From: a virus
Length of the DNA: 64,000 bases
IMG/VR virus record: IMGVR_UViG_3300050821_005814
Span: 42,806-106,805 of that record
Reading direction: 5' to 3' (one strand)
A program made the translations under genes and the position numbers. Under the pieces are notes generated by a model. That model ran no database searches. It was not told where the DNA came from and was given only the letters and a program-made list of their open reading frames with translations. Positions 1 to 64,000 of this stretch are shown here, in pieces; position 1 is the first letter of the stretch, and each line of letters starts with the position of its first letter.

Positions 1-293
1 GGCGGCATGTCCGACTCAATGTTGACCCCTTCCCGCGTCATGTCGTCAGCGACTACGTCAACGACCTTGCGCACGAGCCATGCGCCACGATACATCCACT
101 CGAGTAGCGTATGGTTGCGGCTGAGCGGATTAAACCCATAGGTCGACGCGGACGAAAGGTTGTTCGTGCCATACCCAAGGTTAGCAGCAAAGTTCTGGAA
201 GCTGTCTGCTGTACGCACACGCGCGATGGAGTCGCTCGTGTATGCCTGCACGCGCACGCGCGGCTTGATAGGTGCGATAGGCGCGTCACTCAC
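1..293 (-). CDS. Portal protein, N-terminal part (runs off the left edge)
   Basis: The minus-strand frame starting at GTG 293 reads MSDAPIAPIKPRVRVQAY and continues with SFQNFAANLGYGTNNLSS, TYGFNPLSRNHTLLEWMYRG and VVADDMTREGV before reaching the window edge. This pattern (FQNFAA.LGYGT.NLS, LLEW..RG, VVADDMTR.G) is the start of the DUF1073/phage portal family, the ring through which DNA enters the head. The GTG overlaps the stop of the upstream gene as GTGA, so translation is probably coupled. The gene sits at the downstream end of the terminase operon, as expected. About 97 codons are visible; the rest lies outside the window. Confidence 0.8.
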   Translation of the reverse strand, partial: MSDAPIAPIKPRVRVQAYTSDSIARVRTADSFQNFAANLGYGTNNLSSASTYGFNPLSRNHTLLEWMYRGAWLVRKVVDVVADDMTREGVNIESDMP

Positions 294-589
294 TTGCTTG
301 ACATCTCCTGCTGCTGCTGACGTAGTAATGCCAGCGCTTGGCTCAGCTTGCTGCTGCACTCGTCAAGGCGGTCGGCAGTCAGCGCACGCACATCCTCGTT
401 CTTGTTAGCGTACTCAATGATGGAGTCGAAGGTCCGGGGTTGTTTAGGCTTCACGATAGCAGCGGGATGCGGCGCGCACCCCTGCTCGAGATCTGCAGGA
501 AGGTGCATGTAAGGCGCAGTCGTTGCTTGCTGCGGCGCATGCGTGCAGCAGCTAAACATCATCAACAGGCTTGCAGGAACCAGACGCAA
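290..589 (-). CDS. Putative small lipoprotein with coiled-coil tail (spanin-like)
   Basis: The 99-residue product begins MRLVPASLLMMFSCCTHAPQ, which resembles a lipoprotein signal with a Cys at the end of a short hydrophobic stretch. The C-terminal third (ADRLDECSSKLSQALALLRQ) is predicted to be helical and coiled-coil. Together with the upstream membrane/coiled-coil protein it resembles an outer/inner spanin pair, but this is inference only; the true endolysin lies far away near 58.5 kb. It overlaps the portal start by four bases. Confidence 0.5.
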   Translation of the reverse strand: MRLVPASLLMMFSCCTHAPQQATTAPYMHLPADLEQGCAPHPAAIVKPKQPRTFDSIIEYANKNEDVRALTADRLDECSSKLSQALALLRQQQQEMSSK

Positions 590-592
590 GGA

Positions 593-1090
593 TCAGTGCC
601 CTCTGCCAGTCAGCGGTGTGTTGCTTGCCTTCTCAATCTGCTCAACGCGTACCTCGTGATTGACGTCATGCTGTTCAAGCGTATTGAGGCGCTTGCTTGA
701 TTCGCCCTGCTCCGCCTGCAGTGACGCAATCTGCTGACGCAAGACATCCAGCTGATCAGCGCGCGGACCAGCACCAACGGCTGCTGCTAGTGCTTGTGTC
801 TGCTTTGCGAGCTCTTGCATTGAGGCTGTCACCATAGTCACACGCTCATTGATCGTCTGCACCTGCGCGGCCGTCTTCGCGGCATTGACGTCATCCCGCG
901 AGAACACGCCAGACAAGCCAAGGATGAGCGTCAGCGTCGCAGCAGCAGCGCCAATGATGATTGCGACCGCTTGCCATGCCGACGCGTTACGTTCGAAATG
1001 TTGCCGAGCTCCATCAACCACTTTTTTGCCCCATGTCTTTGGCTCGCGGTTAACTACCTCATCAAGTTTGATGATCGACGCCAGTTGCAT
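593..1090 (-). CDS. Membrane-anchored coiled-coil protein
   Basis: The 165-residue product has one clear transmembrane segment at about residues 40-63 (WQAVAIIIGAAAATLTLILG) followed by a long heptad-rich region to about residue 150. ATG 1090 is preceded by a strong AAGGAGG ribosome binding site. Topology suggests an inner-membrane protein with a long periplasmic or cytoplasmic coil. It could be an inner spanin or a holin-associated protein. The neighbour downstream begins three bases after its stop. Confidence 0.6.
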   Translation of the reverse strand: MQLASIIKLDEVVNREPKTWGKKVVDGARQHFERNASAWQAVAIIIGAAAATLTLILGLSGVFSRDDVNAAKTAAQVQTINERVTMVTASMQELAKQTQALAAAVGAGPRADQLDVLRQQIASLQAEQGESSKRLNTLEQHDVNHEVRVEQIEKASNTPLTGRGH

Positions 1091-1178
1091 CGGAAGCCTC
1101 CTTCAGCATTGGGTTGAGCGAGCAACAAAAATGCTGCTCGCCGCTCGCGTTGCTTAAATGATAGCTCCCGGACCTTAG

Positions 1179-1195
1179 CGCCCCAAAGCGGGGCG
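1179..1195 (-). other. Short GC-rich hairpin in the leader of the 593-1090 gene
   Basis: CGCCCC, a five-base loop and GGGGCG form a perfect 6-bp stem in the roughly 115-base gap between the 1208-1579 gene and the 593-1090 gene. It is not followed by a U-run on the minus strand, so it is not a standard terminator. It may act in RNA processing or attenuation. Confidence 0.4.
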
Positions 1196-1207
1196 ACATA
1201 TTGCTAG

Positions 1208-1579
1208 CTAATGCAGGTCGCTAAGAATTGACTCCTTGTGCGTGATCCGAGGCTGGATCATGCCAAAGAACATGCCTTGAATCAGCGTGCCGTACCAATG
1301 CCAGATGCCTGCCTCGCTTACCGGAGATACAAACACAGGCGTGTTGAGAGTGACATTAGGCCATTCCCCGCGCACTGTCCACTCAGGACGTCCGCGCCCA
1401 TGACCAACAAAATGTATAAGACCGTGCCGACCACAACCACACGGGCATGCAAAGCGGACAGCGGATGGCGTTTCATCGTCATCCCAGTACAAGAAGTGGA
1501 ACGCACCCGGCTGGCGCTTGATGATGTCTGTCGACGTCGCTGGCACCTCGAACGCTTGCACTTGTAAGCCAGTCCTCAT
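1208..1579 (-). CDS. DUF6527-like protein with a CPCGCG motif
   Basis: The start at ATG 1579 is chosen because GAGGGGGG lies just upstream at good spacing and because the sequence looks natural from MRTGLQVQAF onward. The 123-residue product contains FACPCGCGRHGLIHFVGHG at about residues 48-66, the Cys cluster typical of small phage proteins annotated as DUF6527, which probably bind zinc. Its C-terminus has many aromatic residues. Function is unknown. The first ~100 bases overlap the end of the upstream HTH gene. Confidence 0.6.
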   Translation of the reverse strand: MRTGLQVQAFEVPATSTDIIKRQPGAFHFLYWDDDETPSAVRFACPCGCGRHGLIHFVGHGRGRPEWTVRGEWPNVTLNTPVFVSPVSEAGIWHWYGTLIQGMFFGMIQPRITHKESILSDLH

Positions 1580-1913
1580 TTGATCCCCCCTCAGAAGGCA
1601 GCAATGGTACGGTGCGCGTGCCGAAAGGTATCTCGCCGCGCACACGATCAACCATCTCATTGCTATTGGGCGGCAAGTACATGCGCTTCCAGTCAGGCGT
1701 TGTCGGGGGCGGCGCGGCATTAGCTGCCAATGCTTGCGTGATCTGAGTATGACTCGGTAATCCCAAGCGTAAGCGGCGGTCAGCAATCGTGTGTACGTTG
1801 ATACCCATGCGTTCAGCTATGTCAGTGTTACGCAGGGGCGGGCGGAGATTGCAGAGAGCTATTAGCTCAGCATCACGCTTAGGCCAGTACAAAGACGATC
1901 CACGTATAGGCAT
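1479..1913 (-). CDS. Small helix-turn-helix protein
   Basis: The 144-residue frame contains an HTH-like segment at about residues 10-52 (WPKRDAELIALC, then TDIAERMGINVHTIADRRLR), resembling small phage DNA-binding proteins that scan for sequence with a resolvase-type helix. The last 30 or so residues overlap the next gene in another frame and look less natural, so the end may be poorly conserved. It could be regulatory. No partner can be named. Confidence 0.5.
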   Translation of the reverse strand: MPIRGSSLYWPKRDAELIALCNLRPPLRNTDIAERMGINVHTIADRRLRLGLPSHTQITQALAANAAPPPTTPDWKRMYLPPNSNEMVDRVRGEIPFGTRTVPLLPSEGGSNEDWLTSASVRGASDVDRHHQAPAGCVPLLVLG

Positions 1914-1925
1914 TAGCGCGCATCC

Positions 1926-2252
1926 CTAAGGCACTTTCGCAATCGCATGGCATATATCGCCAACCTCATACCAGACCATCCAAGCACGCGTGCCGTTCGC
2001 TAGCAGCACTTGCTTTGAGCAGGATGAGTAGTCGCCTTCCTGCTGATGCTTGATAGTCGGATCAGCAACCAATTGCGGCGCAAACGGTGCGACATGGTCA
2101 TCGAGAAACTGCACAGTCCATGCGCCGCAGAAGAATAGCACCATGAGCGCTATGGTTGTGATCAACGCCCAAAGACCGCGCGGCGCATGCTTCTCATTGA
2201 TGATAGGCGGCAGCACGCGTTGCAGTTTGCCGTGTCGATGCACATACATCAT
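1926..2252 (-). CDS. Single-pass membrane protein, paralogue of the 2572-2847 gene
   Basis: The 108-residue product has a cytoplasmic basic N-terminus, one transmembrane segment at about residues 27-48 (LWALITTIALMVLFFCGAW) and an extracytoplasmic C-terminal domain. That domain matches the protein encoded two genes upstream: C, LL, GT.A..VW.E.GD.CH, then A.V. The two Cys residues could form a disulphide in the periplasm. Function unknown. Confidence 0.6.
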   Translation of the reverse strand: MMYVHRHGKLQRVLPPIINEKHAPRGLWALITTIALMVLFFCGAWTVQFLDDHVAPFAPQLVADPTIKHQQEGDYSSCSKQVLLANGTRAWMVWYEVGDICHAIAKVP

Positions 2253-2572
2253 TGCGTACCCATCTTGAGCGCCTCAGCAAGCGTGAGTTCACCCCATGTG
2301 CAATCAACGCCATACCCTTCGCCGCGTTCAACTGCTTGCCGCGCATTAGCATGCGCAAACATCACATAGGCTTTAGCGGCACCATGCGCGTAGGCATACC
2401 GCCCACCTTGAGGAGGCGTGCGAAGTTGCATGCCTCGCGGCGAGTACATGCGAAACACATCACCCGCCTTGAGATCACGCACCTCAACATACGACCACTT
2501 CTCGGACACACGGTCGTAGCGCATAGCGTACGTCCGCTCATCTTTCGGCGTCTCCGGCCACTCGTCATCCAT
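2249..2572 (-). CDS. Conserved-looking small cytoplasmic protein, unknown function
   Basis: The start at ATG 2572 overlaps the previous stop (TGATG). The 107-residue product is soluble, with a central VEVRDLKAGDVFRMYSP segment that resembles a small beta-barrel, and no recognised catalytic motif. It lies between two paralogous membrane proteins and is coupled to both, so they may act together. Confidence 0.55.
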   Translation of the reverse strand: MDDEWPETPKDERTYAMRYDRVSEKWSYVEVRDLKAGDVFRMYSPRGMQLRTPPQGGRYAYAHGAAKAYVMFAHANARQAVERGEGYGVDCTWGELTLAEALKMGTQ

Positions 2573-2847
2573 CAGCGCGGCTTCACTTCTGCGAGCTCGT
2601 GACAAGTATCACCCGCCTCAGCCCAGACGATCTCGGCGACAGTACCATCAGACAGCAGCGCTTCACCAGCGCATGCGACCTTGCCGCTACTCCTGCCAAT
2701 CGTAGCAGGCGGCGCTGACGAACGTACTATGGCTGACAGCACAGACGCATGCACAGGCGGCGGATCATCGACTGCGCTCACGAACATTACTATAGATGCG
2801 CCGCCTAGCAGCGCTACCACGACCCACGTGAGCAGCGCGCGGATCAT
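2572..2847 (-). CDS. Single-pass membrane protein, paralogue of the 1926-2252 gene
   Basis: The 91-residue product starts with a transmembrane/signal segment (MIRALLTWVVVALLGGASIV) and ends with the same C-terminal domain as the 1926-2252 product (C, LL.DGT.A.IVW.E.GDTCHELA.V). Its start overlaps the stop of the 48-residue gene upstream as ATGA. The pair looks like a local duplication with a soluble gene between the copies. Confidence 0.6.
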   Translation of the reverse strand: MIRALLTWVVVALLGGASIVMFVSAVDDPPPVHASVLSAIVRSSAPPATIGRSSGKVACAGEALLSDGTVAEIVWAEAGDTCHELAEVKPR

Positions 2848-2990
2848 AACCGGTACCGGACATAGCTCATCCGCCGCCCCAGCCGATACTCATTCCATTG
2901 CTGATGCCAGAGCGCACTTGCTTCCTGCGATGTCGTGATGCAGATCTCCCACCTGCCATCGCGGAACATGTAGACTGTATAGCGTATCAT
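2844..2990 (-). CDS. 48-residue protein directly after the large terminase
   Basis: The frame reads MIRYTVYMFRDGRWEICITT and ends SYVRYRL. It overlaps the large terminase stop by ATGA at its start and the next membrane gene by ATGA at its end, so it exactly fills the gap between them. That arrangement is strong evidence of a real, translationally coupled gene. It is rich in aromatic and basic residues. Function unknown. Confidence 0.65.
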   Translation of the reverse strand: MIRYTVYMFRDGRWEICITTSQEASALWHQQWNEYRLGRRMSYVRYRL

Positions 2991-4318
2991 CCTGCCAATT
3001 TCTCCCAAACGCCAAGACCACCACGCTTGGTAATATACCCGTCAAGCGAGTAACCGACCGCATCCCACCCATGGTTGTGCGCGTCGACTACTATCGGCAG
3101 TATCAGCGGCTGCTTTGTGACTGGATCAATACGCTTCTCGTCAGTCTTGTAGGAATAGAGCCTCGCCTCCTGCGCCATACCGACGCAGCGCTCGTGAATG
3201 TGAATCTTGCCAAAGCCCTTCAGGTGCGAGATGCGGTCTTCAACGCACCCCTGCCACTTGAGTGCAGCAGACATGTTGATGCCTTGCCGCAATACATAGC
3301 TGATCGTCTCCGGCCGCGCGTTGTCCGCCTTCACCGGCCAGTCAGTGATACCAGGAATGCCCTCGTACTGCATGCCGCTGATTGGTGCGCGGCCGCCCTT
3401 CAGCGCGTAGGGGATGTCTTCCAACTCAACGCCAACGCCGAAGAACTCATGCGTGATCCACAAGTCGTTGTTGTGGATGTAGCTGCGTATGCCGCACAGC
3501 GGATCGTTCGCAAAGCCAAAGTCGACGCCGTAGAAGTACTTGTCGACGATCTCAGGTTCCTCGAACCCTTCGATCGCATAGCGGTCCTTGAAGATAGCTG
3601 CTGACGAAATATGCCGGCACATACCCTCCCACACCCAGTCGTACGCGTCTGCGTCTGTCAGCATCATTTGCTTGCGCAGACGATTGAGCGACTCAGGGAA
3701 CCATGGATTGTCCTGCCAGCCTACCTTCTCGACGAGTGCGTCTGTCGAATGACCTGTGACAAACGTCGCATACATGTAGTCGTCGGGATCAACGGCATTG
3801 AAGCTGATCCAAATCTCCGGGTTGATACCGCCACGCTCGCCTCTGATCGTTGGGTCGAGGAGCAGCATGGACTCGCGTGATGTCGTCTGCCCTTCCTCAA
3901 TCCAGCAAATCGTCACACCTTCAAGCGATCGTATCTCAGCGATGTTACGCTTGAGTCCGCGGAAGATGAACTCACTACCCGTCAGCTTGCATCGTATCGT
4001 GCGGTCGGTGATCTCGAAGAACGCTGCTAGTCCGAGTGCGCGTATCTGACCTGCAATGACACGATGCACGCTGTCAGCGATACTCGTCTGGAACTCACGC
4101 GTGCAGAGTATCAAATGTTTCTGCACCATCGCACGCCCAATTGCCGCACGTGCAAATGATCGGCTCTTAGCCCCGCCTCGACCGCCCCAGGCGACCCGAT
4201 ATCTTACCGCCTCACCCGCGTCGGTCGTGCTCGCGGATAACAGCTTGCGAAAGCGCGGCGGGAAGCGGATGCGAAGAGGACCAGGACCTTCTGAATCTGT
4301 GAGAGCGTCGAGAGGCAT
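2987..4318 (-). CDS. terL: Terminase large subunit (packaging ATPase/nuclease)
   Basis: The 443-residue product has a Walker A-like WGGRGGAKS at about residues 44-52, a Walker B region TICWIEEGQ at about 136-144, and a C-terminal nuclease half with FYGVDFGFANDPLCGI. This is the PBSX/Terminase_3 type of motor that cuts concatemeric phage DNA and pumps it into the head. Length is normal for the family. The small subunit gene is on the same strand but about 2.8 kb upstream, separated by small genes, which is unusual. Downstream genes are coupled to it by ATGA overlaps. Confidence 0.93.
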   Translation of the reverse strand: MPLDALTDSEGPGPLRIRFPPRFRKLLSASTTDAGEAVRYRVAWGGRGGAKSRSFARAAIGRAMVQKHLILCTREFQTSIADSVHRVIAGQIRALGLAAFFEITDRTIRCKLTGSEFIFRGLKRNIAEIRSLEGVTICWIEEGQTTSRESMLLLDPTIRGERGGINPEIWISFNAVDPDDYMYATFVTGHSTDALVEKVGWQDNPWFPESLNRLRKQMMLTDADAYDWVWEGMCRHISSAAIFKDRYAIEGFEEPEIVDKYFYGVDFGFANDPLCGIRSYIHNNDLWITHEFFGVGVELEDIPYALKGGRAPISGMQYEGIPGITDWPVKADNARPETISYVLRQGINMSAALKWQGCVEDRISHLKGFGKIHIHERCVGMAQEARLYSYKTDEKRIDPVTKQPLILPIVVDAHNHGWDAVGYSLDGYITKRGGLGVWEKLAG

Positions 4319-4321
4319 GAC

Positions 4322-4819
4322 TCAATTGCCTTGCGCCTCTTGGCCATACGACTTCCCCGACAACCATATATGTCTGGGGTCGCTATTGAGATACCCTGAC
4401 GACAACCCATCGATCGTTGTCATGTAGATGCGGAAGTCGTAGATGTCCTCGCCATTCGCATAGTCACAGCCACAATTGATGACTGCCCCCGAGTTGACGA
4501 ATGTGTCGTAGGCCTCGCCGCCAAGCGCTGCCCAAAAGTCGACGCCATTCTTATGCACAGATAGCACGAGGTTGAGATTGACCATTAGCGGCGCGCCAAA
4601 GTTCATGACCCAACCCTGTGCGCACCAGTCAATATGACCGGCTTGCGGCTTCCACTGGAAGTTGACGTTGTCCCACTCGCCGCCTGTGTCATAGCCCTTC
4701 ACGCCAGCAAAGTTGAAGTCAGTGCGGCCCTGCATCTTCGTGTAGCCGCCGACAGGACCGTGGGGGATGCCCATCTGCGACAAACTACCATTGGGTCCAG
4801 CACGAAAGCTATTGATCAT
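4322..4819 (-). CDS. Hypothetical protein, possible paralogue of the 12221-12793 product
   Basis: The 165-residue, Gly/Asn/Trp-rich product ends DFRIYMTTIDG, DPRHIWLSGKSYGQ. The product at 12221-12793 ends FRLFMYTTSADG, NPAHTWFTGFYAQ, and both carry a TDFN..G segment, so the two may be diverged copies. The composition suits a secreted or virion beta-rich protein. It lies directly upstream of the large terminase on the minus strand. Function unknown. Confidence 0.6.
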   Translation of the reverse strand: MINSFRAGPNGSLSQMGIPHGPVGGYTKMQGRTDFNFAGVKGYDTGGEWDNVNFQWKPQAGHIDWCAQGWVMNFGAPLMVNLNLVLSVHKNGVDFWAALGGEAYDTFVNSGAVINCGCDYANGEDIYDFRIYMTTIDGLSSGYLNSDPRHIWLSGKSYGQEAQGN

Positions 4820-4841
4820 TCGTCCTATGTTCCTTGCAAGT

Positions 4842-4931
4842 GCAGAGGCTGAGCGCCGGTTCGGGACCTTCAGTCGTCAGGGGAGCCGGGGGAGGAACGC
4901 CAGCGCGACCAAAGGGTCGCTCAGCCTCTGC
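4842..4931 (-). other. Long-range inverted repeat, structured RNA leader candidate
   Basis: GCAGAGGCTGAGCG at 4842-4855 is perfectly complementary to 4918-4931 (14 bp). In the minus-strand RNA the 62 intervening bases contain a nested GCGACC/GGTCGC hairpin, a CCGG/CCGG pairing and a Gly/Cyt-rich stretch. The element fills the 135-base gap between the 4955-5284 gene and the 4322-4819 gene. No U-run follows. It could be a processing site, an attenuator or a structured regulatory RNA. Confidence 0.55.
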
Positions 4932-4954
4932 TTCGTTGAGCGCTTAGCTGCGCC

Positions 4955-5284
4955 TTATAGTGACTCGCGCTTGATGCGCGCACGTTGTTCGACTTTTGCA
5001 TGACGCACTGCATGGAGTAGTTCAAACAATGACGCATGCGCTAACCAAGAAGCGAAGTCGCGCTTGCGCACACCATCCGACTCCGCATACATCATCAACC
5101 CAAGCGTCTGCACATCGCTGCCTTCACGCACTACCATGTGCTGCAAGTCAGCGCGCGGCACAAAGCCTGCTTTCGCCCACTCAACGCGAATTGCGCGACG
5201 CATGCGATAGGTAGCGACATGCGTGATCTCTTTGTCTTCATCCGTGCGCGGCGGCCGATGCCAGCTCACTTGTACGTCGCCCAT
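4955..5284 (-). CDS. Hypothetical protein, basic, helical
   Basis: The 109-residue product starts MGDVQVSWHRPPRTDEDKEI; an in-frame ATG four codons earlier is an alternative. It is rich in Arg and Ala with helices towards the end (FASWLAHASLFELLHAVRHA). It overlaps the end of the upstream gene by 19 bases. No family is recognised. Confidence 0.5.
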   Translation of the reverse strand: MGDVQVSWHRPPRTDEDKEITHVATYRMRRAIRVEWAKAGFVPRADLQHMVVREGSDVQTLGLMMYAESDGVRKRDFASWLAHASLFELLHAVRHAKVEQRARIKRESL

Positions 5285-5559
5285 GGATGCGAGCATGGAT
5301 CAGTCGTCGGCCAGTAGTTCTTCTCAACGGCAATGTTCACGCCGTTCTCGCACTCAATGAGCATCGTGCGTGATGGAGGTGCGGTCGTCAGCACTGACCC
5401 AGCAGGCGGGGAATTCTGCTGAGGCCAAGGCGGATCGTTCAACGCCCCCTCATCGCACAGCGTGATCATACCCTTGACATTATCCCACACCATAGTGCAT
5501 TCCGGCGCAGGCGACGCAGCAATCGTCAGGAGAGCGGCAAGCAAAGCTAGTGCGCGCAT
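5266..5559 (-). CDS. Small exported protein
   Basis: The 97-residue product has a classic signal peptide (MRALALLAALLTIAASPAPE) and then a Cys-containing, Pro-rich mature part with four Cys residues, suitable for disulphides in the periplasm. Function unknown. It is one of several exported or membrane products in this operon. Confidence 0.6.
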   Translation of the reverse strand: MRALALLAALLTIAASPAPECTMVWDNVKGMITLCDEGALNDPPWPQQNSPPAGSVLTTAPPSRTMLIECENGVNIAVEKNYWPTTDPCSHPWATYK

Positions 5560-5843
5560 TTGACTACATCCTGCAACGCATCCAATGGCAGCGAGTAACG
5601 CTCATGCACGAGACGAACGAACTTGTCCGCATCCCACTTGAACGTCAGCACCATCGAGTAGCGCTGCGCCTTCTGCGCATCGGTTGGCTCGTCCGCGTCG
5701 CACGTGTAGCACTCAAGCGCAATGTCCGCGAGATCATCGACTGCTGATGCAGGCATCGATGTGAAAGTCGTCAGCGCCTTTGCGGCGCCCTCGATCACCG
5801 CATGTATGCGGTTGATGCCAGCACCCTTCGAGTAGGTGACCAT
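5547..5843 (-). CDS. Hypothetical protein, alpha-helical
   Basis: The 98-residue product is mostly helical (IHAVIEGAAKALTTFTS; DALQDVVKCAH) and lacks a signal peptide. Its start overlaps the upstream stop as TAATG and its end overlaps the next start by 13 bases. No family recognised. Confidence 0.55.
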   Translation of the reverse strand: MVTYSKGAGINRIHAVIEGAAKALTTFTSMPASAVDDLADIALECYTCDADEPTDAQKAQRYSMVLTFKWDADKFVRLVHERYSLPLDALQDVVKCAH

Positions 5844-6013
5844 TATCGTGTCTTCTCAGCCCCCATCACAAAGCAGTGCGCTGATGCTAGCTGCGTCGCT
5901 TGTATCCACTGCGCTGCTAGATCACACGCCTGCAGGTTTGCCCAACCATCCTTGATGGCAACCCCATGGCTGCTCACCGTGATCAGGACTATACCTGCAA
6001 GCAAGCCGCGCAC
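5843..6013 (-). CDS. 56-residue exported or membrane-anchored protein
   Basis: I place the start at GTG 6013, because the longer frame from ATG 6064 would overlap the upstream gene by 50 bases with an unnatural N-terminus. From GTG the product begins MRGLLAGIVLITVSSHGV, a signal or anchor segment, and continues with a short mature part containing two Cys. Function unknown; start uncertain. Confidence 0.5.
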   Translation of the reverse strand: MRGLLAGIVLITVSSHGVAIKDGWANLQACDLAAQWIQATQLASAHCFVMGAEKTR

Positions 6014-6014
6014 G

Positions 6015-6203
6015 CTACTTGTCCTTGAAGAAGGCACCCAAGAGCGAGTTGATGAAGCTGCCATCGCCTTTCGGTAGCATCAAACCAGTCACCTCACGCA
6101 ACGTGCGCGGTCCAATGCCGCCAAGCTTACCGTTGGAGCGTGTGCGGCGCATGCTATTGCGACGTTCAGCGCGATAGCGGCGTAGGCTATTCCCTTTCGG
6201 CAT
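6015..6203 (-). CDS. Very basic 62-residue protein
   Basis: The product begins MPKGNSLRRYRAERRNSMRR and ends NSLLGAFFKDK. The Arg-rich N-terminus could bind nucleic acid or membrane. ATG 6203 overlaps the stop of the 59-residue gene upstream (TGATG). Function unknown. Confidence 0.5.
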   Translation of the reverse strand: MPKGNSLRRYRAERRNSMRRTRSNGKLGGIGPRTLREVTGLMLPKGDGSFINSLLGAFFKDK

Positions 6204-6382
6204 CAGATCAGTCCCTTCTCTCGCGCGATCCCAGTTGGGATGGTATATACATCGCCGTCACGCTCAACGAGCGCCTTAGGTAACCATACCTTCTTATCGC
6301 CATCGCTCACGAGCCATGCAAGATCGGTCTCGTGAACGTAGTCCAAGGTGAGATCAACGATCTCGTCACCCTTCTGCGGCAT
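6203..6382 (-). CDS. 59-residue protein, unknown function
   Basis: The frame starts MPQKGDEIVDLTLDYVHETD and ends IPTGIAREKGLI. ATG 6382 is preceded by GAGGGAGAG at good spacing, and a GGGTATATGC promoter-like motif lies about 24 bases upstream. It contains KVWLPKALVE, a beta-strand pattern. The end is coupled to the next gene (TGATG). Confidence 0.6.
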   Translation of the reverse strand: MPQKGDEIVDLTLDYVHETDLAWLVSDGDKKVWLPKALVERDGDVYTIPTGIAREKGLI

Positions 6383-6704
6383 TTGACTCTCCCTCAGCTA
6401 AGGGAGCATATACCCGACGTTCAACGCATGTCCGCACTATGCTGCACATGGCGGGATAGAGACAGGCGCCGCGTAGTGAGCACTGGTAACGATAGGCAAT
6501 GGCCTCGGGCGCAGGGGACGCATCATGACACGCACTAGCCCAGCCGATCATATTCGCCTGCGCGATCGCTGCGTTGCGCCTATGCGCTCGACGCAAGCAC
6601 GTGTTGTACCTAGCGCGCCACCAGCGGTATTGCGTGTCAGCGGTAAGCCTGCGCGTCGCACGTTCGCGCTCCATGAGCGTCCACGCTGCGACAAATGCTT
6701 TCAT
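6366..6704 (-). CDS. Arg/Trp-rich hypothetical protein
   Basis: The 112-residue product (MKAFVAAWTLMERERATRRL...) has a basic helical N-terminal half and six Cys in the second half. ATG 6704 overlaps the previous stop as ATGA. It ends 16 bases inside the next gene. The composition is odd, so it may be fast evolving. No family recognised. Confidence 0.45.
   Translation of the reverse strand: MKAFVAAWTLMERERATRRLTADTQYRWWRARYNTCLRRAHRRNAAIAQANMIGWASACHDASPAPEAIAYRYQCSLRGACLYPAMCSIVRTCVERRVYAPLAEGESNAAEG
6406..6415 (-). promoter_or_regulatory. GGGTATAT-type promoter candidate
   Basis: On the minus strand the site reads GGGTATATGC followed by TCCCTTAG, close to the site at 11242-11251 and to the plus-strand sites at 16868, 17706 and others. 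It lies just upstream of the 6203-6382 gene, inside the 3' end of the preceding gene, and could give an internal start in the operon. No conserved -35 is visible. Confidence 0.45.
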
Positions 6705-6895
6705 TTTGGCAGCAAGTGCGCGACAACGTGCGTACGATTGCCCATACGTTTCTTCGACATGACCTTGTAAGGATGCCCTTTTGGCACATGCAGCTCCATG
6801 GTGCCTGGATCAGCATAATCAGTATGCCCTTCAGCTACTGCATGCTTAAGGCTAGTCGCATCTAACCACACGTGCACCTCAACCATCACGCACAC
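6701..6895 (-). CDS. Hypothetical 64-residue protein
   Basis: The product begins MCVMVEVHVWLDATSLKHAV and has KGHPYKVMSKKR in the middle. It overlaps both neighbours by four to ten bases, typical of this operon. Function unknown. Confidence 0.5.
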   Translation of the reverse strand: MCVMVEVHVWLDATSLKHAVAEGHTDYADPGTMELHVPKGHPYKVMSKKRMGNRTHVVAHLLPK

Positions 6896-7095
6896 TTCCA
6901 GGCAGCAAGACCTAGCCCAACGCCTTCATAGAAAGAGCTATCCAAGGCATGCACAAAGTCGTGCTTGATAAAGCAGTCGAAAACAACGTTGGCTGCTACC
7001 AGCGATCCCCACAAGATCAACATGTCAATGCGACGCTTGCGGCGCTGCTCACGCACAACGCGTGTGATGGTCTCGAGCAATTGCTCGCTAGTCAT
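6886..7095 (-). CDS. 69-residue protein with one membrane segment
   Basis: A basic helix (LLETITRVVREQRRKRRIDM) precedes one moderately hydrophobic segment (LILWGSLVAANVVFDCF). ATG 7095 overlaps the terminase small subunit stop as ATGA. Possibly a small membrane accessory protein. Confidence 0.55.
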   Translation of the reverse strand: MTSEQLLETITRVVREQRRKRRIDMLILWGSLVAANVVFDCFIKHDFVHALDSSFYEGVGLGLAAWKCA

Positions 7096-7664
7096 GTCTC
7101 TTCAAACTCACCATCGAGGATCTCACCCTGCGCCGGACCATTGAAGTCAAAGATCAGCGTAGGTGGCGGACGCAGATTACCATCTGGGTTGTTGATGTCG
7201 ACCTGACCGCGCTTCTTCCACGTATCCTTCTGACGGTTGGTCAGCCACAACTCAATAGCACCGACATCAGGCGGGTAATGCTCTATGTACGAGGCACGCT
7301 TGATATCACCCGTCTTACTGTCGTACCAAAGCTTCTCCGCCGCATGCTCATACCCCTTGGCACGATGGTAGAGCGCATGCGCTACAACACCATCAGCGAG
7401 GTCACCACCTTCATTCCAACTACTCGCGAATTCTGCGATACTACTACGCCAGTCTTCTATCGTCTGCGGACTGACTTCAAAGATCTCACATATGCGCTGG
7501 TGGGATAAGCCGCACATGCGTAACTTGCGTACAAGATCCGCATACCCCTCGCGATACAATGTAGGGCGCCCCACAGGACGCTCCTTCATCTCGTACTTGC
7601 GCTTGCGGCCGAAATGCCCCTTGGGGTACTTACCCGCCATGCGCGGCAGTGATTGACGCTTCAT
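7092..7664 (-). CDS. terS: Terminase small subunit (DNA-recognition)
   Basis: From ATG 7664 the product is 190 residues. It has a basic N-terminus, then GRPTLYREGYADLVRKL and an HTH CGLSHQRICEIFEVSPQTIE at about residues 47-66, and a block WNEGGDLADGVVAHALYHRAKGY leading into HYPPDVGAIELWLTNRQKD. This order is typical of phage small terminase subunits with a resolvase-like HTH, which recognise the packaging site and hand DNA to the large subunit. A longer frame exists but overlaps the upstream gene. MAGKYPKGHF, nine codons later, is another possible start. Confidence 0.82.
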   Translation of the reverse strand: MKRQSLPRMAGKYPKGHFGRKRKYEMKERPVGRPTLYREGYADLVRKLRMCGLSHQRICEIFEVSPQTIEDWRSSIAEFASSWNEGGDLADGVVAHALYHRAKGYEHAAEKLWYDSKTGDIKRASYIEHYPPDVGAIELWLTNRQKDTWKKRGQVDINNPDGNLRPPPTLIFDFNGPAQGEILDGEFEET

Positions 7665-7686
7665 AGTCCATAGTCCCGCAAAGGCT

Positions 7687-7974
7687 TTAGGGTGCTGCCA
7701 TCGCCGTTGGATGGTCGAGGAAGGAGAACACTGGCGTGATCTCAATGCGGAGCTGGTTGCTTGCCCCACCATCCCATGACGCTTGGCTGCCTGATGCATC
7801 AACCTGCACTGGCATCATCGGCGGATATGCATCGAGTGCTGCCTCGATGATGTCAACGGCTTTCAGCATGATGGACTGTTCAGGTTCAGCCATCTTCATC
7901 GATGATGCTTGCCGCTTGATCTCCGCCATGACGAGTGGCGGCCGGCCGGTTACCTTGTAGAAGCTCCACGACAT
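7687..7974 (-). CDS. Hypothetical 95-residue protein
   Basis: The product begins MSWSFYKVTGRPPLVMAEIK and ends ITPVFSFLDHPTAMAAP. ATG 7974 is preceded by GGGGGAG. It has a helical middle (SIMLKAVDIIEAALDAYPP). It stands immediately before the small terminase. Function unknown. Confidence 0.6.
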   Translation of the reverse strand: MSWSFYKVTGRPPLVMAEIKRQASSMKMAEPEQSIMLKAVDIIEAALDAYPPMMPVQVDASGSQASWDGGASNQLRIEITPVFSFLDHPTAMAAP

Positions 7975-7989
7975 AGTCGATACTCCCCC

Positions 7990-8100
7990 TTAGTGAATGC
8001 AGCGCCAAAGCACTGCTAGCAACATGATGGCGCAACCAATGCCGAATACCGTAGCGAATGACTGCGCGAACAGATCCAAGTATGCGCGTAGTGTCTTCAT
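7990..8100 (-). CDS. 36-residue membrane protein
   Basis: The frame reads MKTLRAYLDLFAQSFATVFG and then IGCAIMLLAVLWRCIH: an amphipathic helix followed by one membrane segment. ATG 8100 overlaps the stop of the holin-like gene upstream as ATGA. Small size and coupling suggest a real microprotein, perhaps a partner of the upstream membrane protein. Confidence 0.55.
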   Translation of the reverse strand: MKTLRAYLDLFAQSFATVFGIGCAIMLLAVLWRCIH

Positions 8101-8309
8101 CGCAGCAGCGGCAAGCTGTGAATGGTGCCGCCAACCAAATTGAGTAGCATGAGAATGACTATCAAGCACGCAATCACGACGACAACAACGCGTGCAGCAG
8201 TAGCGAAAGGTTGAGGTAGCGGGATTTGCTGCAACACCCACAGGACGAGCCCGACAAGCAGTCCGACAATGAGTAGATAGATCAGCAGGTAGATCAACTC
8301 GTTGATCAT
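8097..8309 (-). CDS. 70-residue membrane protein, holin-like topology
   Basis: From ATG 8309 the product is MINELIYLLIYLLIVGLLVG and continues with a second hydrophobic segment (ARVVVVVIACLIVILMLLNL). Two membrane helices in 70 residues suit a class II holin, but no lysis gene is adjacent, so holin is only a possibility. Confidence 0.55.
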   Translation of the reverse strand: MINELIYLLIYLLIVGLLVGLVLWVLQQIPLPQPFATAARVVVVVIACLIVILMLLNLVGGTIHSLPLLR

Positions 8310-8322
8310 GACGTCACACTCC

Positions 8323-8832
8323 CTATTGCACGAGCTCAACATTGGCTCGATCAAACATCAGCACGACCTCGCGCTGCATCCAACTCATGAGCAGCGCTAC
8401 CCGTTGCTGATCGGTCCATGTGACGAACCCCTCGCGCAGCATACCAGTCTGATGATCGACTGCGAATGCTCCCTTTAGTATGCGTACCCTGCACCCCTCG
8501 AACAGAATAGGGCGCTCGGGATCGTCCATATTGGACATGGACTTGATCTCGTCGATCGCGCCAGGCGGCAGTGCGACGGGACAGTTCTCGCTGTGGGAGA
8601 ACAACTGGCGTACGCCGCGCGTTGATACTATCTTCTTCCATGGATCGGACAGCAGGTCGAATGCAACAAAAGCGTACCGCGAGAACAATGGCTTAATCGC
8701 TGGCGCCTTCTTACTCGTGTAGCGCCGCAGGTAGGTCGGGCAGAACGCCTCAAACCCCTGCTGCATCATATGCGCGACAGCTAGGAACTCGGATCTAGGC
8801 AGCGTGTATACGCAATACCATTCGATCGCCAT
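8323..8832 (-). CDS. NusG/RfaH-like transcription factor
   Basis: The 169-residue product starts MAIEWYCVYTLPRSEFLAVA, the NusG N-terminal (NGN) signature W..(V)Y....E..., followed by GFEAFCPTYLRRYTSK, KPLFSRYAFVAFDL and ISTRGVRQLF, which follow the order of RfaH/NusG paralogues (P.F..Y.F......W..I.ST.GV). A KOW-like segment, GCRVRILKGAFAVDHQTGML, lies at about residues 109-128. Such proteins bind RNA polymerase and suppress pausing or termination. Its position early in the leftward operon suggests it could help transcription of long late operons. Confidence 0.75.
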   Translation of the reverse strand: MAIEWYCVYTLPRSEFLAVAHMMQQGFEAFCPTYLRRYTSKKAPAIKPLFSRYAFVAFDLLSDPWKKIVSTRGVRQLFSHSENCPVALPPGAIDEIKSMSNMDDPERPILFEGCRVRILKGAFAVDHQTGMLREGFVTWTDQQRVALLMSWMQREVVLMFDRANVELVQ

Positions 8833-9010
8833 GCAGCACTATCCCCCGTCCGACAGCTAAGTAGCTGCCGCAGACCACAGCGGTACGACCGACTGTAGCC
8901 CCGCCAAGCTGTGAACGGGGGAACCTTATAGCGACCATTTTGGTTTGGCTGCAACGCTTTGTTTTTGGTGCAGCATTTACTACGCCTGCATACTGCTAGT
9001 GCTAGTCTGA

Positions 9011-9175
9011 CTATAGCTTGAAGTAGATCGCGACTAGCATCCAAAAGATAGCCATGAGAAAGCCTCCTTTGGCTACATCATAATAGCGGGTGAAAGTCGC
9101 GATGAAGCACCCGCTCAAGTAGAAGCTACCCCCCAGTATGAGGAAGGGAATGGATGGTGCAGACAGATCTATCAC
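9011..9175 (-). CDS. 54-residue two-segment membrane protein
   Basis: GTG 9175 overlaps the upstream stop as GTGA. The product reads MIDLSAPSIPFLILGGSFYL, then SGCFIATFTRYYDVAKGG and FLMAIFWMLVAIYFKL: two hydrophobic segments around a short polar loop. An internal ATG at 9055 with a strong AAAGGAGG site could also produce a 14-residue form starting MAIFWM. The coupling supports a real gene. Function unknown. Confidence 0.5.
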   Translation of the reverse strand: MIDLSAPSIPFLILGGSFYLSGCFIATFTRYYDVAKGGFLMAIFWMLVAIYFKL

Positions 9176-9735
9176 GTCTGCGGACCGATGAAGTGCCCAT
9201 CCTTCAACTCGCCGACCTTCTCATAGTCCATACCGTGAATCACATGGTAGGCGTAGCCATCGCTGTTGTGCGATAGTGCGAGATACTCGCCGCGCTCCTT
9301 ACGCTCGAGCACGACCGTCAGGTGATTCTGCAGGTCGTCAGGCAGTGCGTTGCGCGCAAGCAACACGTCACCGACCTGATAGCTTGTGCCGGTCGTGTAA
9401 CGTCGCGTCGCAGTCAGGAGGGGCTCAATGAGTACGCGCTGCCCCTTGATCATGACGGATGCAACAGGCGGTTGCTGCTTTGGACCTACGGCAGGGCGCG
9501 GCTTGATCTCGACGAGATCGAGGTACTCTTCAGTCAACCAGCAGCGAATGTCGCCGATCGAAGGGATTTGGAACAGTACGCTCCATGTGTTCGTCTGTGG
9601 GTCGAGACGCTCAAGCATACCTATCTCCTGGCGCTGCGCGAGCATGACCAAATGACGGTTCTGCTGCATGCCGCCAACGGGATTTGGCGGGACTTCCTTG
9701 ATTGTGACGCGTGAACCTGCTCTGAAGTCAGACAT
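9172..9735 (-). CDS. Hypothetical 187-residue protein with SH3-like segments
   Basis: The start at ATG 9735 follows AAGGAG at good spacing. Two beta-rich segments (FRAGSRVTIKEVPPNPVGGM and SVMIKGQRVLIEPL) resemble small barrels, and the protein has many polar residues and no signal peptide. An upstream in-frame extension lacks a ribosome site. No family assigned. Confidence 0.55.
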   Translation of the reverse strand: MSDFRAGSRVTIKEVPPNPVGGMQQNRHLVMLAQRQEIGMLERLDPQTNTWSVLFQIPSIGDIRCWLTEEYLDLVEIKPRPAVGPKQQPPVASVMIKGQRVLIEPLLTATRRYTTGTSYQVGDVLLARNALPDDLQNHLTVVLERKERGEYLALSHNSDGYAYHVIHGMDYEKVGELKDGHFIGPQT

Positions 9736-9788
9736 GGGGATCTCCTTGCGATTGTCGTAGCCGAAGTGAACGATTGGTGGCCAGGGGC

Positions 9789-9965
9789 TCATGGTTGCCA
9801 GCTATGTAGTGCTCGCGCCTCTTGATGCGCGAAAGCGCGCAAGCGGTCCGCCTCATCATCGGTAAGCCCTTGGATTCGGCCGCTCTCAGGCGAGTAGTGC
9901 TTCGCGAGCAACGCGGCATAGATACTGGCTGCTACCAACAGCAGCACATCCCTGAAATCATCCAT
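9789..9965 (-). CDS. 58-residue membrane-anchored protein
   Basis: From ATG 9965 the product reads MDDFRDVLLLVAASIYAALL and then a soluble helical tail (LTDDEADRLRAFAHQEARAL). It overlaps the 3' end of the PEP-CTERM-like gene by eight bases. Function unknown. Confidence 0.55.
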   Translation of the reverse strand: MDDFRDVLLLVAASIYAALLAKHYSPESGRIQGLTDDEADRLRAFAHQEARALHSWQP

Positions 9966-10515
9966 GATGTACCCGCCGCACAAGCGCTAGCGCGCCAAGC
10001 GCTAATGCTAGTATGAACGCACTGCGCGGTTCAGGCGTGCCAATTGAAGGCGGGAGAGGAGTACCCTCAACGCATTCGTGCAGCGCAGCATCCCAATGAT
10101 GAGCTGGTTGACACGGATGATCCTCGACAGGCGTTGTCTCAATGGCGACAATACCTGGCGTGATTATGCCGAACAGCGGGAATGCTGGTATGAACGCGCC
10201 CCCTGGTAACTCCCCGCCGCCAAACCCGAAGGGTGCTTGCGGTACAGGGAATCCAAATGGCGGCCACCATGCTGCGTTGCCATTGTCTGCATTGGACAAG
10301 GGAGGCGGCGCAGCCATACCTACTGGTGGGACAGGAGGTGTTGGGAACTGTGCTGTTGCTGGTGGTGGGCATGCAACAACGAGTGCCAGCACAATGGTGG
10401 CTGGCAATGGTGGGGTTCCTGCATGCCATGCAGCAGCTCCCCATCTGGCGATCACTTCAGCTTTCGTATAGGCATGCTTGGCAACTAACACGATGCAATC
10501 ACTGGCACTCGGCAT
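9958..10515 (-). CDS. Exported Pro-rich protein with PEP-CTERM-like end
   Basis: The C-terminus reads GTPEPRSAFILALALGALAL followed by VRRVHHG: a PEP motif, a membrane helix and an Arg cluster, the layout of PEP-CTERM sorting signals cut by exosortase. An internal hydrophobic stretch (ATIVLALVVACPPPATAQ) looks like a signal peptide, so the true start may lie closer to it; ATG 10515 and ATG 10530 are both possible and neither has a good ribosome site. The middle is Pro/Gly/Phe-rich. It is the first gene of the leftward operon. Confidence 0.5.
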   Translation of the reverse strand: MPSASDCIVLVAKHAYTKAEVIARWGAAAWHAGTPPLPATIVLALVVACPPPATAQFPTPPVPPVGMAAPPPLSNADNGNAAWWPPFGFPVPQAPFGFGGGELPGGAFIPAFPLFGIITPGIVAIETTPVEDHPCQPAHHWDAALHECVEGTPLPPSIGTPEPRSAFILALALGALALVRRVHHG

Positions 10516-10540
10516 CTCCTGACACTCCATAGGCTCGCAT

Positions 10541-10552
10541 GCAATATACCCC
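10541..10552 (-). promoter_or_regulatory. GGGGTATATTGC promoter candidate for the leftward operon
   Basis: The minus strand reads GGGGTATATTGCATGC just upstream of the first leftward gene. It matches the plus-strand sites before the histone-like and folE genes. Position at the head of the operon supports promoter function; no -35 is obvious. Confidence 0.5.
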
Positions 10553-10579
10553 TGTCCCCACCAATACCAATACGCTGGC

Positions 10580-10599
10580 GACGGGGCGCTTGCCCCGTC
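10580..10599. other. Perfect 8-bp hairpin
   Basis: GACGGGGC, a four-base loop and GCCCCGTC. No U-run follows on either strand, so a standard intrinsic terminator is unlikely. Confidence 0.5.
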
Positions 10600-10603
10600 G
10601 CAT

Positions 10604-10652
10604 GTTCCGAAGCGTATACGCAAGCGAAGCGCAGCGTATACGCGAAAGGAAC
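10604..10652. repeat. Inverted repeat with two copies of palindrome GCGTATACGC
   Basis: GTTCC at 10604-10608 pairs with GGAAC at 10648-10652, and the palindrome GCGTATACGC occurs at 10612-10621 and 10634-10643. The symmetry, two identical 10-bp palindromes 22 bases apart inside a larger inverted repeat, resembles a dimer-binding operator or an origin element. Confidence 0.5.
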
Positions 10653-10784
10653 ATCGTCATGCATGCGTGTGCTAGTAGTAGGTCTAGCGGCCTAGACATG
10701 GTACCCCCTACATCCAGTCTCGGTAGCCAAACCGACCCCCATTGTCACTGCGCTGCGCTTCGCTCCGCTTGTTCGTGGGGACCT

Positions 10785-10805
10785 GCACGACCTTGCAGGT
10801 CGTGC
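10785..10805. other. Perfect 9-bp hairpin
   Basis: GCACGACCT, loop TGC, AGGTCGTGC. It lies in the non-coding divergence region and is not followed by a U-run. Confidence 0.5.
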
Positions 10806-11241
10806 GTCCAGTCATTGGTTGTCTAAGCATGAGTTGCGGTAGCTGAAGGGATCGTTCAAACGATTCCAAAGCTATCAGGACACACGTACCCCATGCCGGA
10901 GTACGTAGTATCCCGCAGGACAGTAGTGCCAAGCCCCTCCTTGTGCAGGTCAGCGGTCTCACAAGTCGATACATCTCCCCGCGGTTTCTGCCGCGTTGCA
11001 AGTGGGAGGGAGTCCGGTGGGAGCAGTACGTATCTGACGGCGCAAGAACAACCGGACACTACCCGCCTGTCCTTGCTCTGGGTTGCTTTCTCTCAGAGCC
11101 CAGATCACTGAGGCATAGTCAAAGCCTCCATTCAGCTAATGTGCTCTAGGACAGTCGAGGCACCCAGTCCTGTATTCTGGATCGACCCCGCTAGCGATAT
11201 GGTCCTGAGGCGGCAGCGCCGCTCGCATACATCAGCCCTTA

Positions 11242-11251
11242 GCATATACCC
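11242..11251 (-). promoter_or_regulatory. GGGTATATGC promoter candidate (leftward)
   Basis: The minus strand reads TCGGGTATATGCTAAGGGC. It shares TATAT.GCTAAG with the plus-strand site before the histone-like gene (16868-16879) and TCGGGTATATGC with the site at 6406-6415. It would transcribe the hairpin-rich leader towards the leftward operon. Confidence 0.5.
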
Positions 11252-11469
11252 GACATTGCATTCATATTGCCAGTTGGTAGCGGTGCATTGGCGTTAAGCG
11301 CTTGATCTCATTGCAATCACGCCTGTCAGAATTATCTGACTTGCGCACAACCGCCTGCATTGACTATGTACTGGACTGTTTGAAACAGGGAAAGGGCATA
11401 CTGCACGATGCTATGCGCGCCAGGTATAGTAAGAAGCGTAGCTAGCACCCCGTGCGGATCCATAGGACC

Positions 11470-11961
11470 ATGGCAGAGAAGGCGACTCTCGATGAACTGA
11501 TAGCGGCGCTGTCTCAGCGCGACGCGCTCAGGATCCATAAGCAGCTCCTTCATCGATTCGATGCCAAGCAAGGCAAGGTCGCCCCATTCACATCACAGGA
11601 AGACGACTTCTACACGGCCCTGCACCGCGTGATGAATGGGCGGTTGTTGCCAAAGCTTGAGCTCGCGACGCACAAGAAAATCCATGGGCGGAACGGTTAC
11701 AAGCGTGCGGCTACGCAGCTATTCACGACGTTGAAGAATGGTAGTGACGGTACGCTGCGGCGGCCGCAAATGCTGGCGCTTGCCTACGAGGCGCTTAGCT
11801 GTCTTGCGGAGGCGATGGAGGAATGGGGCATCCCTGTCTCCGCCGCCAACTTGATTATGCAGATCGACAACAACCTTGAGCATGCCCTTAACGAAGCGTA
11901 CCCGGGGTATCTCGAGAACCGCATGTTGCACTACCTAGCTCCGATGCTCGAGGCTGCATAG
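11470..11961 (+). CDS. Hypothetical 163-residue helical protein, first rightward gene
   Basis: ATG 11470 follows AGGA closely; a GTG six codons upstream is an alternative. The product (MAEKATLDELIAALSQRDAL...) is helical and soluble, with LRRPQMLALAYEALSCLAEA in the middle. As the first gene of the rightward block it may be expressed early. No family recognised. Confidence 0.6.
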   Translation: MAEKATLDELIAALSQRDALRIHKQLLHRFDAKQGKVAPFTSQEDDFYTALHRVMNGRLLPKLELATHKKIHGRNGYKRAATQLFTTLKNGSDGTLRRPQMLALAYEALSCLAEAMEEWGIPVSAANLIMQIDNNLEHALNEAYPGYLENRMLHYLAPMLEAA

Positions 11962-11971
11962 GGTATATTGG
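11961..11971 (+). promoter_or_regulatory. GGGTATATTGG promoter candidate
   Basis: The site starts at the stop of the preceding gene and precedes the 12221-12793 gene and its hairpin leader. It differs by one base from the GGGTATATTGC form seen elsewhere. Confidence 0.45.
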
Positions 11972-12101
11972 CTATTGTCTGCGCTGGTGGGAAATGAGTG
12001 GTGTGCTGATGAACCCTCCCGCCAGCACGGATCGGATCGCTGTGCCCCCCAAAGGCAGTGATCCGTGGCGGCTCTTGTGCTTCCGTGAGAGTCGCTAAGG
12101 A

Positions 12102-12150
12102 GAAGGGTGCGTAGGGCCGCAACAGCCCGACTGTACGCTACGCACCCTTC
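12102..12150 (+). other. 13-bp perfect inverted repeat in a gene leader
   Basis: GAAGGGTGCGTAG at 12102-12114 is perfectly complementary to CTACGCACCCTTC at 12138-12150, with a 23-base loop. It stands between the promoter-like site at 11961 and the next gene, so it would form in the 5' leader RNA. No U-run follows. Confidence 0.55.
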
Positions 12151-12220
12151 ACTCCCTCTAGCAGTTGGTAGTGCAGTGCCCGGTCCAGATCCCCTTAGCT
12201 TAACACGCCGCAATACAGTC

Positions 12221-12793
12221 ATGGGACTCGCACTATGCGGGTTCGGCAATCCGCGCGCTGACTGCAATGCGTATGCAGGAGACTACAGTATGCTTGTCGG
12301 CTTCAGTGCGCATCTCGATGGTGTCAACCAAATGGGATGCATGAACCTTGCGTATACGGCAGTCGGTATGCGCAACACGGACTTCAATGACGCAGGCTAT
12401 GACCTTGCCAACAACTGGTGGATGCCGCCAGCCGTCGGGCTAGTCATCATGGCATTCAATGTGTGGATCAACGCTAACGCATGCGCGCCTATCATGGCGG
12501 ACTCAGCAGGGCGTGTCACGTTTCCGCCTGGCGAAGGGTTTGCGCAGTGCGGCAAGATACACTCGAGCCGCGATCGAGGCGCATCCTGGCAGCAGGTCAA
12601 AGCAGCGCCGGGGTTCAACCCCGCTGGATACCCCGGCACAGGTGGTTCTGGGAATGCCGGCATTCTCGCAAAGGCAGATGGCATGACAGCATTTCGACTG
12701 TTCATGTATACGACATCCGCTGACGGTAAGGATGAGTGCGTGATCGATGGCAATCCCGCACACACATGGTTCACAGGGTTCTATGCGCAATGA
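12221..12793 (+). CDS. Hypothetical protein, possible paralogue of the 4322-4819 product
   Basis: The 190-residue product is rich in Gly, Asn, Trp and aromatic residues (GMRNTDFNDAGYDLANNWW; ending HTWFTGFYAQ), like a secreted or virion beta-rich protein. Its end resembles that of the 4322-4819 product. Start is uncertain: ATG 12221 lacks a ribosome site while ATG 12290 follows AGGAG. It is odd to find such a protein next to replication genes. Confidence 0.5.
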   Translation: MGLALCGFGNPRADCNAYAGDYSMLVGFSAHLDGVNQMGCMNLAYTAVGMRNTDFNDAGYDLANNWWMPPAVGLVIMAFNVWINANACAPIMADSAGRVTFPPGEGFAQCGKIHSSRDRGASWQQVKAAPGFNPAGYPGTGGSGNAGILAKADGMTAFRLFMYTTSADGKDECVIDGNPAHTWFTGFYAQ

Positions 12794-13176
12794 GTGAATG
12801 GGAAGCTGCGGCTAAGGCCGCGTTGCAGCGGCGGGAACGCGAGATGGGTCGCGCTGAAGTCACTGAAGCAGAGATTGCCGAGAAGATTGCAGCTGATCCT
12901 GTTGCCGCTGCCGCAGTCCTATGCCGGCAGGAAGACAAGTTAATCGCAGCAGAGAAGGAGTTGCGCAACCTACTATCCGCCATGGACGAGTCTCTTTGGC
13001 ATCGTCACGCCGAAATGGGCAAGAGAGTCAAACGCATCTGCATCACGGAAGATGCTATCGCTCGTATCCGCGTGATTGTTGGAGATAACGCATGTGATCA
13101 TCCTAACTACGCCTTCTCCGAACACGGTAGATGCTGCCCTCACTGCGGCACATTCATGGTGGACTTCGGAGATTGA
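12790..13176 (+). CDS. Small protein with helical body and C-terminal zinc-binding motif
   Basis: ATG 12790 overlaps the previous stop as ATGA. The 128-residue product has a long charged helix (residues 1-80) and ends CDHPNYAFSEHGRCCPHCG, a C/H cluster that probably binds zinc. Possibly nucleic-acid binding. Function unknown. Confidence 0.6.
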   Translation: MSEWEAAAKAALQRREREMGRAEVTEAEIAEKIAADPVAAAAVLCRQEDKLIAAEKELRNLLSAMDESLWHRHAEMGKRVKRICITEDAIARIRVIVGDNACDHPNYAFSEHGRCCPHCGTFMVDFGD

Positions 13177-13178
13177 AA

Positions 13179-13409
13179 ATGGCCAACGGTAAAACTAATA
13201 CGACCGACCCTCTCGATATGCCCCTACCGTGTGAAATCCGGGTGCCTGGAATGCGGTTCAGCAAGGGCGTGAAACTTCGTGTGTTTGTGGAGGCAGCGGC
13301 GCGTTGGAAGGCTATGGCTGATCGGCCAACGCAGAAGATGAACACGCAAGAGGTCGCCAGATTTCTCGAAAGGCTGCATCGGAAGGAAAATCTACGTGGC
13401 GAAAATTGA
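13179..13409 (+). CDS. Hypothetical 76-residue protein
   Basis: The product starts MANGKTNTTDPLDMPLPCEI and has a basic helical end (TQEVARFLERLHRKENL). It lies two bases after the previous stop and just before the primase gene, so it may belong to the replication operon. No family recognised. Confidence 0.55.
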   Translation: MANGKTNTTDPLDMPLPCEIRVPGMRFSKGVKLRVFVEAAARWKAMADRPTQKMNTQEVARFLERLHRKENLRGEN

Positions 13410-13425
13410 AACGACCGTTTAGGTC

Positions 13426-14433
13426 ATGCCCTACGATTGGCGCTCTCTGCTGGACCAAGCGCGCATCCCCTGGCGCGTGAAAGGTCCCAACACATCCAAA
13501 GGGAATGTGTCAATCGAGTGCCCATTTTGCGGCGACGATCCAAGCTTTCATTTCCAGCTTAGCGAAACGTTTGATGGCTACCGTTGCCTACGCGACAGCA
13601 GGCACAACGGCTCGCATATGGTGCGCCTACTGGTCGCCTTAGGATATAGCCGCACCGAAGCGCAAGTACTCCTGCATGAGCATAAGCTGGACAAGAAGCC
13701 GCTCCCGCCAAAGCCGCGCGCCATTGAAGACCTGACCGACATCTGGCAGCGCTTCCCGCCAGCCGAAGACGCACCGCATAGCATGCGCTACCTGAAAGGG
13801 CGCGGCTTCACTAATCCCATGCAGACAGCTATTGACTACGATTTGCGCTATGCCAGGGCGGGCGATTGGGCGCAGCGTGTGCTCATACCATTTGCAGTTG
13901 ATGGGATAGTCGTCAGTTGGGCTGGGCGCGCGACTACGAGTTACCTACGTCCTCGCTATCGTATGTATGATCCAAGTCCTCCTGGATTGATCTATGTGCC
14001 GCGCGTCATCACGACTGAACAGACCGTTGTGATCGTCGAAGGGCAATTCGATGCACTCAAGATCGCAGTTGCAACAGAACGCGATTCCGTCGGTGTGATC
14101 GGCCTGAGCGGTAAGAACCTTGACAGCGCAGACCGTCTATTGCGCCTAGCACATGTGCTCGGCAAAAGCAGAAGGCTAATCTTGCTTGCGCTTGATCCTG
14201 ATGTCTCTGTTGGCGTTGCCAGCCATTCTATTATGCTGGTTGCGCAAGCATTGCGCTGGTGCTATGTTGCGCGCCTTCATGTGCCCGTCGGTCAGGAAGA
14301 TCCAGGGGCAATGTCTTTGGGGGACGCGCAGAAGTGGATCCAAAACGCAATACGCGCAAACGCGCGAGTCTTTATGTCGGGCCGCAGTGGTCAGGCACAT
14401 TCGAGGAATACGCCCGCAAGTACGCGCGCATAA
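13426..14433 (+). CDS. DnaG-like primase (zinc ribbon plus Toprim)
   Basis: The 335-residue product has an N-terminal CHC2-type zinc ribbon, CPFCGDDPSFHFQ at residues 32-44 with C54 and H60. It has a Toprim domain with VVIVEGQFDALKIA near residues 201-214 and ALDPDVS near 254-260, giving the acidic residues that bind metal. It lacks a helicase domain; a separate DnaB-like helicase is at 42.7 kb. It should make RNA primers for lagging-strand synthesis. The stretch SPPGLIYVPRVIT between the domains fits phage single-domain primases. Confidence 0.88.
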   Translation: MPYDWRSLLDQARIPWRVKGPNTSKGNVSIECPFCGDDPSFHFQLSETFDGYRCLRDSRHNGSHMVRLLVALGYSRTEAQVLLHEHKLDKKPLPPKPRAIEDLTDIWQRFPPAEDAPHSMRYLKGRGFTNPMQTAIDYDLRYARAGDWAQRVLIPFAVDGIVVSWAGRATTSYLRPRYRMYDPSPPGLIYVPRVITTEQTVVIVEGQFDALKIAVATERDSVGVIGLSGKNLDSADRLLRLAHVLGKSRRLILLALDPDVSVGVASHSIMLVAQALRWCYVARLHVPVGQEDPGAMSLGDAQKWIQNAIRANARVFMSGRSGQAHSRNTPASTRA

Positions 14434-14915
14434 ACTACTGGAAGGTGCGCAAGCATTGCGAGACAGTGCAAGACGCTGAGCAGGAGTGCGCGATGGTCTT
14501 CGCCGACTGCTACAAGCGCTATGCGCACAAGGTCAACAATGATGCATGGTTCATGGCGCTGTACAAGCGCATGCTAGCAACGCATTGGATCAAGCTCGCC
14601 GAGAAGGGCCAGCGTCGATGTCTACTACCGATCATTGAAGAGCAGCCCGACGACTCGCTCGCGCTACTCGTAGCTGACCCTCAGGCAGAGGATAACGTCG
14701 CAGGCGCGGCTGAGATCGCAGTCGCCTGGTCCCGTGCATCGTCCGAAGCGAAAGCAGTACTGCGCATAATTGCGGACGCGCCGGCGGAAGTCCTGCAAGA
14801 GCTGCTCAACAATAGGATCTCCGACACGCGGCGCAATCGCAGGTTTCGCCGCTGGGCCAATCTGCCTGGTAAGCCTGACATTCTCGGGGAGCTGCGTGCG
14901 TTACTACACGCATAG
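14334..14915 (+). CDS. Sigma-factor-like protein, candidate
   Basis: From GTG 14334, which follows GGGGG, the product is 193 residues and overlaps the primase by 100 bases; ATG 14493 with AGGAG is a later alternative. The order DAEQECAMVFADCYKRY, NNDAWFMALYKRMLATHWIK, acidic linker, then SSEAKAVLRIIADAPAEVLQ recalls sigma-70 region 2 and region 4 of ECF-type factors. The match is by pattern only. If correct, it could read the phage promoter motif found around it. Confidence 0.45.
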   Translation: MDPKRNTRKRASLYVGPQWSGTFEEYARKYARINYWKVRKHCETVQDAEQECAMVFADCYKRYAHKVNNDAWFMALYKRMLATHWIKLAEKGQRRCLLPIIEEQPDDSLALLVADPQAEDNVAGAAEIAVAWSRASSEAKAVLRIIADAPAEVLQELLNNRISDTRRNRRFRRWANLPGKPDILGELRALLHA

Positions 14916-14925
14916 GTAGCAATGT

Positions 14926-14936
14926 GGGTATAATGC
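14926..14936 (+). promoter_or_regulatory. GGGTATAATGC promoter candidate
   Basis: A perfect TATAAT preceded by GGG and followed by GC, 24 bases upstream of ATG 14960 with an AGGAGG site between them. It is the variant of the phage motif closest to a bacterial -10. It would drive the 14960 gene and queC. Confidence 0.55.
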
Positions 14937-14959
14937 CTCTGTAGTCAGGAGGCACACCC

Positions 14960-15469
14960 ATGGTCAGACTAACGCCGAAGATGGTCGCGCCGACCGTCGC
15001 TATCAAGTTACGCGATGAGGTCATCGCCGAGATAGGCGATTGGCTGCTAATCATGCCAGACGACCAAGTTGTCGTCATGAACGATGCAGACGTGCGGGCA
15101 GTCTACACGCAGATCAAAGAGACTCATGCACCGGCAGGCAAAAAGTCCAAATACACGCGCGTTGTTGGCGTTTCGCCAAGATCATTTGCCGCCATAATCA
15201 ACGGCAAACCTGTGCGCGTCGGGGCGCAGACTATCCGCACATTGTCAGCCCTAAACGAGCTCCCTTTTGCACGCGGGACCACATCACAAGTAGCAAATAG
15301 GCTTACGCATCCTGATGATGCGCAGGTTTCAGCCCGCATGCTTGATGCAATCAGGTTTGAGTGCGTGCAATTGGATAAGTTCAATCGGCCCTTCATATAC
15401 CAACTCACGCCCGCAGGTGCGGAGGTCGTGCACCAATTCGGCAAGGAAGCAGGCAGAAAGGAATTCTGA
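14960..15469 (+). CDS. Hypothetical 169-residue protein upstream of queC
   Basis: ATG 14960 follows CAGGAGG. The product has VVGVSPRSFAAIINGKPVRV and ends HQFGKEAGRKEF. A winged-helix fold is possible in the C-terminal half (QVSARMLDAIRFECVQLDKF), but no family is recognised. It ends two bases before queC and shares its promoter. Confidence 0.6.
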   Translation: MVRLTPKMVAPTVAIKLRDEVIAEIGDWLLIMPDDQVVVMNDADVRAVYTQIKETHAPAGKKSKYTRVVGVSPRSFAAIINGKPVRVGAQTIRTLSALNELPFARGTTSQVANRLTHPDDAQVSARMLDAIRFECVQLDKFNRPFIYQLTPAGAEVVHQFGKEAGRKEF

Positions 15470-15471
15470 CT

Positions 15472-16236
15472 ATGGCTGAAATGATCACCTCGAATCGCGC
15501 TGGCCCCCTCGCTAAGCGCGTATTGCTCTACTCAGGCGGCATGGATAGCGTCTGCTTTGACAACCTGCTCTTGCCTGACGTTTGCCTGTATGTGCGCAAC
15601 AAAGCGCCCTATGCTGCATGCGAAGACTACTGCGTCGAGAAACTCGAGGCGCAGGACAAGATCAAAGGTGAGCTTGTGACACTCGATGCCAATGTGCTCG
15701 ATCTCTCGCAATGGGAGCGCGATGACGCAATCGTGCCCAACCGCAATGCGCATCTCGTCCTACTCGCAAGCAACTATGGCGACCAGATCTATCTCAGTTC
15801 GGTCTATGGCGATCGATCCAACGACAAGGATGAGAAGTTCTACCGCCTGATGGAAATGCTACTCGGGCATATGTGGGATGAGCAGCATTGGACAAAGCGC
15901 CGGCGCTTCCGTATCTCAAGTCCCTTCAAGATGTGGACGAAATCAACGCTTGTCGACCGCTACTTGTCTCGCGGAGGTGACCACCTTGCGCTGCTGACAT
16001 CCTACTCCTGCTACCGCGGGCAACCCAAGCATTGCGGCATCTGCAAGCCTTGCTTCCGCAAACGCGTCGCGCTCGAGAACAACTATATCGAAGTGCCGCG
16101 GGGTTACTTCGAGGATGACTTCTGGCGCCAAGACTGGTTTCATGAACTGCTGCCGCGCATGCAGGAAGGCAAGTATCGAGGCGATGAGGACAAGGATGTA
16201 CTCAAGTTCCTGCGGCTAAGGAATTTGCTTGCATAG
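15472..16236 (+). CDS. queC: 7-cyano-7-deazaguanine (preQ0) synthase, QueC
   Basis: The 254-residue product has the PP-loop LLYSGGMDS at residues 18-26, which binds ATP, and a zinc site with spacing C-x7-C-x2-C-x2-C (CYRGQPKHCGICKPC) in the last third. QueC turns 7-carboxy-7-deazaguanine into preQ0 using ATP and ammonia. It is the last step of the pathway whose other enzymes (FolE, QueD, QueE) are also in this window. It is not fused to an amidotransferase domain, unlike the Gat-QueC form linked to archaeosine-type DNA. Length is slightly above the usual 230. Confidence 0.88.
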   Translation: MAEMITSNRAGPLAKRVLLYSGGMDSVCFDNLLLPDVCLYVRNKAPYAACEDYCVEKLEAQDKIKGELVTLDANVLDLSQWERDDAIVPNRNAHLVLLASNYGDQIYLSSVYGDRSNDKDEKFYRLMEMLLGHMWDEQHWTKRRRFRISSPFKMWTKSTLVDRYLSRGGDHLALLTSYSCYRGQPKHCGICKPCFRKRVALENNYIEVPRGYFEDDFWRQDWFHELLPRMQEGKYRGDEDKDVLKFLRLRNLLA

Positions 16237-16237
16237 C

Positions 16238-16285
16238 GCTGCGCATAGCTACTAGCTTGCGCAGCCTAATGGGAGAACAGTAATC
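16238..16285 (+). repeat. Start-associated stem-loop element, outlying copy (element 0)
   Basis: GCTGCGCA at 16238-16245 pairs perfectly with TGCGCAGC at 16258-16265, followed by AATGGGAGAAC and ATG 16286. This is the same leader as in the 47-55 kb array, about 31 kb away, but with one stem only. Confidence 0.7.
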
Positions 16286-16516
16286 ATGGTTGCGAGCGTA
16301 AGCTCAATTGAGGCAGTCGTACGCATAGTGCGAAAGCATGTCTCAGATGAGAAGTTTCAGGTCATCGTGTCTGAGTTGATCGATGTGCCTGGTAATGCAT
16401 CGTTCCGCGAGTCGGTCATGCGCCTCGCCGACCTTGCTAACATTGGGCTTGATGGGCGGCCAACGCATGTGCGGCAGATCCGCAAGCGCGTGCGGCTTGT
16501 GCGGGTGAAGCTATGA
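16286..16516 (+). CDS. Hypothetical 76-residue basic protein
   Basis: The product starts MVASVSSIEAVVRIVRKHVS and ends RQIRKRVRLVRVKL, a basic tail that may bind nucleic acid. It is preceded by the stem-loop leader and coupled to the next gene by ATGA. Function unknown. Confidence 0.6.
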   Translation: MVASVSSIEAVVRIVRKHVSDEKFQVIVSELIDVPGNASFRESVMRLADLANIGLDGRPTHVRQIRKRVRLVRVKL

Positions 16517-16842
16517 CCGACACATCTCATGACTTCAGCGGCAAGTACGATGCATGGGAACTGCGCGTGTTCGATAGCGCGACAAGCTTCTCATGCGTCA
16601 CGGTCTATGGCGGTGGTAGACGCGATAGGGCGGTGTTCTCCGATCTGCCCAGCGCCTTTAACGCAGCGCGCGACATGCAGCGCACATGCGTGTATGCAGT
16701 GTCAGGCTTTGGTCACGGCATCTGCCTCGACCGCAAGCTATGGGATGTCTGGTTAGAGCGCTGGAACGAGAACCAACTGAGTAAGAAGATCACGCCGCGG
16801 CCTGTCAAGCGCCGCCGACGCGAGGCACTTGCATCTACCTAA
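16513..16842 (+). CDS. Hypothetical 109-residue protein
   Basis: The product begins MTDTSHDFSGKYDAWELRVF and ends with a basic stretch (PRPVKRRRREALAST). The middle has a beta pattern with Gly (VTVYGGGRRDRAVF). Coupled to the previous gene by ATGA. Function unknown. Confidence 0.6.
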   Translation: MTDTSHDFSGKYDAWELRVFDSATSFSCVTVYGGGRRDRAVFSDLPSAFNAARDMQRTCVYAVSGFGHGICLDRKLWDVWLERWNENQLSKKITPRPVKRRRREALAST

Positions 16843-16867
16843 GCAAGTGCACTAGGACGACCTGTGC

Positions 16868-16879
16868 TTGGTATATTGC
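16868..16879 (+). promoter_or_regulatory. TTGGTATATTGC promoter candidate for the histone-like gene
   Basis: The site, followed by TAAGTCGG, lies 35 bases upstream of ATG 16914 in a short intergenic gap. A GTCAGGAGC ribosome site follows. With the terminator at 17593 it would make a single-gene transcript. Confidence 0.55.
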
Positions 16880-16913
16880 TAAGTCGGGAACACAATGAGT
16901 CAGGAGCTAAGCG

Positions 16914-17546
16914 ATGGCTAACAAGACTGTCTACGACCTGCTGCTCGCCTTCGTGAAGGAGCAGGATGCTGACTTCGAGGAGCGCACCGAGAAGGAGACC
17001 GACCAGAAGTATCTCGCGCGCATGATGACCGTCATCTCGGAAGCAGACGAGGAAGTCTGGAACGGGCTCGACGAAGACGCGCAGAGCTGGTTCAACGACG
17101 CGGCGATCGCGCGCAAAAAGCGGAAGGATGTCGACCTGCCAGACGGTTACGAGGCAGCGCCTGTGCCGGAGAAGGCAGCGCGCAAGAAGTCCGGTGCTGA
17201 GGCACTCGCTGAGACGACCGCCAAGAAGGCGGCTGGCAAGAAGGCGGCTGCACCTGCAAAGAAGGAAGCAGCTAAAAAGCAGGCTGCCCCGGCGAAGAAG
17301 GCGGCTGCCAAGAAGGAAGCTGCACCGAAGAAGGCTGCTGCTGCGACGAAGCCGAAGAAGGAACTGTCGGCTGCGCAGTTCATGCGGCAACTCGTCATCA
17401 AAAAGCACAACATCACAAACGAGGAAGTCGCGGAGAAGGTCGCCGCCAAGTTCGAGGACATCAGTGCAGCCACAATCGCCGCAACCGCGGGATTCACGCG
17501 AAGCGTCATTCGCGACATGATCGAGATGGGCGTGCTATCGAGTTAA
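16914..17546 (+). CDS. Histone H1-like Lys/Ala-rich protein
   Basis: The 210-residue product has an acidic N-terminal part (1-70), then a tract of AAKK- and PAKKA-type repeats at about residues 80-145 (KKAAGKKAAAPAKKEAAKKQ), and a C-terminal folded part (SAAQFMRQLVIKKHNITNEE). The repeats look like bacterial H1-like and AlgP-type DNA-binding tails. It probably coats or condenses DNA, or binds RNA. It has its own promoter and terminator. The function of the end domain is unknown. Confidence 0.75.
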   Translation: MANKTVYDLLLAFVKEQDADFEERTEKETDQKYLARMMTVISEADEEVWNGLDEDAQSWFNDAAIARKKRKDVDLPDGYEAAPVPEKAARKKSGAEALAETTAKKAAGKKAAAPAKKEAAKKQAAPAKKAAAKKEAAPKKAAAATKPKKELSAAQFMRQLVIKKHNITNEEVAEKVAAKFEDISAATIAATAGFTRSVIRDMIEMGVLSS

Positions 17547-17592
17547 CCTCCGCGTCTCTAGTTCTCCCAGGACAGCGTAGAGGTTGGCGGGA

Positions 17593-17629
17593 GGGGGCGG
17601 TCCTTGAGCGAGGCCGCCCCCTTTCTTTT
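17593..17629 (+). terminator. Intrinsic terminator after the histone-like gene
   Basis: GGGGGCGG at 17593-17600 pairs with CCGCCCCC at 17614-17621 and is followed by TTTCTTTT. The 8-bp GC stem and U-run are the classic Rho-independent form. Confidence 0.88.
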
Positions 17630-17705
17630 GCAGCCTACCCCTAGCATGACAGCGCCCCTAATGCTGGAAGCTGCGGAGCCCCCCGTCCTAGCTCGCTCGC
17701 GATGG

Positions 17706-17716
17706 GGGTATATTGC
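17706..17716 (+). promoter_or_regulatory. GGGTATATTGC promoter candidate for folE-pyrF-dpdA
   Basis: The site follows the terminator by about 77 bases and precedes ATG 17745 by 28 bases. It is the consensus form of the motif and would start the operon folE, pyrF, dpdA-like and onward. Confidence 0.6.
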
Positions 17717-17744
17717 TTAGCTGGACCCCATTTGCAGGACCGTC

Positions 17745-18371
17745 ATGTCAATGCACCCCGATGACTTCGCGCTCCCGCTTGAGCGCTCGCTTGAGCGCCC
17801 TTCCAAGTTTGACGCGCTAGCCGCTATGCGCACCATACTGCGTTACATAGGCGAAGACCCCTTGCGACCAGGCTTGCTTGAAACGCCAGACCGCGTGTTG
17901 CGCGCATGGGAACGCGAATGGGGGCGCGGGTATCGTGAAGACCCCAGCAAGTTTGCCCGGCTGTTCGAGGAAGAGCAGCCCTTCTATGACTCCATGGTCA
18001 TCGTGCGACACATTCGTGTGCGCAGCATGTGCGAGCACCACATGGCACCATTCATCGGCTACGCGCATGTCGGCTACCTGCCGAAAGACGCGCGACATGT
18101 CGTTGGCATCTCGAAGCTTGCGCGCATCGTTGATCACTTCTCCCGCCGCTTGCAGGTGCAGGAACGCCTGACCTACGAGATCGTAGACTTCATCATGGAC
18201 AAGATCACCGATCTCGGGGCTGGCGTCATCATATGTGCCAAGCATACCTGCATGTGTACGCGTGGCGTGAATGAGGCGGAGGCTGAGACCGTTACGTCAG
18301 CGCTGAAGGGGGCATTCTTTGACAACCCTGAAACGCGGTCCGAGTTCCTGCGCTTAGCGCATCCTAAATAG
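17745..18371 (+). CDS. folE: GTP cyclohydrolase I, FolE
   Basis: The 208-residue product has LRPGLLETPDRVLRAW at residues 40-55, RSMCEHHMAPFIGYAHVGYL with C96 and H99, GISKLARIVDHFSRRLQVQE, and KHTCMCTRGV with H167 and C169. C96, H99 and C169 are the zinc ligands of the family. It converts GTP to dihydroneopterin triphosphate, the first step to preQ0 (and to folate). Length is typical. Given QueD, QueE and QueC in the window, the likely role is 7-deazaguanine supply. Confidence 0.94.
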   Translation: MSMHPDDFALPLERSLERPSKFDALAAMRTILRYIGEDPLRPGLLETPDRVLRAWEREWGRGYREDPSKFARLFEEEQPFYDSMVIVRHIRVRSMCEHHMAPFIGYAHVGYLPKDARHVVGISKLARIVDHFSRRLQVQERLTYEIVDFIMDKITDLGAGVIICAKHTCMCTRGVNEAEAETVTSALKGAFFDNPETRSEFLRLAHPK

Positions 18372-18380
18372 GAGAGCACT

Positions 18381-19025
18381 ATGAGTAAGCTTGTAATCTC
18401 CATTGACGACAACATCATCTTCAAGCTGTTTCAGCAATCGAGCCTGATGCCTCCATGCATGTTGAAGATCGGTTGGTTGCAGGTGCTTGCTGCGACCGCT
18501 GCGACGACGTTCGCTGGCCACATGCTGGATGTCAAGCTGTTCGATACGCCAGACAAGGTCTATAAGATTGTCAGCGATTTGACGCACCACTTTGAACCCG
18601 CCTTTCTGTCTGTGCATGCGGCAGGAGGGCGCGAGATGCTCAATGCTGCATATGCCGCGGCGGCGGGGACGAACACGGAGCTGTTCGCAGTTGGCGTAAT
18701 GACAACCGATCATGCAGCAAGAGGGATTGAGGAACTATCGCGCAATGTCGAGCTTGCTACGATGGCGCTGGAGACAGGTATCAACTATCTAAGTTGCAGT
18801 ATGGATTCTGTGCATTTCCTGAAGACGATGTTCCCGGCGCTCAAGCTAATCGTGCCCGGCATCCGCATGGGCAACAGCGACCTTCGTATGGTCAAGGACC
18901 ATGCGCGCGTGCACGAACCGACAGACCGACGTGTCGACTACTACGTCGTCGGGCGACCTATCACGCAATCGGCAGCACCCTTTGTGGAGGCGAAGCGTTA
19001 CTTCGATGTGATCGATGCCCTCTAA
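18381..19025 (+). CDS. pyrF: Orotidine 5'-phosphate decarboxylase-like, PyrF
   Basis: The 214-residue product has LKIGWLQVLA (substrate Lys), the catalytic array MLDVKLFDTPDKV with D50-x-K52-x2-D55, HAAGGREML, VPGIRMGN and VVGRPIT, in the order of OMP decarboxylases (the final step to UMP). A good ribosome site (AGGAG) precedes ATG 18381. PyrF is rare in phages. It lies between folE and the dpdA-like gene with only nine bases to folE. It might raise pyrimidine supply, or it may have been recruited to another phosphoribosyl substrate. Confidence 0.85.
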   Translation: MSKLVISIDDNIIFKLFQQSSLMPPCMLKIGWLQVLAATAATTFAGHMLDVKLFDTPDKVYKIVSDLTHHFEPAFLSVHAAGGREMLNAAYAAAAGTNTELFAVGVMTTDHAARGIEELSRNVELATMALETGINYLSCSMDSVHFLKTMFPALKLIVPGIRMGNSDLRMVKDHARVHEPTDRRVDYYVVGRPITQSAAPFVEAKRYFDVIDAL

Positions 19026-20079
19026 GCGCAAGGCGGGCACGCCGAAAGTCTGCATGCTCATAGATAGCGGCGCCTACTCAGCGTGGCGATTGAAGAAGCC
19101 AGTCAACCTCGATCAGTACTGCGACTTCTTGAAAGCCAATCTCGACTGGATCAACGGCTATGTCAACATGGATGTCATCATCCCGGAAGACCCTGAGAAG
19201 GCAGCAGCAGCAGGCTTCGAGAACTTTAAGTGCATGCGGCGCAAGGGACTCAATCCCATCCCTGTTGTGCACGCAGGCGAGGACATCAAGTGGACCTATC
19301 GCTATCTCGATGCGAAGTGTGACTACCTGGGGATTTCCTCATCCATGTTAGGGCATCGTCCAGGCGGCATGGCGGACGACTGGTATGCGGAGGTCTGGTC
19401 GCATCTCGTTGACAGTCAGGGTAATCCCATCGTCAAGACGCATGCGTTCGGCGAGGGGCGGCAGGAAGCTATGCAGCGCTTCCCCTGGTACTCCGCTGAC
19501 AGCGCGAGCTGGATTTATGCGTCGCAGCGCAGCGGACGTGTCAAGCTTATTGGCGGGCGTGATGTGCAGTTCCGTGCTGACGGTCTGCATACCGAACGCG
19601 AACCCGACATCCTATCACTCGCCAAACATGATCACGGCGAGTTTAGCCGCATACTGGCAGACGAAGGGATTGACTGGGAAAGCTTCAAGGAGCGTTCAGG
19701 TCGCCCCGCCTACACCATTCGCACCTATTTGACCTGCAAGTACTTCCTTTGGTTGGAGAAGTACATACGCGGCATGCAGCCGATTGCTTTCCATCCGACA
19801 TCCTTGTTTGGGCGCCCAAAGGTGAAGCTGCCGGGCATTCGGCTTAACGCATTCAACCTGCATCTCGTGCTTGGCGGCAATGCGTCAGCGCAAGCTGTGT
19901 TTGCGCATGCAGGCGGGACAAACGCCCTTGTGTCATTCTTTCACATCCTCGAGTTTGCGCACTACGCGACACTTCGCGACTTCGTGTATAATCCTCTCAA
20001 GACCTGTCAAACAGCAGAGCATCTGAAAGGGTACTACGATGTCATCGACAAGCTCGTTAAAGCGCCGGCAGCAGCGTAA
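19015..20079 (+). CDS. dpdA: DpdA-like DNA guanine transglycosylase (TGT fold), candidate
   Basis: The 354-residue product starts MPSKRKAGTPKVCMLIDSGA followed by YSAWR. The LIDSGAYSAW..... pattern, then VNMDVIIPEDPEKA, GLNPIPVVHAGEDIKW, YLGISSS and VKTHAFGEG, follow the order seen in phage DpdA/tRNA-guanine transglycosylase-like proteins, which swap guanine for a 7-deazaguanine base. The start overlaps the pyrF stop by 11 bases. Company with folE, queC, queD and queE makes DNA modification the best reading. Confidence 0.75.
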   Translation: MPSKRKAGTPKVCMLIDSGAYSAWRLKKPVNLDQYCDFLKANLDWINGYVNMDVIIPEDPEKAAAAGFENFKCMRRKGLNPIPVVHAGEDIKWTYRYLDAKCDYLGISSSMLGHRPGGMADDWYAEVWSHLVDSQGNPIVKTHAFGEGRQEAMQRFPWYSADSASWIYASQRSGRVKLIGGRDVQFRADGLHTEREPDILSLAKHDHGEFSRILADEGIDWESFKERSGRPAYTIRTYLTCKYFLWLEKYIRGMQPIAFHPTSLFGRPKVKLPGIRLNAFNLHLVLGGNASAQAVFAHAGGTNALVSFFHILEFAHYATLRDFVYNPLKTCQTAEHLKGYYDVIDKLVKAPAAA

Positions 20080-20467
20080 GAGCAGCGCGAACATGCAGCG
20101 CTTGTTGCATGCGCGTAAAGTGATGGAGCAGGTGCGTGATGAGCAGCGGCCATTCAATATGGCGACGTGGTTTGCGCCATCTGATCCAGAGTATGCGCAT
20201 GACTGCCAGACTGCCGCTTGCTTTGGCGGTTGGTGCGCGCGAGATCCGCTGTTTCAGGCTGAGGGACTCGGAATCTTTATGGAGATGCCAGCTTACAGCG
20301 ACAGGGTAGGGTCAGTCGCACTAGCGAACTTCTTCAACATTAAGCTGCCCGACGCCAAGTTCCTGACGCTGCCGCGTAATTATGAGGAGCTCGTCGGCAC
20401 CGCTGACAGAATCCAACCGCAACACGTCATCGACCATCTCGACATAGTCATAAAGAGGTACTCATGA
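20039..20467 (+). CDS. Hypothetical 142-residue protein
   Basis: The frame begins inside the end of the dpdA-like gene; MQRLLHARKVMEQV at 20093 is an equally plausible start. The segment HDCQTAACFGGWCARDPLFQ resembles a small phage family with a C.T.ACA.G motif. The rest is mixed helix. Function unknown. It ends four bases into the sliding-clamp gene. Confidence 0.6.
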   Translation: MSSTSSLKRRQQRKSSANMQRLLHARKVMEQVRDEQRPFNMATWFAPSDPEYAHDCQTAACFGGWCARDPLFQAEGLGIFMEMPAYSDRVGSVALANFFNIKLPDAKFLTLPRNYEELVGTADRIQPQHVIDHLDIVIKRYS

Positions 20468-21543
20468 ATAGCTCTGAGCTCAATGCAGCTCTCAAGCCGT
20501 TTCGGCAGATCGCAAACAACAATGCGCTCTCGCCAATCTACCGCTCCCTCGCTGTGTCAGCGAAGCGCATACGAGGAGAAGCAAGCTTCGCGCATTTGGA
20601 TGCAGCAGTCGACTTGCCGCTTGAACGCGAGATCTGCGTTGACACACGTATCTTCCTTGCAGTTGTCGACTCGCTGCCAAGCAACAGCGACCTGACGCTT
20701 GAAGCCAACGAGAACGTCCTCGCATGGAAGTGCGGTTCGGCGTCCGGCCGCCTAGCACTCGCTGCAATCGACATCCCAAAGGTCCCCTGGCCGCGCACAG
20801 GTAATGCAGCGTTCACACCAACAGACGCATTCAAGCAAGCACTCGAACTTGGTGCGCTCTCATGCGCTGACCAGACTACGGACTCGTCAGGACTGCGGGG
20901 CGTTGTCATTGACAACCGCGGCGACCTGACTATCGCGTCGTCAGACGCAACGACGCTCAGCGTTGCAAGCCTAGACCTTGGGTTCAAGGACTGGCCGGAT
21001 CTCGTGACGATGCCGCCAGACGGTATGCGCTTGCTCGCGAGCGTGATCACGGCAGATGAGGGTGATCTCGCATTCCAAGCGGCGGGTAAAGCAGGCGACC
21101 CAGCGCACATGTACTACTCTGACACGAAGCTGCGCTGCGCTATCCCGCAAGCGAAAGCATTGACGCGTGATCTCGCTAAGACCGTGAAGGAGTACTCCGG
21201 CGAGAAGGTCACAGCCGAACTACCGCGGGAGCGTGTGCGCGCGTTCATCAAGCGCATCGCAGCGCTGGCGGAGAGCCGCTACGATGCATACGTTGAACTC
21301 GGCGCCAAGAAGGGTCGCCTGACATTGGGGTTTATGGAAGGCGTCGTAACGACCGACGAGTACTACCTCGTCGAGAGCCTCAAGAAGATCCCCGATCTTG
21401 AGCCCGTCCGCCTCAATGCAATCAAGCTTGGGCGAGCGCTTGAGCACGTTGATCGCGTCGTACTGGACTACATCGACAAACGTGCTGTCGTACTGCGCGG
21501 CGATGGGTTCGGCTACATCATTGCAGGCCATTCCCCGAAATGA
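20464..21543 (+). CDS. DNA sliding clamp (beta clamp/DnaN-like)
   Basis: The 359-residue length and three-part layout fit a beta clamp. ALSCADQTTDSSGLRGVVID then LTIASSDATTLSVASLDLGF resemble the DnaN domain II pattern (S.D.TR..L.GV......L....TD..RL), and the C-terminus ends with a beta-strand pattern, RAVVLRGDGFGYIIAG. It would tether the phage polymerase to DNA. It is coupled by ATGA to both neighbours, and a clamp-loader-like ATPase is at 26.7 kb. Sequence is divergent, so the call rests on pattern and length. Confidence 0.7.
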   Translation: MNSSELNAALKPFRQIANNNALSPIYRSLAVSAKRIRGEASFAHLDAAVDLPLEREICVDTRIFLAVVDSLPSNSDLTLEANENVLAWKCGSASGRLALAAIDIPKVPWPRTGNAAFTPTDAFKQALELGALSCADQTTDSSGLRGVVIDNRGDLTIASSDATTLSVASLDLGFKDWPDLVTMPPDGMRLLASVITADEGDLAFQAAGKAGDPAHMYYSDTKLRCAIPQAKALTRDLAKTVKEYSGEKVTAELPRERVRAFIKRIAALAESRYDAYVELGAKKGRLTLGFMEGVVTTDEYYLVESLKKIPDLEPVRLNAIKLGRALEHVDRVVLDYIDKRAVVLRGDGFGYIIAGHSPK

Positions 21544-21833
21544 CACTCGTTCGCGCGCTGACAGTCGGCGGTCTGCATGATGGTGATTGGGTCGAGGTAG
21601 ACCCAACGATCCAAGTGCATCGGCGGTACGTGCAGACAAATTACTACCCCGTGACTGCATATGGTCTCACGCTACCGCAGCCTGAGCTACAAGCAGTGCA
21701 CTATGCGCTGCATAAGTTCCTTGGCGCATCGCACAGGGAGATGTTCTTCTTTCTTACACCGCAAAAAGCTGACCCCGACATAATCATTCGCGCACTCATG
21801 ACGACCTATCACAAAAGCCGTAAAAAGCCATGA
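21540..21833 (+). CDS. Hypothetical 97-residue protein
   Basis: The product (MTLVRALTVGGLHDGDWVEV...) ends ALMTTYHKSRKKP. It is coupled to the clamp gene by ATGA and could be a clamp-associated small protein; no motif is recognised. Confidence 0.6.
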   Translation: MTLVRALTVGGLHDGDWVEVDPTIQVHRRYVQTNYYPVTAYGLTLPQPELQAVHYALHKFLGASHREMFFFLTPQKADPDIIIRALMTTYHKSRKKP

Positions 21834-21862
21834 TCTACCAACTGCACCCAAAGGAGACACCA

Positions 21863-22315
21863 ATGCCTGGTAAGCCCATTCTCTGCCTCGACTTTGACGG
21901 CGTCGTTCATCGCTATTCGCAGGGATGGAAAGGCGTTGACGTCATCTATGATGATGTTGTCCCTGGGTTCTTTGAGTGGGCTGCGAAAGCGCGCGATCAC
22001 TTCGAGCTTGTGATCTACTCGTCGCGATCCAAGTACTCCGAAGGGCTCGCTGCGATGCTAGAATGGCTCGGCACGCAGTTGACTAGCTGGAAGACCAGCA
22101 ACATAGTCAGCATTGAACTCCCGCCTTATCTCTCCGACTTCACATTTGCGCATGAGAAGCCGCCTGCTTTCCTCATCATTGACGACCGCGCAATACAGTT
22201 CCGCGGCGACTGGTCAGCATGGTGGCTTGAGCCAGAGAAACTGCGCGCGTTCAAAGCATGGACGAGCGGCGAGCAAGAGTCCTGCCCAACAACGCAAAGG
22301 GAGTCACAATCATGA
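21863..22315 (+). CDS. HAD-family hydrolase
   Basis: ATG 21863 follows AAAGGAG. The 150-residue product has motif I CLDFDGVVHRY at residues 8-18, VIYSSRSKY (motif II area), and FLIIDDRAIQF (motif III/IV). It is a small Mg-dependent phosphatase/nucleotidase-type fold. Substrate unknown; neighbours are replication genes, so a nucleotide or DNA-end phosphate is possible. Confidence 0.78.
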   Translation: MPGKPILCLDFDGVVHRYSQGWKGVDVIYDDVVPGFFEWAAKARDHFELVIYSSRSKYSEGLAAMLEWLGTQLTSWKTSNIVSIELPPYLSDFTFAHEKPPAFLIIDDRAIQFRGDWSAWWLEPEKLRAFKAWTSGEQESCPTTQRESQS

Positions 22316-22521
22316 ACTTTTGCAAGGACTGCAAGTACTGCGAACTAGTCGTCGCCTACCAGACCTACAAGTGCACACATCCATCAGCGCTGGACCCTGT
22401 GACCGGCGCGTCCGCCAACAGCGACTGCAATACCGCTCGCAGCAAGGATGGGTTCTGCGGTCCTGGCGGCAAGCACTGGGAAGCGAAAGAGCTGCCAATC
22501 CCTGCAATGCCTACGCGCTGA
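22312..22521 (+). CDS. Cys-rich 69-residue protein
   Basis: The product begins MNFCKDCKYCELVVAYQTYK and has Cys at eight positions, likely binding zinc. It starts in an ATGA overlap with the HAD gene. Function unknown. Confidence 0.6.
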   Translation: MNFCKDCKYCELVVAYQTYKCTHPSALDPVTGASANSDCNTARSKDGFCGPGGKHWEAKELPIPAMPTR

Positions 22522-22522
22522 A

Positions 22523-22681
22523 ATGACGCGCATTGCAACTGGACTAGCGATAGCAGCAGCTATCGCTAGTATTTTTATGGGGATCCGGTTCATCAGCAAT
22601 AGCTGTGCGATGGGCGACCTCAATAGCGCTTATTCTCACTCTACGCAGGAGCGCAAAGATGGCGCTACCACTCAACGGTAG
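22523..22681 (+). CDS. 52-residue membrane protein
   Basis: The product starts MTRIATGLAIAAAIASIFMG, one membrane helix, and has a short polar tail. It ends 23 bases inside the polymerase gene. Function unknown. Confidence 0.5.
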   Translation: MTRIATGLAIAAAIASIFMGIRFISNSCAMGDLNSAYSHSTQERKDGATTQR

Positions 22682-25232
22682 TCTATTTGAGGACATTCCA
22701 TTACCAACGACCATCCCAAAGACGCGTCGCTCAGGTGGCGGCGTAGCACGCGCGAAGCGCCAGCTTAGCCCAACTGAACGAGGATGCGATCACTGCCCCC
22801 TGCGCGAAACGTGGCCCCGCCTCACATCCCCACGCATGCCTGCATGCGGGAACACAGACGACCCCGACATCTTAGTGCTTGGCGAGGGGCCGGGCGAGGA
22901 AGAGGATGCAGAGGGAGAAGTGTTCATAGGCAAGAGCGGCAAGCTCCTGCGCCAATTTATCCCTGGTAGGTTTCGCGACCGCTTAGCATTCCAAAATGCT
23001 GTGCGTTGCCGCCCAGACGACAATCAAACGCCTGACGCTGCCGAGCTACATGCATGCAGCATTCACGTCGACGCTGACATAAAGCAGCTAGGCGTTGGTT
23101 ATATCCTCGGCGTTGGAGGTGTTCCGCTCTCCCGCTTCGTGCGCGGCAAGACAGCATCCATCCTTGCGATCCACGGCGTGCGCTTCCCCGTCGAGATCAA
23201 CGGTGAGACGTTATGGTACTACCCTGTGATGCACCCCTCGTTTGTCATGCGTATGGGCGATAGCAACGAAGGGCGGGGTGAAGGTCCTGCGATGCCTGTG
23301 TTCCGCGCTGACATGAAGCGCTTCTTTGCGGAAGTCGACTCATGGCCGCGTCCAGTCATCACGCCTATGAGTCCAAAGGATGTGCTGCTACCGCGGACGC
23401 GCGATGAGGCCGAGGCGCTGCTCGCTAAGATGCATGCTCCGGTCGGTCTTGATCTTGAAACGTCATCGCCGCATCCAGACCGCGTACCAAAGCCCTATAT
23501 GATCGGCGCCAAACTCGTATCAGCAGCAATTAGTGACGGGAAGACAACCTTCGCGTTCGCAGTTGACGGTAACGAATGGGGACTGGACTTCCTGCTACAA
23601 ATTGCAGAGGAGCACGAATGGATCGCGCAGAATGCCAGCTATGAGCTAGCCTGGCTGATCTACATGTCGCAGACAATGCGGCGCAATCGTCCGCTCAAAC
23701 GATGCCAAGATACCATGGCGCTTGCGCGCATTTACCATCAGCGCGAAACTCTCCTGTCGCTCGCTGCGATCTCGCGCATACATCTCGGCGTTGATGTCAA
23801 ACAGATCATGGAGATCAACACAACGCGTCTTGATGCCTACCCAATCGAGGAGGTTTTGCAGTACAATGGGTTGGATGCACTAGCAACAGCCCTCATCCAT
23901 CGCAAACTGCATAAGCGCGTCGACCCCATGCTGTACGAGCAGATCATGGGCCGCACATACTCTGTCGTTGACATGGAGCTTGCAGGCCTGCCTGTGTCGA
24001 TTGAGGTAGCTGAGAAGCTAGCGGTGAAATGGAAAGCTAAAGCAGATGAGGCTGAAGAGGCTGCTAAGAAGCTGCATGAGGTACGCGCTTATGAGGCCGC
24101 TGCGCAGGTAGCATTCTCCATCAGCAAGCCAGCGCAGGTCGGTGAAGCGCTTGTGCTGCACGGCAAGATCAACCTGCCGAAGACCGAGAAAGGGAAGCAG
24201 TACAACACGAAGGATGAGATCCTCAATGCGGAGTGCCCCGATCATCCATTAGCGAAAGCAGTGCTGAGTTGGCGTGAAGCAACGAAGGTGCGTTCGACCT
24301 ATACGCTGTGTGTGATCGAGGTGCCAACCATCTACAAGGATGGCATGCTGCATCCCGGTTACAACACAATGCTCGTGTCGACCTTCCGCTTGTCGTCAGA
24401 CGACCCCAACATTCAGAACTGGCCGAAGCGCAGCGCTGCGACGCGTGAGGTACGCAGCATGATTGAGGTGCCAGAAGGTTACGTTCTCGTCCCAATGGAC
24501 CAGGGGCAGATTCAGGTACGCATTATCGCAATGGCGTCTGGCGACAAGAAGCTGATCAAGAATCTCGTTGAGGGGCATGACACGCACACAGACTGGCTGA
24601 ACAACACGATCGACATCTATCCCGACTACATAGACCGCCTCGCGCAGAAGGTCGGCGAGAAGGACGAGAAGAAGATCCGTAAGTACGGCCGCAATATCAT
24701 CAAGACAGACTTCGTCTTCTACAGTCTGTTCGGCGGGGGATACAAAGGCATCGCGCGCACAACAGGCATCCCTGAGCGCCTATCAAGGGAACTGCAAGGC
24801 GAGTTCTTCCTCGAGTTCAAAGGTGTGAAGGACTGGCAGAATAGGCAGCGCAAGCAATACGCGGACACAGGCTCGATCACCGGACTGTCTGGTGAAACGC
24901 GCCATGCAATCTTGTGGGGCAATGAGCCGCTTAACACGCCGATCCAAATGGGCGAAGCGCAGATAGTCCTTGAAGCGCAAGCTGAGTTGGCGACGAAGGC
25001 GCGTGAGACCGGCGACAAGCACTACCTACCGCGCATCAGCGTGCATGATGACCTGACCTTCATACTACCCGATGACAACCGGCTCATGGGGTATATTGAG
25101 GAGATAGCTGAGGTCATGCTGAAGGTGCGCTACGACTGGCAAATATGCCCCTTGAGCTTGGAGGTTCAGCTTGGCACCAACTGGGCGGACCTAACTGAGG
25201 TCCATACGTTCACGGGGGACTATATGAGATGA
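22659..25232 (+). CDS. DNA polymerase I with N-terminal uracil-DNA glycosylase domain
   Basis: ATG 22659 follows AGGAG. The 857-residue product has three parts. Residues ~40-235 match family-4/5 UDG: C-x2-C, LGEGPGEEEDAEGEVF, NAVRCRPDDNQTP and VMHPS. Residues ~255-430 are a 3'-5' exonuclease (GLDLETSSPH near 263; WIAQNASYELAWL; YNGLDALATA). Residues ~470-857 are the family A polymerase: motif A VPMDQGQIQVRI near 612, motif B RNIIKTDFVFYSLFGGG, motif C SVHDDLTF near 793. Motif A lacks the usual Glu of DYSQIE. UDG-polymerase fusions are known in phages such as SPO1. It is the replicative polymerase. Confidence 0.92.
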   Translation: MALPLNGSLFEDIPLPTTIPKTRRSGGGVARAKRQLSPTERGCDHCPLRETWPRLTSPRMPACGNTDDPDILVLGEGPGEEEDAEGEVFIGKSGKLLRQFIPGRFRDRLAFQNAVRCRPDDNQTPDAAELHACSIHVDADIKQLGVGYILGVGGVPLSRFVRGKTASILAIHGVRFPVEINGETLWYYPVMHPSFVMRMGDSNEGRGEGPAMPVFRADMKRFFAEVDSWPRPVITPMSPKDVLLPRTRDEAEALLAKMHAPVGLDLETSSPHPDRVPKPYMIGAKLVSAAISDGKTTFAFAVDGNEWGLDFLLQIAEEHEWIAQNASYELAWLIYMSQTMRRNRPLKRCQDTMALARIYHQRETLLSLAAISRIHLGVDVKQIMEINTTRLDAYPIEEVLQYNGLDALATALIHRKLHKRVDPMLYEQIMGRTYSVVDMELAGLPVSIEVAEKLAVKWKAKADEAEEAAKKLHEVRAYEAAAQVAFSISKPAQVGEALVLHGKINLPKTEKGKQYNTKDEILNAECPDHPLAKAVLSWREATKVRSTYTLCVIEVPTIYKDGMLHPGYNTMLVSTFRLSSDDPNIQNWPKRSAATREVRSMIEVPEGYVLVPMDQGQIQVRIIAMASGDKKLIKNLVEGHDTHTDWLNNTIDIYPDYIDRLAQKVGEKDEKKIRKYGRNIIKTDFVFYSLFGGGYKGIARTTGIPERLSRELQGEFFLEFKGVKDWQNRQRKQYADTGSITGLSGETRHAILWGNEPLNTPIQMGEAQIVLEAQAELATKARETGDKHYLPRISVHDDLTFILPDDNRLMGYIEEIAEVMLKVRYDWQICPLSLEVQLGTNWADLTEVHTFTGDYMR

Positions 25233-26284
25233 GTAAGATTCCTGAATCTTATCGCGCCATGGATCGCATATGGTTGATCCAGAAGCATCCGTCCGACGAC
25301 AGGTATCGCGTCTGGACCTACGAAGACGATATCGACGGTCCAGCTAATGCTGTGCTGTTGAATGGCGCGACAAGTACATCGCTCGAGCAAGCAGGCGAAG
25401 ACGTGCTGCACAATATGTATGGCGCTACCAAGCGCCAAGAACTTCGCTTGGAAGATGAGCTCAAGCTTGTCCGCAGGCTAAGCGGCGAGATTCGCACAGC
25501 CATCGACAACCCGCGGATCATTGGGCGTTTCATGCGCTCTTTGGAAGCAACGGCTGAGCTCGAGAAGGAGCCGCGCTTTGATGAAGTAGAATGGAGTCTG
25601 CCACGGCAGACCGTACAAGCATTGGCGCAAGCCGAAGCGCAAAACATACTGTGCGCTTTGCCGCCTACTGCCTTGGTGTTTAGGCAGCACTCCGGTGCAC
25701 TACTCAACGATATGGTACATGCATGGAACGCCACATTTTACAATGGGCGCCTATGGGACAAGCAGCAGGTGGATGCTGCCAGTCAAGCCATAGGGTTGCC
25801 GCAGGGGCGCTGGCGGTGCTGGATCAAAAACTGGAGCAATCCTGACATTGCTGAGCAACTGCGCACCTTCAAGTTCAAAGGTAAGCTGTACTGGTGCGCA
25901 CGGGCATCAAAGCATGCAATCCCAGAGGGCTACGTTGAACAGTTTGAGCGTCCAACGCGCCCACGGACTAAAGACCGTTACCTGAACGGTATGGGTTTGG
26001 TGCGCGATGCCGCACAGCACCAATTAGATCTTATAGCACGAAACAAGATGCCTGAGCTGCATTTCAAGCTTGCGCCTAAGTTCAACCAGCGCCTCGCCGC
26101 CAAGATCGATATCTGCATGCAAAAGACATCTGGTGCTATACCTGCGAAGGTCATATGCGAAAGGGTCGGCGCGAGGTCACCTACCAACAAGCGCCGCGTA
26201 TACAATATCCTCGCGCGCTTGGCCGGAGAAGGCTACATCCAACTTGGTAAGGATGGCTTCTATACCTTAGCGTCGCGCGCATGA
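25229..26284 (+). CDS. Hypothetical 351-residue protein with C-terminal winged helix
   Basis: It starts in an ATGA overlap with the polymerase. The last 70 residues (SGAIPAKVICERVGARSPTN, NKRRVYNILARLAGEGYIQL) form a winged-helix DNA-binding pattern. The rest is helical with many aromatic residues and no known motif. Coupling to polA suggests a replication role. Confidence 0.6.
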   Translation: MSKIPESYRAMDRIWLIQKHPSDDRYRVWTYEDDIDGPANAVLLNGATSTSLEQAGEDVLHNMYGATKRQELRLEDELKLVRRLSGEIRTAIDNPRIIGRFMRSLEATAELEKEPRFDEVEWSLPRQTVQALAQAEAQNILCALPPTALVFRQHSGALLNDMVHAWNATFYNGRLWDKQQVDAASQAIGLPQGRWRCWIKNWSNPDIAEQLRTFKFKGKLYWCARASKHAIPEGYVEQFERPTRPRTKDRYLNGMGLVRDAAQHQLDLIARNKMPELHFKLAPKFNQRLAAKIDICMQKTSGAIPAKVICERVGARSPTNKRRVYNILARLAGEGYIQLGKDGFYTLASRA

Positions 26285-26673
26285 GCGACTGGATTCCACC
26301 CGAGACAGGCGGCAGCTTCGTTGCGCTGCCTGTCTCTGCTGTGCGCGATGCAGCACATGCAACGCTCACCAACATTGATCAGCATCGCACCGAGCTGCAT
26401 GCGCAAGCGATTGAAGCGGCCCAAAGCGGCTGGTTCGGCAAGCGCTCAAAAGAACGAGCGGAACGACTGTATCGGCAGACGCGCCTACATCGTGCGAATA
26501 GCAACTGCTATTCAGAACACTACTCTGCCGCTGCGCAATTGTATGCACTGACAACCGCTGCGCTGCGATTGCAAGCTGATGATGAAATGATGGTGACTGT
26601 GGCCGACTTCCGTATGATCGGCAGTGCGTGGCTCAAACTCCACGAACCAGCCAGTACCAGTAACAAGGAGTAG
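26281..26673 (+). CDS. Hypothetical 130-residue protein
   Basis: The product is helical (MSDWIPPETGGSFVALPVSA...), with a basic stretch FGKRSKERAERLYRQTRLHR. It begins in an ATGA overlap with the upstream gene. No family recognised. Confidence 0.55.
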   Translation: MSDWIPPETGGSFVALPVSAVRDAAHATLTNIDQHRTELHAQAIEAAQSGWFGKRSKERAERLYRQTRLHRANSNCYSEHYSAAAQLYALTTAALRLQADDEMMVTVADFRMIGSAWLKLHEPASTSNKE

Positions 26674-26677
26674 CATT

Positions 26678-27679
26678 GTGGCAAAGCGTGCGCGGGTTGC
26701 AGTCGAAGATGATGAGGTTCTCCAAGAAGCACCGCCGATCAAGGTCGCCGAACCACTGATCACTGCTTACCGCCCGCAGATGTGGGGGGAACTCATTGGG
26801 CACGAGGAAGCGATCCCCAAGCTTCGCCGCACGATCCAATCAAACAGCCATGCACATGCATATTTGCTGGTCGGGCCGTCTGGCGTCGGGAAGACAACGA
26901 TTGCCCGCCTAATCGCACAGGAGTTCGAAGCTGAAGTGCTGGAAGTCGATGCTGCGACCTACAGCGGCAAAGACGAGATGAAGCAGCTCATCGAGACCGG
27001 CCGCCACATGTCGCTATCAGGTGCAGGCAAGCGCCTCATACTCATGAACGAGGTGCAGCGGCTGTCAAAGGCTGCATGGGATGCGCTGCTGACAACGCTC
27101 GAGGAACCCCCGCCGCATCTCTACTTCGCGCTGACGACGACTGAACCAGACAAGGTGCCGGATGCTGTCAACACACGCTCCTATCGCGTGCTGCTGCGAT
27201 CTGTTGGACACAAGGACATTGAGACGCTCCTCGAGGCTGTCATAGCAGCCGAAGGGTGGGAAGTCGTTGACGATGTGTTTAATGCAATCGTCAACGCGTC
27301 CAATGGTCAACCCCGCCTCGCGCTGTCAATCCTACAGTCGGCGTACGATGCTGAGTCAAGCGATGAGGTTACGCGCATTGCAGGGCTAATCGACCAGGAC
27401 AACAGCCCGCTGATCGAGCTCTGCCAGTTCCTGATTGCAGGCAAGACGAACTGGGAACTCATTCAGCGCATGCTGCAACGCGTCAATGACGATGACTACC
27501 AGCCCGGCCTGACGATATGCGGGCGTTACATCGCAGCCGTTGCTATCAAGTCCGAGAACGCATCGACTGCACAACGCGCGCTGTCGCTCATCGAGGCATT
27601 CGCGGCGCCAGCAGCGACATTCGACCCCAAGGTGCAGTTCCTCGCAGCAATCAGCCGCTATGTATGGAGTATGAAATGA
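26678..27679 (+). CDS. Clamp-loader AAA+ ATPase (DnaX/gamma-like)
   Basis: GTG 26678 follows AAGGAG. The 333-residue product has YRPQMWGELIGHEEAIPKLR, Walker A LLVGPSGVGKTTIA at residues 67-80, LILMNEVQRLSKAAWDALLT and LEEPPPHLYFALTTTEPDKV, exactly the DnaX order (Walker B then TLEEPP.H..F...T..P.K.P). It should open the sliding clamp onto DNA. The Walker B Asp is replaced by Asn (MNEV instead of IDEV), though the Glu is kept. The zinc module of DnaX is absent, as in RFC small subunits. Confidence 0.85.
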   Translation: MAKRARVAVEDDEVLQEAPPIKVAEPLITAYRPQMWGELIGHEEAIPKLRRTIQSNSHAHAYLLVGPSGVGKTTIARLIAQEFEAEVLEVDAATYSGKDEMKQLIETGRHMSLSGAGKRLILMNEVQRLSKAAWDALLTTLEEPPPHLYFALTTTEPDKVPDAVNTRSYRVLLRSVGHKDIETLLEAVIAAEGWEVVDDVFNAIVNASNGQPRLALSILQSAYDAESSDEVTRIAGLIDQDNSPLIELCQFLIAGKTNWELIQRMLQRVNDDDYQPGLTICGRYIAAVAIKSENASTAQRALSLIEAFAAPAATFDPKVQFLAAISRYVWSMK

Positions 27680-28191
27680 CGCGCGAACAAAAGGTCATCT
27701 TTGACCGACTCAAGGCACGCCTGACTGTCAGTACGTTGCATCTCGAAGAAGACCTCATAGAGCTGCCAATGTTCGTCATGGAGATCGGCGAACACCATGC
27801 GGATGCAATCAAGGAGCATGGCGCGGCTGAACACGAACTCGAGATCGTCGAGGCTGATGTCGCTGACCTGCTGCGCCGCAAGCCAATTCCCGCTCCTACC
27901 AAAGCGAGCGGCGACACAGCGACAAAGACGCGTTCTGAAGCGCAGATCAAAGCAGAGTTACCGCTGCATGAGAAGGTGATTGACGCAGCCACTGCTGTCG
28001 CTAACGCGGCGCATGACGTCGCATTGTGGCGCGCATTGCAGGATGCATCGCGCACAAAAGATCGGGCAGTACATCGGGTAGCTGAGCTTGTCATAACTGG
28101 CTACCTCACAAAGGACACGGTATATAAGGAGGGACGGCGCAATTTGAATGAAGCGCGTCAGCGCAGGACAAGGGAACGAGAGGCAACGTGA
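27676..28191 (+). CDS. Hypothetical 171-residue coiled-coil protein
   Basis: It starts in an ATGA overlap with the clamp loader. The product is almost all helix, with charged coiled-coil runs (EHELEIVEADVADLLRRKP, and a basic end NLNEARQRRTREREAT). It sits between clamp loader and SSB genes, so a replication or recombination accessory role is likely. No family assigned. Confidence 0.6.
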   Translation: MTREQKVIFDRLKARLTVSTLHLEEDLIELPMFVMEIGEHHADAIKEHGAAEHELEIVEADVADLLRRKPIPAPTKASGDTATKTRSEAQIKAELPLHEKVIDAATAVANAAHDVALWRALQDASRTKDRAVHRVAELVITGYLTKDTVYKEGRRNLNEARQRRTREREAT

Positions 28192-28346
28192 TCTCAATCG
28201 CAACCGTCAGCGCGGTGCTAGCAGCAGTCCTTGTTGGGCTGCTGCTTGTCTACCTGGCGTTTCGGCTTGCGGGGGCCGCTTGGTACCGCTCCAAGCAAGA
28301 GTTCAGTAACCCAGGTACCGTGACGACGACCAACAACGAGGAGTAG
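28188..28346 (+). CDS. 52-residue single-pass membrane protein
   Basis: GTG 28188 overlaps the previous stop as GTGA. The product reads MISIATVSAVLAAVLVGLLL, then VYLAFRLAGAAWYRSKQEFS and a polar Thr/Asn/Glu tail: one membrane helix and a short tail. The coupled start and exact fit between genes support it. Function unknown. Confidence 0.6.
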   Translation: MISIATVSAVLAAVLVGLLLVYLAFRLAGAAWYRSKQEFSNPGTVTTTNNEE

Positions 28347-28349
28347 ACT

Positions 28350-29660
28350 ATGCCATACCGTTATCAGGAACGTTCAAAGCAGGATTGGGACAAGCGTCGC
28401 AATCAAAAGGTCGGCGGGGACTTCCAAGGCGTCATCCTCAGCGACTTCCCAGTCTACAAGGTGCGTGACGGCGCCAACAATGTCCGCATCTTCCCGCCGA
28501 CATGGGATGCGCCCGACCACTATGGCATGGACGTCTTCATTCACAACAACGTCGGCCCTGGTCGCGCTGTCGTGCTTTGCCTGCGCAGCCACAAAAATCG
28601 CAAATGCCCGCTATGTGAAGCGCAGGTCGCGGCGGACAAGGACGGCGACGAAGAGTCCGCAAAGGCGCTGAAGGTCAATCGCCGTGTGCTCGTCTGGATC
28701 CTCGATCGCGATGACGAAGCAAAGGGACCGCAGCTTTGGGCGATGCCGGCCAGTCTGGACAAGGACATCACCAAGGCGACTGAAGACCGACAGACGCATG
28801 CGACTCTCAACATCGACGACCCAGTCGAGGGACATGATGTCTACTTCGACAAGGAGGGCAGTCGCCTGACGACGAAGTACAACGGCGTGCAGGTTGCACG
28901 ACGACCGTCAAAGGTTGCCGGCAAGTGGATGGAATATGTCGTCAAGAACCCGCTCGATACTGTTCTGCGTTGGCGCAACTACACGGAAATGCTCGCGCTA
29001 TATGAGGGCGGCACAGCGGACGATGACGACAAGGACGATGATCGTCCAGCGCGCGGACGTTCTCGCGACGATGATGACGATGATCGCAGACCAGCGCGTA
29101 ACAGGTCACGCGACGACGATGATGCCCCACCAGCGCGTCGTCGGCGGGATGATGATGACGACGATGATCGTCCACGCAGACCGCGGCGCGAAGACGATGA
29201 TGACGATGCGCGGTCCGCTCGTCGACGCGAGGAAGACGATGAGCCGCCTCGTCGCACTCGCCGTGACGATGACGATGATGCAGACGACCGCAGACCAACA
29301 ACAGCCCGTCGCAGTCGGCGTGAAGACGATGATGACGCGCCTGCGCCGCGCAGGACGACACGCGAGAAGCTGGATAAGGAGGACGACGATCCGCCCCCAA
29401 GGTCTTCCCGCCGCAACAAGGACCTGGACGATGATGATGTCCCCTGGGATCGGTTGGAGGGGAAGGAACGCGGGAAGGGGAATGGGAAGGACGATCCGGA
29501 CGAGGATCGCGCGAGCTCCAGGCGCTCCCGGGACGCGGATGACGAGGATCGTCCCCGTCGTAGCAGGGGAGAGGATGACGACCCCCCTGCAAGGCGCTCT
29601 GGGAGCTCCCGCGCGGAGGAGCTTAGCCGCGCCTTCAAAGAGCGTAACCGGCGCGACTGA
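28350..29660 (+). CDS. Single-stranded DNA-binding protein with a long Asp/Arg tail
   Basis: The 436-residue product has an N-terminal gp32-like DNA-binding domain (1-215), including NNVRIFPPTWDAPDHYGMDV and a zinc-type H..CL..H, C-x2-C cluster (CLRSHKNRKCPLCEAQ). From about residue 225 to 415 it is almost pure alternation of Asp runs and Arg-rich patches (DDDDDDRRPARNRSRDDDD). Normal SSB proteins end in a short acidic tip; this polyampholyte tail is nearly half the protein. It would coat unwound DNA and could contact polymerase, helicase or RecA. recA-like follows immediately. Confidence 0.78.
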   Translation: MPYRYQERSKQDWDKRRNQKVGGDFQGVILSDFPVYKVRDGANNVRIFPPTWDAPDHYGMDVFIHNNVGPGRAVVLCLRSHKNRKCPLCEAQVAADKDGDEESAKALKVNRRVLVWILDRDDEAKGPQLWAMPASLDKDITKATEDRQTHATLNIDDPVEGHDVYFDKEGSRLTTKYNGVQVARRPSKVAGKWMEYVVKNPLDTVLRWRNYTEMLALYEGGTADDDDKDDDRPARGRSRDDDDDDRRPARNRSRDDDDAPPARRRRDDDDDDDRPRRPRREDDDDDARSARRREEDDEPPRRTRRDDDDDADDRRPTTARRSRREDDDDAPAPRRTTREKLDKEDDDPPPRSSRRNKDLDDDDVPWDRLEGKERGKGNGKDDPDEDRASSRRSRDADDEDRPRRSRGEDDDPPARRSGSSRAEELSRAFKERNRRD

Positions 29661-30658
29661 TGCAGCGCGTATCCCTCGGTAGTGAGGAGAAGGAGTCGCC
29701 CCGCAAGGCGGCTCCTGACTTCTATGTCAGCTCCGGCTCAACCCTCCTAGACCTCGTCCTGGGTGGGGGATGGCCGCGCGGACGCATCATGAACATAGTT
29801 GGAGATCGTTCAGTCGGTAAGACGGGGTTGGCAATTGAAGCGTGCGCTAACTTTGCGCGCGTCGGTAGTTCCAAATGCTGCCGCTATGGCGAGGCTGAGT
29901 CTGCATTTGATGATGCCTATGCAGAGATGCTTGGCATGCCAAAGGGTATCACGCGTCCGACTGATCCGCTTGAGACAGTCGAGCAATTCCATGATGACCT
30001 CGATGCATTCCTCAAGAAGGGTATCAAGGTCAAGCCGCTGTTCTATGTGCTGGACTCACTTGATGCGCTATCAGACGCAGCGGAGATGGATCGCGGCATG
30101 GAAGAGGCGACCTATGGTCAGGACAAAGCGAAGCAGCTATCCAAGCTGTTCCGCAAGCTGACGAGCCGCCTCGAACACGAAGACTGCTCACTCTTTGTCA
30201 TCAGCCAGGTGCGCGACAACATCGGCGTCAAGTTCGGCCCGAAGACCAAGCGGTCTGGCGGCAAAGCGCTGGACTTCTATGCGTCGCAGATACTCTGGCT
30301 AAGTCAGCTACGCCAACTAAAGCGCACAGTGCGCGGCGTTGAGCGCACCTATGGGATTGAGGTGCGCGTGCGGGCGACGAAGAACAAAGTCGGACTGCCG
30401 TTCCGCGAGGCTGACATCCAGCTCATATTCAACTACGGCATCGACGATGAAATGTCCATGATCGAGTATCTGAAGAAGTACAAAGCATGGACAGGCGCTG
30501 ACAAATTGGAGAGCGTGCAGCGTGCTATCGTCAAGGCGCGTGAGGCGCAGGACCGCGAGCATGTCGATCATTTGCGCGAACTGCTCGCTGAGGATGTCAT
30601 CTCACACTGGATGGGTATCGAGGCGCAGATCGAACCCCCCATGCGAAAGTATGCATAG
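29660..30658 (+). CDS. RecA/UvsX-like recombinase
   Basis: The 332-residue product has GGGWPRGRIMNIVGDRSVGK then TG (Walker A, GDRSVGKT), FYVLDSLDALSDAAEMDRGM (Walker B region), SLFVISQVRDNIGVKFGPKT (L2-like) and a C-terminal helical tail. It forms filaments on ssDNA and drives strand exchange in recombination-dependent replication, working with the SSB encoded upstream and the SbcC/SbcD pair at 37-41 kb. Its start overlaps the SSB stop by one base. Confidence 0.88.
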   Translation: MQRVSLGSEEKESPRKAAPDFYVSSGSTLLDLVLGGGWPRGRIMNIVGDRSVGKTGLAIEACANFARVGSSKCCRYGEAESAFDDAYAEMLGMPKGITRPTDPLETVEQFHDDLDAFLKKGIKVKPLFYVLDSLDALSDAAEMDRGMEEATYGQDKAKQLSKLFRKLTSRLEHEDCSLFVISQVRDNIGVKFGPKTKRSGGKALDFYASQILWLSQLRQLKRTVRGVERTYGIEVRVRATKNKVGLPFREADIQLIFNYGIDDEMSMIEYLKKYKAWTGADKLESVQRAIVKAREAQDREHVDHLRELLAEDVISHWMGIEAQIEPPMRKYA

Positions 30659-30943
30659 GTGTCAACGCATCCCCCTGCATTCTTCCGTGATCTGCTGCGT
30701 GACTATCGCATGAAGCGCGTGCGCATGTGGTTTGTCACGTTCGAAGGTGACAACTCCCCTCCCGGCGGTCGCGATAGCGTCAAAGCCGTTGACTGTAGTT
30801 GTGAAGGGTGCCGCATGCAGAATGCAGCGCATCTCATTCGTGCAGCGCTTGATCTGGCGGGGGAACGGTTTGAAGAGTGCATGGCAAGCGCCAAGCAAAG
30901 CTACCAGATGGACAACGCTCAACGACCTGATCGCTTAAACTGA
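30659..30943 (+). CDS. Hypothetical 94-residue protein with CSCEGC motif
   Basis: GTG 30659 follows the stop of the recombinase gene directly; ATG 30710 is a possible later start. The product has VDCSCEGCRMQNAAHLI, which could bind zinc. Function unknown. Confidence 0.5.
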   Translation: MSTHPPAFFRDLLRDYRMKRVRMWFVTFEGDNSPPGGRDSVKAVDCSCEGCRMQNAAHLIRAALDLAGERFEECMASAKQSYQMDNAQRPDRLN

Positions 30944-30966
30944 CTACCAGAACCAAGGGGAATACC

Positions 30967-33666
30967 GTGGCTGATTTCGACCTCGAGGCATTTCGCGCCG
31001 AAGTACTGTCTGACCCACTGGTGCAAAACGTATGGGAGAACAAGTACCGCTGGAAGTCACTCGACGGTAGCAGCGAAGCAAGTATCGCTGCATCGCAGAC
31101 GCGCGTGATCAACGCGGTCTACGCTAATGACCCAAGCAACAACGCACGCGTTGACGCATTCCTTGCGCTACAGCAGGGGTACTTTCTCCCTGGCGGCCGC
31201 ATCAACGCAGGCGCAGGTACCAGTCGGCGCGTGACGCTACTGAACTGCTATGTCGGGGAAACGATCCAAGACTCCATGCAGGGCATTCAGCGCGCAATCA
31301 TGCGTGCTGCATTCACGCTGCAACAAGGCGGCGGGATTGGGCATGACTTCTCAACGCTCCGCCCAGCAGGCGCTATAGTCCGGCGGACGGGATCAGTCGC
31401 GTCTGGCCCCATCCCTTACATGGACCAAATGTCCGCGATGTCTGAGACCGTGTGTTCGGCTGGCGAACGGCGCGGCGCAATGATGATGACGCTTGCCGAC
31501 TGGCACCCTGATCTCTGGCATGAGAATCAGTTCGAGACGTTCAACGACTACAACGGGCGCCCCAAGCTATTCAACCCTAGTTTCATCAGCGTCAAGCGGC
31601 AGCAGGGACGACTGACGCAGACGAACATCTCAGTACTCGTGTCAGACTCATTCATGCAGGCCGTCCACAGAGGTGATCATTGGGACATGGGGCATTGGGT
31701 GCCGCGCGCCGACGGTAAGCATGTCGACGTGTATGAGCGGCGGTTCCCCTACGACGAACTCGAGCTTGACAACGATCTGCATCCTGTGCACGGCGCAAAG
31801 CTCAAGAAGCAAGGCGAGATGCATCCCTTCTATGTCTACCAGCGTGTGCCTGCGCAGCGCATTTGGCATGACATCATGGAAGCGACCTACAAGTACGCAG
31901 AGCCTGGCGTCCTCTACATCGACAAAATTAATGCCCGCAACAACCTGAGCTACTGCGAAGACATAGTCGCAACCAACCCTTGCGGCGAACAGCCGCTCCC
32001 GCCATTCGGGTGCTGCTGCTTAGGGTCTGTCAATGCCGCATTTATGGTGCTGGACCCATTCACTGAGAATGCACGCTTTGACTGGAATACGTTTCACGGT
32101 GTAACGGGTATCGGCGTCCGCTTCCTCGACAATGTGCTGGATATCGCGACCTATCCGCTCGAACAGCAGCAGCGTGAGTCGATGAACAAGCGGCGCATTG
32201 GTCTTGGTCTGACTGGCGTCGCTGATGCTTGCGCGCAACTGCGCCTGCGCTACGGTAGCTGGGATGCTATCGACTTCATGCGGCAGCTATCCCATCGCTT
32301 GCGCGAGTCATCCTATATCACATCAGCGAAGCTTGCTTCTGAGCGCAGCCCGTTCCCGCTGTACAACCGGGACGACTTCATGAAGTCGCCGAATGTGCAA
32401 GCACTTGAGTCAAGCACGCGCGCACTCATTGAGAAGCATGGCATCCGCAATGGCGTGCTCAACACAGTCGCGCCTAATGGGACGATCTCGACCTACAGCG
32501 GCAACACGGGGCAAGGCATTGAACCCGTCTACGCATTCGGCGGATACAATCGCAAGGTGCGCCAACCTGATGGCAAGCTCATCGACTATAAGGTGCTGAA
32601 CTATGCTGAGCGCATGTACGCTGCGAAGTTTCCCAACCATACAACGCCCGCCTACTTCGTTGGCGCAGAGCAGCTCACGCCGAGCGAACACATTCGCATG
32701 CAGGCTGCCTGTCAGGAGGGTATCGATGCCAGCATCTCGAAGACCGTCAACTGCCCAACATCGCTCTCCTTCGCGGACTTTGTCAACGTCTACATGGAAG
32801 CCTATCAGCTCGACTGCAAAGGCTGCACGACCTACCGTCCTGACCCCGATTCAGGCCGCGGTTCGGTACTCTCTATTGACACACCGTCTGGTGATCACGT
32901 AGTCGTAGAGAGGCTTCTGCAAGATGCCAATATCATAGGTGTAGCTGGAGCTTTCAATTCTGAAGCAATCAAGGCAACAGTCGATGCGTTGGAGGCAGTC
33001 ATTCAAAACGACTTGCGGGAGACTACCTACCCAGTAGCGCCGCGCGCTAGCGTGCTTGCAGGACATACTTACAAGCTGAAATGGCCAACGACCGGCGCCA
33101 ATTGGTACATCACCATCAACCATGACGAAGACAACTACCCGTCGGAGGTCTTCATCGTTGGCAGCGGGGAGAAGGCTGCTGAGAGCACTGAATGGATCCA
33201 AGCTACCAGCCGCTTGCTGACTGCTGTCCTGCGGCGAGGGGGTGATATCAAGTTCCTCGTCAACGAACTCGCTGCGATATGCTCATCAAGCGGCGGGGCC
33301 TTCATCAAGGAGCAGCACAAGCACCGCCCCTCAATCGTTGCAGCGATTGGCGGCATCCTTGAGACCGAGTTCCGTGAGCTTGGGTTGTTTAGTCTGCCTG
33401 AATCAGTATCTGAACCCGAGCCTGGCGGCCGTACAGTAAGCGTCCCGACTCAAGGCGATGGCGGCACATCAGCGTTCGTTGCTCCGCGCACAGTCGGTGT
33501 TACGATCTATGCAGGCGGCGTTGGAGGGAATGGCGGAGGCAACGCGTCAGCGTTTGCGCCTGGCATCGTTGGAGTAGACACCTGCCCGCAATGCTACTCA
33601 ACGCCACTCGTCCATGAGCAGGGATGCCTGCGCTGCCTCAATTGCGACTGGAATAAGTGCGGCTGA
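30967..33666 (+). CDS. nrdJ: Class II (cobalamin-dependent) ribonucleotide reductase, NrdJ
   Basis: The 899-residue product has TLLNCYVGE, GGGIGHDFSTLRP, the NPCGEQPLPPFGCCCLGSVN active-site loop, SISKTVNCPTSLSFADFVN and CKGCTTYRP, all from class II reductases. A TSCPD domain near residues 690-770 (ISPV-like: ITINHDEDNYPSEVF) is followed by a C-terminal zinc ribbon, CPQC...CLRC..C. It makes deoxyribonucleotides using adenosylcobalamin and needs no small subunit or oxygen. Starts with GTG. With ThyX next to it, it supplies dNTPs for phage DNA. Confidence 0.92.
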   Translation: MADFDLEAFRAEVLSDPLVQNVWENKYRWKSLDGSSEASIAASQTRVINAVYANDPSNNARVDAFLALQQGYFLPGGRINAGAGTSRRVTLLNCYVGETIQDSMQGIQRAIMRAAFTLQQGGGIGHDFSTLRPAGAIVRRTGSVASGPIPYMDQMSAMSETVCSAGERRGAMMMTLADWHPDLWHENQFETFNDYNGRPKLFNPSFISVKRQQGRLTQTNISVLVSDSFMQAVHRGDHWDMGHWVPRADGKHVDVYERRFPYDELELDNDLHPVHGAKLKKQGEMHPFYVYQRVPAQRIWHDIMEATYKYAEPGVLYIDKINARNNLSYCEDIVATNPCGEQPLPPFGCCCLGSVNAAFMVLDPFTENARFDWNTFHGVTGIGVRFLDNVLDIATYPLEQQQRESMNKRRIGLGLTGVADACAQLRLRYGSWDAIDFMRQLSHRLRESSYITSAKLASERSPFPLYNRDDFMKSPNVQALESSTRALIEKHGIRNGVLNTVAPNGTISTYSGNTGQGIEPVYAFGGYNRKVRQPDGKLIDYKVLNYAERMYAAKFPNHTTPAYFVGAEQLTPSEHIRMQAACQEGIDASISKTVNCPTSLSFADFVNVYMEAYQLDCKGCTTYRPDPDSGRGSVLSIDTPSGDHVVVERLLQDANIIGVAGAFNSEAIKATVDALEAVIQNDLRETTYPVAPRASVLAGHTYKLKWPTTGANWYITINHDEDNYPSEVFIVGSGEKAAESTEWIQATSRLLTAVLRRGGDIKFLVNELAAICSSSGGAFIKEQHKHRPSIVAAIGGILETEFRELGLFSLPESVSEPEPGGRTVSVPTQGDGGTSAFVAPRTVGVTIYAGGVGGNGGGNASAFAPGIVGVDTCPQCYSTPLVHEQGCLRCLNCDWNKCG

Positions 33667-33680
33667 AGGGGAGACACTAA

Positions 33681-34592
33681 ATGACCATCACGGCCAAAGT
33701 CATATGCGACAGCATAGCAGAGTGGGGTAACAGCATAGCAGAGTGGGGTATCCGCCTGACAACGATGCAGCTTCGCTATCCGAAGTTTATCCATGGCGAG
33801 TTCATGACGCACCGCAAGTTCAGCCGCAACGCGTCATCATCGCGTGCTATCCCAGTCAAGCGCCTCATTCAAGATGTAATCTCAGATCCTGCGATCCCCA
33901 TATACTGGGGTAAGAACATGCCAGGCATGCAGGCCATCGAAGAATTCACAGACAATGAACGCGATGCTATGATCGAATGGTGGCTCGAACTTCGCGACAT
34001 GGCCGTCAAGCAAGCTTCGATGATGAGCCGCAATGGGCTGCATAAGCAGCTAGTCAACCGCATGATTGAGCCCTGGTGCCATATCAACGTTGTAGTCACG
34101 TCGACCGAGTGGGCCAACTTTGATGCGCTGCGCTGCCATCCCGCTGCTCAACCCGAAATGCGCGCACTCGCTGAAGCTATGCGGGATGCGCGCAAAGCAA
34201 GCAATCCAAGGTTCCTCAAACCGGGTGAATGGCATCTACCTTATGTGACTGACGATGAACTAAACGCGCTGGGGGGATACACGGCTGGTCAGCCAGACCA
34301 TAAAGATTGGCTCACCTTCATCAAGGCATCCGTGGCGCGCTGCGCTCGCGTGAGTTACTTGACGCAAGAAGGTAGAACGCCAACCTTTGGTGAAGACCTC
34401 GCGCTATATGATCGGTTGGTCGGCAGCGAGCCATTGCATGCATCACCTGCAGAGCATCAAGCAACGCCTGATACTCGCATGTCCGACGGCTTCCGAACTG
34501 ATCTATGGCGTCATCAAGAGCAGCATGCCAACTTCGTTGGCTGGCGGCAGTATCGTAAGATGCTGCCTAATGAGTATGTAGGAGATCGCTAA
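33681..34592 (+). CDS. thyX: Flavin-dependent thymidylate synthase, ThyX
   Basis: The 303-residue product has the ThyX signature THRKFSRNASSSRA (family form RHRxxSxNxxSxR) near residues 42-55, and FVGWRQYRKMLP near the end. It makes dTMP from dUMP with FAD and methylenetetrahydrofolate. The N-terminus contains a perfect tandem 21-bp duplication giving SIAEWGN/SIAEWGI, which leaves the frame intact. It follows nrdJ in a nucleotide-supply pair. Confidence 0.88.
   Translation: MTITAKVICDSIAEWGNSIAEWGIRLTTMQLRYPKFIHGEFMTHRKFSRNASSSRAIPVKRLIQDVISDPAIPIYWGKNMPGMQAIEEFTDNERDAMIEWWLELRDMAVKQASMMSRNGLHKQLVNRMIEPWCHINVVVTSTEWANFDALRCHPAAQPEMRALAEAMRDARKASNPRFLKPGEWHLPYVTDDELNALGGYTAGQPDHKDWLTFIKASVARCARVSYLTQEGRTPTFGEDLALYDRLVGSEPLHASPAEHQATPDTRMSDGFRTDLWRHQEQHANFVGWRQYRKMLPNEYVGDR
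33709..33750 (+). repeat. Perfect tandem 21-bp duplication within thyX
   Basis: The 21-base unit (33709-33729) is repeated exactly at 33730-33750. The reading frame is kept and the product gains seven residues. It looks recent, since no base differs. Confidence 0.9.
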
Positions 34593-34593
34593 C

Positions 34594-35079
34594 ATGGACC
34601 TCGAGCCTGGCTACTACTGGGTGCAGTCAATCAATCCTGAGTACCCCGGGATTCACATTGCTGAGTGGCACGAACGCGGCTACTGGTATGACATGGGGGT
34701 TGAGGGGCATACAAGCTTCGGGGAGTACTGTGTCATGTCCCCGCGCTTGACTGACCCGACTGGCATCAACACATTCATTGCTGCTGATGGTACTGTCCGC
34801 CAAAGCTACTACGGCGACGGCAAGCAACCCTGGGATATCATAGTCGAACAGGGTTGGGGCATGTACTTTGCGGCGAGCAATGTGCTCAAGTACATCCGCC
34901 GCAAGAAGGATGGGGCGAAGGATCTCGAGAAGGCGCGCTGGTATTTCAATGCACTGCGCGAAATCGTCCGCGGTCCCCATCTCCGCACCGATCACTACCT
35001 GGACTCACTCGCTTGCATGGAACGCTTGCGCCACCTTCTCACAGATGGCGAGAAGGCGGACCTCCTGTGGTTGCAATAA
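34594..35079 (+). CDS. DUF3310-containing protein
   Basis: The 161-residue product has the DUF3310 pattern in its second half (QPWDIIVEQGWGMYFAASNV, then LKYIRRKKDGAKDLEKARWY), found in many phages and of uncertain, nucleotide-related function. The N-terminal half (LEPGYYWVQSINPEYPG) looks like a separate small beta domain. It is two bases after thyX. Confidence 0.72.
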   Translation: MDLEPGYYWVQSINPEYPGIHIAEWHERGYWYDMGVEGHTSFGEYCVMSPRLTDPTGINTFIAADGTVRQSYYGDGKQPWDIIVEQGWGMYFAASNVLKYIRRKKDGAKDLEKARWYFNALREIVRGPHLRTDHYLDSLACMERLRHLLTDGEKADLLWLQ

Positions 35080-35321
35080 TCGCGCTCAACAGCAAGAACC
35101 GCCGCAACGCGCTTGAGCGTGATCGGCTTGCGCGCACCTATATGGCGGGTGTGCAGCGCATGCCTATCCCCGAGCTACAAGCAGCGCGGGCAGCAGCGGA
35201 GGTTGATGCTGACATCCCGCCATCGGTGAAGGCGCTGGTCTTGGAACGCTTCGACGAACTGATCATGGAGAGAGATAATGAAGCGCGTCGCGCTCAAGCC
35301 GCAGCGCGCAAGCCTGTTTGA
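35067..35321 (+). CDS. Hypothetical 84-residue helical protein
   Basis: GTG 35067 lies inside the end of the DUF3310 gene after GGCGGA. The product is helical and basic (MVAIIALNSKNRRNALERDR...). It overlaps the next gene by 44 bases. Function unknown. Confidence 0.55.
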   Translation: MVAIIALNSKNRRNALERDRLARTYMAGVQRMPIPELQAARAAAEVDADIPPSVKALVLERFDELIMERDNEARRAQAAARKPV

Positions 35322-35523
35322 AGAACAGCTTGACGCAGCGCGGGATGCGCCAAAGACAGACCGCATGCGAATGCTCGTCGATGTCTTCTCGCATGTCTCC
35401 TACATCGGTGGTCAGATTGCACTCATGATTGAGAGCCGACGCGGGTTGACGATGACTGCTGTTGACGAGTTCGATGCGCGCTTGGCGAAAGCGCGCGAGA
35501 TACTCAAGAAGGTCAAGCAATGA
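35278..35523 (+). CDS. Hypothetical 81-residue helical protein
   Basis: The product starts MKRVALKPQRASLFEEQLDA and ends AKAREILKKVKQ. A GGAGAG ribosome site precedes ATG 35278. Two helices predicted. Coupled by ATGA to the next gene. Confidence 0.55.
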   Translation: MKRVALKPQRASLFEEQLDAARDAPKTDRMRMLVDVFSHVSYIGGQIALMIESRRGLTMTAVDEFDARLAKAREILKKVKQ

Positions 35524-35744
35524 GCGAGCGCCGTCCCATTCCCGACATGGGGTTAGCCTATGAGATCACGCGCGAGGGTGAGATCTATGCGCTTGCATAC
35601 ATGACGTCAGCAAACCACCTACGCAAGGAATGCCGTGTACACGGCTACTCCCCAAACAAGCACCTGATCAAACTATGCGGGCCGGACGGCAAGCGTCGAT
35701 GGTATGCAATCGCTACACTCGTTGAGAAGGTCTATGGCAAATGA
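35520..35744 (+). CDS. NUMOD-like small protein, candidate
   Basis: The 74-residue product has GLAYEITREGEIYALAY, then HGYSPNKHLIKLCGPDGKRR and IATLVEKVYG, the order of NUMOD4-type modules (YEIS..G.I.S...GY......DGK...........V...Y). These normally precede an HNH nuclease in homing endonucleases, but no HNH follows. It may be a free DNA-binding module or a remnant. Confidence 0.5.
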   Translation: MSERRPIPDMGLAYEITREGEIYALAYMTSANHLRKECRVHGYSPNKHLIKLCGPDGKRRWYAIATLVEKVYGK

Positions 35745-36292
35745 GGCCGGGCGGTGGTCACGCTAAGGGGGCGGGCTTTGAGCGGCGCATATGCCGCGCT
35801 CTGTCAAGCTGGCTGACAGCAGGTGCACGCGACGACCTGTTCTCGCGGAACGTCTTGTCGGGCGGACAATTCACCGTCGCTAAAGGTAAGCGCGGCAGTC
35901 CCGGCGACATCACTGGCGTTGACCCCCTTGCAGCACCATTCCTTGCGCTGTTCGCAGTCGAGTGCAAGCACCATCGCTCGCTGTATCTCGAGCAGCTACT
36001 GCTGAAGCCGCTTGGCGATTCACCATTCGGGCGCATCATTGAAGACACGCGCCACCAAGCCCGCCTAGCAGGCAAGAGCTATCTTGTGATTGCGCAGCAG
36101 AACAGATGTGAAGCACTCGTTGTCATGGACCGCGCAATCGCCGCCTGCATTCTCTACAAGCCGCGCTCCTTCCAGTATCACCTTCTGCACAATGAGCGTA
36201 TAATGCTTATGCCGTTAGCGAGCTTCATGCGCGCTGACCCTGCTAAGTTCTTGGATGCCGTGCGTAACCGACACCTTCATCGCCAACCATAG
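35741..36292 (+). CDS. PD-(D/E)XK nuclease, Holliday-junction-resolvase-like
   Basis: The 183-residue product has GAGFERRICRALSSWLTAGA (N-terminal helix with Glu), SPGDITGVDP (catalytic Asp) and FAVECKHHRS (E-x-K), the core of a PD-(D/E)XK nuclease. The architecture KG..FER...D...ECKH is common to phage and archaeal-type resolvases. It probably resolves branched DNA from recombination or packaging. Confidence 0.7.
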   Translation: MRPGGGHAKGAGFERRICRALSSWLTAGARDDLFSRNVLSGGQFTVAKGKRGSPGDITGVDPLAAPFLALFAVECKHHRSLYLEQLLLKPLGDSPFGRIIEDTRHQARLAGKSYLVIAQQNRCEALVVMDRAIAACILYKPRSFQYHLLHNERIMLMPLASFMRADPAKFLDAVRNRHLHRQP

Positions 36293-36301
36293 GAGATAGC
36301 G

Positions 36302-36772
36302 ATGCACTTGACACGAACTGGCTACAATGTCCTCGTCATCATCTGGCTTGCCCCGCTCGTTGTGCTGGACTTCATCGGCAATACCCTCACGACCGGCAGT
36401 CAGTCGGACATGTTCTACTACAAAACGATGGTCGACGGCTTGCTGATCGCCTATGCACTGTATCAGTGCTTCCGCCCAGCAACGGGCTCAGCATCGACAG
36501 TACATGCACGCATCGCCGACACGCATGACGAGGTCGTCGGCTTCGAAAAGCTTGGCGCAGCGGAGTACCTCTACTGCGCTATCCTGACGCTCTATGCGGC
36601 GGGCAATTGGTACTTCATGCACATGATCAACCGTGAGTCGACAGGTATCGTGTCCATTGCCACATTGGCATGGTCGTTCTTGTCGCTCGCAATTGCGCTG
36701 CTGTCGGCAGTACAATTCTACCATCTGAAGAGCGGCGCGATCGTCGAACTGAAGCACCGCATCGTCCAGTAA
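36302..36772 (+). CDS. Multi-pass membrane protein (about four helices)
   Basis: The 156-residue product has hydrophobic segments near residues 8-28, 44-60, 90-110 and 120-140 (e.g. VLVIIWLAPLVVLDFIG, TLAWSFLSLAIALLSAVQF). No family recognised. ATG 36302 lies just after GGAG. It may act at the host inner membrane. Confidence 0.6.
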   Translation: MHLTRTGYNVLVIIWLAPLVVLDFIGNTLTTGSQSDMFYYKTMVDGLLIAYALYQCFRPATGSASTVHARIADTHDEVVGFEKLGAAEYLYCAILTLYAAGNWYFMHMINRESTGIVSIATLAWSFLSLAIALLSAVQFYHLKSGAIVELKHRIVQ

Positions 36773-36837
36773 ACAGTCTCTCGGCCTAACTGCAGCCGTG
36801 GGCAGCAAGCCACGGCACTTATTCAATGGAGGCAGGC

Positions 36838-37041
36838 GTGCCTACTGCTAAACCAGAAGCATCCGCATTCCACGGGTTTCTTGTGCAGAACCGCGCATCG
36901 GTCTGGCTCTGCTTCGCGATACTGATCGTATCGGCTGTCATGCACGCCCCAAGTTTCGCTAGTATGATCGCGCTCTGCATCGAGGCAATGCTGTTGGTCG
37001 TGCTACGCTGGGTCGCGCATGTTGAGGGACGCAACGCATAG
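36838..37041 (+). CDS. 67-residue membrane protein
   Basis: GTG 36838 follows GGAGG at good spacing; ATG 36826 is an alternative, but its first codons would coincide with the ribosome site. The product begins MPTAKPEASAFHGFLVQNRA and has two membrane segments. A GCCGTGG/CCACGGC hairpin lies in the gap upstream. Function unknown. Confidence 0.55.
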   Translation: MPTAKPEASAFHGFLVQNRASVWLCFAILIVSAVMHAPSFASMIALCIEAMLLVVLRWVAHVEGRNA

Positions 37042-37051
37042 GAGGTTTACT

Positions 37052-37393
37052 ATGGAGACTGAAGACATTCCGGAGACAGGTCATGCGTCGGACTGGCTGC
37101 CTGCGACTGATCCACTGCTCGTTGGTCTGCTAGCAAAGCTTGGTGAAGAGTCAGGAGAACTTGCGACTATTTGCTCACGCTGCATTGCACAGGGCGGACT
37201 GGATGAGAAGGATCCCGCAACCGGCAAGCTTAACCGCGATGCACTGCAAGATGAGCTTGCTGACGTTTCTGCCATCAGCTTTCTCGCAGTCGAGTACCTA
37301 GCACTCAACATGCGAGCCATAATGGATCGCAGAGAGCGTAAGCGCGCGTTCAAGCGGCCGTGGTTTGACTGGCTAAAAAGCCTGCGCAAATGA
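37052..37393 (+). CDS. MazG-like nucleotide pyrophosphohydrolase
   Basis: ATG 37052 follows AGGAGG. The 113-residue product has LLAKLGEESGELATICSRC and LQDELADVSAISFLAVEYLA, the EEx2E and DELAD helices of the all-alpha MazG/dUTPase-like fold that bind Mg and split NTPs to NMPs. In phages these proteins can alter nucleotide or ppGpp pools. It overlaps the next gene by ATGA. Confidence 0.7.
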   Translation: METEDIPETGHASDWLPATDPLLVGLLAKLGEESGELATICSRCIAQGGLDEKDPATGKLNRDALQDELADVSAISFLAVEYLALNMRAIMDRRERKRAFKRPWFDWLKSLRK

Positions 37394-37638
37394 CGAGCGA
37401 ACGCAAATGCGAACCTTGGCGGTGCGGTGACGACTGCTGGGGCTTGCCTGGCTGTCAACATCCCGAGCGTACACCCTTCTACGAAATCCCCCTGCCGCGC
37501 TTCCCGCCGCCAGAAGACGATGCACTGATCAACGATCTGTTCTATCCAATCCAGCGCACGGCAATTGCGCGGCGCATACTCAGCATTGCGATCATACTGT
37601 TCACGCTCGTTGTCATCTACGGACTGCTGCGCCGATGA
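37390..37638 (+). CDS. 82-residue membrane-tail protein
   Basis: The N-terminal half has Cys pairs (CEPWRCGDDCWGLPGC) and Pro; the C-terminus is one membrane helix (ILSIAIILFTLVVIYGLLRR). It resembles a tail-anchored membrane protein. Coupled to both neighbours by ATGA. Function unknown. Confidence 0.55.
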   Translation: MTSERKCEPWRCGDDCWGLPGCQHPERTPFYEIPLPRFPPPEDDALINDLFYPIQRTAIARRILSIAIILFTLVVIYGLLRR

Positions 37639-38609
37639 TCCTGACGACCGACCTTCACCTCGATGACAACCCAGACAACCTATACCGCTGGCTTGTCTTC
37701 GATACCATTGACGAGATTCTGCGCGAGACGAATGAGACTGAGCTGTTCATTCTCGGCGACCTGTGCGACCGCAAGGATCGGCATAGCGGTGAGTTGGTCA
37801 ACCAGCTTGTCCGCACATTCGCTGCGCTTAAGGCGGAGTCCATTATCATACTCATGGGCAACCATGATGCACCGCTGCGCGGCACCCCCTTCTGGTCGTT
37901 TCTTAATGAGCTGCCGCATGTGCGGTTCATCACGAAGCCGGTTGTACGCGGTAGTCTCGTGCTGCTGCCATCTTCGACCAATCCAAGCAAAGACTGGGCA
38001 GACATCGACTTCACGCACTACCAAGCCGCATTCATGCATCAGACCGTCAAGGGTGCGCAGCATAGCGTGATGCTGGAAGAGTCGCCAGGCATGGTTGAGT
38101 TCCCCAAGGGGCTGAAGGTCTACTCAGGGGATGTGCATGTGCAGCAGACTGTGCGCGGCATTGTGTATGTCGGGGCACCGCATCCTGTCAAGTTCGGCGA
38201 TGACTATTCATCGCGCATACTCATCCTTAACGACCGCTATGTGATCAAGGAGGAGGTCAAGCTCTACCCGCCGCGCAAGCATGTGCTGACTGTCAATTCA
38301 CTCGCCCAACTCAAAAGCATGAAGGTGAACGAAGGGGACCAGGCGCAGATCCGCATCAACATTCCCTCATCGAAGATGGAACAATGGCCGGTCGAACAGC
38401 AGGCTATTGCAGCTTGGGCAGCAGACAAGGGGTTGCGCATTGCTAGCATCGAGGCGACCGTTGAGATGGATGCGGAAGAGCAGCGCCAACAAGCGCCTGC
38501 GCTCGGCGCGGACCCGAAAGCTGTATTGCACGCGTATGCGAAGGCGGAAGGTCTGGACAAGCGGCGGATCGAGGTCGGGCTAGAGCTTCTCGAGGAGTCA
38601 GAAGGATGA
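37635..38609 (+). CDS. SbcD/gp47-like Mre11 nuclease
   Basis: The 324-residue product has the calcineurin-type phosphoesterase motifs LTTDLHLDDN (5-14), LGDLCDRKDRH (40-50), LMGNHDAPLRG (73-83), HQTVKG and SGDVHVQQ. With the SbcC-like gene downstream it forms the end-processing nuclease complex, as T4 gp47/gp46 does for recombination-dependent replication. Confidence 0.88.
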   Translation: MILTTDLHLDDNPDNLYRWLVFDTIDEILRETNETELFILGDLCDRKDRHSGELVNQLVRTFAALKAESIIILMGNHDAPLRGTPFWSFLNELPHVRFITKPVVRGSLVLLPSSTNPSKDWADIDFTHYQAAFMHQTVKGAQHSVMLEESPGMVEFPKGLKVYSGDVHVQQTVRGIVYVGAPHPVKFGDDYSSRILILNDRYVIKEEVKLYPPRKHVLTVNSLAQLKSMKVNEGDQAQIRINIPSSKMEQWPVEQQAIAAWAADKGLRIASIEATVEMDAEEQRQQAPALGADPKAVLHAYAKAEGLDKRRIEVGLELLEESEG

Positions 38610-38938
38610 TCGCATCTCTTGACGTTCTACGCGCAAGCGGTTGGGCCGTCGCAGTGCACAATGACTATCGCCTCAATGGAAACCGGCATACATTTTGGCT
38701 TCTGACGCACCCATCCGGCCGCTATGTCAAGGGCGAAGGTCCAACTGATGAAGTAGCGCTTGACGAGTGCTTGAAGCAAATAGATCGCTTCAGCTTGGGC
38801 GGTGCGATAGGGCCTTACATGACCCGTCTCAGCGAGAGCAGCGAAACCAAGATAGGTCGTTTAGAGCTTGCGTTTAGTACCTATGAGCAAGCGCGCAAGT
38901 ACTTGGCTTGGATCGAACGTCTCGAGCGGAGGCACTGA
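38606..38938 (+). CDS. Hypothetical 110-residue protein
   Basis: The product (MIASLDVLRASGWAVAVHND...) has a beta-rich first half (THPSGRYVKGEGPTDEVALD) and a helical end. It lies between the SbcD- and SbcC-like genes in an ATGA-coupled series. No family recognised. Confidence 0.55.
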   Translation: MIASLDVLRASGWAVAVHNDYRLNGNRHTFWLLTHPSGRYVKGEGPTDEVALDECLKQIDRFSLGGAIGPYMTRLSESSETKIGRLELAFSTYEQARKYLAWIERLERRH

Positions 38939-38939
38939 C

Positions 38940-39434
38940 ATGAAGCCGCATTGGATTGCGTTTGCCTTAGCTGCGGTTGGCGCTTTTGCATTGCTCTTTC
39001 CCGCGCCACATGAAGACCCTGCGCCTGGTTGGAACCCCCCGCACCCGCTCAACAAGCGGCAGCTAAGCGAGCAGCCGTTCTATCAACCGATTGGTCCCAT
39101 GACCATCCTGCTGCGCATTCAGCCGCGCGATCAGTTCTATAAGCAGAATGGCAGCGCTATCAACGGGTACACGCATTATGCGGAGAAGGGTCATCCGCTT
39201 TGCGAGATCACCATTCCCGATGGATTCATCGTCCGGGGAGTAGCCGAGTTAGGCTTTGCTTCGTTCACTGACTTCCAACTAGCAAAAACGATTGCGCATG
39301 AGATCTTGCACTGCGAAGCTGGAATATGGCACCCTACATGGGACGAGATCAATAAGGACTATGATCAACACTACCACGGTCCGATAACCATTCTAGGCTC
39401 TTGGCCACCTGCTAATCCTGCGGATATGCGCTGA
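38940..39434 (+). CDS. Exported or membrane-anchored zinc metallopeptidase-like protein
   Basis: ATG 38940 gives a 164-residue product starting with a signal/anchor (MKPHWIAFALAAVGAFALLF). The motif IAHEILHCEAGIWH near residues 121-134 has HExxH followed by Gly and His one residue later than in metzincins. A catalytic zinc protease is likely but not certain. It lies between the SbcD and SbcC genes, an unexpected place for an exported enzyme. Confidence 0.55.
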   Translation: MKPHWIAFALAAVGAFALLFPAPHEDPAPGWNPPHPLNKRQLSEQPFYQPIGPMTILLRIQPRDQFYKQNGSAINGYTHYAEKGHPLCEITIPDGFIVRGVAELGFASFTDFQLAKTIAHEILHCEAGIWHPTWDEINKDYDQHYHGPITILGSWPPANPADMR

Positions 39435-41335
39435 TGATTCAGCTACTAAGCATTACGCTGAGCGGCTTCAAGAGCTTTCGCAATGAGACGACTGTTCACT
39501 TCCCAAAAACAGCCGGCTTCCGCTTGGTCAGTGGGATTAACGAAACGAATGCGCGACTGGGCGCAAATGGTGCAGGTAAGAGCAGTCTTTTTACCGATGC
39601 TGTCCATTGGTGCCTGTATGGCACATCGATTCGCGGTAAGCGTACGTCAGACCTTGTGTCATGGGGACTCAAGAAAGCGCGCATCGAGACAAGCTGGCTT
39701 GTCGATGGTAAGCTCATGCACGTCTGCCGCATGGGACCGCCTGAACGGCTGACGATCAATGACGAGCCAGTCGAGCAAGCGAATGTCGACGCAATCTTTC
39801 TCCCCGCTGCTAGCTTCCGCCAGGCAATCATCTATGGCCAGACAGTCCCGCTATTCTATGACATGCCGGTCCCACAGCGCGGCATATTGCTGGACGAGGT
39901 CTTGCAGCTTGAGCGCTGGCTGGAGCTGTCTGCACTTGCTGCTAAGAAGGCGCGAGCACTGGAGAATGAAGAAGCAGAGGCTGATCGCGCCATTGCACGG
40001 CTTGAGGGTAAGCTTGATGCGCTGGAAGACGAGGCGCAGCTCCAGGAAGCATTCGATACCTGGGAAGCTGATCATGCGAAGGTTGTCAAGAATGCAATAG
40101 CAGCGCTTGCTGCTAGCGAAGCAAAGCACGATGAAGCGCAGAAGCTGCACAAGCGCCTGCATGCCGCCTATCGCAAAACAAGTGACGTTGCCCCTATCAT
40201 AAAGACCGACGCCATCGAGGACCGCATCCTTGATGCGCGCGTCGCAGTCGGCAAAGCGCAAGAAGCGGCAGACAATGCAGAGCAGCTCGGCGAGTTCTTC
40301 CTGCATCATCGCAACTGCCCGACGTGTGAACAAGAGATTTCGACGACCTTCGCTGACCGCCAGCGCATTAACTATGATGCAGTGCGAGGCGAGGCTCGTG
40401 CGCGCATGGTGACGCTGAATGCGCAGATCACTGCGGACCGCGAGAAGCTTGACGAGATTCGCGTTGGCCGTGCGGCAGCAGAGAAGGCAAACACTGAAGC
40501 ACGCATCAAGCTCGCATCTGCAGCAACGGCTGTCGATCATCTCCTTAGCGTTGTTGAGCAGGATGAACATACTGCGAATGCGCTGATGAAGGAGAGCAAT
40601 CCTTGGGGCACGCGTCTCGATAAGGTGCAGCAGGAACGGCGCGAAACGAAGGAAGCGCTGCGCAAGGCTAACAATGCGTTCCTGCGTTTGCAGTCAGAGC
40701 GCGAACTTATGGAGTACTGGAAGGATGGCTTCAAGCGTGTGCGGCTATTCCAAATCAAGCGCACTCTGGACTTTCTACAACTTGAGGTCGCCAACGCGGC
40801 TAGCGCTTTGGGCTTACTTGGCTGGACCATCGCCTTCTCAACAGAGATCGAGACTAAAAGCGGAAGCATGCGGCCGGGGATTCACATTGAGATTGGAGCC
40901 CCTGAGTCAGCCGCAGGACGCGAATGGTCGCCAGGGGAATTGCAGCGCGTCCGACTAGCTGTGTCGCTCGGTCTCAGCGCCATGATCCAGCGCATGTCGG
41001 GTATAAGCTATGCAATGGAGGTGTTTGATGAGCCGACGAATTGGCTTGCATCAGAGGGTATCGAAGACCTGCTATCGTGCTTGGCGCGCCGCGCTGAGAC
41101 AACCAACAAAAGCGTCTGGCTGATTGACCATCGCGCATTGCAATTCGCTGGGTTTGATCAGGTCTGGACGATTGTGAAGGATGAGGACGGATCGCATGTC
41201 AAAGGAGCTGCCAACGGGGTTCTCGGAGGCATTGCGCGAGCTGAATCACGCAGCCGGGTTGCTAGCAAGCGCATCAACACGGATGACGTCTTGGGCAGTA
41301 GGCGAGGGGTGCGCAAACGGGAGAAGCTCTCCTAA
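39434..41335 (+). CDS. SbcC/Rad50/gp46-like recombination ATPase
   Basis: The 633-residue product has LSGFKSFRNETTVHFP, Walker A LGANGAGKSSLFTDAV near 46-61, long coiled coils, and a zinc hook CPTCEQ near 296-301. At the C-terminus are the signature REWSPGELQRVRLAVSLGLS, then EVFDEPTNWLASEG (Walker B/D-loop) and SVWLIDHRALQF. It pairs with the SbcD-like protein encoded upstream in DNA end resection. Its start overlaps the upstream stop. Confidence 0.9.
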   Translation: MIQLLSITLSGFKSFRNETTVHFPKTAGFRLVSGINETNARLGANGAGKSSLFTDAVHWCLYGTSIRGKRTSDLVSWGLKKARIETSWLVDGKLMHVCRMGPPERLTINDEPVEQANVDAIFLPAASFRQAIIYGQTVPLFYDMPVPQRGILLDEVLQLERWLELSALAAKKARALENEEAEADRAIARLEGKLDALEDEAQLQEAFDTWEADHAKVVKNAIAALAASEAKHDEAQKLHKRLHAAYRKTSDVAPIIKTDAIEDRILDARVAVGKAQEAADNAEQLGEFFLHHRNCPTCEQEISTTFADRQRINYDAVRGEARARMVTLNAQITADREKLDEIRVGRAAAEKANTEARIKLASAATAVDHLLSVVEQDEHTANALMKESNPWGTRLDKVQQERRETKEALRKANNAFLRLQSERELMEYWKDGFKRVRLFQIKRTLDFLQLEVANAASALGLLGWTIAFSTEIETKSGSMRPGIHIEIGAPESAAGREWSPGELQRVRLAVSLGLSAMIQRMSGISYAMEVFDEPTNWLASEGIEDLLSCLARRAETTNKSVWLIDHRALQFAGFDQVWTIVKDEDGSHVKGAANGVLGGIARAESRSRVASKRINTDDVLGSRRGVRKREKLS

Positions 41336-41438
41336 CTTGACGGAGCTAGCTTATCAATGCGCACTAGACGCAATCGAAATTCTTGCAGCATTTAGGAGCA
41401 CTCTAAATGACCGAGGTACTAGCCACCCGCTACCATGA
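41196..41438 (+). CDS. Hypothetical 80-residue protein overlapping sbcC end
   Basis: ATG 41196 follows GAGGACG within the end of the SbcC-like gene, and the frame runs into the start of queD. The product (MSKELPTGFSEALRELNHAA) is helical. The 140-base overlap on one side and 32 on the other makes it less certain than its neighbours. Confidence 0.4.
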   Translation: MSKELPTGFSEALRELNHAAGLLASASTRMTSWAVGEGCANGRSSPNLTELAYQCALDAIEILAAFRSTLNDRGTSHPLP

Positions 41439-41865
41439 CCTGTCGATTGGTCATCGCGTCGTCGGGCACGAGAACAAATGTCGCATGCTGCATGGTCACA
41501 ACCTACGCATCCACTTTGCGTGCGCAGCCGAGGAGCTTGATGGCGTTGGACGCGTCATTGACTTCAGCGACATCAACAAGCGCCTCTGCATGTGGCTCGA
41601 GGACAACTGGGATCACAAGATGCTGCTATGGGAATCCGATCCCCTCCTTCACGACCTGCGCTATCGAAGGCATGCTTTCTCGGCTGAGGTGTTGGACATA
41701 ATAGACATGTCAATAGTCCCAGTACCGTTCAACCCGACGTCTGAGTTGATTGCGCTGCATCTCCTGCACTTTATCGGCCCCAAGCAATTGCAGGGGACTG
41801 GTGTGCGCTTGGTCAGCGTGCAGGTCGATGAGACGCGGAAGTGCTTTGCCATCGCGCAGGAGTGA
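41407..41865 (+). CDS. queD: 6-carboxytetrahydropterin synthase, QueD
   Basis: The 152-residue product has GHRVVGHENKCRMLHGHN with H16, C25, H29 and H31 (zinc site and catalytic Cys), VIDFSDINK, WDHKMLLWESDPL, FNPTSELIALHL and ETRKCFAI. It converts dihydroneopterin triphosphate from FolE to carboxytetrahydropterin. queE follows four bases later. It is part of the preQ0 pathway but 23 kb from folE. Confidence 0.9.
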   Translation: MTEVLATRYHDLSIGHRVVGHENKCRMLHGHNLRIHFACAAEELDGVGRVIDFSDINKRLCMWLEDNWDHKMLLWESDPLLHDLRYRRHAFSAEVLDIIDMSIVPVPFNPTSELIALHLLHFIGPKQLQGTGVRLVSVQVDETRKCFAIAQE

Positions 41866-41868
41866 GCA

Positions 41869-42699
41869 ATGTTTGGGGGCAATAAGCAGCGGACATACCG
41901 CGACTATGCAATGCTCGACAGCGATATGCTGTTCGTCACAAGCGTATTCTACACCTTGCAGGGTGAGGGACCATTTGCGGGACAACCAGCTGTCTTTGTG
42001 CGGCTGACTGGCTGCCATCTCGCATGCTCCTTCTGCGACACATGGTTTGATAGCGGGCATGTGCAGACGTTTCACGAGATCGAGCAGCGCATTGATACGC
42101 TCGCTGAGCAGGCATGGAAGCATGGTGCGCCGATTTGGGGGAAGCAGGGACTGCTTGTCGTTGTGACAGGCGGCGAGCCTATGCTGCAAGCAAACCTTCC
42201 CCGCTTCCTGCAACGGCTGCAAAACCATCGCTGCCGTACGCAAATCGAAACAGCAGGTAGCTTTTGGCTACAAGATATACCGCATCGCACGCACATTGTT
42301 TGCAGTCCGAAAGTCAACGCAGCCACCAAGCAGTACATGGGCGTGAATACCAAACTGCTCGATCGCATCGACTCCCTCAAGTTCATTGTGTCCGCTACTG
42401 AAGCTGGCTACACTGACATTCCGCATTGGGCAATCAACTGGGCCTATCAAGCATCGCCGACCGGTCATCGGCGCGTCTACGTGTCGCCAATGAACTGCTA
42501 TCTGCGGCCGCCGAAGAAGCTTGATGCAGACGCAAGCATTGAGGCGCGCAGTGAGTACGACGAGCGCATCTCCTTCTGGGAAGAGGGATTGCTCGATCGC
42601 GCTGCCAACCAACGCAATCACGAACATGCTGCTGCGCTCGCGCTCAAGTACGGCGCGATCCTGTCGCTGCAACAGCATCTCTACGCGAACCTGCCGTGA
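41869..42699 (+). CDS. queE: 7-carboxy-7-deazaguanine synthase, QueE
   Basis: The 276-residue product has TLQGEGPFAGQPAVFVRLTG then CHLACSFCDT, with radical SAM cysteines C49, C53 and C56. Further on are VVTGGEPMLQANLPRFL and IETAGSFWL. It rearranges carboxytetrahydropterin to 7-carboxy-7-deazaguanine, the substrate of QueC. The 20-residue N-terminal extension before MLFVTSVF is longer than usual; ATG 41908 or 41923 may be alternative starts. Confidence 0.9.
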   Translation: MFGGNKQRTYRDYAMLDSDMLFVTSVFYTLQGEGPFAGQPAVFVRLTGCHLACSFCDTWFDSGHVQTFHEIEQRIDTLAEQAWKHGAPIWGKQGLLVVVTGGEPMLQANLPRFLQRLQNHRCRTQIETAGSFWLQDIPHRTHIVCSPKVNAATKQYMGVNTKLLDRIDSLKFIVSATEAGYTDIPHWAINWAYQASPTGHRRVYVSPMNCYLRPPKKLDADASIEARSEYDERISFWEEGLLDRAANQRNHEHAAALALKYGAILSLQQHLYANLP

Positions 42700-42702
42700 C
42701 GC

Positions 42703-44133
42703 ATGGACGACACCGATCAAGAGGACGAAATCCTCCTCCCCGTCGAATTGGAGGAATCAGTTCTGACGGGACTTGTCTGGAGCGATGAACTAGCACCGCA
42801 GATCATCATCCGCCTAAAAGCTGAAGACTTCTCATCACGCCAGTACCAGCGTGTCGCACGGCAAGCAATCACGCATCTCGAGCGCTACGGCAAAGCGCCC
42901 GGCGCCCATATGCCCGAACTCCTGTCGCGGGACCTGACGCGCGGCAGTGAAGGGCAACTGCTGCGCATGCTGCTGCAAGGCATGGAGCAGGTCGCACCAA
43001 GACTGCAGTCAAGCTTCGTGCTCGAGCACCTGGACGACTTCCTTGAGACGCGCCAGATCCAGAAGGCAATTGAATTAGCTTCTGACGCCTTGCAGCGCGG
43101 GGAGCTCAAGGTCGCTAGGGAAGCGATTCAGCAGCAACAGAGCATCAAGCAGGAGGGTTCGCCGGGCGTCTATCTGCATGAAGCAGACAAGATGCTGTCC
43201 TTTCTCAACCGATCCGCGGACAGCGGCTTTACGAGCGGCGTTGACACTTTGGACCAATTCGGCGCGACACCAGCCCGCAAGACGATGCTACTGTTCCTTG
43301 CTCCGCCGAAGAAAGGTAAGTCATGGTTCGTCGTCAACTGCGGCAAACGCAACCTCATGCATCGCAAGTCTGTGCTGCACATCACGCTCGAGAATAGCTG
43401 GGAGCTGACAGCGCAGCGCTACGCACAGGCGATCAATGCGATGACATCAGACGCTGATGCGACGATACGCGTGACGCGCTTCAAGAAGGACGACCTGCAA
43501 CGGCTCGCGTCCATTGAGCTTGACTCCATTGAGGCCGAAGCGATCTCACGCGGGAACAAGGAGAAGATAGCGCGCAAGTTGAAGGCGTTCGAGCGGCGCC
43601 CCAAACTGCTGATCAAAGAGTTCCCCATGTCGACGCTGACGGTTGGGCAGTTGACAGCCTACCTGGACTACCTCGAACGCGTCGAGAAGTTTAAGCCTGA
43701 CCTGCTACTCATTGACTCTCCCAACCGTATGGCAATGGATTCACGCAACCTGCGTACAGACCTTGCGCAGATCTTTGCGCGGCTGCACGGCGTGGCATCG
43801 TCCCGCAATATGGCGCTAGTATGCGTGCATCATGGGAACAGGGGGTCAGCGACGGCGAAGACAGTGACGAGCACCATGTCATCTGAGGACTACACGGTCA
43901 TTGGCATTGCTGACCTCATCATCACCTACAGTCAGACATCCCGCGAGAAGACAAAGGGGCTTGCGCGGTTGCTTGTCGATGGTGCGCGTAATGCGCGGGA
44001 CAACTTTTCGGTCATGATCACGCAAGCCTATGACATCGGGCAGTTCTGCCTCGACAGTGTCTACTTTAGCAAGTTCGCGGCTGAAGAGAATTCGCGTATG
44101 ACAGGGGAGAAGGAAGATGACGGAAAAAGCTAA
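42703..44133 (+). CDS. Replicative DNA helicase, DnaB-like
   Basis: The 476-residue product has an N-terminal helical domain (LEESVLTGLVWSDELAPQII...), Walker A LAPPKKGKSWFV near 204-215, HITLENSW, LLLIDSPNRM (Walker B) and a RecA-like core with MALVCVHHGNRG. It should unwind DNA at the fork, working with the primase encoded at 13.4 kb. It starts three bases after queE. Confidence 0.85.
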   Translation: MDDTDQEDEILLPVELEESVLTGLVWSDELAPQIIIRLKAEDFSSRQYQRVARQAITHLERYGKAPGAHMPELLSRDLTRGSEGQLLRMLLQGMEQVAPRLQSSFVLEHLDDFLETRQIQKAIELASDALQRGELKVAREAIQQQQSIKQEGSPGVYLHEADKMLSFLNRSADSGFTSGVDTLDQFGATPARKTMLLFLAPPKKGKSWFVVNCGKRNLMHRKSVLHITLENSWELTAQRYAQAINAMTSDADATIRVTRFKKDDLQRLASIELDSIEAEAISRGNKEKIARKLKAFERRPKLLIKEFPMSTLTVGQLTAYLDYLERVEKFKPDLLLIDSPNRMAMDSRNLRTDLAQIFARLHGVASSRNMALVCVHHGNRGSATAKTVTSTMSSEDYTVIGIADLIITYSQTSREKTKGLARLLVDGARNARDNFSVMITQAYDIGQFCLDSVYFSKFAAEENSRMTGEKEDDGKS

Positions 44134-44503
44134 CTGGCTCTATCGTTGCTACCACTGTGATCAAGTCTTCAAACGCGAGGCAGCAGCCATCCACTTCGGC
44201 ATGCATGAGCTTGACGCGCCTGCATGCAAGCTTGCTGCTGATCTGCCTGGCCTCATAGAGCTACTGCGCAGTAAGGATGCAGAGCTTGCGCAAATGCGGC
44301 GGGAGGACAGTCCAACGCATCGACAGTTCTATGAGCTAGGCTCCCAGTACACGCGCGATGTGACTGCTGCGCAGGAACAAGGTTACAACAAAGCGCTGCG
44401 CGATCTCGAGAACGGCGACCTTGAGAAAGCGCATGCAGCGCGCGTGCTCCCAGGCATCATCAAGGCGCTGACCAGCAATGCCGATCTCCAAGAAAGCGAT
44501 TGA
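44117..44503 (+). CDS. Small protein with C2H2-type zinc finger
   Basis: The 128-residue product has YRCYHCDQVFKREAAAIHFG then MH, a C-x2-C-x12-H-x3-H arrangement. A helical rest follows. It overlaps the helicase genes on both sides. It may bind DNA or RNA; role unknown. Confidence 0.6.
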   Translation: MTEKANWLYRCYHCDQVFKREAAAIHFGMHELDAPACKLAADLPGLIELLRSKDAELAQMRREDSPTHRQFYELGSQYTRDVTAAQEQGYNKALRDLENGDLEKAHAARVLPGIIKALTSNADLQESD

Positions 44504-46157
44504 GGCGTTCCTAACGAAGCCGCTGCCTCATCTGCCCAAATTCAAAGGCGCGGACGAGGCAGCGCTTATGCGCCTGATCTACGACTCGACAGGACAACCC
44601 TACGCACCAATCACAACCCCCCGCAAGCATCAGCTTGATGGCGTTGCATTTGCGCTGTATCAGCGCCGCGCTGTGCTGCAATACGACCCTCGGTTGGGCA
44701 AGACAAAGATGGCGCTCGACTGGGCTATGCACCTGCGCAAAGCCAATCTCTGGCGGGCAGGCAAGAAGGGGCTTGTCATCGCGCATTCGCCTGTCGGGTT
44801 GTCAGTATGGAAGCATGAGATCGCGAAGCACTCCAATCTATCAGCATGCTATGTGCAGAACGATGTGCAAGAGTTCATCGACGCGCTAGCAACGGATGTC
44901 GACCTCATCGTGCTACCTTGGTCTGGCTTGCAGGCAATCTTCTCCGAGAAACGCCTAGCGCAGCGGGGACGACGCGCGGGGAAGCCTAAACTTTACCCCT
45001 TCTATGCAGCGCTGCACATTGCGGCGGAGGAGTTCGGGCTCGTCATTGCGGACGAGATCCACATGTGCAACAACCATATGTCGCTGCGTTTCAAGATCGC
45101 TGCCAAGATCATTGAGGGGTGCCGCTTTCGCTTGGGACTGACTGGCACACCAATCGGCCGCAACAAGCTTGCGATATGGCCGTCCAGCTATCTCCTAGAT
45201 GAAGGAGCAGCGCTCAGCGCAAGCTACCCATTTTTCGAGGCTGCTTTCAGCGCGCGCAAGAAGAACTGGTTCGGGCGGCACAAAGGGCTGTTCAAAAACG
45301 AGAAGACTGGCGTTGAGACCTGGGCCAACTACGACTACGTGTTTGACAATGACAAGCTACCGCTCCTGCAGGCGAAGCTTGCCACCCTAGCGATCAGCTA
45401 CAAGCTGAAGGAGGTACGCGCTGTTGATGTGCGGCCTGATGTCATCGAGCTGACCATGTCGCTTGAACAGGCGGAGGCGTACAACGAGGTCGTGCAGCGT
45501 GCACGCATGATTCACAGCGGAGATGTGCATGAGATTCAGAACTCGTTTGTGCGCTTGCGGCAGATCTCGTCGGGGTTCATACCCTTCACGGACAGCGATG
45601 GTAAGCAGCATATGCGGCAGTTCACGCACCCGTCGAAGGTTGAGTGGCTGTCGGACTTGCTCGAGAAGATAGACCCTGACTTAGCGCTCATCATCTTTCA
45701 TGAGTTCACGGAGTCAGGGGACCGCATATGCGGACTGCTCGAGGCTGCTAAGATCAAGCATGCATGGTTCTACGGCGGCACAAAGGACAAGGACGCGATT
45801 GGCAAGTTTCAGCGCGGCGACATCAACGTGCTTGTCGCTAACACGGCGAAAGGCGGCATGTCAATTGACTTACATCGCGCTGACTACATGTTGTTTTATG
45901 AGAGTCCCGTCAGTCCCATCACACGCACGCAAGCCGAGGCGCGTCCGCTAGCTGAGCAGCGCGGCAAGCGTCCTCTGATTATTGACGACCTCGTCTGTTC
46001 ACCAATCGAACGCAGAGTGCGTGAGCTCGTACGTGAAGGTAAGAACGCGCTCAAAGCATTGACGAGTGCACCGCGCAGTTGGGAGATGCTTGACCTGCAT
46101 GCATTAGGCAAAAAGAAACCCCCAGGCCGTAAAGCCCAGGGGCGCTTGCCGCTTTAG
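44478..46157 (+). CDS. SNF2/DEAD-like helicase
   Basis: The 559-residue product has PRKHQLDGVAFALYQRRAVL then YDPRLGKTKMAL (Walker A), LVIADEIHMCNNHMSLRFK (DEIH box), RLGLTGTPIGR, and in the second half LIIFHEFTESGDRI, INVLVANTAKGGMSIDLHRA and YMLFYESPVSPITRTQAEAR. This is the two-domain SF2 layout of phage SNF2-type remodellers. It may act in DNA repair or replication. Confidence 0.88.
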   Translation: MPISKKAIEAFLTKPLPHLPKFKGADEAALMRLIYDSTGQPYAPITTPRKHQLDGVAFALYQRRAVLQYDPRLGKTKMALDWAMHLRKANLWRAGKKGLVIAHSPVGLSVWKHEIAKHSNLSACYVQNDVQEFIDALATDVDLIVLPWSGLQAIFSEKRLAQRGRRAGKPKLYPFYAALHIAAEEFGLVIADEIHMCNNHMSLRFKIAAKIIEGCRFRLGLTGTPIGRNKLAIWPSSYLLDEGAALSASYPFFEAAFSARKKNWFGRHKGLFKNEKTGVETWANYDYVFDNDKLPLLQAKLATLAISYKLKEVRAVDVRPDVIELTMSLEQAEAYNEVVQRARMIHSGDVHEIQNSFVRLRQISSGFIPFTDSDGKQHMRQFTHPSKVEWLSDLLEKIDPDLALIIFHEFTESGDRICGLLEAAKIKHAWFYGGTKDKDAIGKFQRGDINVLVANTAKGGMSIDLHRADYMLFYESPVSPITRTQAEARPLAEQRGKRPLIIDDLVCSPIERRVRELVREGKNALKALTSAPRSWEMLDLHALGKKKPPGRKAQGRLPL

Positions 46158-46360
46158 CCGTAGATCGCTACCGCTATCTCGTCCGTGAGCAACATCTCTT
46201 CTTGCTGCGCAGAAGCGGGTACGCGCTGCTGAAGCAATGCTAGGACTGCGTTTGCATTGTTGATGTTGCCAACGTCGACCATTGCCTCATATGCAGCAAT
46301 CAACGCGTAGCGTGGCTGATCGTTCTCGTCGCGCGCAGGCGCGAACTCTGCAACTTGCAT
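46154..46360 (-). CDS. Small minus-strand protein, unknown function
   Basis: The only minus-strand gene in the middle of the window. ATG 46360 follows a strong TCAGGAG site. The 68-residue product (MQVAEFAPARDENDQPRYAL) is helical and acidic. It ends four bases inside the helicase gene on the other strand, so the two are convergent. It could be expressed from the non-coding region to its right. Confidence 0.6.
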   Translation of the reverse strand: MQVAEFAPARDENDQPRYALIAAYEAMVDVGNINNANAVLALLQQRVPASAQQEEMLLTDEIAVAIYG

Positions 46361-47304
46361 AGCTGATTCTCCTGACAAAGAGCGGGGACACGACATTGCG
46401 TCCAACAGCATGCTAGCAGTCCCGCAGCAGCGTAGCGTTGCTCATTGCGCATCGCTGAAAAATTGGTCTGTAATAGCTGCCCTAATAGGCATATGCACGG
46501 GCATATGCAGGGAAATTGCGCTGCGCAAAACTGTGGGGGGTTTGGCTAGTTTTAGCTAGCGCAACGCTGCGAGCCAAAAGTGCGCCGTTCCGCCTAGGCG
46601 GAAGCGCAATGACCCCCTACTAACCCCTTGAAATCGTAGTGGGTTTTTATCTAGTAGTCAGATCTGCGCGCAGATAGTATATTTATGTCAATCCCCTAGC
46701 TAAATAACAGCCTAAAGAGGGGGAATGAGGCAGCGCTAGCTGCTCGCGGGGTCCGACCCCCCGCCCCCATTCCCAGCGGTCAACGGACTAGCTAAGCGCT
46801 GCTTAGCTGCTCCCCACCAGGACCCCTTAGCGCAGCGCAGCGCGGGATTGGGGAATGGGTGACGGAGTACCTGACGAGGACCTCTTGCTTCGGTGCGCTG
46901 ACGTCTGCACCAGCAACGGGACCAGCCGGACCGCCGTGACAGACATGAGTCGGCAGCGTGCAGTATCCTAGTAGCTTCTAGGCAACGAAATGCATGCGAC
47001 GGTGCGCATAGCGCAGCGCGAGTCCCCTTAGCTAGCAGCAATGCAGCGGGAGTGGGGTAGCGCTAAGCGCGGGACTACGCGCCTTAGCATAGCAGGACGG
47101 ACCACACGCTCGGTTTGGGACTCATGCTGGGTGCAAACATAAAGTTCTCTCTCATTGTTCTACTGATGAAAGCGTCAATGCTTTTGCATATGCCTCTAGC
47201 GCCGCAGCGCGGGATTAGGCGATATATGCAATTGCATTGACGCTATGCAGCTATAGCACCTTACGCTGCACTGATGATTCCTGGTGCACAATGGGAGAAC
47301 AAAT
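46361..47304. other. Non-coding region, candidate origin or promoter region
   Basis: No frame in this 0.94-kb stretch has a good start and natural composition. It contains direct repeats GGCATATGCA at about 46488 and 46500, a third GCATATGC near 47187, a perfect hairpin AGCTAAGC/GCTTAGCT near 46790-46809, an inverted repeat GGGAATG/CATTCCC around a GCGGGG/CCCCGC hairpin near 46720-46770, a repeated GCAGCGCGGGATT, and -10-like TATATT near 46679. It lies between a minus-strand gene and the start-element array, so both leftward and rightward transcripts should start here. Confidence 0.55.
47246..47304 (+). repeat. Start-associated stem-loop element 1 (degenerate)
   Basis: GCAGC and GCTGC form a short stem, followed by CCTGGTGCACAATGGGAGAAC and ATG 47305. 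The second stem is lost or weak. It is the first element of the array. Confidence 0.55.
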
Positions 47305-47646
47305 ATGCTCAAAGCGAAGCGCGTGACGATCGAACGTGACCATCGCGCTAACGGCTACATTGCTGGCTGGAACGGCCGCGTCCCAGGCGACGATCACCCG
47401 GAGTATTTGGAGGGACACAAGCAAGGCGTTGCAGCAGCGAAAAGAGCAAATGACGTCGAAACGTTCGCTGCGCGTACGAGAAAGCATCATAAGGACGTGC
47501 GTGCTGCTGCTAAAGCGCTACGCGACGCTGCGCCTGACCTTGCTAATGCTTTACGACTCGCAAGGGAATTGGCATGCACAGCTGGCGGCTTGCGGCACGA
47601 CCAAATTGACTCATTGCTCGCGCATATGATTCTATACGGCTACTAA
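47305..47646 (+). CDS. Hypothetical 113-residue accessory protein
   Basis: The product begins MLKAKRVTIERDHRANGYIA and has a helical basic middle (GVAAAKRANDVETFAARTRK). First gene of the accessory array. Function unknown. Confidence 0.6.
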   Translation: MLKAKRVTIERDHRANGYIAGWNGRVPGDDHPEYLEGHKQGVAAAKRANDVETFAARTRKHHKDVRAAAKALRDAAPDLANALRLARELACTAGGLRHDQIDSLLAHMILYGY

Positions 47647-47652
47647 CGCGTA

Positions 47653-47715
47653 CAGATGCAGCGCATTGCGCTGCATTTGCCTGCGCTAGTGCAGGATACA
47701 ATGGGAGAACAAAAT
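47653..47715 (+). repeat. Start-associated stem-loop element 2
   Basis: Stem ATGCAGCGC/GCGCTGCAT with a three-base loop, second stem CCTGC/GCAGG, then CAATGGGAGAAC and ATG 47716. It belongs to the TAACGCGTA subfamily. Confidence 0.8.
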
Positions 47716-48240
47716 ATGGCTTACAAAGCACGGAAGCTTACGCGCGCTGAGATGACTGCAAAGGAGAACGCAGCGCTTGCAGAGGCGGGTATGGCTATTG
47801 ACGCTGCGAACAGCAACCCAGACACGACGAACGTTCAACGCTATCAGCTCGCGTCGCGCATCCTTTGGATCCAAGGGGCGCACAAGTATGTGTTCCCTAG
47901 CCAACTGATGCTTAGTGCTGCGCATGCGGACAAAGCGAAGTACCAAGCCGACTTTGACGTATATGCTCATGCCGAGGGCGTCAAGCATGCGCGGTCTTAT
48001 GCGCTGGGCGGTGCAAATAGGTATCTCGAGAAAATGAAGAAGCATGCCGAGCGATTGATCGAAGACCTCAACCGCTATCAAGTGCAGCTCAACGCAGACA
48101 ACAACGATAACGTCGACCGGTCCGATCGCTTCGGCTGGGCGGTCAATGAGATCGAAAACTTCTGCCGCAACGTTGGCTACAGCGAAGCAACGCGCATTTG
48201 CGCTACGCTTGCAAAGGCTTTTGACCGCAAAGACGACTAA
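47716..48240 (+). CDS. Hypothetical 174-residue accessory protein
   Basis: The product (MAYKARKLTRAEMTAKENAA) is mostly helical, with a charged middle (NRYLEKMKKHAERLIEDLNR). No family recognised. Preceded and followed by the repeated elements. Confidence 0.6.
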   Translation: MAYKARKLTRAEMTAKENAALAEAGMAIDAANSNPDTTNVQRYQLASRILWIQGAHKYVFPSQLMLSAAHADKAKYQADFDVYAHAEGVKHARSYALGGANRYLEKMKKHAERLIEDLNRYQVQLNADNNDNVDRSDRFGWAVNEIENFCRNVGYSEATRICATLAKAFDRKDD

Positions 48241-48245
48241 CGCGT

Positions 48246-48308
48246 ATGGATGCAGCGTTCGCTCACGCTGCATTCACCTGCGCTAGTGCAGGCAATGGGA
48301 GAACTCAA
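48246..48308 (+). repeat. Start-associated stem-loop element 3
   Basis: Stem ATGCAGCG/CGCTGCAT with an eight-base loop, second stem CCTGC/GCAGG, then CAATGGGAGAAC and ATG 48309. Confidence 0.8.
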
Positions 48309-48539
48309 ATGGTTGAAGTTGAAATGATCGGCCGCGCACTCAAGCTTGGCGACAAGCTGAGCAATGGGGCGGTCGTCATGGCATATCGCGACGTAAGCTT
48401 TGATCGGCGCATAGTGCTCGCGCTGTTCCGTCGCACTGAGTATGTCACGTGGCGGCTTGACTATGACAACAACCCCTGGGGCGGACACTACTTCGAGGGC
48501 GACCTCGTCGCCGCTGCCATGGACTTTCTCAGCCGCTGA
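48309..48539 (+). CDS. Hypothetical 76-residue protein
   Basis: The product begins MVEVEMIGRALKLGDKLSNG, a beta-rich start, and ends YFEGDLVAAAMDFLSR. Its cassette also contains the following gene. Function unknown. Confidence 0.55.
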   Translation: MVEVEMIGRALKLGDKLSNGAVVMAYRDVSFDRRIVLALFRRTEYVTWRLDYDNNPWGGHYFEGDLVAAAMDFLSR

Positions 48540-48552
48540 AGGAGTATGCGCT

Positions 48553-48828
48553 ATGGTTGGAACACGCTTTGAAATCACGGATCTCGACCTTGGCGAGGCT
48601 GCTTACTTCGAGCTCGCGTGCAAGACGCATATGCAGCGCAGCACGTTCGGCACAAGGGAAGCGCTCGTCGCGCTGATCGCTATTGCGCAAGGTAAGCAAG
48701 TCTCCGACGCCGTCCGCAACGATGCGATCAATGCCGCTAGTGCGGTCATCGTACAAAAAGGTTGCGAGGAGATGGGTGAGGGGTTGTCCTACCTGACGGA
48801 CAACATCGACGTCATAATTTACGGCTGA
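48553..48828 (+). CDS. Hypothetical 91-residue protein
   Basis: ATG 48553 follows AAGGAG rather than the repeated leader, so it is the second gene of a two-gene cassette. The product (MVGTRFEITDLDLGEAAYFE) is mixed helix and strand. Function unknown. Confidence 0.55.
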   Translation: MVGTRFEITDLDLGEAAYFELACKTHMQRSTFGTREALVALIAIAQGKQVSDAVRNDAINAASAVIVQKGCEEMGEGLSYLTDNIDVIIYG

Positions 48829-48833
48829 CCCTG

Positions 48834-48900
48834 ATGGATGCAGCATAAGGAGATGCTGCATTTACCTAGGCCAGACCTGGGATACAATGGGAGAACGAAT
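48834..48900 (+). repeat. Start-associated stem-loop element 4
   Basis: Stem ATGCAGCA/TGCTGCAT differs from elements 2 and 3 at one paired position, with both strands changed. Second stem CCTAGG/CCTGGG with one wobble, then AATGGGAGAAC and ATG 48901. Confidence 0.8.
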
Positions 48901-49140
48901 ATGAAGGTAAAGTACACGATCACTGCTGAAGTGATGGTCGACATCATGCCAGACGACGACAACAAGGTGCCGCCAAAAGTGCTTCGCAAAGTGCCATCGC
49001 AACTCAAGCATGAGTTGCGGTACACGCTGCAAGAAGACGATCAGCTGTCCAACAGCTTGCTCGATACACTCGGGCATGTCATTCGACTCAAGGTCAAGCG
49101 ATTGGCCGTCGACCAATCCGGACCATTATGGATCCGCTAA
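48901..49140 (+). CDS. Hypothetical 79-residue protein
   Basis: The product (MKVKYTITAEVMVDIMPDDD) has a beta-strand start and a basic helical end. Function unknown. Confidence 0.55.
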   Translation: MKVKYTITAEVMVDIMPDDDNKVPPKVLRKVPSQLKHELRYTLQEDDQLSNSLLDTLGHVIRLKVKRLAVDQSGPLWIR

Positions 49141-49150
49141 GTAACTAGCT

Positions 49151-49215
49151 TGGATGGAAGCAGCGCCAATGCGCTGCTTCTACCTGCGCTAGTGCAGGGC
49201 AATGGGAGAACGAAT
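49151..49215 (+). repeat. Start-associated stem-loop element 5
   Basis: Stem GAAGCAGCGC/GCGCTGCTTC with a four-base loop, second stem CCTGC/GCAGG, then AATGGGAGAAC and ATG 49216. Confidence 0.8.
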
Positions 49216-49563
49216 ATGAAGATCGATCCGACGACCACGCGCCGCATACTTCGGGTTGGCGATATCGTCATGGTCCGCAGCGCGCATACGAACAAGGTGC
49301 TGAAGACGATGAAAATTGATCGCGTCAGCAAGGCGCAAAAGCGCGTGCATCTCGAAGGTCAGCATGCAGACATTGCGTTTTACTACCAGCAAGGCAGCAT
49401 GCACTACAGGCAAAACCCCGGTTCGGGTTTGGCTGGTAGCTTTCTCAACGACTACTTTTGCATCGATGATGTCAAGTCCGGTCCCGGCTATATCGAAGCC
49501 GAAGGCGATGACGGCTCGAAGCTGTTTATCAACAGCAATGGCGATGTACGCGGTATCTTCTGA
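49216..49563 (+). CDS. Hypothetical 115-residue protein
   Basis: The product begins MKIDPTTTRRILRVGDIVMV and has a compact beta pattern later (FCIDDVKSGPGYIEAEGDDG). SH3-like or barrel folds are possible. Function unknown. Confidence 0.55.
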   Translation: MKIDPTTTRRILRVGDIVMVRSAHTNKVLKTMKIDRVSKAQKRVHLEGQHADIAFYYQQGSMHYRQNPGSGLAGSFLNDYFCIDDVKSGPGYIEAEGDDGSKLFINSNGDVRGIF

Positions 49564-49567
49564 CCCT

Positions 49568-49641
49568 GATGGATGCAGCGCTCGAAGCGCTGCATCTACC
49601 TAGGCCAGCATGGCGTAGGGTATCACAATGGGAGAACTTAC
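49568..49641 (+). repeat. Start-associated stem-loop element 6
   Basis: Stem GATGCAGCGC/GCGCTGCATC, second stem CCTA/TAGG, then AATGGGAGAAC and ATG 49642. Confidence 0.8.
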
Positions 49642-50379
49642 ATGGCACTTAACGACAAGATCCGCAAGCTCATGGCACTGGCGACGCACCCTGGCAGCAA
49701 TGCGCAGGAGGCGGCCGCTGCTGCCGCAATGGCTGCAGAGCTTGCGCTCAAGTACAACATCGACCTCGAAAGCGTCTCGCAGGAGACGACAAAGCAGGCC
49801 AAGGTGTTCATGCGCGGTAACACTGCATTCAAGGTGTCGCCGCGTGACCGGTCCGCTGGCTTTGCCATACAGCATGGTATCGCCAAGCTGTATGGTGTGA
49901 AGCCTGCATACCACTATGACGGCAGTCAAAATCATATGTGGTACATTGGACAGGAGCACAACGTTGCTGTTGCCAATAGCTGGTCGGAATACCTTTGGAA
50001 CGCGTGCCTCAAGGCCAACGTCGAGTACAGCCGGCGGCGCATATACGATAGCGCGAAGGAACGCTATCGCGCGGACCAGACCTTCCGTCTGACCTTCTCG
50101 CGTGAAGTATGCTCGCGTCTCGAAGAGAAGCAGCAGCGCATGAAGGACACTGGCGTATCATCGACTGGCACGGCGCTCGTCGTTGTCAATTGGTATGAGG
50201 CTGAGCGCAAGGAGATCCAAGCTTGGGTCGACAATACTATGAAAATGAAGACGACGACCTCGAAGGCAAAGCGCATTGACTCGGGCGCTGCGCTTGCGGG
50301 GCACGAAGCTGGTCGTCGCGTTGGTCTGCATGACCAGCTCGCCGGCCGGGCGCAACCTACAATGCGCCGCATAGCCTAA
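49642..50379 (+). CDS. DUF2786-family protein
   Basis: The 245-residue product has the DUF2786 pattern IRKLMALATHPGSNAQEAAA then MAAELALKYNID in its first 45 residues, followed by a mixed domain with HMWYIGQEHNVAVANSWSEY and a basic C-terminus. The family is widespread in phages and plasmids with no assigned activity. Confidence 0.75.
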   Translation: MALNDKIRKLMALATHPGSNAQEAAAAAAMAAELALKYNIDLESVSQETTKQAKVFMRGNTAFKVSPRDRSAGFAIQHGIAKLYGVKPAYHYDGSQNHMWYIGQEHNVAVANSWSEYLWNACLKANVEYSRRRIYDSAKERYRADQTFRLTFSREVCSRLEEKQQRMKDTGVSSTGTALVVVNWYEAERKEIQAWVDNTMKMKTTTSKAKRIDSGAALAGHEAGRRVGLHDQLAGRAQPTMRRIA

Positions 50380-50385
50380 CCTGTA

Positions 50386-50459
50386 GGGAAGCAACGCAGC
50401 GCTCAGCGTTGCTTCTCCCTGGGTTAGTTAGTCCAGGGTAACGCAATGGGAGAACTTAG
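50386..50459 (+). repeat. Start-associated stem-loop element 7
   Basis: Stem GAAGCAACGC/GCGTTGCTTC: CA replaces CAG-type bases on one side and TG matches on the other. Second stem CCCTGG/CCAGGG, then AATGGGAGAAC and ATG 50460. Confidence 0.82.
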
Positions 50460-51344
50460 ATGACACTAGAACTTAGAGATCCGCAAGTCCGCGCTGAGCT
50501 GTTCGCAATGCGCTGGGCGAGCGAGTCCGCTGCAAAGCAGTGGCTTCGTCGGCAGGGTGCCAATGCTGAGGCATTGACAACCAACGGGCTGATCGTTGGA
50601 ATGGCGCCTGACAACGGCGTCTGCCTGCAGGAGCAGGTTACTGCTGTGAAAGGGACCATCCCGCAGGCGGCAAAGGCAAAGGAGCGCAGCGCTGCAACGC
50701 GCCGTGCTCTCGAGCTGGACGCTGCGACGGGTAAGGGGAAGGTCGCGGACATCGATGACAAGGTCGCAGCGCATGAGAAAGCGGATGCGGCGGGTGATAT
50801 CGAGGATGCGCGGCCGAAGGTTCCCCAAACACTCGTCGACGGGGACACACCACTCCCTGACACGGAGTCGCTGCTCGCGCGGGACACGTCTGGGCGCGTA
50901 ATGATCAATCGGTCGCATGAGGCGTTCATTCGCCTGCCGACAATGGGACCGAAAGACAAGCTTCGCTCCTGGGCGGCATACTACGCCGCTTACCTGCGCA
51001 CTGTCATTGACGTGTGCGATGTCGAGACAGGCGCATTGATCGAACGCTTCAACGGTCGCGGTGCGACAGTACGTCCGCCATCGACCAGCAAGCCGCGCGT
51101 GTCCATGACCAATGGTACTGGTCGCGGCCGCAGGGCGAGCAGCGCTGCACTGAGTCCCTTGCAACTCAAGTGGATTGAGCTTGCGTCGCGTCCAGATGGC
51201 GCCAAGCGCACCGAGCTCACGTCTGCCAATGAGGGCACTGTCCTCAATTGGAAGGGTGTGCTCGAATCGCTTGGTAAGAAGCGCGGCCTGTCGCTGACGG
51301 TCACAAAGGCGCAGGGTGAGACGCCTGTATACAAGCTAGCCTAA
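50460..51344 (+). CDS. Hypothetical 294-residue protein
   Basis: The product has a helical N-terminus, an Ala/Lys/Asp-rich middle, and a C-terminal segment WIELASRPDGAKRTELTSAN that looks like a winged-helix DNA-binding domain, followed by YKLA at the end. Function unknown. Confidence 0.6.
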   Translation: MTLELRDPQVRAELFAMRWASESAAKQWLRRQGANAEALTTNGLIVGMAPDNGVCLQEQVTAVKGTIPQAAKAKERSAATRRALELDAATGKGKVADIDDKVAAHEKADAAGDIEDARPKVPQTLVDGDTPLPDTESLLARDTSGRVMINRSHEAFIRLPTMGPKDKLRSWAAYYAAYLRTVIDVCDVETGALIERFNGRGATVRPPSTSKPRVSMTNGTGRGRRASSAALSPLQLKWIELASRPDGAKRTELTSANEGTVLNWKGVLESLGKKRGLSLTVTKAQGETPVYKLA

Positions 51345-51347
51345 CCT

Positions 51348-51420
51348 GTAGGGAAGCAGCATGGTAGCGCATGCTGCTTCTCCCTGGGTTAGACCTGGGA
51401 TGACCAATGGGAGAACGAAT
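51348..51420 (+). repeat. Start-associated stem-loop element 8
   Basis: Stem GAAGCAGCATG/CATGCTGCTTC with a six-base loop, then CCCTGGGTTAGACCTGGG with weaker pairing, then AATGGGAGAAC and ATG 51421. Confidence 0.75.
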
Positions 51421-51747
51421 ATGGCTAGCAGTTCATATATAGGCGAAGAGTACGCCGATCATGTCGCAGTACCTGCTTGTATCAGGCATGACGAAGAGCT
51501 TTGCTGGCACTATGCAGAGCTCGCCGCAGAGATCTTCTTTCGCGGTACGATGCCTCAGTACGATGATGCTGCGTACTGGCGGTATAGCGCAAGCTGTTAC
51601 TTGCCTGAAAACCAGCCGCAGTACCGCAACAGCATGCCTCCTCCTCCTCCAAGCGAGGATGACGCATTTGACATGACCTACGACGATTGCATCGAGGAAG
51701 CTGAAAAGATTGAGTGCGGCTTTGTCGGCGGCGAGGAGATGGTGTGA
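51421..51747 (+). CDS. Hypothetical acidic 108-residue protein
   Basis: The product (MASSSYIGEEYADHVAVPAC) has a Pro run (NSMPPPPPSEDDAFD) and an acidic end. It could mimic nucleic acid or bind a partner through its Pro run. Function unknown. Confidence 0.55.
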   Translation: MASSSYIGEEYADHVAVPACIRHDEELCWHYAELAAEIFFRGTMPQYDDAAYWRYSASCYLPENQPQYRNSMPPPPPSEDDAFDMTYDDCIEEAEKIECGFVGGEEMV

Positions 51748-51893
51748 TGTCTGACCACGAAATAGTCGAGATGCTCATGCTACTCGGCAAGATCGTATGG
51801 AGCGTCGCTGGGATCGCTGCCGGTGCCTTTAGCATCTTCGCTAATGGCGTCGTCATTTGGCGCATCATGACCGGCAAACGTCTCTGGACCTGA
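51747..51893 (+). CDS. 48-residue membrane protein
   Basis: ATG 51747 overlaps the previous stop as TGATG. The product reads MSDHEIVEMLMLLGKIVWSV, then AGIAAGAFSIFANGVVIWRI and a short basic end: one or two membrane helices. It is the second gene of the cassette begun at 51421. Function unknown. Confidence 0.6.
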   Translation: MSDHEIVEMLMLLGKIVWSVAGIAAGAFSIFANGVVIWRIMTGKRLWT

Positions 51894-51897
51894 CCCT

Positions 51898-51966
51898 GAT
51901 GGATGCAGCGCAAGCGCGCTGCATCTACCTAGGCCAGTCGCTTAGGACAACAATGGGAGAACGAAT
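51898..51966 (+). repeat. Start-associated stem-loop element 9
   Basis: Stem GATGCAGCGC/GCGCTGCATC, second stem CCTA/TAGG, then CAATGGGAGAAC and ATG 51967. Confidence 0.8.
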
Positions 51967-52302
51967 ATGGTACCGACTATCAGACTAATGGTCATGCGCA
52001 GCGGTACGCGCTACTTCATCTACAACCGAGGCATGACATTCGTCATGCAGCGCGCGGATGGGTCGCAGGCTGCGCTCGGCCTGATCACGCATGAACCCGT
52101 CATGTTCATGTTCGCGCTGGAAGACGCGCTGCTGTCCAAGGACAACCCCAGCGGCATGGCGATGAAAGCAGCAAAAGCGTTCCTCGGCGAGGACTGCAAG
52201 ATCAACCTTATCCACACTGTCACGAAGCCGATCGAGGATAAGGATCCCGCGATTGAGCTCGAGGCGGCGGGGATCAACCTGACGGAGGCGCATGTGTCAT
52301 GA
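51967..52302 (+). CDS. Hypothetical 111-residue protein
   Basis: The product begins MVPTIRLMVMRSGTRYFIYN and has strand-rich first and helical second half. It overlaps the next gene by ATGA. Function unknown. Confidence 0.55.
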   Translation: MVPTIRLMVMRSGTRYFIYNRGMTFVMQRADGSQAALGLITHEPVMFMFALEDALLSKDNPSGMAMKAAKAFLGEDCKINLIHTVTKPIEDKDPAIELEAAGINLTEAHVS

Positions 52303-52685
52303 AGCGCTATAGCATTCTAATGGTATGCGGCTTGGTTGTTGCGCTTGCTTTTGCGTACGTGCACGGTGCTTTAGCTGATGGATTGCTCACAGCATTCATC
52401 GGCGCAGTATGCGGCATGTACGTTGGCAGTTGGGCATTCCAGCGCTGGGGCGACCCCAAGCTCATGCGGGACTGGGATCGTGTCAGCAACCGCAATTGGT
52501 CGCTTGCGCAAGCAAGTCAAGCAATGTTCGACGCAGGTATCGGCGAGCCTTATGCTGATGCTGAGCACGATATGATCGACCTGCTGCGGGGACACGTGAC
52601 CCTGCCCGAGTTGATCGAGGTGATGCGTATATTACACAACGCATGGGGTCACCGCTTCCTGCATGATCTCGTGACGGGCGACTAA
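52299..52685 (+). CDS. Membrane protein with soluble tail
   Basis: The 128-residue product has two hydrophobic segments at the start (MKRYSILMVCGLVVALAFAY; AFIGAVCGMYVGSWAF) followed by a soluble helical domain. Second gene of the element-9 cassette. Function unknown. Confidence 0.6.
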   Translation: MKRYSILMVCGLVVALAFAYVHGALADGLLTAFIGAVCGMYVGSWAFQRWGDPKLMRDWDRVSNRNWSLAQASQAMFDAGIGEPYADAEHDMIDLLRGHVTLPELIEVMRILHNAWGHRFLHDLVTGD

Positions 52686-52754
52686 CGCGTACGGTTGCAG
52701 CGCTTGTCAGCGCTGCACTCGCCTGCGCTAGTGCAGGACAATGGGAGAACAAAT
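52686..52754 (+). repeat. Start-associated stem-loop element 10
   Basis: Stem TGCAGCGC/GCGCTGCA with a six-base loop, second stem CCTGC/GCAGG, then CAATGGGAGAAC and ATG 52755. TAACGCGTA subfamily. Confidence 0.8.
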
Positions 52755-53420
52755 ATGGTACGCATACTATCGGTTGACTGGGACTTCTTCGTCGAGGAAG
52801 ACCCCATGCTTGACTATGGGCATCGCGAAGTAAGCCTGTTCCTCGAGATGATCTGGCATACGCGTCGCCAAGGGTACCTATGGGACCCAGCGACGCAAAC
52901 GGCCGAACCCATTCGACGTGACCTGACAAAGCTCCTGCCGTTCCGCGGCGACCCAGCGTTTCTGCAAGTGGCAGCTATGCGCTGGCACAACTACGACGTT
53001 GCGGTCGCTGAGTCACACCTGACAATCTTACAGATGATTGGGCAGCGGACCGATCTCGAGATCATCAACGTCGACGCGCATCACGACATTCACTATGGTA
53101 CCTTGCCCAAAGATGATGTCGTGCATTGCGGCAATTGGGGCGCTCACCTCATGCAGCAAAATCGCGTGCGCTCCTGGACGCAGATCTACCCGGAGTGGCG
53201 TCAGAAGTACAAGGAGACGTTTCCCCGGACATGGGCAAAGAAGCACTGCCCCAAAGTGGCCGTAAAGTTTGGCGAGCAGCGCATTCCATGGCGCGATGTC
53301 GACGCTGTCTTCATCTGCCGCTCAGGGTGCTGGACGCCGCCTGAGTACGATGTGCGCTTCAATGCGTTCACTGAGGCGATGGGTTCTAGCTACAAACTAC
53401 CTGAACGCGCGATCGAGTGA
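52755..53420 (+). CDS. Arginase/deacetylase-fold-like protein, candidate
   Basis: The 221-residue product begins MVRILSVDWDFFVEEDPMLD and contains IINVDAHHDIHYG and VVHCGNWGAHLM. The DAHHD motif and the leading D.D.F resemble metal-binding motifs of arginase-like and UPF0489-type enzymes. A metal-dependent hydrolase is possible. Substrate unknown. Confidence 0.5.
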   Translation: MVRILSVDWDFFVEEDPMLDYGHREVSLFLEMIWHTRRQGYLWDPATQTAEPIRRDLTKLLPFRGDPAFLQVAAMRWHNYDVAVAESHLTILQMIGQRTDLEIINVDAHHDIHYGTLPKDDVVHCGNWGAHLMQQNRVRSWTQIYPEWRQKYKETFPRTWAKKHCPKVAVKFGEQRIPWRDVDAVFICRSGCWTPPEYDVRFNAFTEAMGSSYKLPERAIE

Positions 53421-53424
53421 CCTG

Positions 53425-53507
53425 CGAGGGAAGCAGCATGCATGCATGCATGCTGCTTCTCCCTGGGCCATAGTGGTCACCAGGGTTAGCAATGGGAGAA
53501 CTTAGTT
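53425..53507 (+). repeat. Start-associated stem-loop element 11
   Basis: A fully palindromic 30-base arm built of GAAGCAGCATGC and its complement, with internal GCATGCATGC repeats, then second stem CCCTGG/CCAGGG, then AATGGGAGAAC and ATG 53508. Confidence 0.82.
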
Positions 53508-54575
53508 ATGTCACACGAACTAGCTCAGACAGCCGATGGGCGTGATGCAATGGCATATGTCGGGCGTGCGCCTTGGCATAAGCTCGGGCAGAAGCTTGAG
53601 GCTGGTGCGAGCAAGGAGGAGTGGTGCAAAGCGGCAGGCTTCGACTTCCAGTATCTCGTGGACACAGTGCGCTTCGAACACAATGGAGCGCAGCACGAGA
53701 TGCCAAGTCGCCTCGTCATCTACCGCGGCGATACCTTGGCGCCGATGTCGATCGTGAGCAATCAGTTCAAGATCGTTCAGCCAAGTGACGTCATGGCCTA
53801 CTTCGACTCACTCGCGACACGTGCAGGGTTTCAGCTCGAAACGGCTGGGCTGCTGTTCGGCGGCAAGCAACTCTGGGCGCTTGCCAACATCGGCGACGAA
53901 AAGGCGGTCGCATCGGCAAAGGATCGGATCAAGGGGCGGTTGCTCATGGCAACAAGCGTTGACCTGTCACTGCCGACAACGCTCAAGTTCCTTGCGGAGC
54001 GCGTTGTCTGTCACAACACGCTATCGTATGGGATGAGAGAAGGCGGCGGGACGACAGTGCGTGTCCGTCATCGCACGACCTTCCGTCCGGATGAGGTCAA
54101 CGAGCAGCTAGGCATCACAATGCAGAGCGGCTTCGATGAAGCGATGGAAGACTTCCGCCGCTTGGCTGACACGCCGATGAACGACATCGAGATGATCGAG
54201 GCGACGATTGCGCTGCATGATCCGTCCGCGATGGACAAGGATCCGGACGAGCTCATGCAGCTACTTCACAACCACAAGCCCATCCAGCGGATCGGCGAGT
54301 TGTCAATCGGCGAGGAGGCTATCGGGTCGGAGTTACCGGGAGCTGCTGGTACGGCGTGGGGATGGTTGAACGCTGTCACGCAATACTATGATCACGAGCG
54401 GAACGCGCGGTCGGATGACTTCCGCCTGTCGCGCACTTGGTTTGGCGATGGCGATCGCATGAAGTCGCGTGCGTTCGAGATTGCTATGATGACAGCGAAT
54501 GGCGATGAGTCATACAAGCATGACTTCCAAGCCAGCGGCGGCGCATTGCTTGACGCAGTGCTCGCAGCTACCTAA
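53508..54575 (+). CDS. DUF932 (phage/plasmid-like) protein
   Basis: The 355-residue product has MSHELAQTADGRDAMAYVGR, APWHKLGQKL, and the RVVCHNTLSYGM segment typical of the DUF932/TIGR03299 family found in phages and plasmids. Function is unknown, though the family is often near replication genes or accessory clusters. Confidence 0.8.
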   Translation: MSHELAQTADGRDAMAYVGRAPWHKLGQKLEAGASKEEWCKAAGFDFQYLVDTVRFEHNGAQHEMPSRLVIYRGDTLAPMSIVSNQFKIVQPSDVMAYFDSLATRAGFQLETAGLLFGGKQLWALANIGDEKAVASAKDRIKGRLLMATSVDLSLPTTLKFLAERVVCHNTLSYGMREGGGTTVRVRHRTTFRPDEVNEQLGITMQSGFDEAMEDFRRLADTPMNDIEMIEATIALHDPSAMDKDPDELMQLLHNHKPIQRIGELSIGEEAIGSELPGAAGTAWGWLNAVTQYYDHERNARSDDFRLSRTWFGDGDRMKSRAFEIAMMTANGDESYKHDFQASGGALLDAVLAAT

Positions 54576-54577
54576 CG

Positions 54578-54641
54578 CGTATGGATGCAGCGTTTCGCGC
54601 TGCATCTACCTGCGCTAGGGCAGGATAATGGGAGAACTCAA
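54578..54641 (+). repeat. Start-associated stem-loop element 12
   Basis: Stem GATGCAGCG/CGCTGCATC with a five-base loop, second stem CCTGC/GCAGG, then AATGGGAGAAC and ATG 54642. TAACGCGTA subfamily. Confidence 0.8.
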
Positions 54642-54947
54642 ATGGCTAATCTTACGAAGCAAGAAGCGAGCGTGCTTGCTGGGATGTTTGCTGTGACCAA
54701 CATGGGTCAACGGTGCCCAAGCAAGGAGCTCATACTGCGCGCAAAGCGCAGCGGGCTGAACGATGCCAACTCAATTGCGTGCATGTTCGCCGTGGAGTAC
54801 ATGGAAACCGTTGCTGACGAGAAAGCTTGGACGCAAGAGACGCGCTATTGGCAGCGGGAGCTCAGCAAAATGACCATGGAGAAAGTCGCTGAGATATGGC
54901 CAGACAATGCGAAAGCATATGCGGAGGCTGTAGCCGCGAACGCCTGA
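54642..54947 (+). CDS. Hypothetical 101-residue helical protein
   Basis: The product (MANLTKQEASVLAGMFAVTN) is all helix. A possible HTH (SKELILRAKRSGLNDANSIA) lies in the middle. Function unknown. Confidence 0.55.
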   Translation: MANLTKQEASVLAGMFAVTNMGQRCPSKELILRAKRSGLNDANSIACMFAVEYMETVADEKAWTQETRYWQRELSKMTMEKVAEIWPDNAKAYAEAVAANA

Positions 54948-54952
54948 CCTGC

Positions 54953-55030
54953 GAGGGAAGCAGCATGCATGCATGCTGCTTCTCCCTGGGCCAGATGGTT
55001 TACCAGGGGCACAACAATGGGAGAACGAAT
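54953..55030 (+). repeat. Start-associated stem-loop element 13
   Basis: A 26-base palindromic arm (GAAGCAGCATGCA and complement), second stem CCCTGG/CCAGGG, then AATGGGAGAAC and ATG 55031. Same subfamily as element 11 but four bases shorter in the arm. Confidence 0.82.
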
Positions 55031-55261
55031 ATGAGTACGCGAGTAGAAATCGTACTGGGGATCAACCTGACACTCGCATTGCAGCGGGTAGATCATCCGA
55101 TCCGCGGTGCGCTGCCTGTCATCGCACTCTACACCTACAGTGCTAACGGCAACATCGAACAGCGGATCGATCTCGTAGGCGCGCGTAGCTTGCGGGATAC
55201 GCTTGATGCCTTGATCAAGGACATCGAGCACGATCAAAAGCTTGAGATGGAGCGCGTATAA
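55031..55261 (+). CDS. Hypothetical 76-residue protein
   Basis: The product begins MSTRVEIVLGINLTLALQRV and ends DIEHDQKLEMERV. Mixed strand and helix. Function unknown. Confidence 0.55.
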   Translation: MSTRVEIVLGINLTLALQRVDHPIRGALPVIALYTYSANGNIEQRIDLVGARSLRDTLDALIKDIEHDQKLEMERV

Positions 55262-55441
55262 ATGGGAAAAATTCGTATGCGCACCAGCACAGCAGTCAAT
55301 TTGGTCAAGCGCGGTATCCGTGACGGTCTCACGAACGACGAGATCCGCGCGCTGCCGCAATTCAAGCGGCTTGAGGCCGATTGGAAGTACCGCGTCAACG
55401 ACAAGCAAATTGATCGCTTGCGCGGCCTCAACGTCGACTGA
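55262..55441 (+). CDS. 59-residue basic protein
   Basis: ATG 55262 directly follows the TAA of the previous gene. The product begins MGKIRMRTSTAVNLVKRGIR and continues GLTNDEIRALPQFKRLEADW, a possible HTH. Second gene of the element-13 cassette. Function unknown. Confidence 0.6.
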   Translation: MGKIRMRTSTAVNLVKRGIRDGLTNDEIRALPQFKRLEADWKYRVNDKQIDRLRGLNVD

Positions 55442-55446
55442 CCTTG

Positions 55447-55517
55447 ATGGAAGCAGCGGCAATGCCGCTGCTTCTACCTCGGCCAGAGTGGACGAGGGTT
55501 ACAATGGGAGAACTCAA
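55447..55517 (+). repeat. Start-associated stem-loop element 14
   Basis: Stem GAAGCAGCGG/CCGCTGCTTC with a five-base loop: the inner G-C pair is changed on both sides relative to element 5. Second stem CCTCG/CGAGG, then AATGGGAGAAC and ATG 55518. Confidence 0.82.
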
Positions 55518-55706
55518 ATGCACTATGCAATTCGTTACTGGCGCGGCGATGCGAAGCACCCCACAGCAAAGGGGTCGAATGTCATCTCAGCGGAGAATCA
55601 GGAGGCAGCGGAGGCGCTTGCTGAAAAGATGATCCGCGGGATGGAGCGCTTCACGCGCCTGGCTGAAGGAACGATCAGCTACATCGTCGCGCCGGTCAGC
55701 GGCTGA
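55518..55706 (+). CDS. Hypothetical 62-residue protein
   Basis: The product begins MHYAIRYWRGDAKHPTAKGS with a beta-strand start and one helix (NQEAAEALAEKMIRGME). Function unknown. Confidence 0.55.
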   Translation: MHYAIRYWRGDAKHPTAKGSNVISAENQEAAEALAEKMIRGMERFTRLAEGTISYIVAPVSG

Positions 55707-55719
55707 GGGGGATAGAGCA

Positions 55720-56049
55720 ATGTCCGAGGCAGTCGCACTGCGTAAGCAGGACCAGCGCCCCGACTACATCAAGCAGGTCTTCTTTGGTAAGGAGGACCTG
55801 CGCGTCGGGGACCAGCTCGCATACTGGGGCGTCCTTGACCCTGGGTCGCGCTGGCGCATCACGCAGATCACATCCTACCGCATGAAGACAACGAAGTCTG
55901 GTAAGCTTCGCTACGACCGGCAGCATCCGCGGGTAGCGCGCTTCCTGCGCGATGACCTGCATCTCGTCAACATCGCGAACGGAGATACGCACACGGTTAC
56001 ATTCGCCTATGTGCGCTACTCCGCGATATGGTGGGCGGTACCTAAGTAG
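55720..56049 (+). CDS. Hypothetical 109-residue protein, last gene of the array
   Basis: The product (MSEAVALRKQDQRPDYIKQV...) has a beta-rich middle (FGKEDLRVGDQLAYWGVLDP), like an ASCH- or PUA-type RNA-binding fold. It ends just before the terminator at 56052. Function unknown. Confidence 0.55.
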   Translation: MSEAVALRKQDQRPDYIKQVFFGKEDLRVGDQLAYWGVLDPGSRWRITQITSYRMKTTKSGKLRYDRQHPRVARFLRDDLHLVNIANGDTHTVTFAYVRYSAIWWAVPK

Positions 56050-56051
56050 AG

Positions 56052-56081
56052 GGAGCTGAGTGTTTGCACCCAGCTCCTTTT
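56052..56081 (+). terminator. Intrinsic terminator ending the rightward array
   Basis: GGAGCTG at 56052-56058 pairs with CAGCTCC at 56071-56077 with an inner GTG/CAC, followed by TTTT. It stands three bases after the last rightward gene and just before the convergent minus-strand gene. Confidence 0.8.
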
Positions 56082-56084
56082 CTG

Positions 56085-56876
56085 TCACGCAGCTAACGCG
56101 CTCATCGAGCGCTGCAACATCGCCATATCGACATCTGCAGGATCCAGCCCCGACGGGCCGAAGAACGCCGGATCGAGCACCATGTAAATCTCGTCGACGC
56201 TTTGCGTAGCGAATGACTCATCATACCGCCACATCCCATCCCATGTCTCGACATCGAAGTAGGTCTTCCCCGCGACCTCCTCACAATCGAGCACGAGGAA
56301 CTCGTGTCCGCCGATGTAGGGGTTGCCTGCGACCCACATAAAGTTTGAGTCGACATTCGCTTGCGTCAACTGCGCGCCGACCATAAGAGGTCCAAGCGAT
56401 AGCGCTTGCTTGACGGCATCCAGGTTCTTGTGATTGACACGCGTCGCGCCTTTCAGGAAGTTGCGCTGACCTGCAATCACGAGGCCGGTCTTGGTCCAGT
56501 ACTCAAGGAGACCTCCTGGACCAGCGACGACCGTCCCATTGTCTGTCGGGTTGCTACCATCCTGCTGCGTCTGCGCTGGATCATACCCTGTGATCGCGGA
56601 GTACTCGCCAACAGCCTCGTCATCTGTCGGATCGATGTCAATGCTTGTCGTGTAGGCGAGCGCTGTCTGCACGTAGTGGAATGCTGTGCAGATCACGCAG
56701 TTGCCGATGATGTTGTTGCGCAGGATGGGGATACCCTTCGCAGGCGTATGCGCGCGCCAGTTCGTGCTCTTGCCTGGCGCAAAGCTTACAGGCAGCAGGC
56801 GCTCCAATCGCGCAATGCGGCGATCATCGACCGCATCCTGCTTCCCAAGCATGCGTGTTACATTGGACTGACTCAT
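56085..56876 (-). CDS. Papain-like cysteine protease
   Basis: From ATG 56876 the 263-residue product has IGNCVICTAFHYVQTALAYT (active-site Cys region), GGHEFLVLDCEEV (His) and FDVETWDGMWRYD (Asn/Asp-Gly region), the Cys-His-Asn order of C1-type peptidases. The N-terminus (VTRMLGKQDAVDDRRIARLE) is helical and could be a pro-region. It follows the lysis and lipoprotein genes on the minus strand. It may process virion proteins or act on the host surface. Confidence 0.7.
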   Translation of the reverse strand: MSQSNVTRMLGKQDAVDDRRIARLERLLPVSFAPGKSTNWRAHTPAKGIPILRNNIIGNCVICTAFHYVQTALAYTTSIDIDPTDDEAVGEYSAITGYDPAQTQQDGSNPTDNGTVVAGPGGLLEYWTKTGLVIAGQRNFLKGATRVNHKNLDAVKQALSLGPLMVGAQLTQANVDSNFMWVAGNPYIGGHEFLVLDCEEVAGKTYFDVETWDGMWRYDESFATQSVDEIYMVLDPAFFGPSGLDPADVDMAMLQRSMSALAA

Positions 56877-56900
56877 GTTCCTGACTCCCAAAATGAGAAA

Positions 56901-56929
56901 GGGCAGCCGCGCGTAATTGCGACTGCCCT
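56901..56929 (-). terminator. Intrinsic terminator on the minus strand
   Basis: On the minus strand GGGCAGT pairs with GCTGCCC around a short loop and is followed by TTTCTCATTTT. It lies between the lipoprotein gene and the protease gene, so the protease may be partly separate. Confidence 0.65.
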
Positions 56930-57058
56930 CCCATCAAGCATCACGCCGGCAAGGGTCAGGAAACTCACCACCGCAACGCTGACCTCTAACGCTACGACGA
57001 CCCCTGGCACTCATCCTGACCCTGGCGAACGCCATCAAGCGCCCAGCATCGCCAGTCG

Positions 57059-57616
57059 TTATCGCCCCGCGGGCACCGCGACGTGTACGAGCGACAACGC
57101 AGTCGGCACATCCATCTTCGGCTCCGCGATCTTGCGCATCGACGCAGCAGTCGAGATGCTGAACAGCGCGGCAATGGCTGACAACACAGCGATAGCGCCA
57201 TTGTAGTACTGCCCCGCTTGCGCAGGCAGCGCACTGCCAGCACCAGTGAATGCCGTCGACAACGCCGATGTCAGCTTCGTGCCATCCTGCTCGAGTGCTG
57301 TGATGAATGCAGGAACGCTTGTCGTGTCAAACGAGAAGCTGACGTTACCATTCGCGGCTGTGTTGACAGCAGCGAAGCCGCTTTCGACCTGCGACAGAAT
57401 CCCCGAGATGACTGGCCCCGCTGCGCCGATCAATGGCGCAACGCCCGGGAAGCCCAAGAACGCTGTGACAAGCGCCGTGGCTCCCATCGCATATGCCGTG
57501 AACGTTGGCATGTTGATGGTCACGGTCGTCACACCGTTGACTGTGCTTGTCGTGCACCCAGCCACAAACCCCATAAGGGCAAGCGCTGAACCTGCTAGTA
57601 GCTTACGTCGTAACAT
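57059..57616 (-). CDS. Lipoprotein, unknown function
   Basis: ATG 57616 follows GTCAGGAG at good spacing. The 185-residue product begins MLRRKLLAGSALALMGFVAG with Cys next (FVAGC), a type II signal peptide. The mature part is Ala/Thr/Gly-rich with two more hydrophobic segments. It stands between the protease gene and the membrane protein. Confidence 0.7.
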   Translation of the reverse strand: MLRRKLLAGSALALMGFVAGCTTSTVNGVTTVTINMPTFTAYAMGATALVTAFLGFPGVAPLIGAAGPVISGILSQVESGFAAVNTAANGNVSFSFDTTSVPAFITALEQDGTKLTSALSTAFTGAGSALPAQAGQYYNGAIAVLSAIAALFSISTAASMRKIAEPKMDVPTALSLVHVAVPAGR

Positions 57617-57639
57617 TTGCATGTACTCCTGACCTATGA

Positions 57640-58371
57640 TCACTGCTGCTTTGTCGTGACGAGCGGTCCCGCCGGCGCAGCCGGGGGCGGCGGGGGTGGA
57701 GGGGGAGTACCCACCGCAGCGACCGGGATCGGCGCGCGGGTATCTGATTGGGACACGTGCGCTATCCCCTGCGAAACAGTCGCTAGGGGAGCTCCAGGCG
57801 CTCCCTGGACGGGGGTTGCAGCGGGCGGCGCTCCCTGGACAGGGGGATCCTGCGCAACCCCCTGCAAAGCAGCCGCAGGGGGAGCTACGGAGACGCTGGG
57901 ATCCGATGCTAGTAGCTTCCCAAGCTCGCCTGTCACCATGCGGGTGAGGGTCGCATTGTCCAGCCCCTTGCGCGCTAGCGCATCGGGGATGGACGCCATC
58001 ACGTGATTGATCCCTGCTGCCAGCGCAGCGTTCTTGAGCGGGATGGTCGGCACAGTCCCCGCAAGCTCGACCATTGTGTTGTAGGCAAGACCGCCTGCAC
58101 GCTGAACCGCATTATCAATCAGCAGCGAGTCAGCGGACGAGGCATCAAGCTTTAGCTTCTGCTTGATGAGCGTTGACAACCAAATGCCAATCGCAGGGAT
58201 AGCAACGCCAGCGAACGACACGAATGCTGTGATGAGCGGCGAGAAGTCAATGCTCCCACCGCTGCCCGTTTCATCGACAGCCGTTGCTGCATACGCAGCA
58301 GCGCAAGCGATCAGTGCCAGAAGCACGAATGCCGCTAGCACTGTCATCCGACGAATATAGTAGATAAGCAT
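57640..58371 (-). CDS. Membrane protein with Pro-rich tail, holin-like candidate
   Basis: The 243-residue product has a signal/membrane segment at the start (MTVLAAFVLLALIACAAAYA), a second hydrophobic segment (LITAFVSFAGVAIPAIGIWL), a helical part and a long Pro/Ala-rich end with a run of eight Pro. Position next to the endolysin makes a holin or lysis-timing role possible, but the long tail is unusual for a holin. Confidence 0.55.
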   Translation of the reverse strand: MLIYYIRRMTVLAAFVLLALIACAAAYAATAVDETGSGGSIDFSPLITAFVSFAGVAIPAIGIWLSTLIKQKLKLDASSADSLLIDNAVQRAGGLAYNTMVELAGTVPTIPLKNAALAAGINHVMASIPDALARKGLDNATLTRMVTGELGKLLASDPSVSVAPPAAALQGVAQDPPVQGAPPAATPVQGAPGAPLATVSQGIAHVSQSDTRAPIPVAAVGTPPPPPPPPAAPAGPLVTTKQQ

Positions 58372-58403
58372 GTGAGACTCTCCTGACCTTGCAGTGGGTT
58401 CGT

Positions 58404-58946
58404 CTACGCGACGTGTTCCGTTGCTTCAGCGACAGCTGGCTCCGGTACGGGATCAGGTACAGGCGGCGGAGCGGATGGCGTGTACTTGTCTTCGGGGTAC
58501 CATGCGCCAGCGAACAGCTTCGCTTGGTCCTTTAGTGCGACACGCTGCACATGATCAGCGTCAACGAAGCTGTGGTGCTCCTGCGGCAGTCCCCAGTCGA
58601 GTCCTGAGATCAGCCCATGCTTGTTCGCGAGATCGCGCAGGAACCCCCACTCACCAGCCCAGGATGGCTGACCGTTGATGTCCTTGACGAGATCAGCCGC
58701 AAGCCCATAGTGATGCACGCCGACCTGCTGCAACGTCGTCGCCCCCTGCTTAAACAGGAACTGCTGCCGCTGCACAGACCGGTAGGTCTCGAACAGAATG
58801 AGCGGCTGACCATTGGCAGCGGACTCCGACATGATCGCTTGCACAGCCGCGCGCGTCACGGGTTCGAGGTACTCAAGATCGTTGACCTTTGCCGTTGCCT
58901 TGTAGAACGGTGCCTTGACAAGGAAGTCTGTGTAGAAGTTACCCAT
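58404..58946 (-). CDS. Endolysin, M15-type peptidase
   Basis: The start at ATG 58946 follows GTCAGGAGAGGAG. The 180-residue product has LILFETYRSVQRQQFLFKQG, VGVHHYGLAADLVKDING and WGLPQEHHSFVD, the order of L-alanyl-D-glutamate or D-Ala-D-Ala peptidases (R..., H..G.A.D..., HH.). It would cut peptide bonds in peptidoglycan. The Pro/Val/Glu-rich C-terminus is an extension with no known domain. Confidence 0.82.
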   Translation of the reverse strand: MGNFYTDFLVKAPFYKATAKVNDLEYLEPVTRAAVQAIMSESAANGQPLILFETYRSVQRQQFLFKQGATTLQQVGVHHYGLAADLVKDINGQPSWAGEWGFLRDLANKHGLISGLDWGLPQEHHSFVDADHVQRVALKDQAKLFAGAWYPEDKYTPSAPPPVPDPVPEPAVAEATEHVA

Positions 58947-58966
58947 GGTACTCTCCTCTCCTGACC

Positions 58967-59374
58967 TTAGGAACACAAGCCTGCAGCAAGCCAACTGTTG
59001 CGGGCTTTCGAGAAATTGAGTTGCGTCGCATTGGACTGCCAGGTAACGGCCGGTCCGAATGCAGTGCCAGCTGGATCACCAATCGGCCATGCCGCGAACA
59101 CACGATCAATGTAGAGCGCACGCGCATACTCAGCGACGGGTGTGCCAAACGATGTCACGTCGATCTTGACGACATACGACCGTCCAGGCACACCGCCACC
59201 CACCGTCAAGTCGACGCATTGCCCGTTGACTGTCAGCGCTGCAATCACTGCTTCGCTAAGTCCATTCGGCGCGATAGCTGCCGACACGGACTCAATGACT
59301 GTGCTGCCAAGCGCGCATGCTGCGTCGATCTTATAGGTCTTGACGCTGCCTGGCTGCTTACGCCATCTGCGCAT
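58967..59374 (-). CDS. Hypothetical phage structural protein, 135 residues
   Basis: The product has VDLTVGGGVPGRSYVVKIDV in the middle, a beta-sandwich pattern found in small phage proteins next to tail fibres. The start overlaps the stop of the tail fibre gene by one base. It could be a fibre adaptor. Confidence 0.6.
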   Translation of the reverse strand: MRRWRKQPGSVKTYKIDAACALGSTVIESVSAAIAPNGLSEAVIAALTVNGQCVDLTVGGGVPGRSYVVKIDVTSFGTPVAEYARALYIDRVFAAWPIGDPAGTAFGPAVTWQSNATQLNFSKARNSWLAAGLCS

Positions 59375-60594
59375 CAGCTATACTCCTCAACGATGATAAG
59401 CCCGCCAGACCCAGAACCGCCAGCGAATGGGCCGCTACTTGCAGTAGCATTGGTGCCCCCACCGCCACCACCGAAGCCGCTGCCCGGCTGACCAACAGAC
59501 TGCCCCGACCCAGCACCTCCCGCGCTATACATTGAGGTGCCGCCATTCGATGCAATGTTGAGGATGTTAACGCCGCCCGCTTGCCAAACAGTCGTACCGC
59601 CTTGCGTAAGACCTCCCGCACGCCATGCATAGGCATTTGTCGTATTGACAGCCGTTGATCCAGCAAACACGACTGTCGCTGTCGTTGAGTACAGTCCGCC
59701 GCCCTGACCAAAGCCGTTCCCTGGCTGCTGCAACAATGTACCAAAAGATGTGTTACCACCAGACCCGCCATTGCTACCTGATGAAACGCCGCCCGCACCG
59801 CCAGTACCGCCAGCACCAATGGTGATAGCGAGCGATGCGCCAATGGCAGCAGCAGAGAAGATACCAATGCTCCAATGCCCGCCAAGACCGCCGCAGCTAA
59901 TTGAATCCTGCCCAACGCCTGGCGTTGCTGTACCACCAGCACCCCCACCTGCTCCCTGCACCTGCACGCGCGCCGAGCGCATGCCAACTGTTGGCGTGTA
60001 GGTGCCGCTTGCAGTGAATGCTTGCACGTTTAGCAAGCGTCCAGGAATGACCGGCGCATCGCTGACTAGCTGGAAGCTTGTGCCATCGTAGACGACCATG
60101 ATCATGGCACCAGCTAGCAACTCGCCGCCAAACATCGGCGTGCCGTCAGGGTGCACAAGCGGCGTTGCTGTGAAGCTGTTCGATGTAAGGGTCACGGCTC
60201 CTGTATTCGTGTGCGCGACCTTGATGCGCAGCGGAATCCCGACCAAACCGGCGAGGGAGCTAGGCGGATTTGCTAGCACGATCGCGAGCGCGTTGACAGC
60301 GCCACTGTCGACCTGATAGGTGCCACCGACCGAGCGGATCAAGCCAATGAGATTAGCTTCGATTGTCGCAATCGTGCCATCGTCAATGACTGTCTGCCCC
60401 GTGACATCGCAAATCGCTTGCGCGACGACAGATGCAATGATGGATGACTGGCGCCAGACCTTGTTCAGCTGTATGGACTGAGCGAGACCAGCCGAGAAGC
60501 CACCTGTCTGCCATGGCTGACCGACATAGGCCGCTTGCGTAATAACGTTCGCACCAGCCGCACTGGCAAAGGGTAGGAAGTCTTGTTCGGGCAC
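59374..60594 (-). CDS. Tail fibre with Gly-rich C-terminal domain
   Basis: The 406-residue product shares its first 85 or so residues with the 60609-61145 product (MPEQDFLPFA, NVITQAAYVGQPW, TVIDDGTIATIEANLIGLIR). Then comes a long Gly/Ala/Ser-rich region with GGAGSGQSVGQPGSGFGGGG, like the poly-Gly tips of tail fibres that bind the host surface. VQAFTASGTYTPTVGMRSAR marks the start of that domain. Likely part of host recognition. Confidence 0.75.
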   Translation of the reverse strand: MPEQDFLPFASAAGANVITQAAYVGQPWQTGGFSAGLAQSIQLNKVWRQSSIIASVVAQAICDVTGQTVIDDGTIATIEANLIGLIRSVGGTYQVDSGAVNALAIVLANPPSSLAGLVGIPLRIKVAHTNTGAVTLTSNSFTATPLVHPDGTPMFGGELLAGAMIMVVYDGTSFQLVSDAPVIPGRLLNVQAFTASGTYTPTVGMRSARVQVQGAGGGAGGTATPGVGQDSISCGGLGGHWSIGIFSAAAIGASLAITIGAGGTGGAGGVSSGSNGGSGGNTSFGTLLQQPGNGFGQGGGLYSTTATVVFAGSTAVNTTNAYAWRAGGLTQGGTTVWQAGGVNILNIASNGGTSMYSAGGAGSGQSVGQPGSGFGGGGGGTNATASSGPFAGGSGSGGLIIVEEYS

Positions 60595-60608
60595 GAGCTA
60601 AAACTCCC

Positions 60609-61145
60609 TTAAAGGACGAGCTGGAATTCAGTCCCGTCATAGACTAGCCAGTAGATGCCGTTCGCTGTGAGCGCGCTCGCAGCTAGCGCAGCGCCAGTCT
60701 GCGTTGTGATGTTGACAGCACCAAACCCATTGACGTTGATTGTCGACGCGCCGGTGTTCGTGTGCGCTGCCTTGACGAGAATCGGTATGCCGACAAGCGA
60801 GGCCAAGTTAGCGGGAGCTGGTGTCAGCAACCCGACAAGCGCATTAGCAGCGCCTGTGTCTGTGACGAATGCTCCCGCACCCCCGCGGATAAGCTTGATG
60901 AGATTGGCCTCGATCGTCGCTGTCGTACCATCGTCAATGACATTGACGCCAAGCACATCTGCAATCATCTGCCCGATGACAGCAGCCATGATCGAGCCTT
61001 GCCTGAACACCTTGTTGAATTGGTTCGACTGCGCAAGGCCGGACGCAAAGCCTGTTGGCGGCCATGACGCAGCAACATAGGTAGCTTGCGTGATGACGTT
61101 AGCACCAACGCCGCCTGCAAACACGATGAAGTCTTGTTCGGGCAT
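60609..61145 (-). CDS. Short tail fibre-like protein, paralogue of 59374-60594
   Basis: The 178-residue product matches the N-terminal half of the neighbouring fibre (MPEQDFIVFA, NVITQATYVAASWPP, NVIDDGTTATIEANLIKLIR) and ends with GIYWLVYDGTEFQLVL, a segment the larger fibre also has (MVVYDGTSFQLVSD). It lacks the Gly-rich tip, so it may form the base or a chaperone for the fibre. Confidence 0.75.
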   Translation of the reverse strand: MPEQDFIVFAGGVGANVITQATYVAASWPPTGFASGLAQSNQFNKVFRQGSIMAAVIGQMIADVLGVNVIDDGTTATIEANLIKLIRGGAGAFVTDTGAANALVGLLTPAPANLASLVGIPILVKAAHTNTGASTINVNGFGAVNITTQTGAALAASALTANGIYWLVYDGTEFQLVL

Positions 61146-61154
61146 GTCCTGACC

Positions 61155-61832
61155 TTATCCCATCACACTAGGGGGTACTGCGATCGAACCGACATCAAGC
61201 CCTGAGATCAGCGCTGTCTCGACATCAAAGCCAAACAGCGGCGCACCGGGGACAGATGTCAAATAGCTGAACTGCTGCACACCAGACGGCCGCAGCGGCA
61301 GATGCTCATTGAGTACGAGCAGTTGCACAAGCACAGGTGGCAGCGTGCCGCCAATCGCAACTGTCATCGTCATGTCCTGGTTGTCCTGCACAAGCAGCAT
61401 AGCACCAGGATAGGGCGCGAGCAGCATTTGGTAGATGTTCCATGCGCTAGTCAGCTCACCATTCCACTCGTTAGCAGCCGCTTTCGCGTAGAGAAACTCC
61501 CGGTAGAGATCGTCATACAGCGCAATCAAGCCCTGCGTTGGTGTGAACGGTCCAAACCAAATGGCTTGGTCAAATCCCTGGCCTGATGTGTCGAACGAAA
61601 AGAAGATGCCGTTGATCGGCGCGTTGATGTAGCGCGTCGCACCAATCCACTGTCCGACGATATCAAGCTGTACGCCTATCGCCTCGTCCAGGTCAAACGC
61701 TTGCGGGATGTTGTTGATGAACTCCTGCATTGCGACCTGCGGTGCAAGCACAAGCTCAAGCGTCGCCATGTACTTCGGCTTGCCTTGATGCTGGCTGGGT
61801 ACCAGCGCTAGATAGTCGGCGAGTGTGCGCAT
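61155..61832 (-). CDS. Baseplate protein, Mu gp48-like
   Basis: The 225-residue product begins MRTLADYLALVPSQHQGKPK and has FDLDEAIGVQLDIVGQWIGA, then YDDLYREFLYAKAAANEWNG and LAPYPGAMLLVQDNQDMTM, the order of the Mu gp48 / P2 gpI family. It joins the tail fibres to the baseplate. It overlaps the baseplate J gene by one base. Confidence 0.82.
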   Translation of the reverse strand: MRTLADYLALVPSQHQGKPKYMATLELVLAPQVAMQEFINNIPQAFDLDEAIGVQLDIVGQWIGATRYINAPINGIFFSFDTSGQGFDQAIWFGPFTPTQGLIALYDDLYREFLYAKAAANEWNGELTSAWNIYQMLLAPYPGAMLLVQDNQDMTMTVAIGGTLPPVLVQLLVLNEHLPLRPSGVQQFSYLTSVPGAPLFGFDVETALISGLDVGSIAVPPSVMG

Positions 61833-63256
61833 TAGACGGTCGCAATCGTGATGTTGCTGGTGAGGATTGACGCTTGTTCAAAGAACGCCATGCTGATGTC
61901 CGTCGCGGACGGTTCGCCAGTCACAGTCGCGCCGAGCAATGCGGAGGCAGGTGTTGTTGCATTGTAGCCGCGCTGCACTGTCCAGACGAGCGTACCATTG
62001 CCGCCTGTCACAAGCATCTGTTCGGTGCCAATCTGAATGATGTACTGTCCCTGACCTGCTGACGGGAAGTTAGCGGCAGACGCGACAGGGATGGTTGTCT
62101 GCGAATTGGTGATGTTGCTCGTAAGCGTTGTCGTCGCTGACCGCGTGATCGTCACGGACTCAAGCTCAAACGTGTTGGGGTCGTTCGCATTGTTGGTGAT
62201 CGCGTACGGCCCCTGCAATTGCGCGGGGACATAGAGCCGCGTCAGGAACACGGACTGCCCAATGGGAAGCTGTCCAAGGTAGTTGGCAATCGACGCTTGG
62301 ATGTTCGAACCAATGACGCTGTTGTACCCAGGCAGCGGATGGATCGTGACAACGACTTTCAGCGCAACGGCGGACGGACGGAAGAAATTGATGACCTGCG
62401 GGAGCCCGTTCACGTCTGTGACTGTCTCAGACGTCGTACCATAGGTACCGCAGCCGATTGACTTCCCAAGCTGGATCGTTTGCGCAATCTGCAGCGCAAT
62501 GCCACCCTGTACAACGAATGCAATGCTATTCCTCGGCACGCCATTCGCATCAGTTGTCGATGTCGCGTTCTCGTAGGGTGAGACAGCTTGCACACCCGAC
62601 AGCGCAAGCACCTGCGCTTGCAGATTGTCAACGGTCGTCTGCTCAGGCGTTTCAGTCGAGACAGCTTGCCGCTGCCGCAACTGGACATCCATCTCAACAG
62701 GCTGCCCGACAGACGTTGCTGCTGCGACAGTCGCTGATTGCCAACCATTCGTTGGCGTCGACATCGTCAGCACTGTGCCAATCGGCGGCCCGACTATCGC
62801 TCCTGGTGCATTGCAGATAGCTGTGACGATGATTGAGCCGCTAATGGGGATCGTTGTCGAGAACGTCCATGAGTTGGTACCGTCGCTCACGACAGCGTTT
62901 GTCAATGGTATGCCCGCATTGCCAACAACAGTGATATCCATCTCGCTGTTCGTTGGCACCTTACGCCGCATGTTGTTGATCTTGACATTCGACGACAGGC
63001 CAACACCTTGTGCGGTCGAGGGCGAGAACGAGTTGTAGCAGGCGACGGCTTGCGCGCACACATCGTTGTAGGATGTCGACAGGAAGCCTACGAGCTCGCC
63101 ATCCTGACTATCATTCCCAAGGTAGACATCAGCACCATAGATCGCCTGGTAGCCAGTCGTGAAGTAGTTCTGAATGGAGGTGAAGGAAGGTGCGTGAATG
63201 CCAGTCGCGTCAATCGTGCAGACGGGAGGCGTTGGCAGCGTAATCGAGCCGCTCAT
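61832..63256 (-). CDS. Baseplate J-like protein (Mu gp47-like)
   Basis: The 474-residue product has QNYFTTGYQAIYGADVYLGN, AVACYNSFSPSTAQGVGLSS and VAAATSVGQPVEMDVQLRQR, the order of Mu gp47/P2 gpJ baseplate wedge proteins. It is preceded by a gp46-like gene and followed by the gp48-like gene, the usual baseplate order. Confidence 0.87.
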   Translation of the reverse strand: MSGSITLPTPPVCTIDATGIHAPSFTSIQNYFTTGYQAIYGADVYLGNDSQDGELVGFLSTSYNDVCAQAVACYNSFSPSTAQGVGLSSNVKINNMRRKVPTNSEMDITVVGNAGIPLTNAVVSDGTNSWTFSTTIPISGSIIVTAICNAPGAIVGPPIGTVLTMSTPTNGWQSATVAAATSVGQPVEMDVQLRQRQAVSTETPEQTTVDNLQAQVLALSGVQAVSPYENATSTTDANGVPRNSIAFVVQGGIALQIAQTIQLGKSIGCGTYGTTSETVTDVNGLPQVINFFRPSAVALKVVVTIHPLPGYNSVIGSNIQASIANYLGQLPIGQSVFLTRLYVPAQLQGPYAITNNANDPNTFELESVTITRSATTTLTSNITNSQTTIPVASAANFPSAGQGQYIIQIGTEQMLVTGGNGTLVWTVQRGYNATTPASALLGATVTGEPSATDISMAFFEQASILTSNITIATV

Positions 63257-63636
63257 GATAGGGGACCTGCGATTGCAATGGGTTGGTCTGGCGATGCTAC
63301 AGGCACGAGCCCAAATGTCGTGTCGACTGTCATCACGGAAACGAATATGCGTGACGGAGACTGCGCTTGGCTCTGGTAAGCTATGATCTCATTGACATCT
63401 GGCGTTCCCAGCACGCGCGCTTGTAGCGCTAGATCGCGCGTCTGCGCTGTGTACTTGCCCAGCACCTGCGTGTACCAGGGGGTGCCGTCTGCTGTATCGA
63501 GAAACCATTCACCTTCAATCAAGCGCATGCGCGTGCCGATGATCTGTGCGACCGCCTGCACGTTGTTGACGAGGAAGTTTGCCTGGCTCTGCCCAAACGT
63601 GTAGTCCCCGTTCTTATCCTGCGCCCTGACTCTCAT
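63253..63636 (-). CDS. Baseplate protein, Mu gp46-like
   Basis: The 127-residue product begins MRVRAQDKNGDYTFGQSQAN, then EGEWFLDTADGTPWYTQVLG, the pattern (E..W.LD...G.P....) of gp46 and gp25-like wedge proteins. The end overlaps the baseplate J gene by ATGA, and the start overlaps the spike gene. Confidence 0.78.
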   Translation of the reverse strand: MRVRAQDKNGDYTFGQSQANFLVNNVQAVAQIIGTRMRLIEGEWFLDTADGTPWYTQVLGKYTAQTRDLALQARVLGTPDVNEIIAYQSQAQSPSRIFVSVMTVDTTFGLVPVASPDQPIAIAGPLS

Positions 63637-64000
63637 GGCACCGCCACCGTTGTTCCGTTAATGACCAATGCCCCCGTGATGTGGACTGTCCCCGTGATGT
63701 TGACTGTCCCCGCTATGTCGATTGTGCCTGCGTTGATGTTGATGAGCTCGCCTGGCGCCTCGAGATCAATCTCCTGCGCTGCTTTGATATTGACCTTGCC
63801 GTTTGGCTGGTCGAGCTCGACAACAACCGTACCATCAATCGAGCGGAATTGCGCAGTCGTTGTACTGTAGTTGGCAGGCTTTGTCGCCTGCGAAAACGGA
63901 CCGTGAATCGCAAACGCATCAGACAGATCATGCAAGCGCGAGTCAAGCGGGGGTTGTATGCCGCCAGACTGCCACCATCCATCTATGTTGCGCGCTGCGT
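63633..64000 (-). CDS. Baseplate spike protein, C-terminal part (runs off the right edge)
   Basis: The minus-strand frame is open to the window edge, so the N-terminus lies outside. The visible part has LDSRLHDLSDAFAIHGPFS, then VVVELDQPNGKVNIKAAQEI and a repetitive beta-helix ITGTVHITGALVINGTTV, the trimeric needle of P2 gpV / Mu gp45 spikes. It pierces the outer membrane during infection. Confidence 0.8.
   Translation of the reverse strand, partial: AARNIDGWWQSGGIQPPLDSRLHDLSDAFAIHGPFSQATKPANYSTTTAQFRSIDGTVVVELDQPNGKVNIKAAQEIDLEAPGELININAGTIDIAGTVNITGTVHITGALVINGTTVAVP

Follow-up and report, generated by a model that had tools for sequence, protein, structure and literature searches.

What does a phage ssDNA-binding protein (SSB) gain from a tail of more than two hundred residues rich in Asp and Arg? 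The question is raised by a gene in the window, a 64-kb stretch of a 106.8-kb virus record that also encodes a large terminase, baseplate and tail fibre proteins, a family A polymerase, a processivity factor, a clamp loader, DnaB-like (42703-44133) and SNF2-type (44478-46157) helicases, a ribonucleotide reductase and a match to the thymidylate synthase family. A sequence-only reading had described an SSB with an exceptional Asp/Arg tail at 28350-29660, quoting the peptide DDDDDDRRPARNRSRDDDD from it. Both the coordinates and the peptide (residues 240-258) are right, and the protein is of the gp32 type. It lies among genes of replication and recombination:

22605-25232, + strand: family A DNA polymerase, upstream of the SSB gene (Pfam DNA_pol_A 4e-50)
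26624-27679, + strand: clamp-loader ATPase, upstream of the SSB gene (PHROG 5846 1e-62)
28350-29660, + strand: SSB open reading frame, ATG to TGA, 436 aa
29660-30658, + strand: RecA/UvsX-like recombinase (PHROG 97 UvsX-like 7.8e-55, Pfam RecA 8e-40)

The SSB stop codon and the start codon of the recombinase share one base. Of 71 relatives, 69 have a RecA homologue downstream of the SSB gene and in the same orientation, 64 have a clamp loader and 55 polA, shortfalls that contig ends partly explain. The polA/clamp loader/SSB/RecA-UvsX cluster is conserved across the SSB family.

The gp32-type core

28350-29009, + strand: gp32-type ssDNA-binding core, residues 1-220, with an N-terminal helix (10-17) and an OB-type core
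28542-28616, + strand: candidate zinc site H65, C77, C86, C89, from conservation and alignment with T4

G220 is the last conserved residue of the core and the tail is counted from there. Residues 1-223 score 28.6 bits against Pfam PF08804, over the curated cut-off of 26.8; the full-length protein falls slightly under it at 26.4 bits. The same family is matched at E 0.01 or better by 65 of 68 relatives. The non-acidic long tail marks the window protein as a variant of this family, in which its membership is kept because the Pfam model covers only the core. The Pfam scan of the SSB found gp32 alone and no match to the bacterial SSB core family, and the PHROG family that it matches (34306, 1.3e-38) has no assigned function. 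Sequence searches of the PDB for a solved relative gave no real one, so that a comparison of folds was needed. The AF2 model of the core, built with 68 sequences, has a pLDDT of 91, and Foldseek returned only six PDB chains at E ≤0.001, all of them T4 or RB69 gp32 (E 4.8e-8 to 1.4e-6, 12-14% identity).

H65 is kept in 57 of 68 relatives, C77 in 55, and C86 and C89 in 54, the second Cys being missing from 14. The three cysteines align with C77, C87 and C90 of T4 gp32, zinc ligands of that protein, and the His is offset by one in the alignment. The Pfam match, the predicted fold, the gp32 structures retrieved with it and the aligned cysteines together identify the window protein as a gp32-type phage SSB, not a bacterial-type one, and the core is presumably the part that coats ssDNA. 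Beyond the core fold (Foldseek prob 1.00 for the best chain) and the three aligned cysteines of the candidate zinc site, it shares with T4/RB69 gp32 a basic N-terminal helix, a putative C-terminal partner-docking region and a replication/recombination neighbourhood. It is unlike them in its low identity to the solved structures and in its C-terminal part: the C-domain of T4 gp32 has ~48 residues and is acidic, whereas the window tail has ~215, is of mixed charge and ends in a basic helix.

A long tail of mixed charge

29010-29657, + strand: Asp/Arg polyampholyte tail, residues 221-436, from composition, kappa, AF2 and lack of a Pfam match

The long tail first noticed is real, but its length had been put at about 190 residues and is nearer 215 (216 aa past G220). 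It is 30% Asp (64 residues) and 25% Arg (55), with 15 Glu and 8 Lys besides; the charged fraction is 0.66, the net charge per residue is close to neutral at -0.07, and only two residues are aromatic. Its charges are segregated into blocks: none of 1000 shuffles reaches its kappa of 0.26, and their mean is 0.12 (z 4.6). The AF2 model is mostly below pLDDT 55 over residues 221-420 and the tail is predicted to be disordered; it has no Pfam match. The peak charged fraction per 150 aa is 0.70 in the SSB as against at most 0.35 in the other large window ORFs tested.

An artefact of GC content or reading frame was considered as the origin of the tail and rejected: the other ORFs have no such tail, and the conserved C-terminal helix described below closes the chain in the same frame and backs the SSB reading frame. 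Antisense and +1-frame ORFs that overlap the tail are by-products of its stop-free GAY and CGN codons. The tail sequence comes from one assembly; a second contig (L008), 99.98% identical to window positions 23350-29070, ends inside the tail.

At the DNA level, GACGATGATGAC occurs three times, all within the tail, against 0.01 expected. The repeat noted earlier therefore exists, but its copies are dispersed. Tandem Repeats Finder (TRF) reports no array in the tail, even at score 40, and a slippage-prone microsatellite was rejected on this ground; with the dispersed copies and the mixed use of GAC and GAT (30:34), the missing array indicates that the repeat is mainly one of the protein. The expectation that the tail would expand and shrink easily fares less well in the absence of an array, and tail lengths are nearly constant in Mardecavirus (147, 148 or 156 aa in eleven records). 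What can be found elsewhere is one pair of relatives, IMGVR_UViG_3300014492_000107 (5001-6071) and IMGVR_UViG_3300014499_000024 (5001-6137), >99.9% identical where aligned, whose SSB tails differ by a single tandem duplication of 66 bp that keeps the frame. This is a natural polymorphism of tail length, and it shows that tail expansion does happen, by duplication of long units.

Relatives and evolution of the tail

A profile scan of viral contigs gave 202 relatives. The analysis took the best 80 of these and added two relatives from bacterial assemblies and others from cultured phages. Removal of near-duplicates, incomplete genes and three very distant relatives left a set of 72 that includes the window protein. 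A homologue with no tail had been named as the finding that would count against a role for it, and none exists among these 72 complete relatives, taken from the best 80 of 202 and the additions: all have tails, of 74-226 aa (median 128). The proposed comparison of lengths in related phages makes the window tail the second longest of the 72; it ranks first for Asp plus Arg. In very distant relatives, from SPO1-like and other phages, the tails have 53-75 aa. Over the 72 tails the median charged fraction is 0.53 and the median net charge -0.08, and the positive fraction rises with the negative one (r 0.71).

The window protein belongs to a 23-member clade with support of 98/99. Within this clade the charged fraction extends from 0.11 in L039, whose tail is rich in Pro, Val and Gln, to 0.67 in the window protein, and the low-charge tails are Pro/Ala/Gln-rich and retain the terminal helix. 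On the whole tree the high or low charge state switches 15 times. Across the relatives, charge is the changeable part of the tail and the end helix the kept part, and the original view of the Asp/Arg polyampholyte as the functional feature is not specifically supported. Charge blocks go beyond chance in 28 of 41 highly charged tails; the highly charged relatives L036 (z -2.2) and L021 (z -2.0) have no blockiness.

In Mardecavirus pairs, dN/dS is 0.13-0.25 for the tail against 0.02-0.10 for the core. Tails of closely related pairs within the window's clade have ratios of 0.15-0.19. Gapped alignments bias the tail values downward. The tail sequence of the relatives is constrained and subject to purifying selection. 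A helical-looking module of ~50 aa, recognized by eye in the sequences, is present in 28 of 49 tails outside the window's clade and in none of the 23 inside it. A Pfam search of tails with the helical module or with Cys clusters found no family.

The family shows other variations. Cys-rich, zinc-ribbon-like inserts stand within the disordered tails of L052, L054, L039 and L051, and those of L054 and L051 have no Pfam match. In the Edwardsiella phage vB_EpM_ZHS (L001, 5752-7122) the core is also preceded by an Asp/Arg-rich stretch, some 80-100 residues long, which places polyampholytes on both sides of it; this was read directly in this phage, and a similar extension in L061 and L073 is deduced from open upstream frames. 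L001 and L061 are among the relatives with the helical-looking tail module. In Vibrio phage BH21-A1 (L003) the tail has an apparent partial duplication with a frameshift relative to other Mardecavirus, which may be a sequencing error or a real mutation.

A conserved helix at the end of the chain

29604-29654, + strand: amphipathic basic C-terminal helix, residues 419-435, from clade conservation, profile and AF2

The core of this helix is SRAEELSRAFKER (residues 420-432). Its consensus is SRAxxLRxRFxxR, or in a wider form [SKE][RK]-A-x-x-L-R-x-R-[FLY]-x-x-[RK], with A, L and F on one face and Arg/Lys on the other. The full-length AF2 model has a helix at 419-435, with a pLDDT of about 81 at 421-430, and past the first residues of the tail this is its sole confidently ordered part. 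The helix occurs in all 23 members of the window's clade. A generic pattern detects it in 62 of the 72 relatives, as compared with a mean of 10.5 (max 19) for shuffled ends and with 6 for mid-tail stretches; the remaining ten lack it by this pattern. Motif counts here and below treat relatives as independent, and only the tree-based counts of changes consider relatedness.

A leave-one-out profile of the helix, from which the window protein was excluded, gives the window SSB a score of 18.1, the top of the window's six frames. A search for other proteins sharing the motif covered the 64-kb window and reached only 13.2 for an antisense ORF and 10.6 for the clamp loader, where the match sits 22 residues from the end; a helix shared with other window proteins is not supported. 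A relocated copy of the N-terminal cooperativity helix of T4 gp32 was rejected as an explanation: the profile reaches only -0.8 on T4 gp32 and at most 3.6 on the N-termini of the SSB family itself. A DDDIPF-type tip is absent from the C-terminus of the window SSB, which reads ...SRAEELSRAFKERNRRD. In relative L058 (1650-1964) the tail has no basic helix at its end but LEDQGIPF, a tip of the bacterial SSB type, as if the end of the chain were a docking place.

An internal motif resembling the bacterial SSB tip

29427-29447, + strand: internal SSB-Ct-like motif DDDDVPW, residues 360-366, from motif counts against shuffles

This motif contains the only Trp of the window tail, and a motif of its type arises in 272 of 100000 shuffles of that tail. 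The strict pattern [DE][DE]x(0,1)[ILVP]P[FW] is present in 9 of 72 tails, where shuffles that preserve composition give 0.17 (max 3), and a looser tip-like pattern in 16 against 3.0; examples are IDDDIPWTRD (L021), DDDEIPFIKD (L044) and EEELPWDEED (L011). Only 10 of the 23 members of the window's clade have the internal motif, and its 13 changes on the tree suggest that it has often been gained and lost. In sequence the recurrent motif, [DE][DE]x(I/V/L/P)P(F/W), is similar to the tip of bacterial SSB.

Comparison with other proteins

Known members of the same family are the SSBs of Mardecavirus and Edwardsiella phage vB_EpM_ZHS (PHROG 34306), which share 35-43% core identity, the gene order and mixed-charge tails, theirs being 147-156 aa long. 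They differ from the window SSB in having a helical, folded-looking tail module and a shorter end motif, SERVRGMRRNR, neither of which it has; in Mardecavirus the Cys ligands are lost.

E. coli SSB is built from a core, a linker of 56 residues and an acidic tip, nine residues long, to which partners bind (PMC7145534). The window SSB is similarly organized, with an ssDNA core, a disordered linker and a putative terminal docking motif, but its core belongs to another family, its linker is about four times longer, and its terminal motif is basic and helical where that of E. coli-type SSB is acidic. The E. coli-type tip DDDIPF is similar to DDDDVPW, which in the window protein is internal and has no free C-terminus. 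The basic-acidic dipeptide (BAD) domains of the U1-70K type are likewise disordered, Arg/Asp-rich sequences of mixed charge. They belong to eukaryotic RNA-binding proteins and have no homology to the tail, in which the charges alternate in longer blocks.

A proposed tether with a docking helix

On balance, the window protein is probably a replication/recombination SSB of a large tailed phage in which a gp32-type core is joined through a long disordered tether to a conserved docking helix. The core would coat ssDNA, and the tail would extend outward as a soluble, self-neutralising polymer. The end helix would dock replication or recombination enzymes of the phage, with helicase or UvsX as the foremost candidates, and so bring these enzymes to the coated strand. 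Proteins that bind SSB tips may have a further docking site in DDDDVPW. The Asp/Arg pattern would be one of several interchangeable tether chemistries, which may tune reach, solubility, competition with ssDNA and possibly condensation. The long tether and end helix would thus replace the short acidic C-domain of T4 gp32.

A precedent is found in T4, where Dda is recruited by a C-terminal peptide of gp32 (248-270) in which A255, V258, L262 and F265 matter: changes of A255/L262 or V258/F265 make Dda binding about ten-fold weaker, and the very acidic end 271-301 binds Dda weakly (PMC11551737). Residues 254-262 of T4 gp32 (KADKVADDL) are the only fit in T4 gp32 to the end-helix spacing [KR]Axx[LVIM]xxx[FLYM]. 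This pattern was chosen after both peptides had been seen; only 23 of the 72 relatives match it, and it has three matches in 5189 residues of other window proteins. The likeness in spacing may be taken as a lead. Against the docking reading count the failure of the end-helix profile to score on T4 gp32, the ten relatives without the helix by the generic pattern and the presence of the internal motif in only 10 of the 23 clade members.

Charge is central to two other explanations. Asp and Arg blocks might attract one another between molecules and give rise, together with ssDNA, to droplets in which the replisome is concentrated. Such a role as a condensate driver fits the blocks found beyond chance in the window tail and in most of the highly charged tails, as well as the self-assembly of the mixed-charge basic-acidic dipeptide domains of eukaryotic RNA-binding proteins (PMC8014091). 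It is also in line with the condensation in vitro of E. coli SSB, for which the linker is needed (PMC12143593), and of T4 gp32, which forms condensates alone with a crowding agent (PMC11951158). Nevertheless, gp32 does so without a tail of this kind, which is hence not required, and condensation would not distinguish the window protein. The charge and blockiness of the tail vary inside the window's own clade, down to the unblocky L036 and L021 and the weakly charged L039, and just two aromatic residues are available in the window tail. As blockiness is not common to close relatives, condensation, if acting, would be specific to the window lineage. Condensation through blocky mixed charge is possible, not specifically supported, and as the main role of the tail it is quite unlikely.

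The tail may instead regulate DNA binding, with Asp runs that mimic ssDNA and compete for the core and Arg patches and an end helix that bind DNA, so that it would set on and off rates. For T4 gp32, an internal binding of its acidic C-domain at or near the ssDNA site has been proposed (PMC5892887), the E. coli SSB tip likewise binds internally (PMC7145534), and the correlation of positive and negative fractions across tails agrees with such a balance. The basic end helix could equally bind DNA. The same clade, however, includes weakly charged tails, and the hydrophobic A/L/F face of the helix is more conserved than a plain DNA-binding patch requires; regulation of this kind is considered unlikely. 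Harmless, low-complexity filler moulded by repeat duplication would account for the wide drift in composition and for the pair of relatives separated by a 66-bp tandem duplication. It is disfavoured by the constraint on the relatives' tails (dN/dS 0.13-0.25), by the presence of a tail in 72 of 72 and by the conserved end helix, and is highly improbable.

The tether and docking helix can be extended to a broader and distinctly doubtful proposal, in which this whole lineage of gp32-type SSBs acts as a hub for recruitment through a basic, helical C-terminal tip and internal tip mimics, and the polyampholyte tether of the window protein makes replication compartments as well. If this were true, the basic helical tip would be the counterpart of the acidic tip of bacterial SSB, and internal DDDDVPW-like mimics would capture SSB-binding proteins of the host. 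In general, the tails of phage SSBs determine which enzymes gain access to ssDNA in replication and recombination. The family offers dozens of natural versions in which the tether chemistry varies freely and the end helix stays, a natural experiment that could separate the effects of linker charge, linker length and terminal motif on recruitment and condensation. The contributions of linker and tip are a debated question for E. coli SSB, and a literature search found nothing on polyampholyte phage SSBs.

Other features of the window

The polymerase at 22605-25232 is an unusual fusion, its N-terminal part matching the uracil-DNA-glycosylase superfamily (Pfam UDG 1.3e-15). A 52-aa ORF with a GTG start (28188-28346) lies between ORF 27517-28191 and the SSB gene, and its single long hydrophobic stretch is probably a membrane helix. 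Tail fibre and baseplate proteins encoded on the - strand at 59374-60594 and 61832-63256 have a very low charged fraction, at most 0.11 per 150 aa. A 210-aa protein at 16914-17546 carries a Lys/Ala-rich repeat (KKAAAPAKKEAAKK...) like the tails of histone H1 or HU, and its gene contains TRF arrays at 17217-17351.
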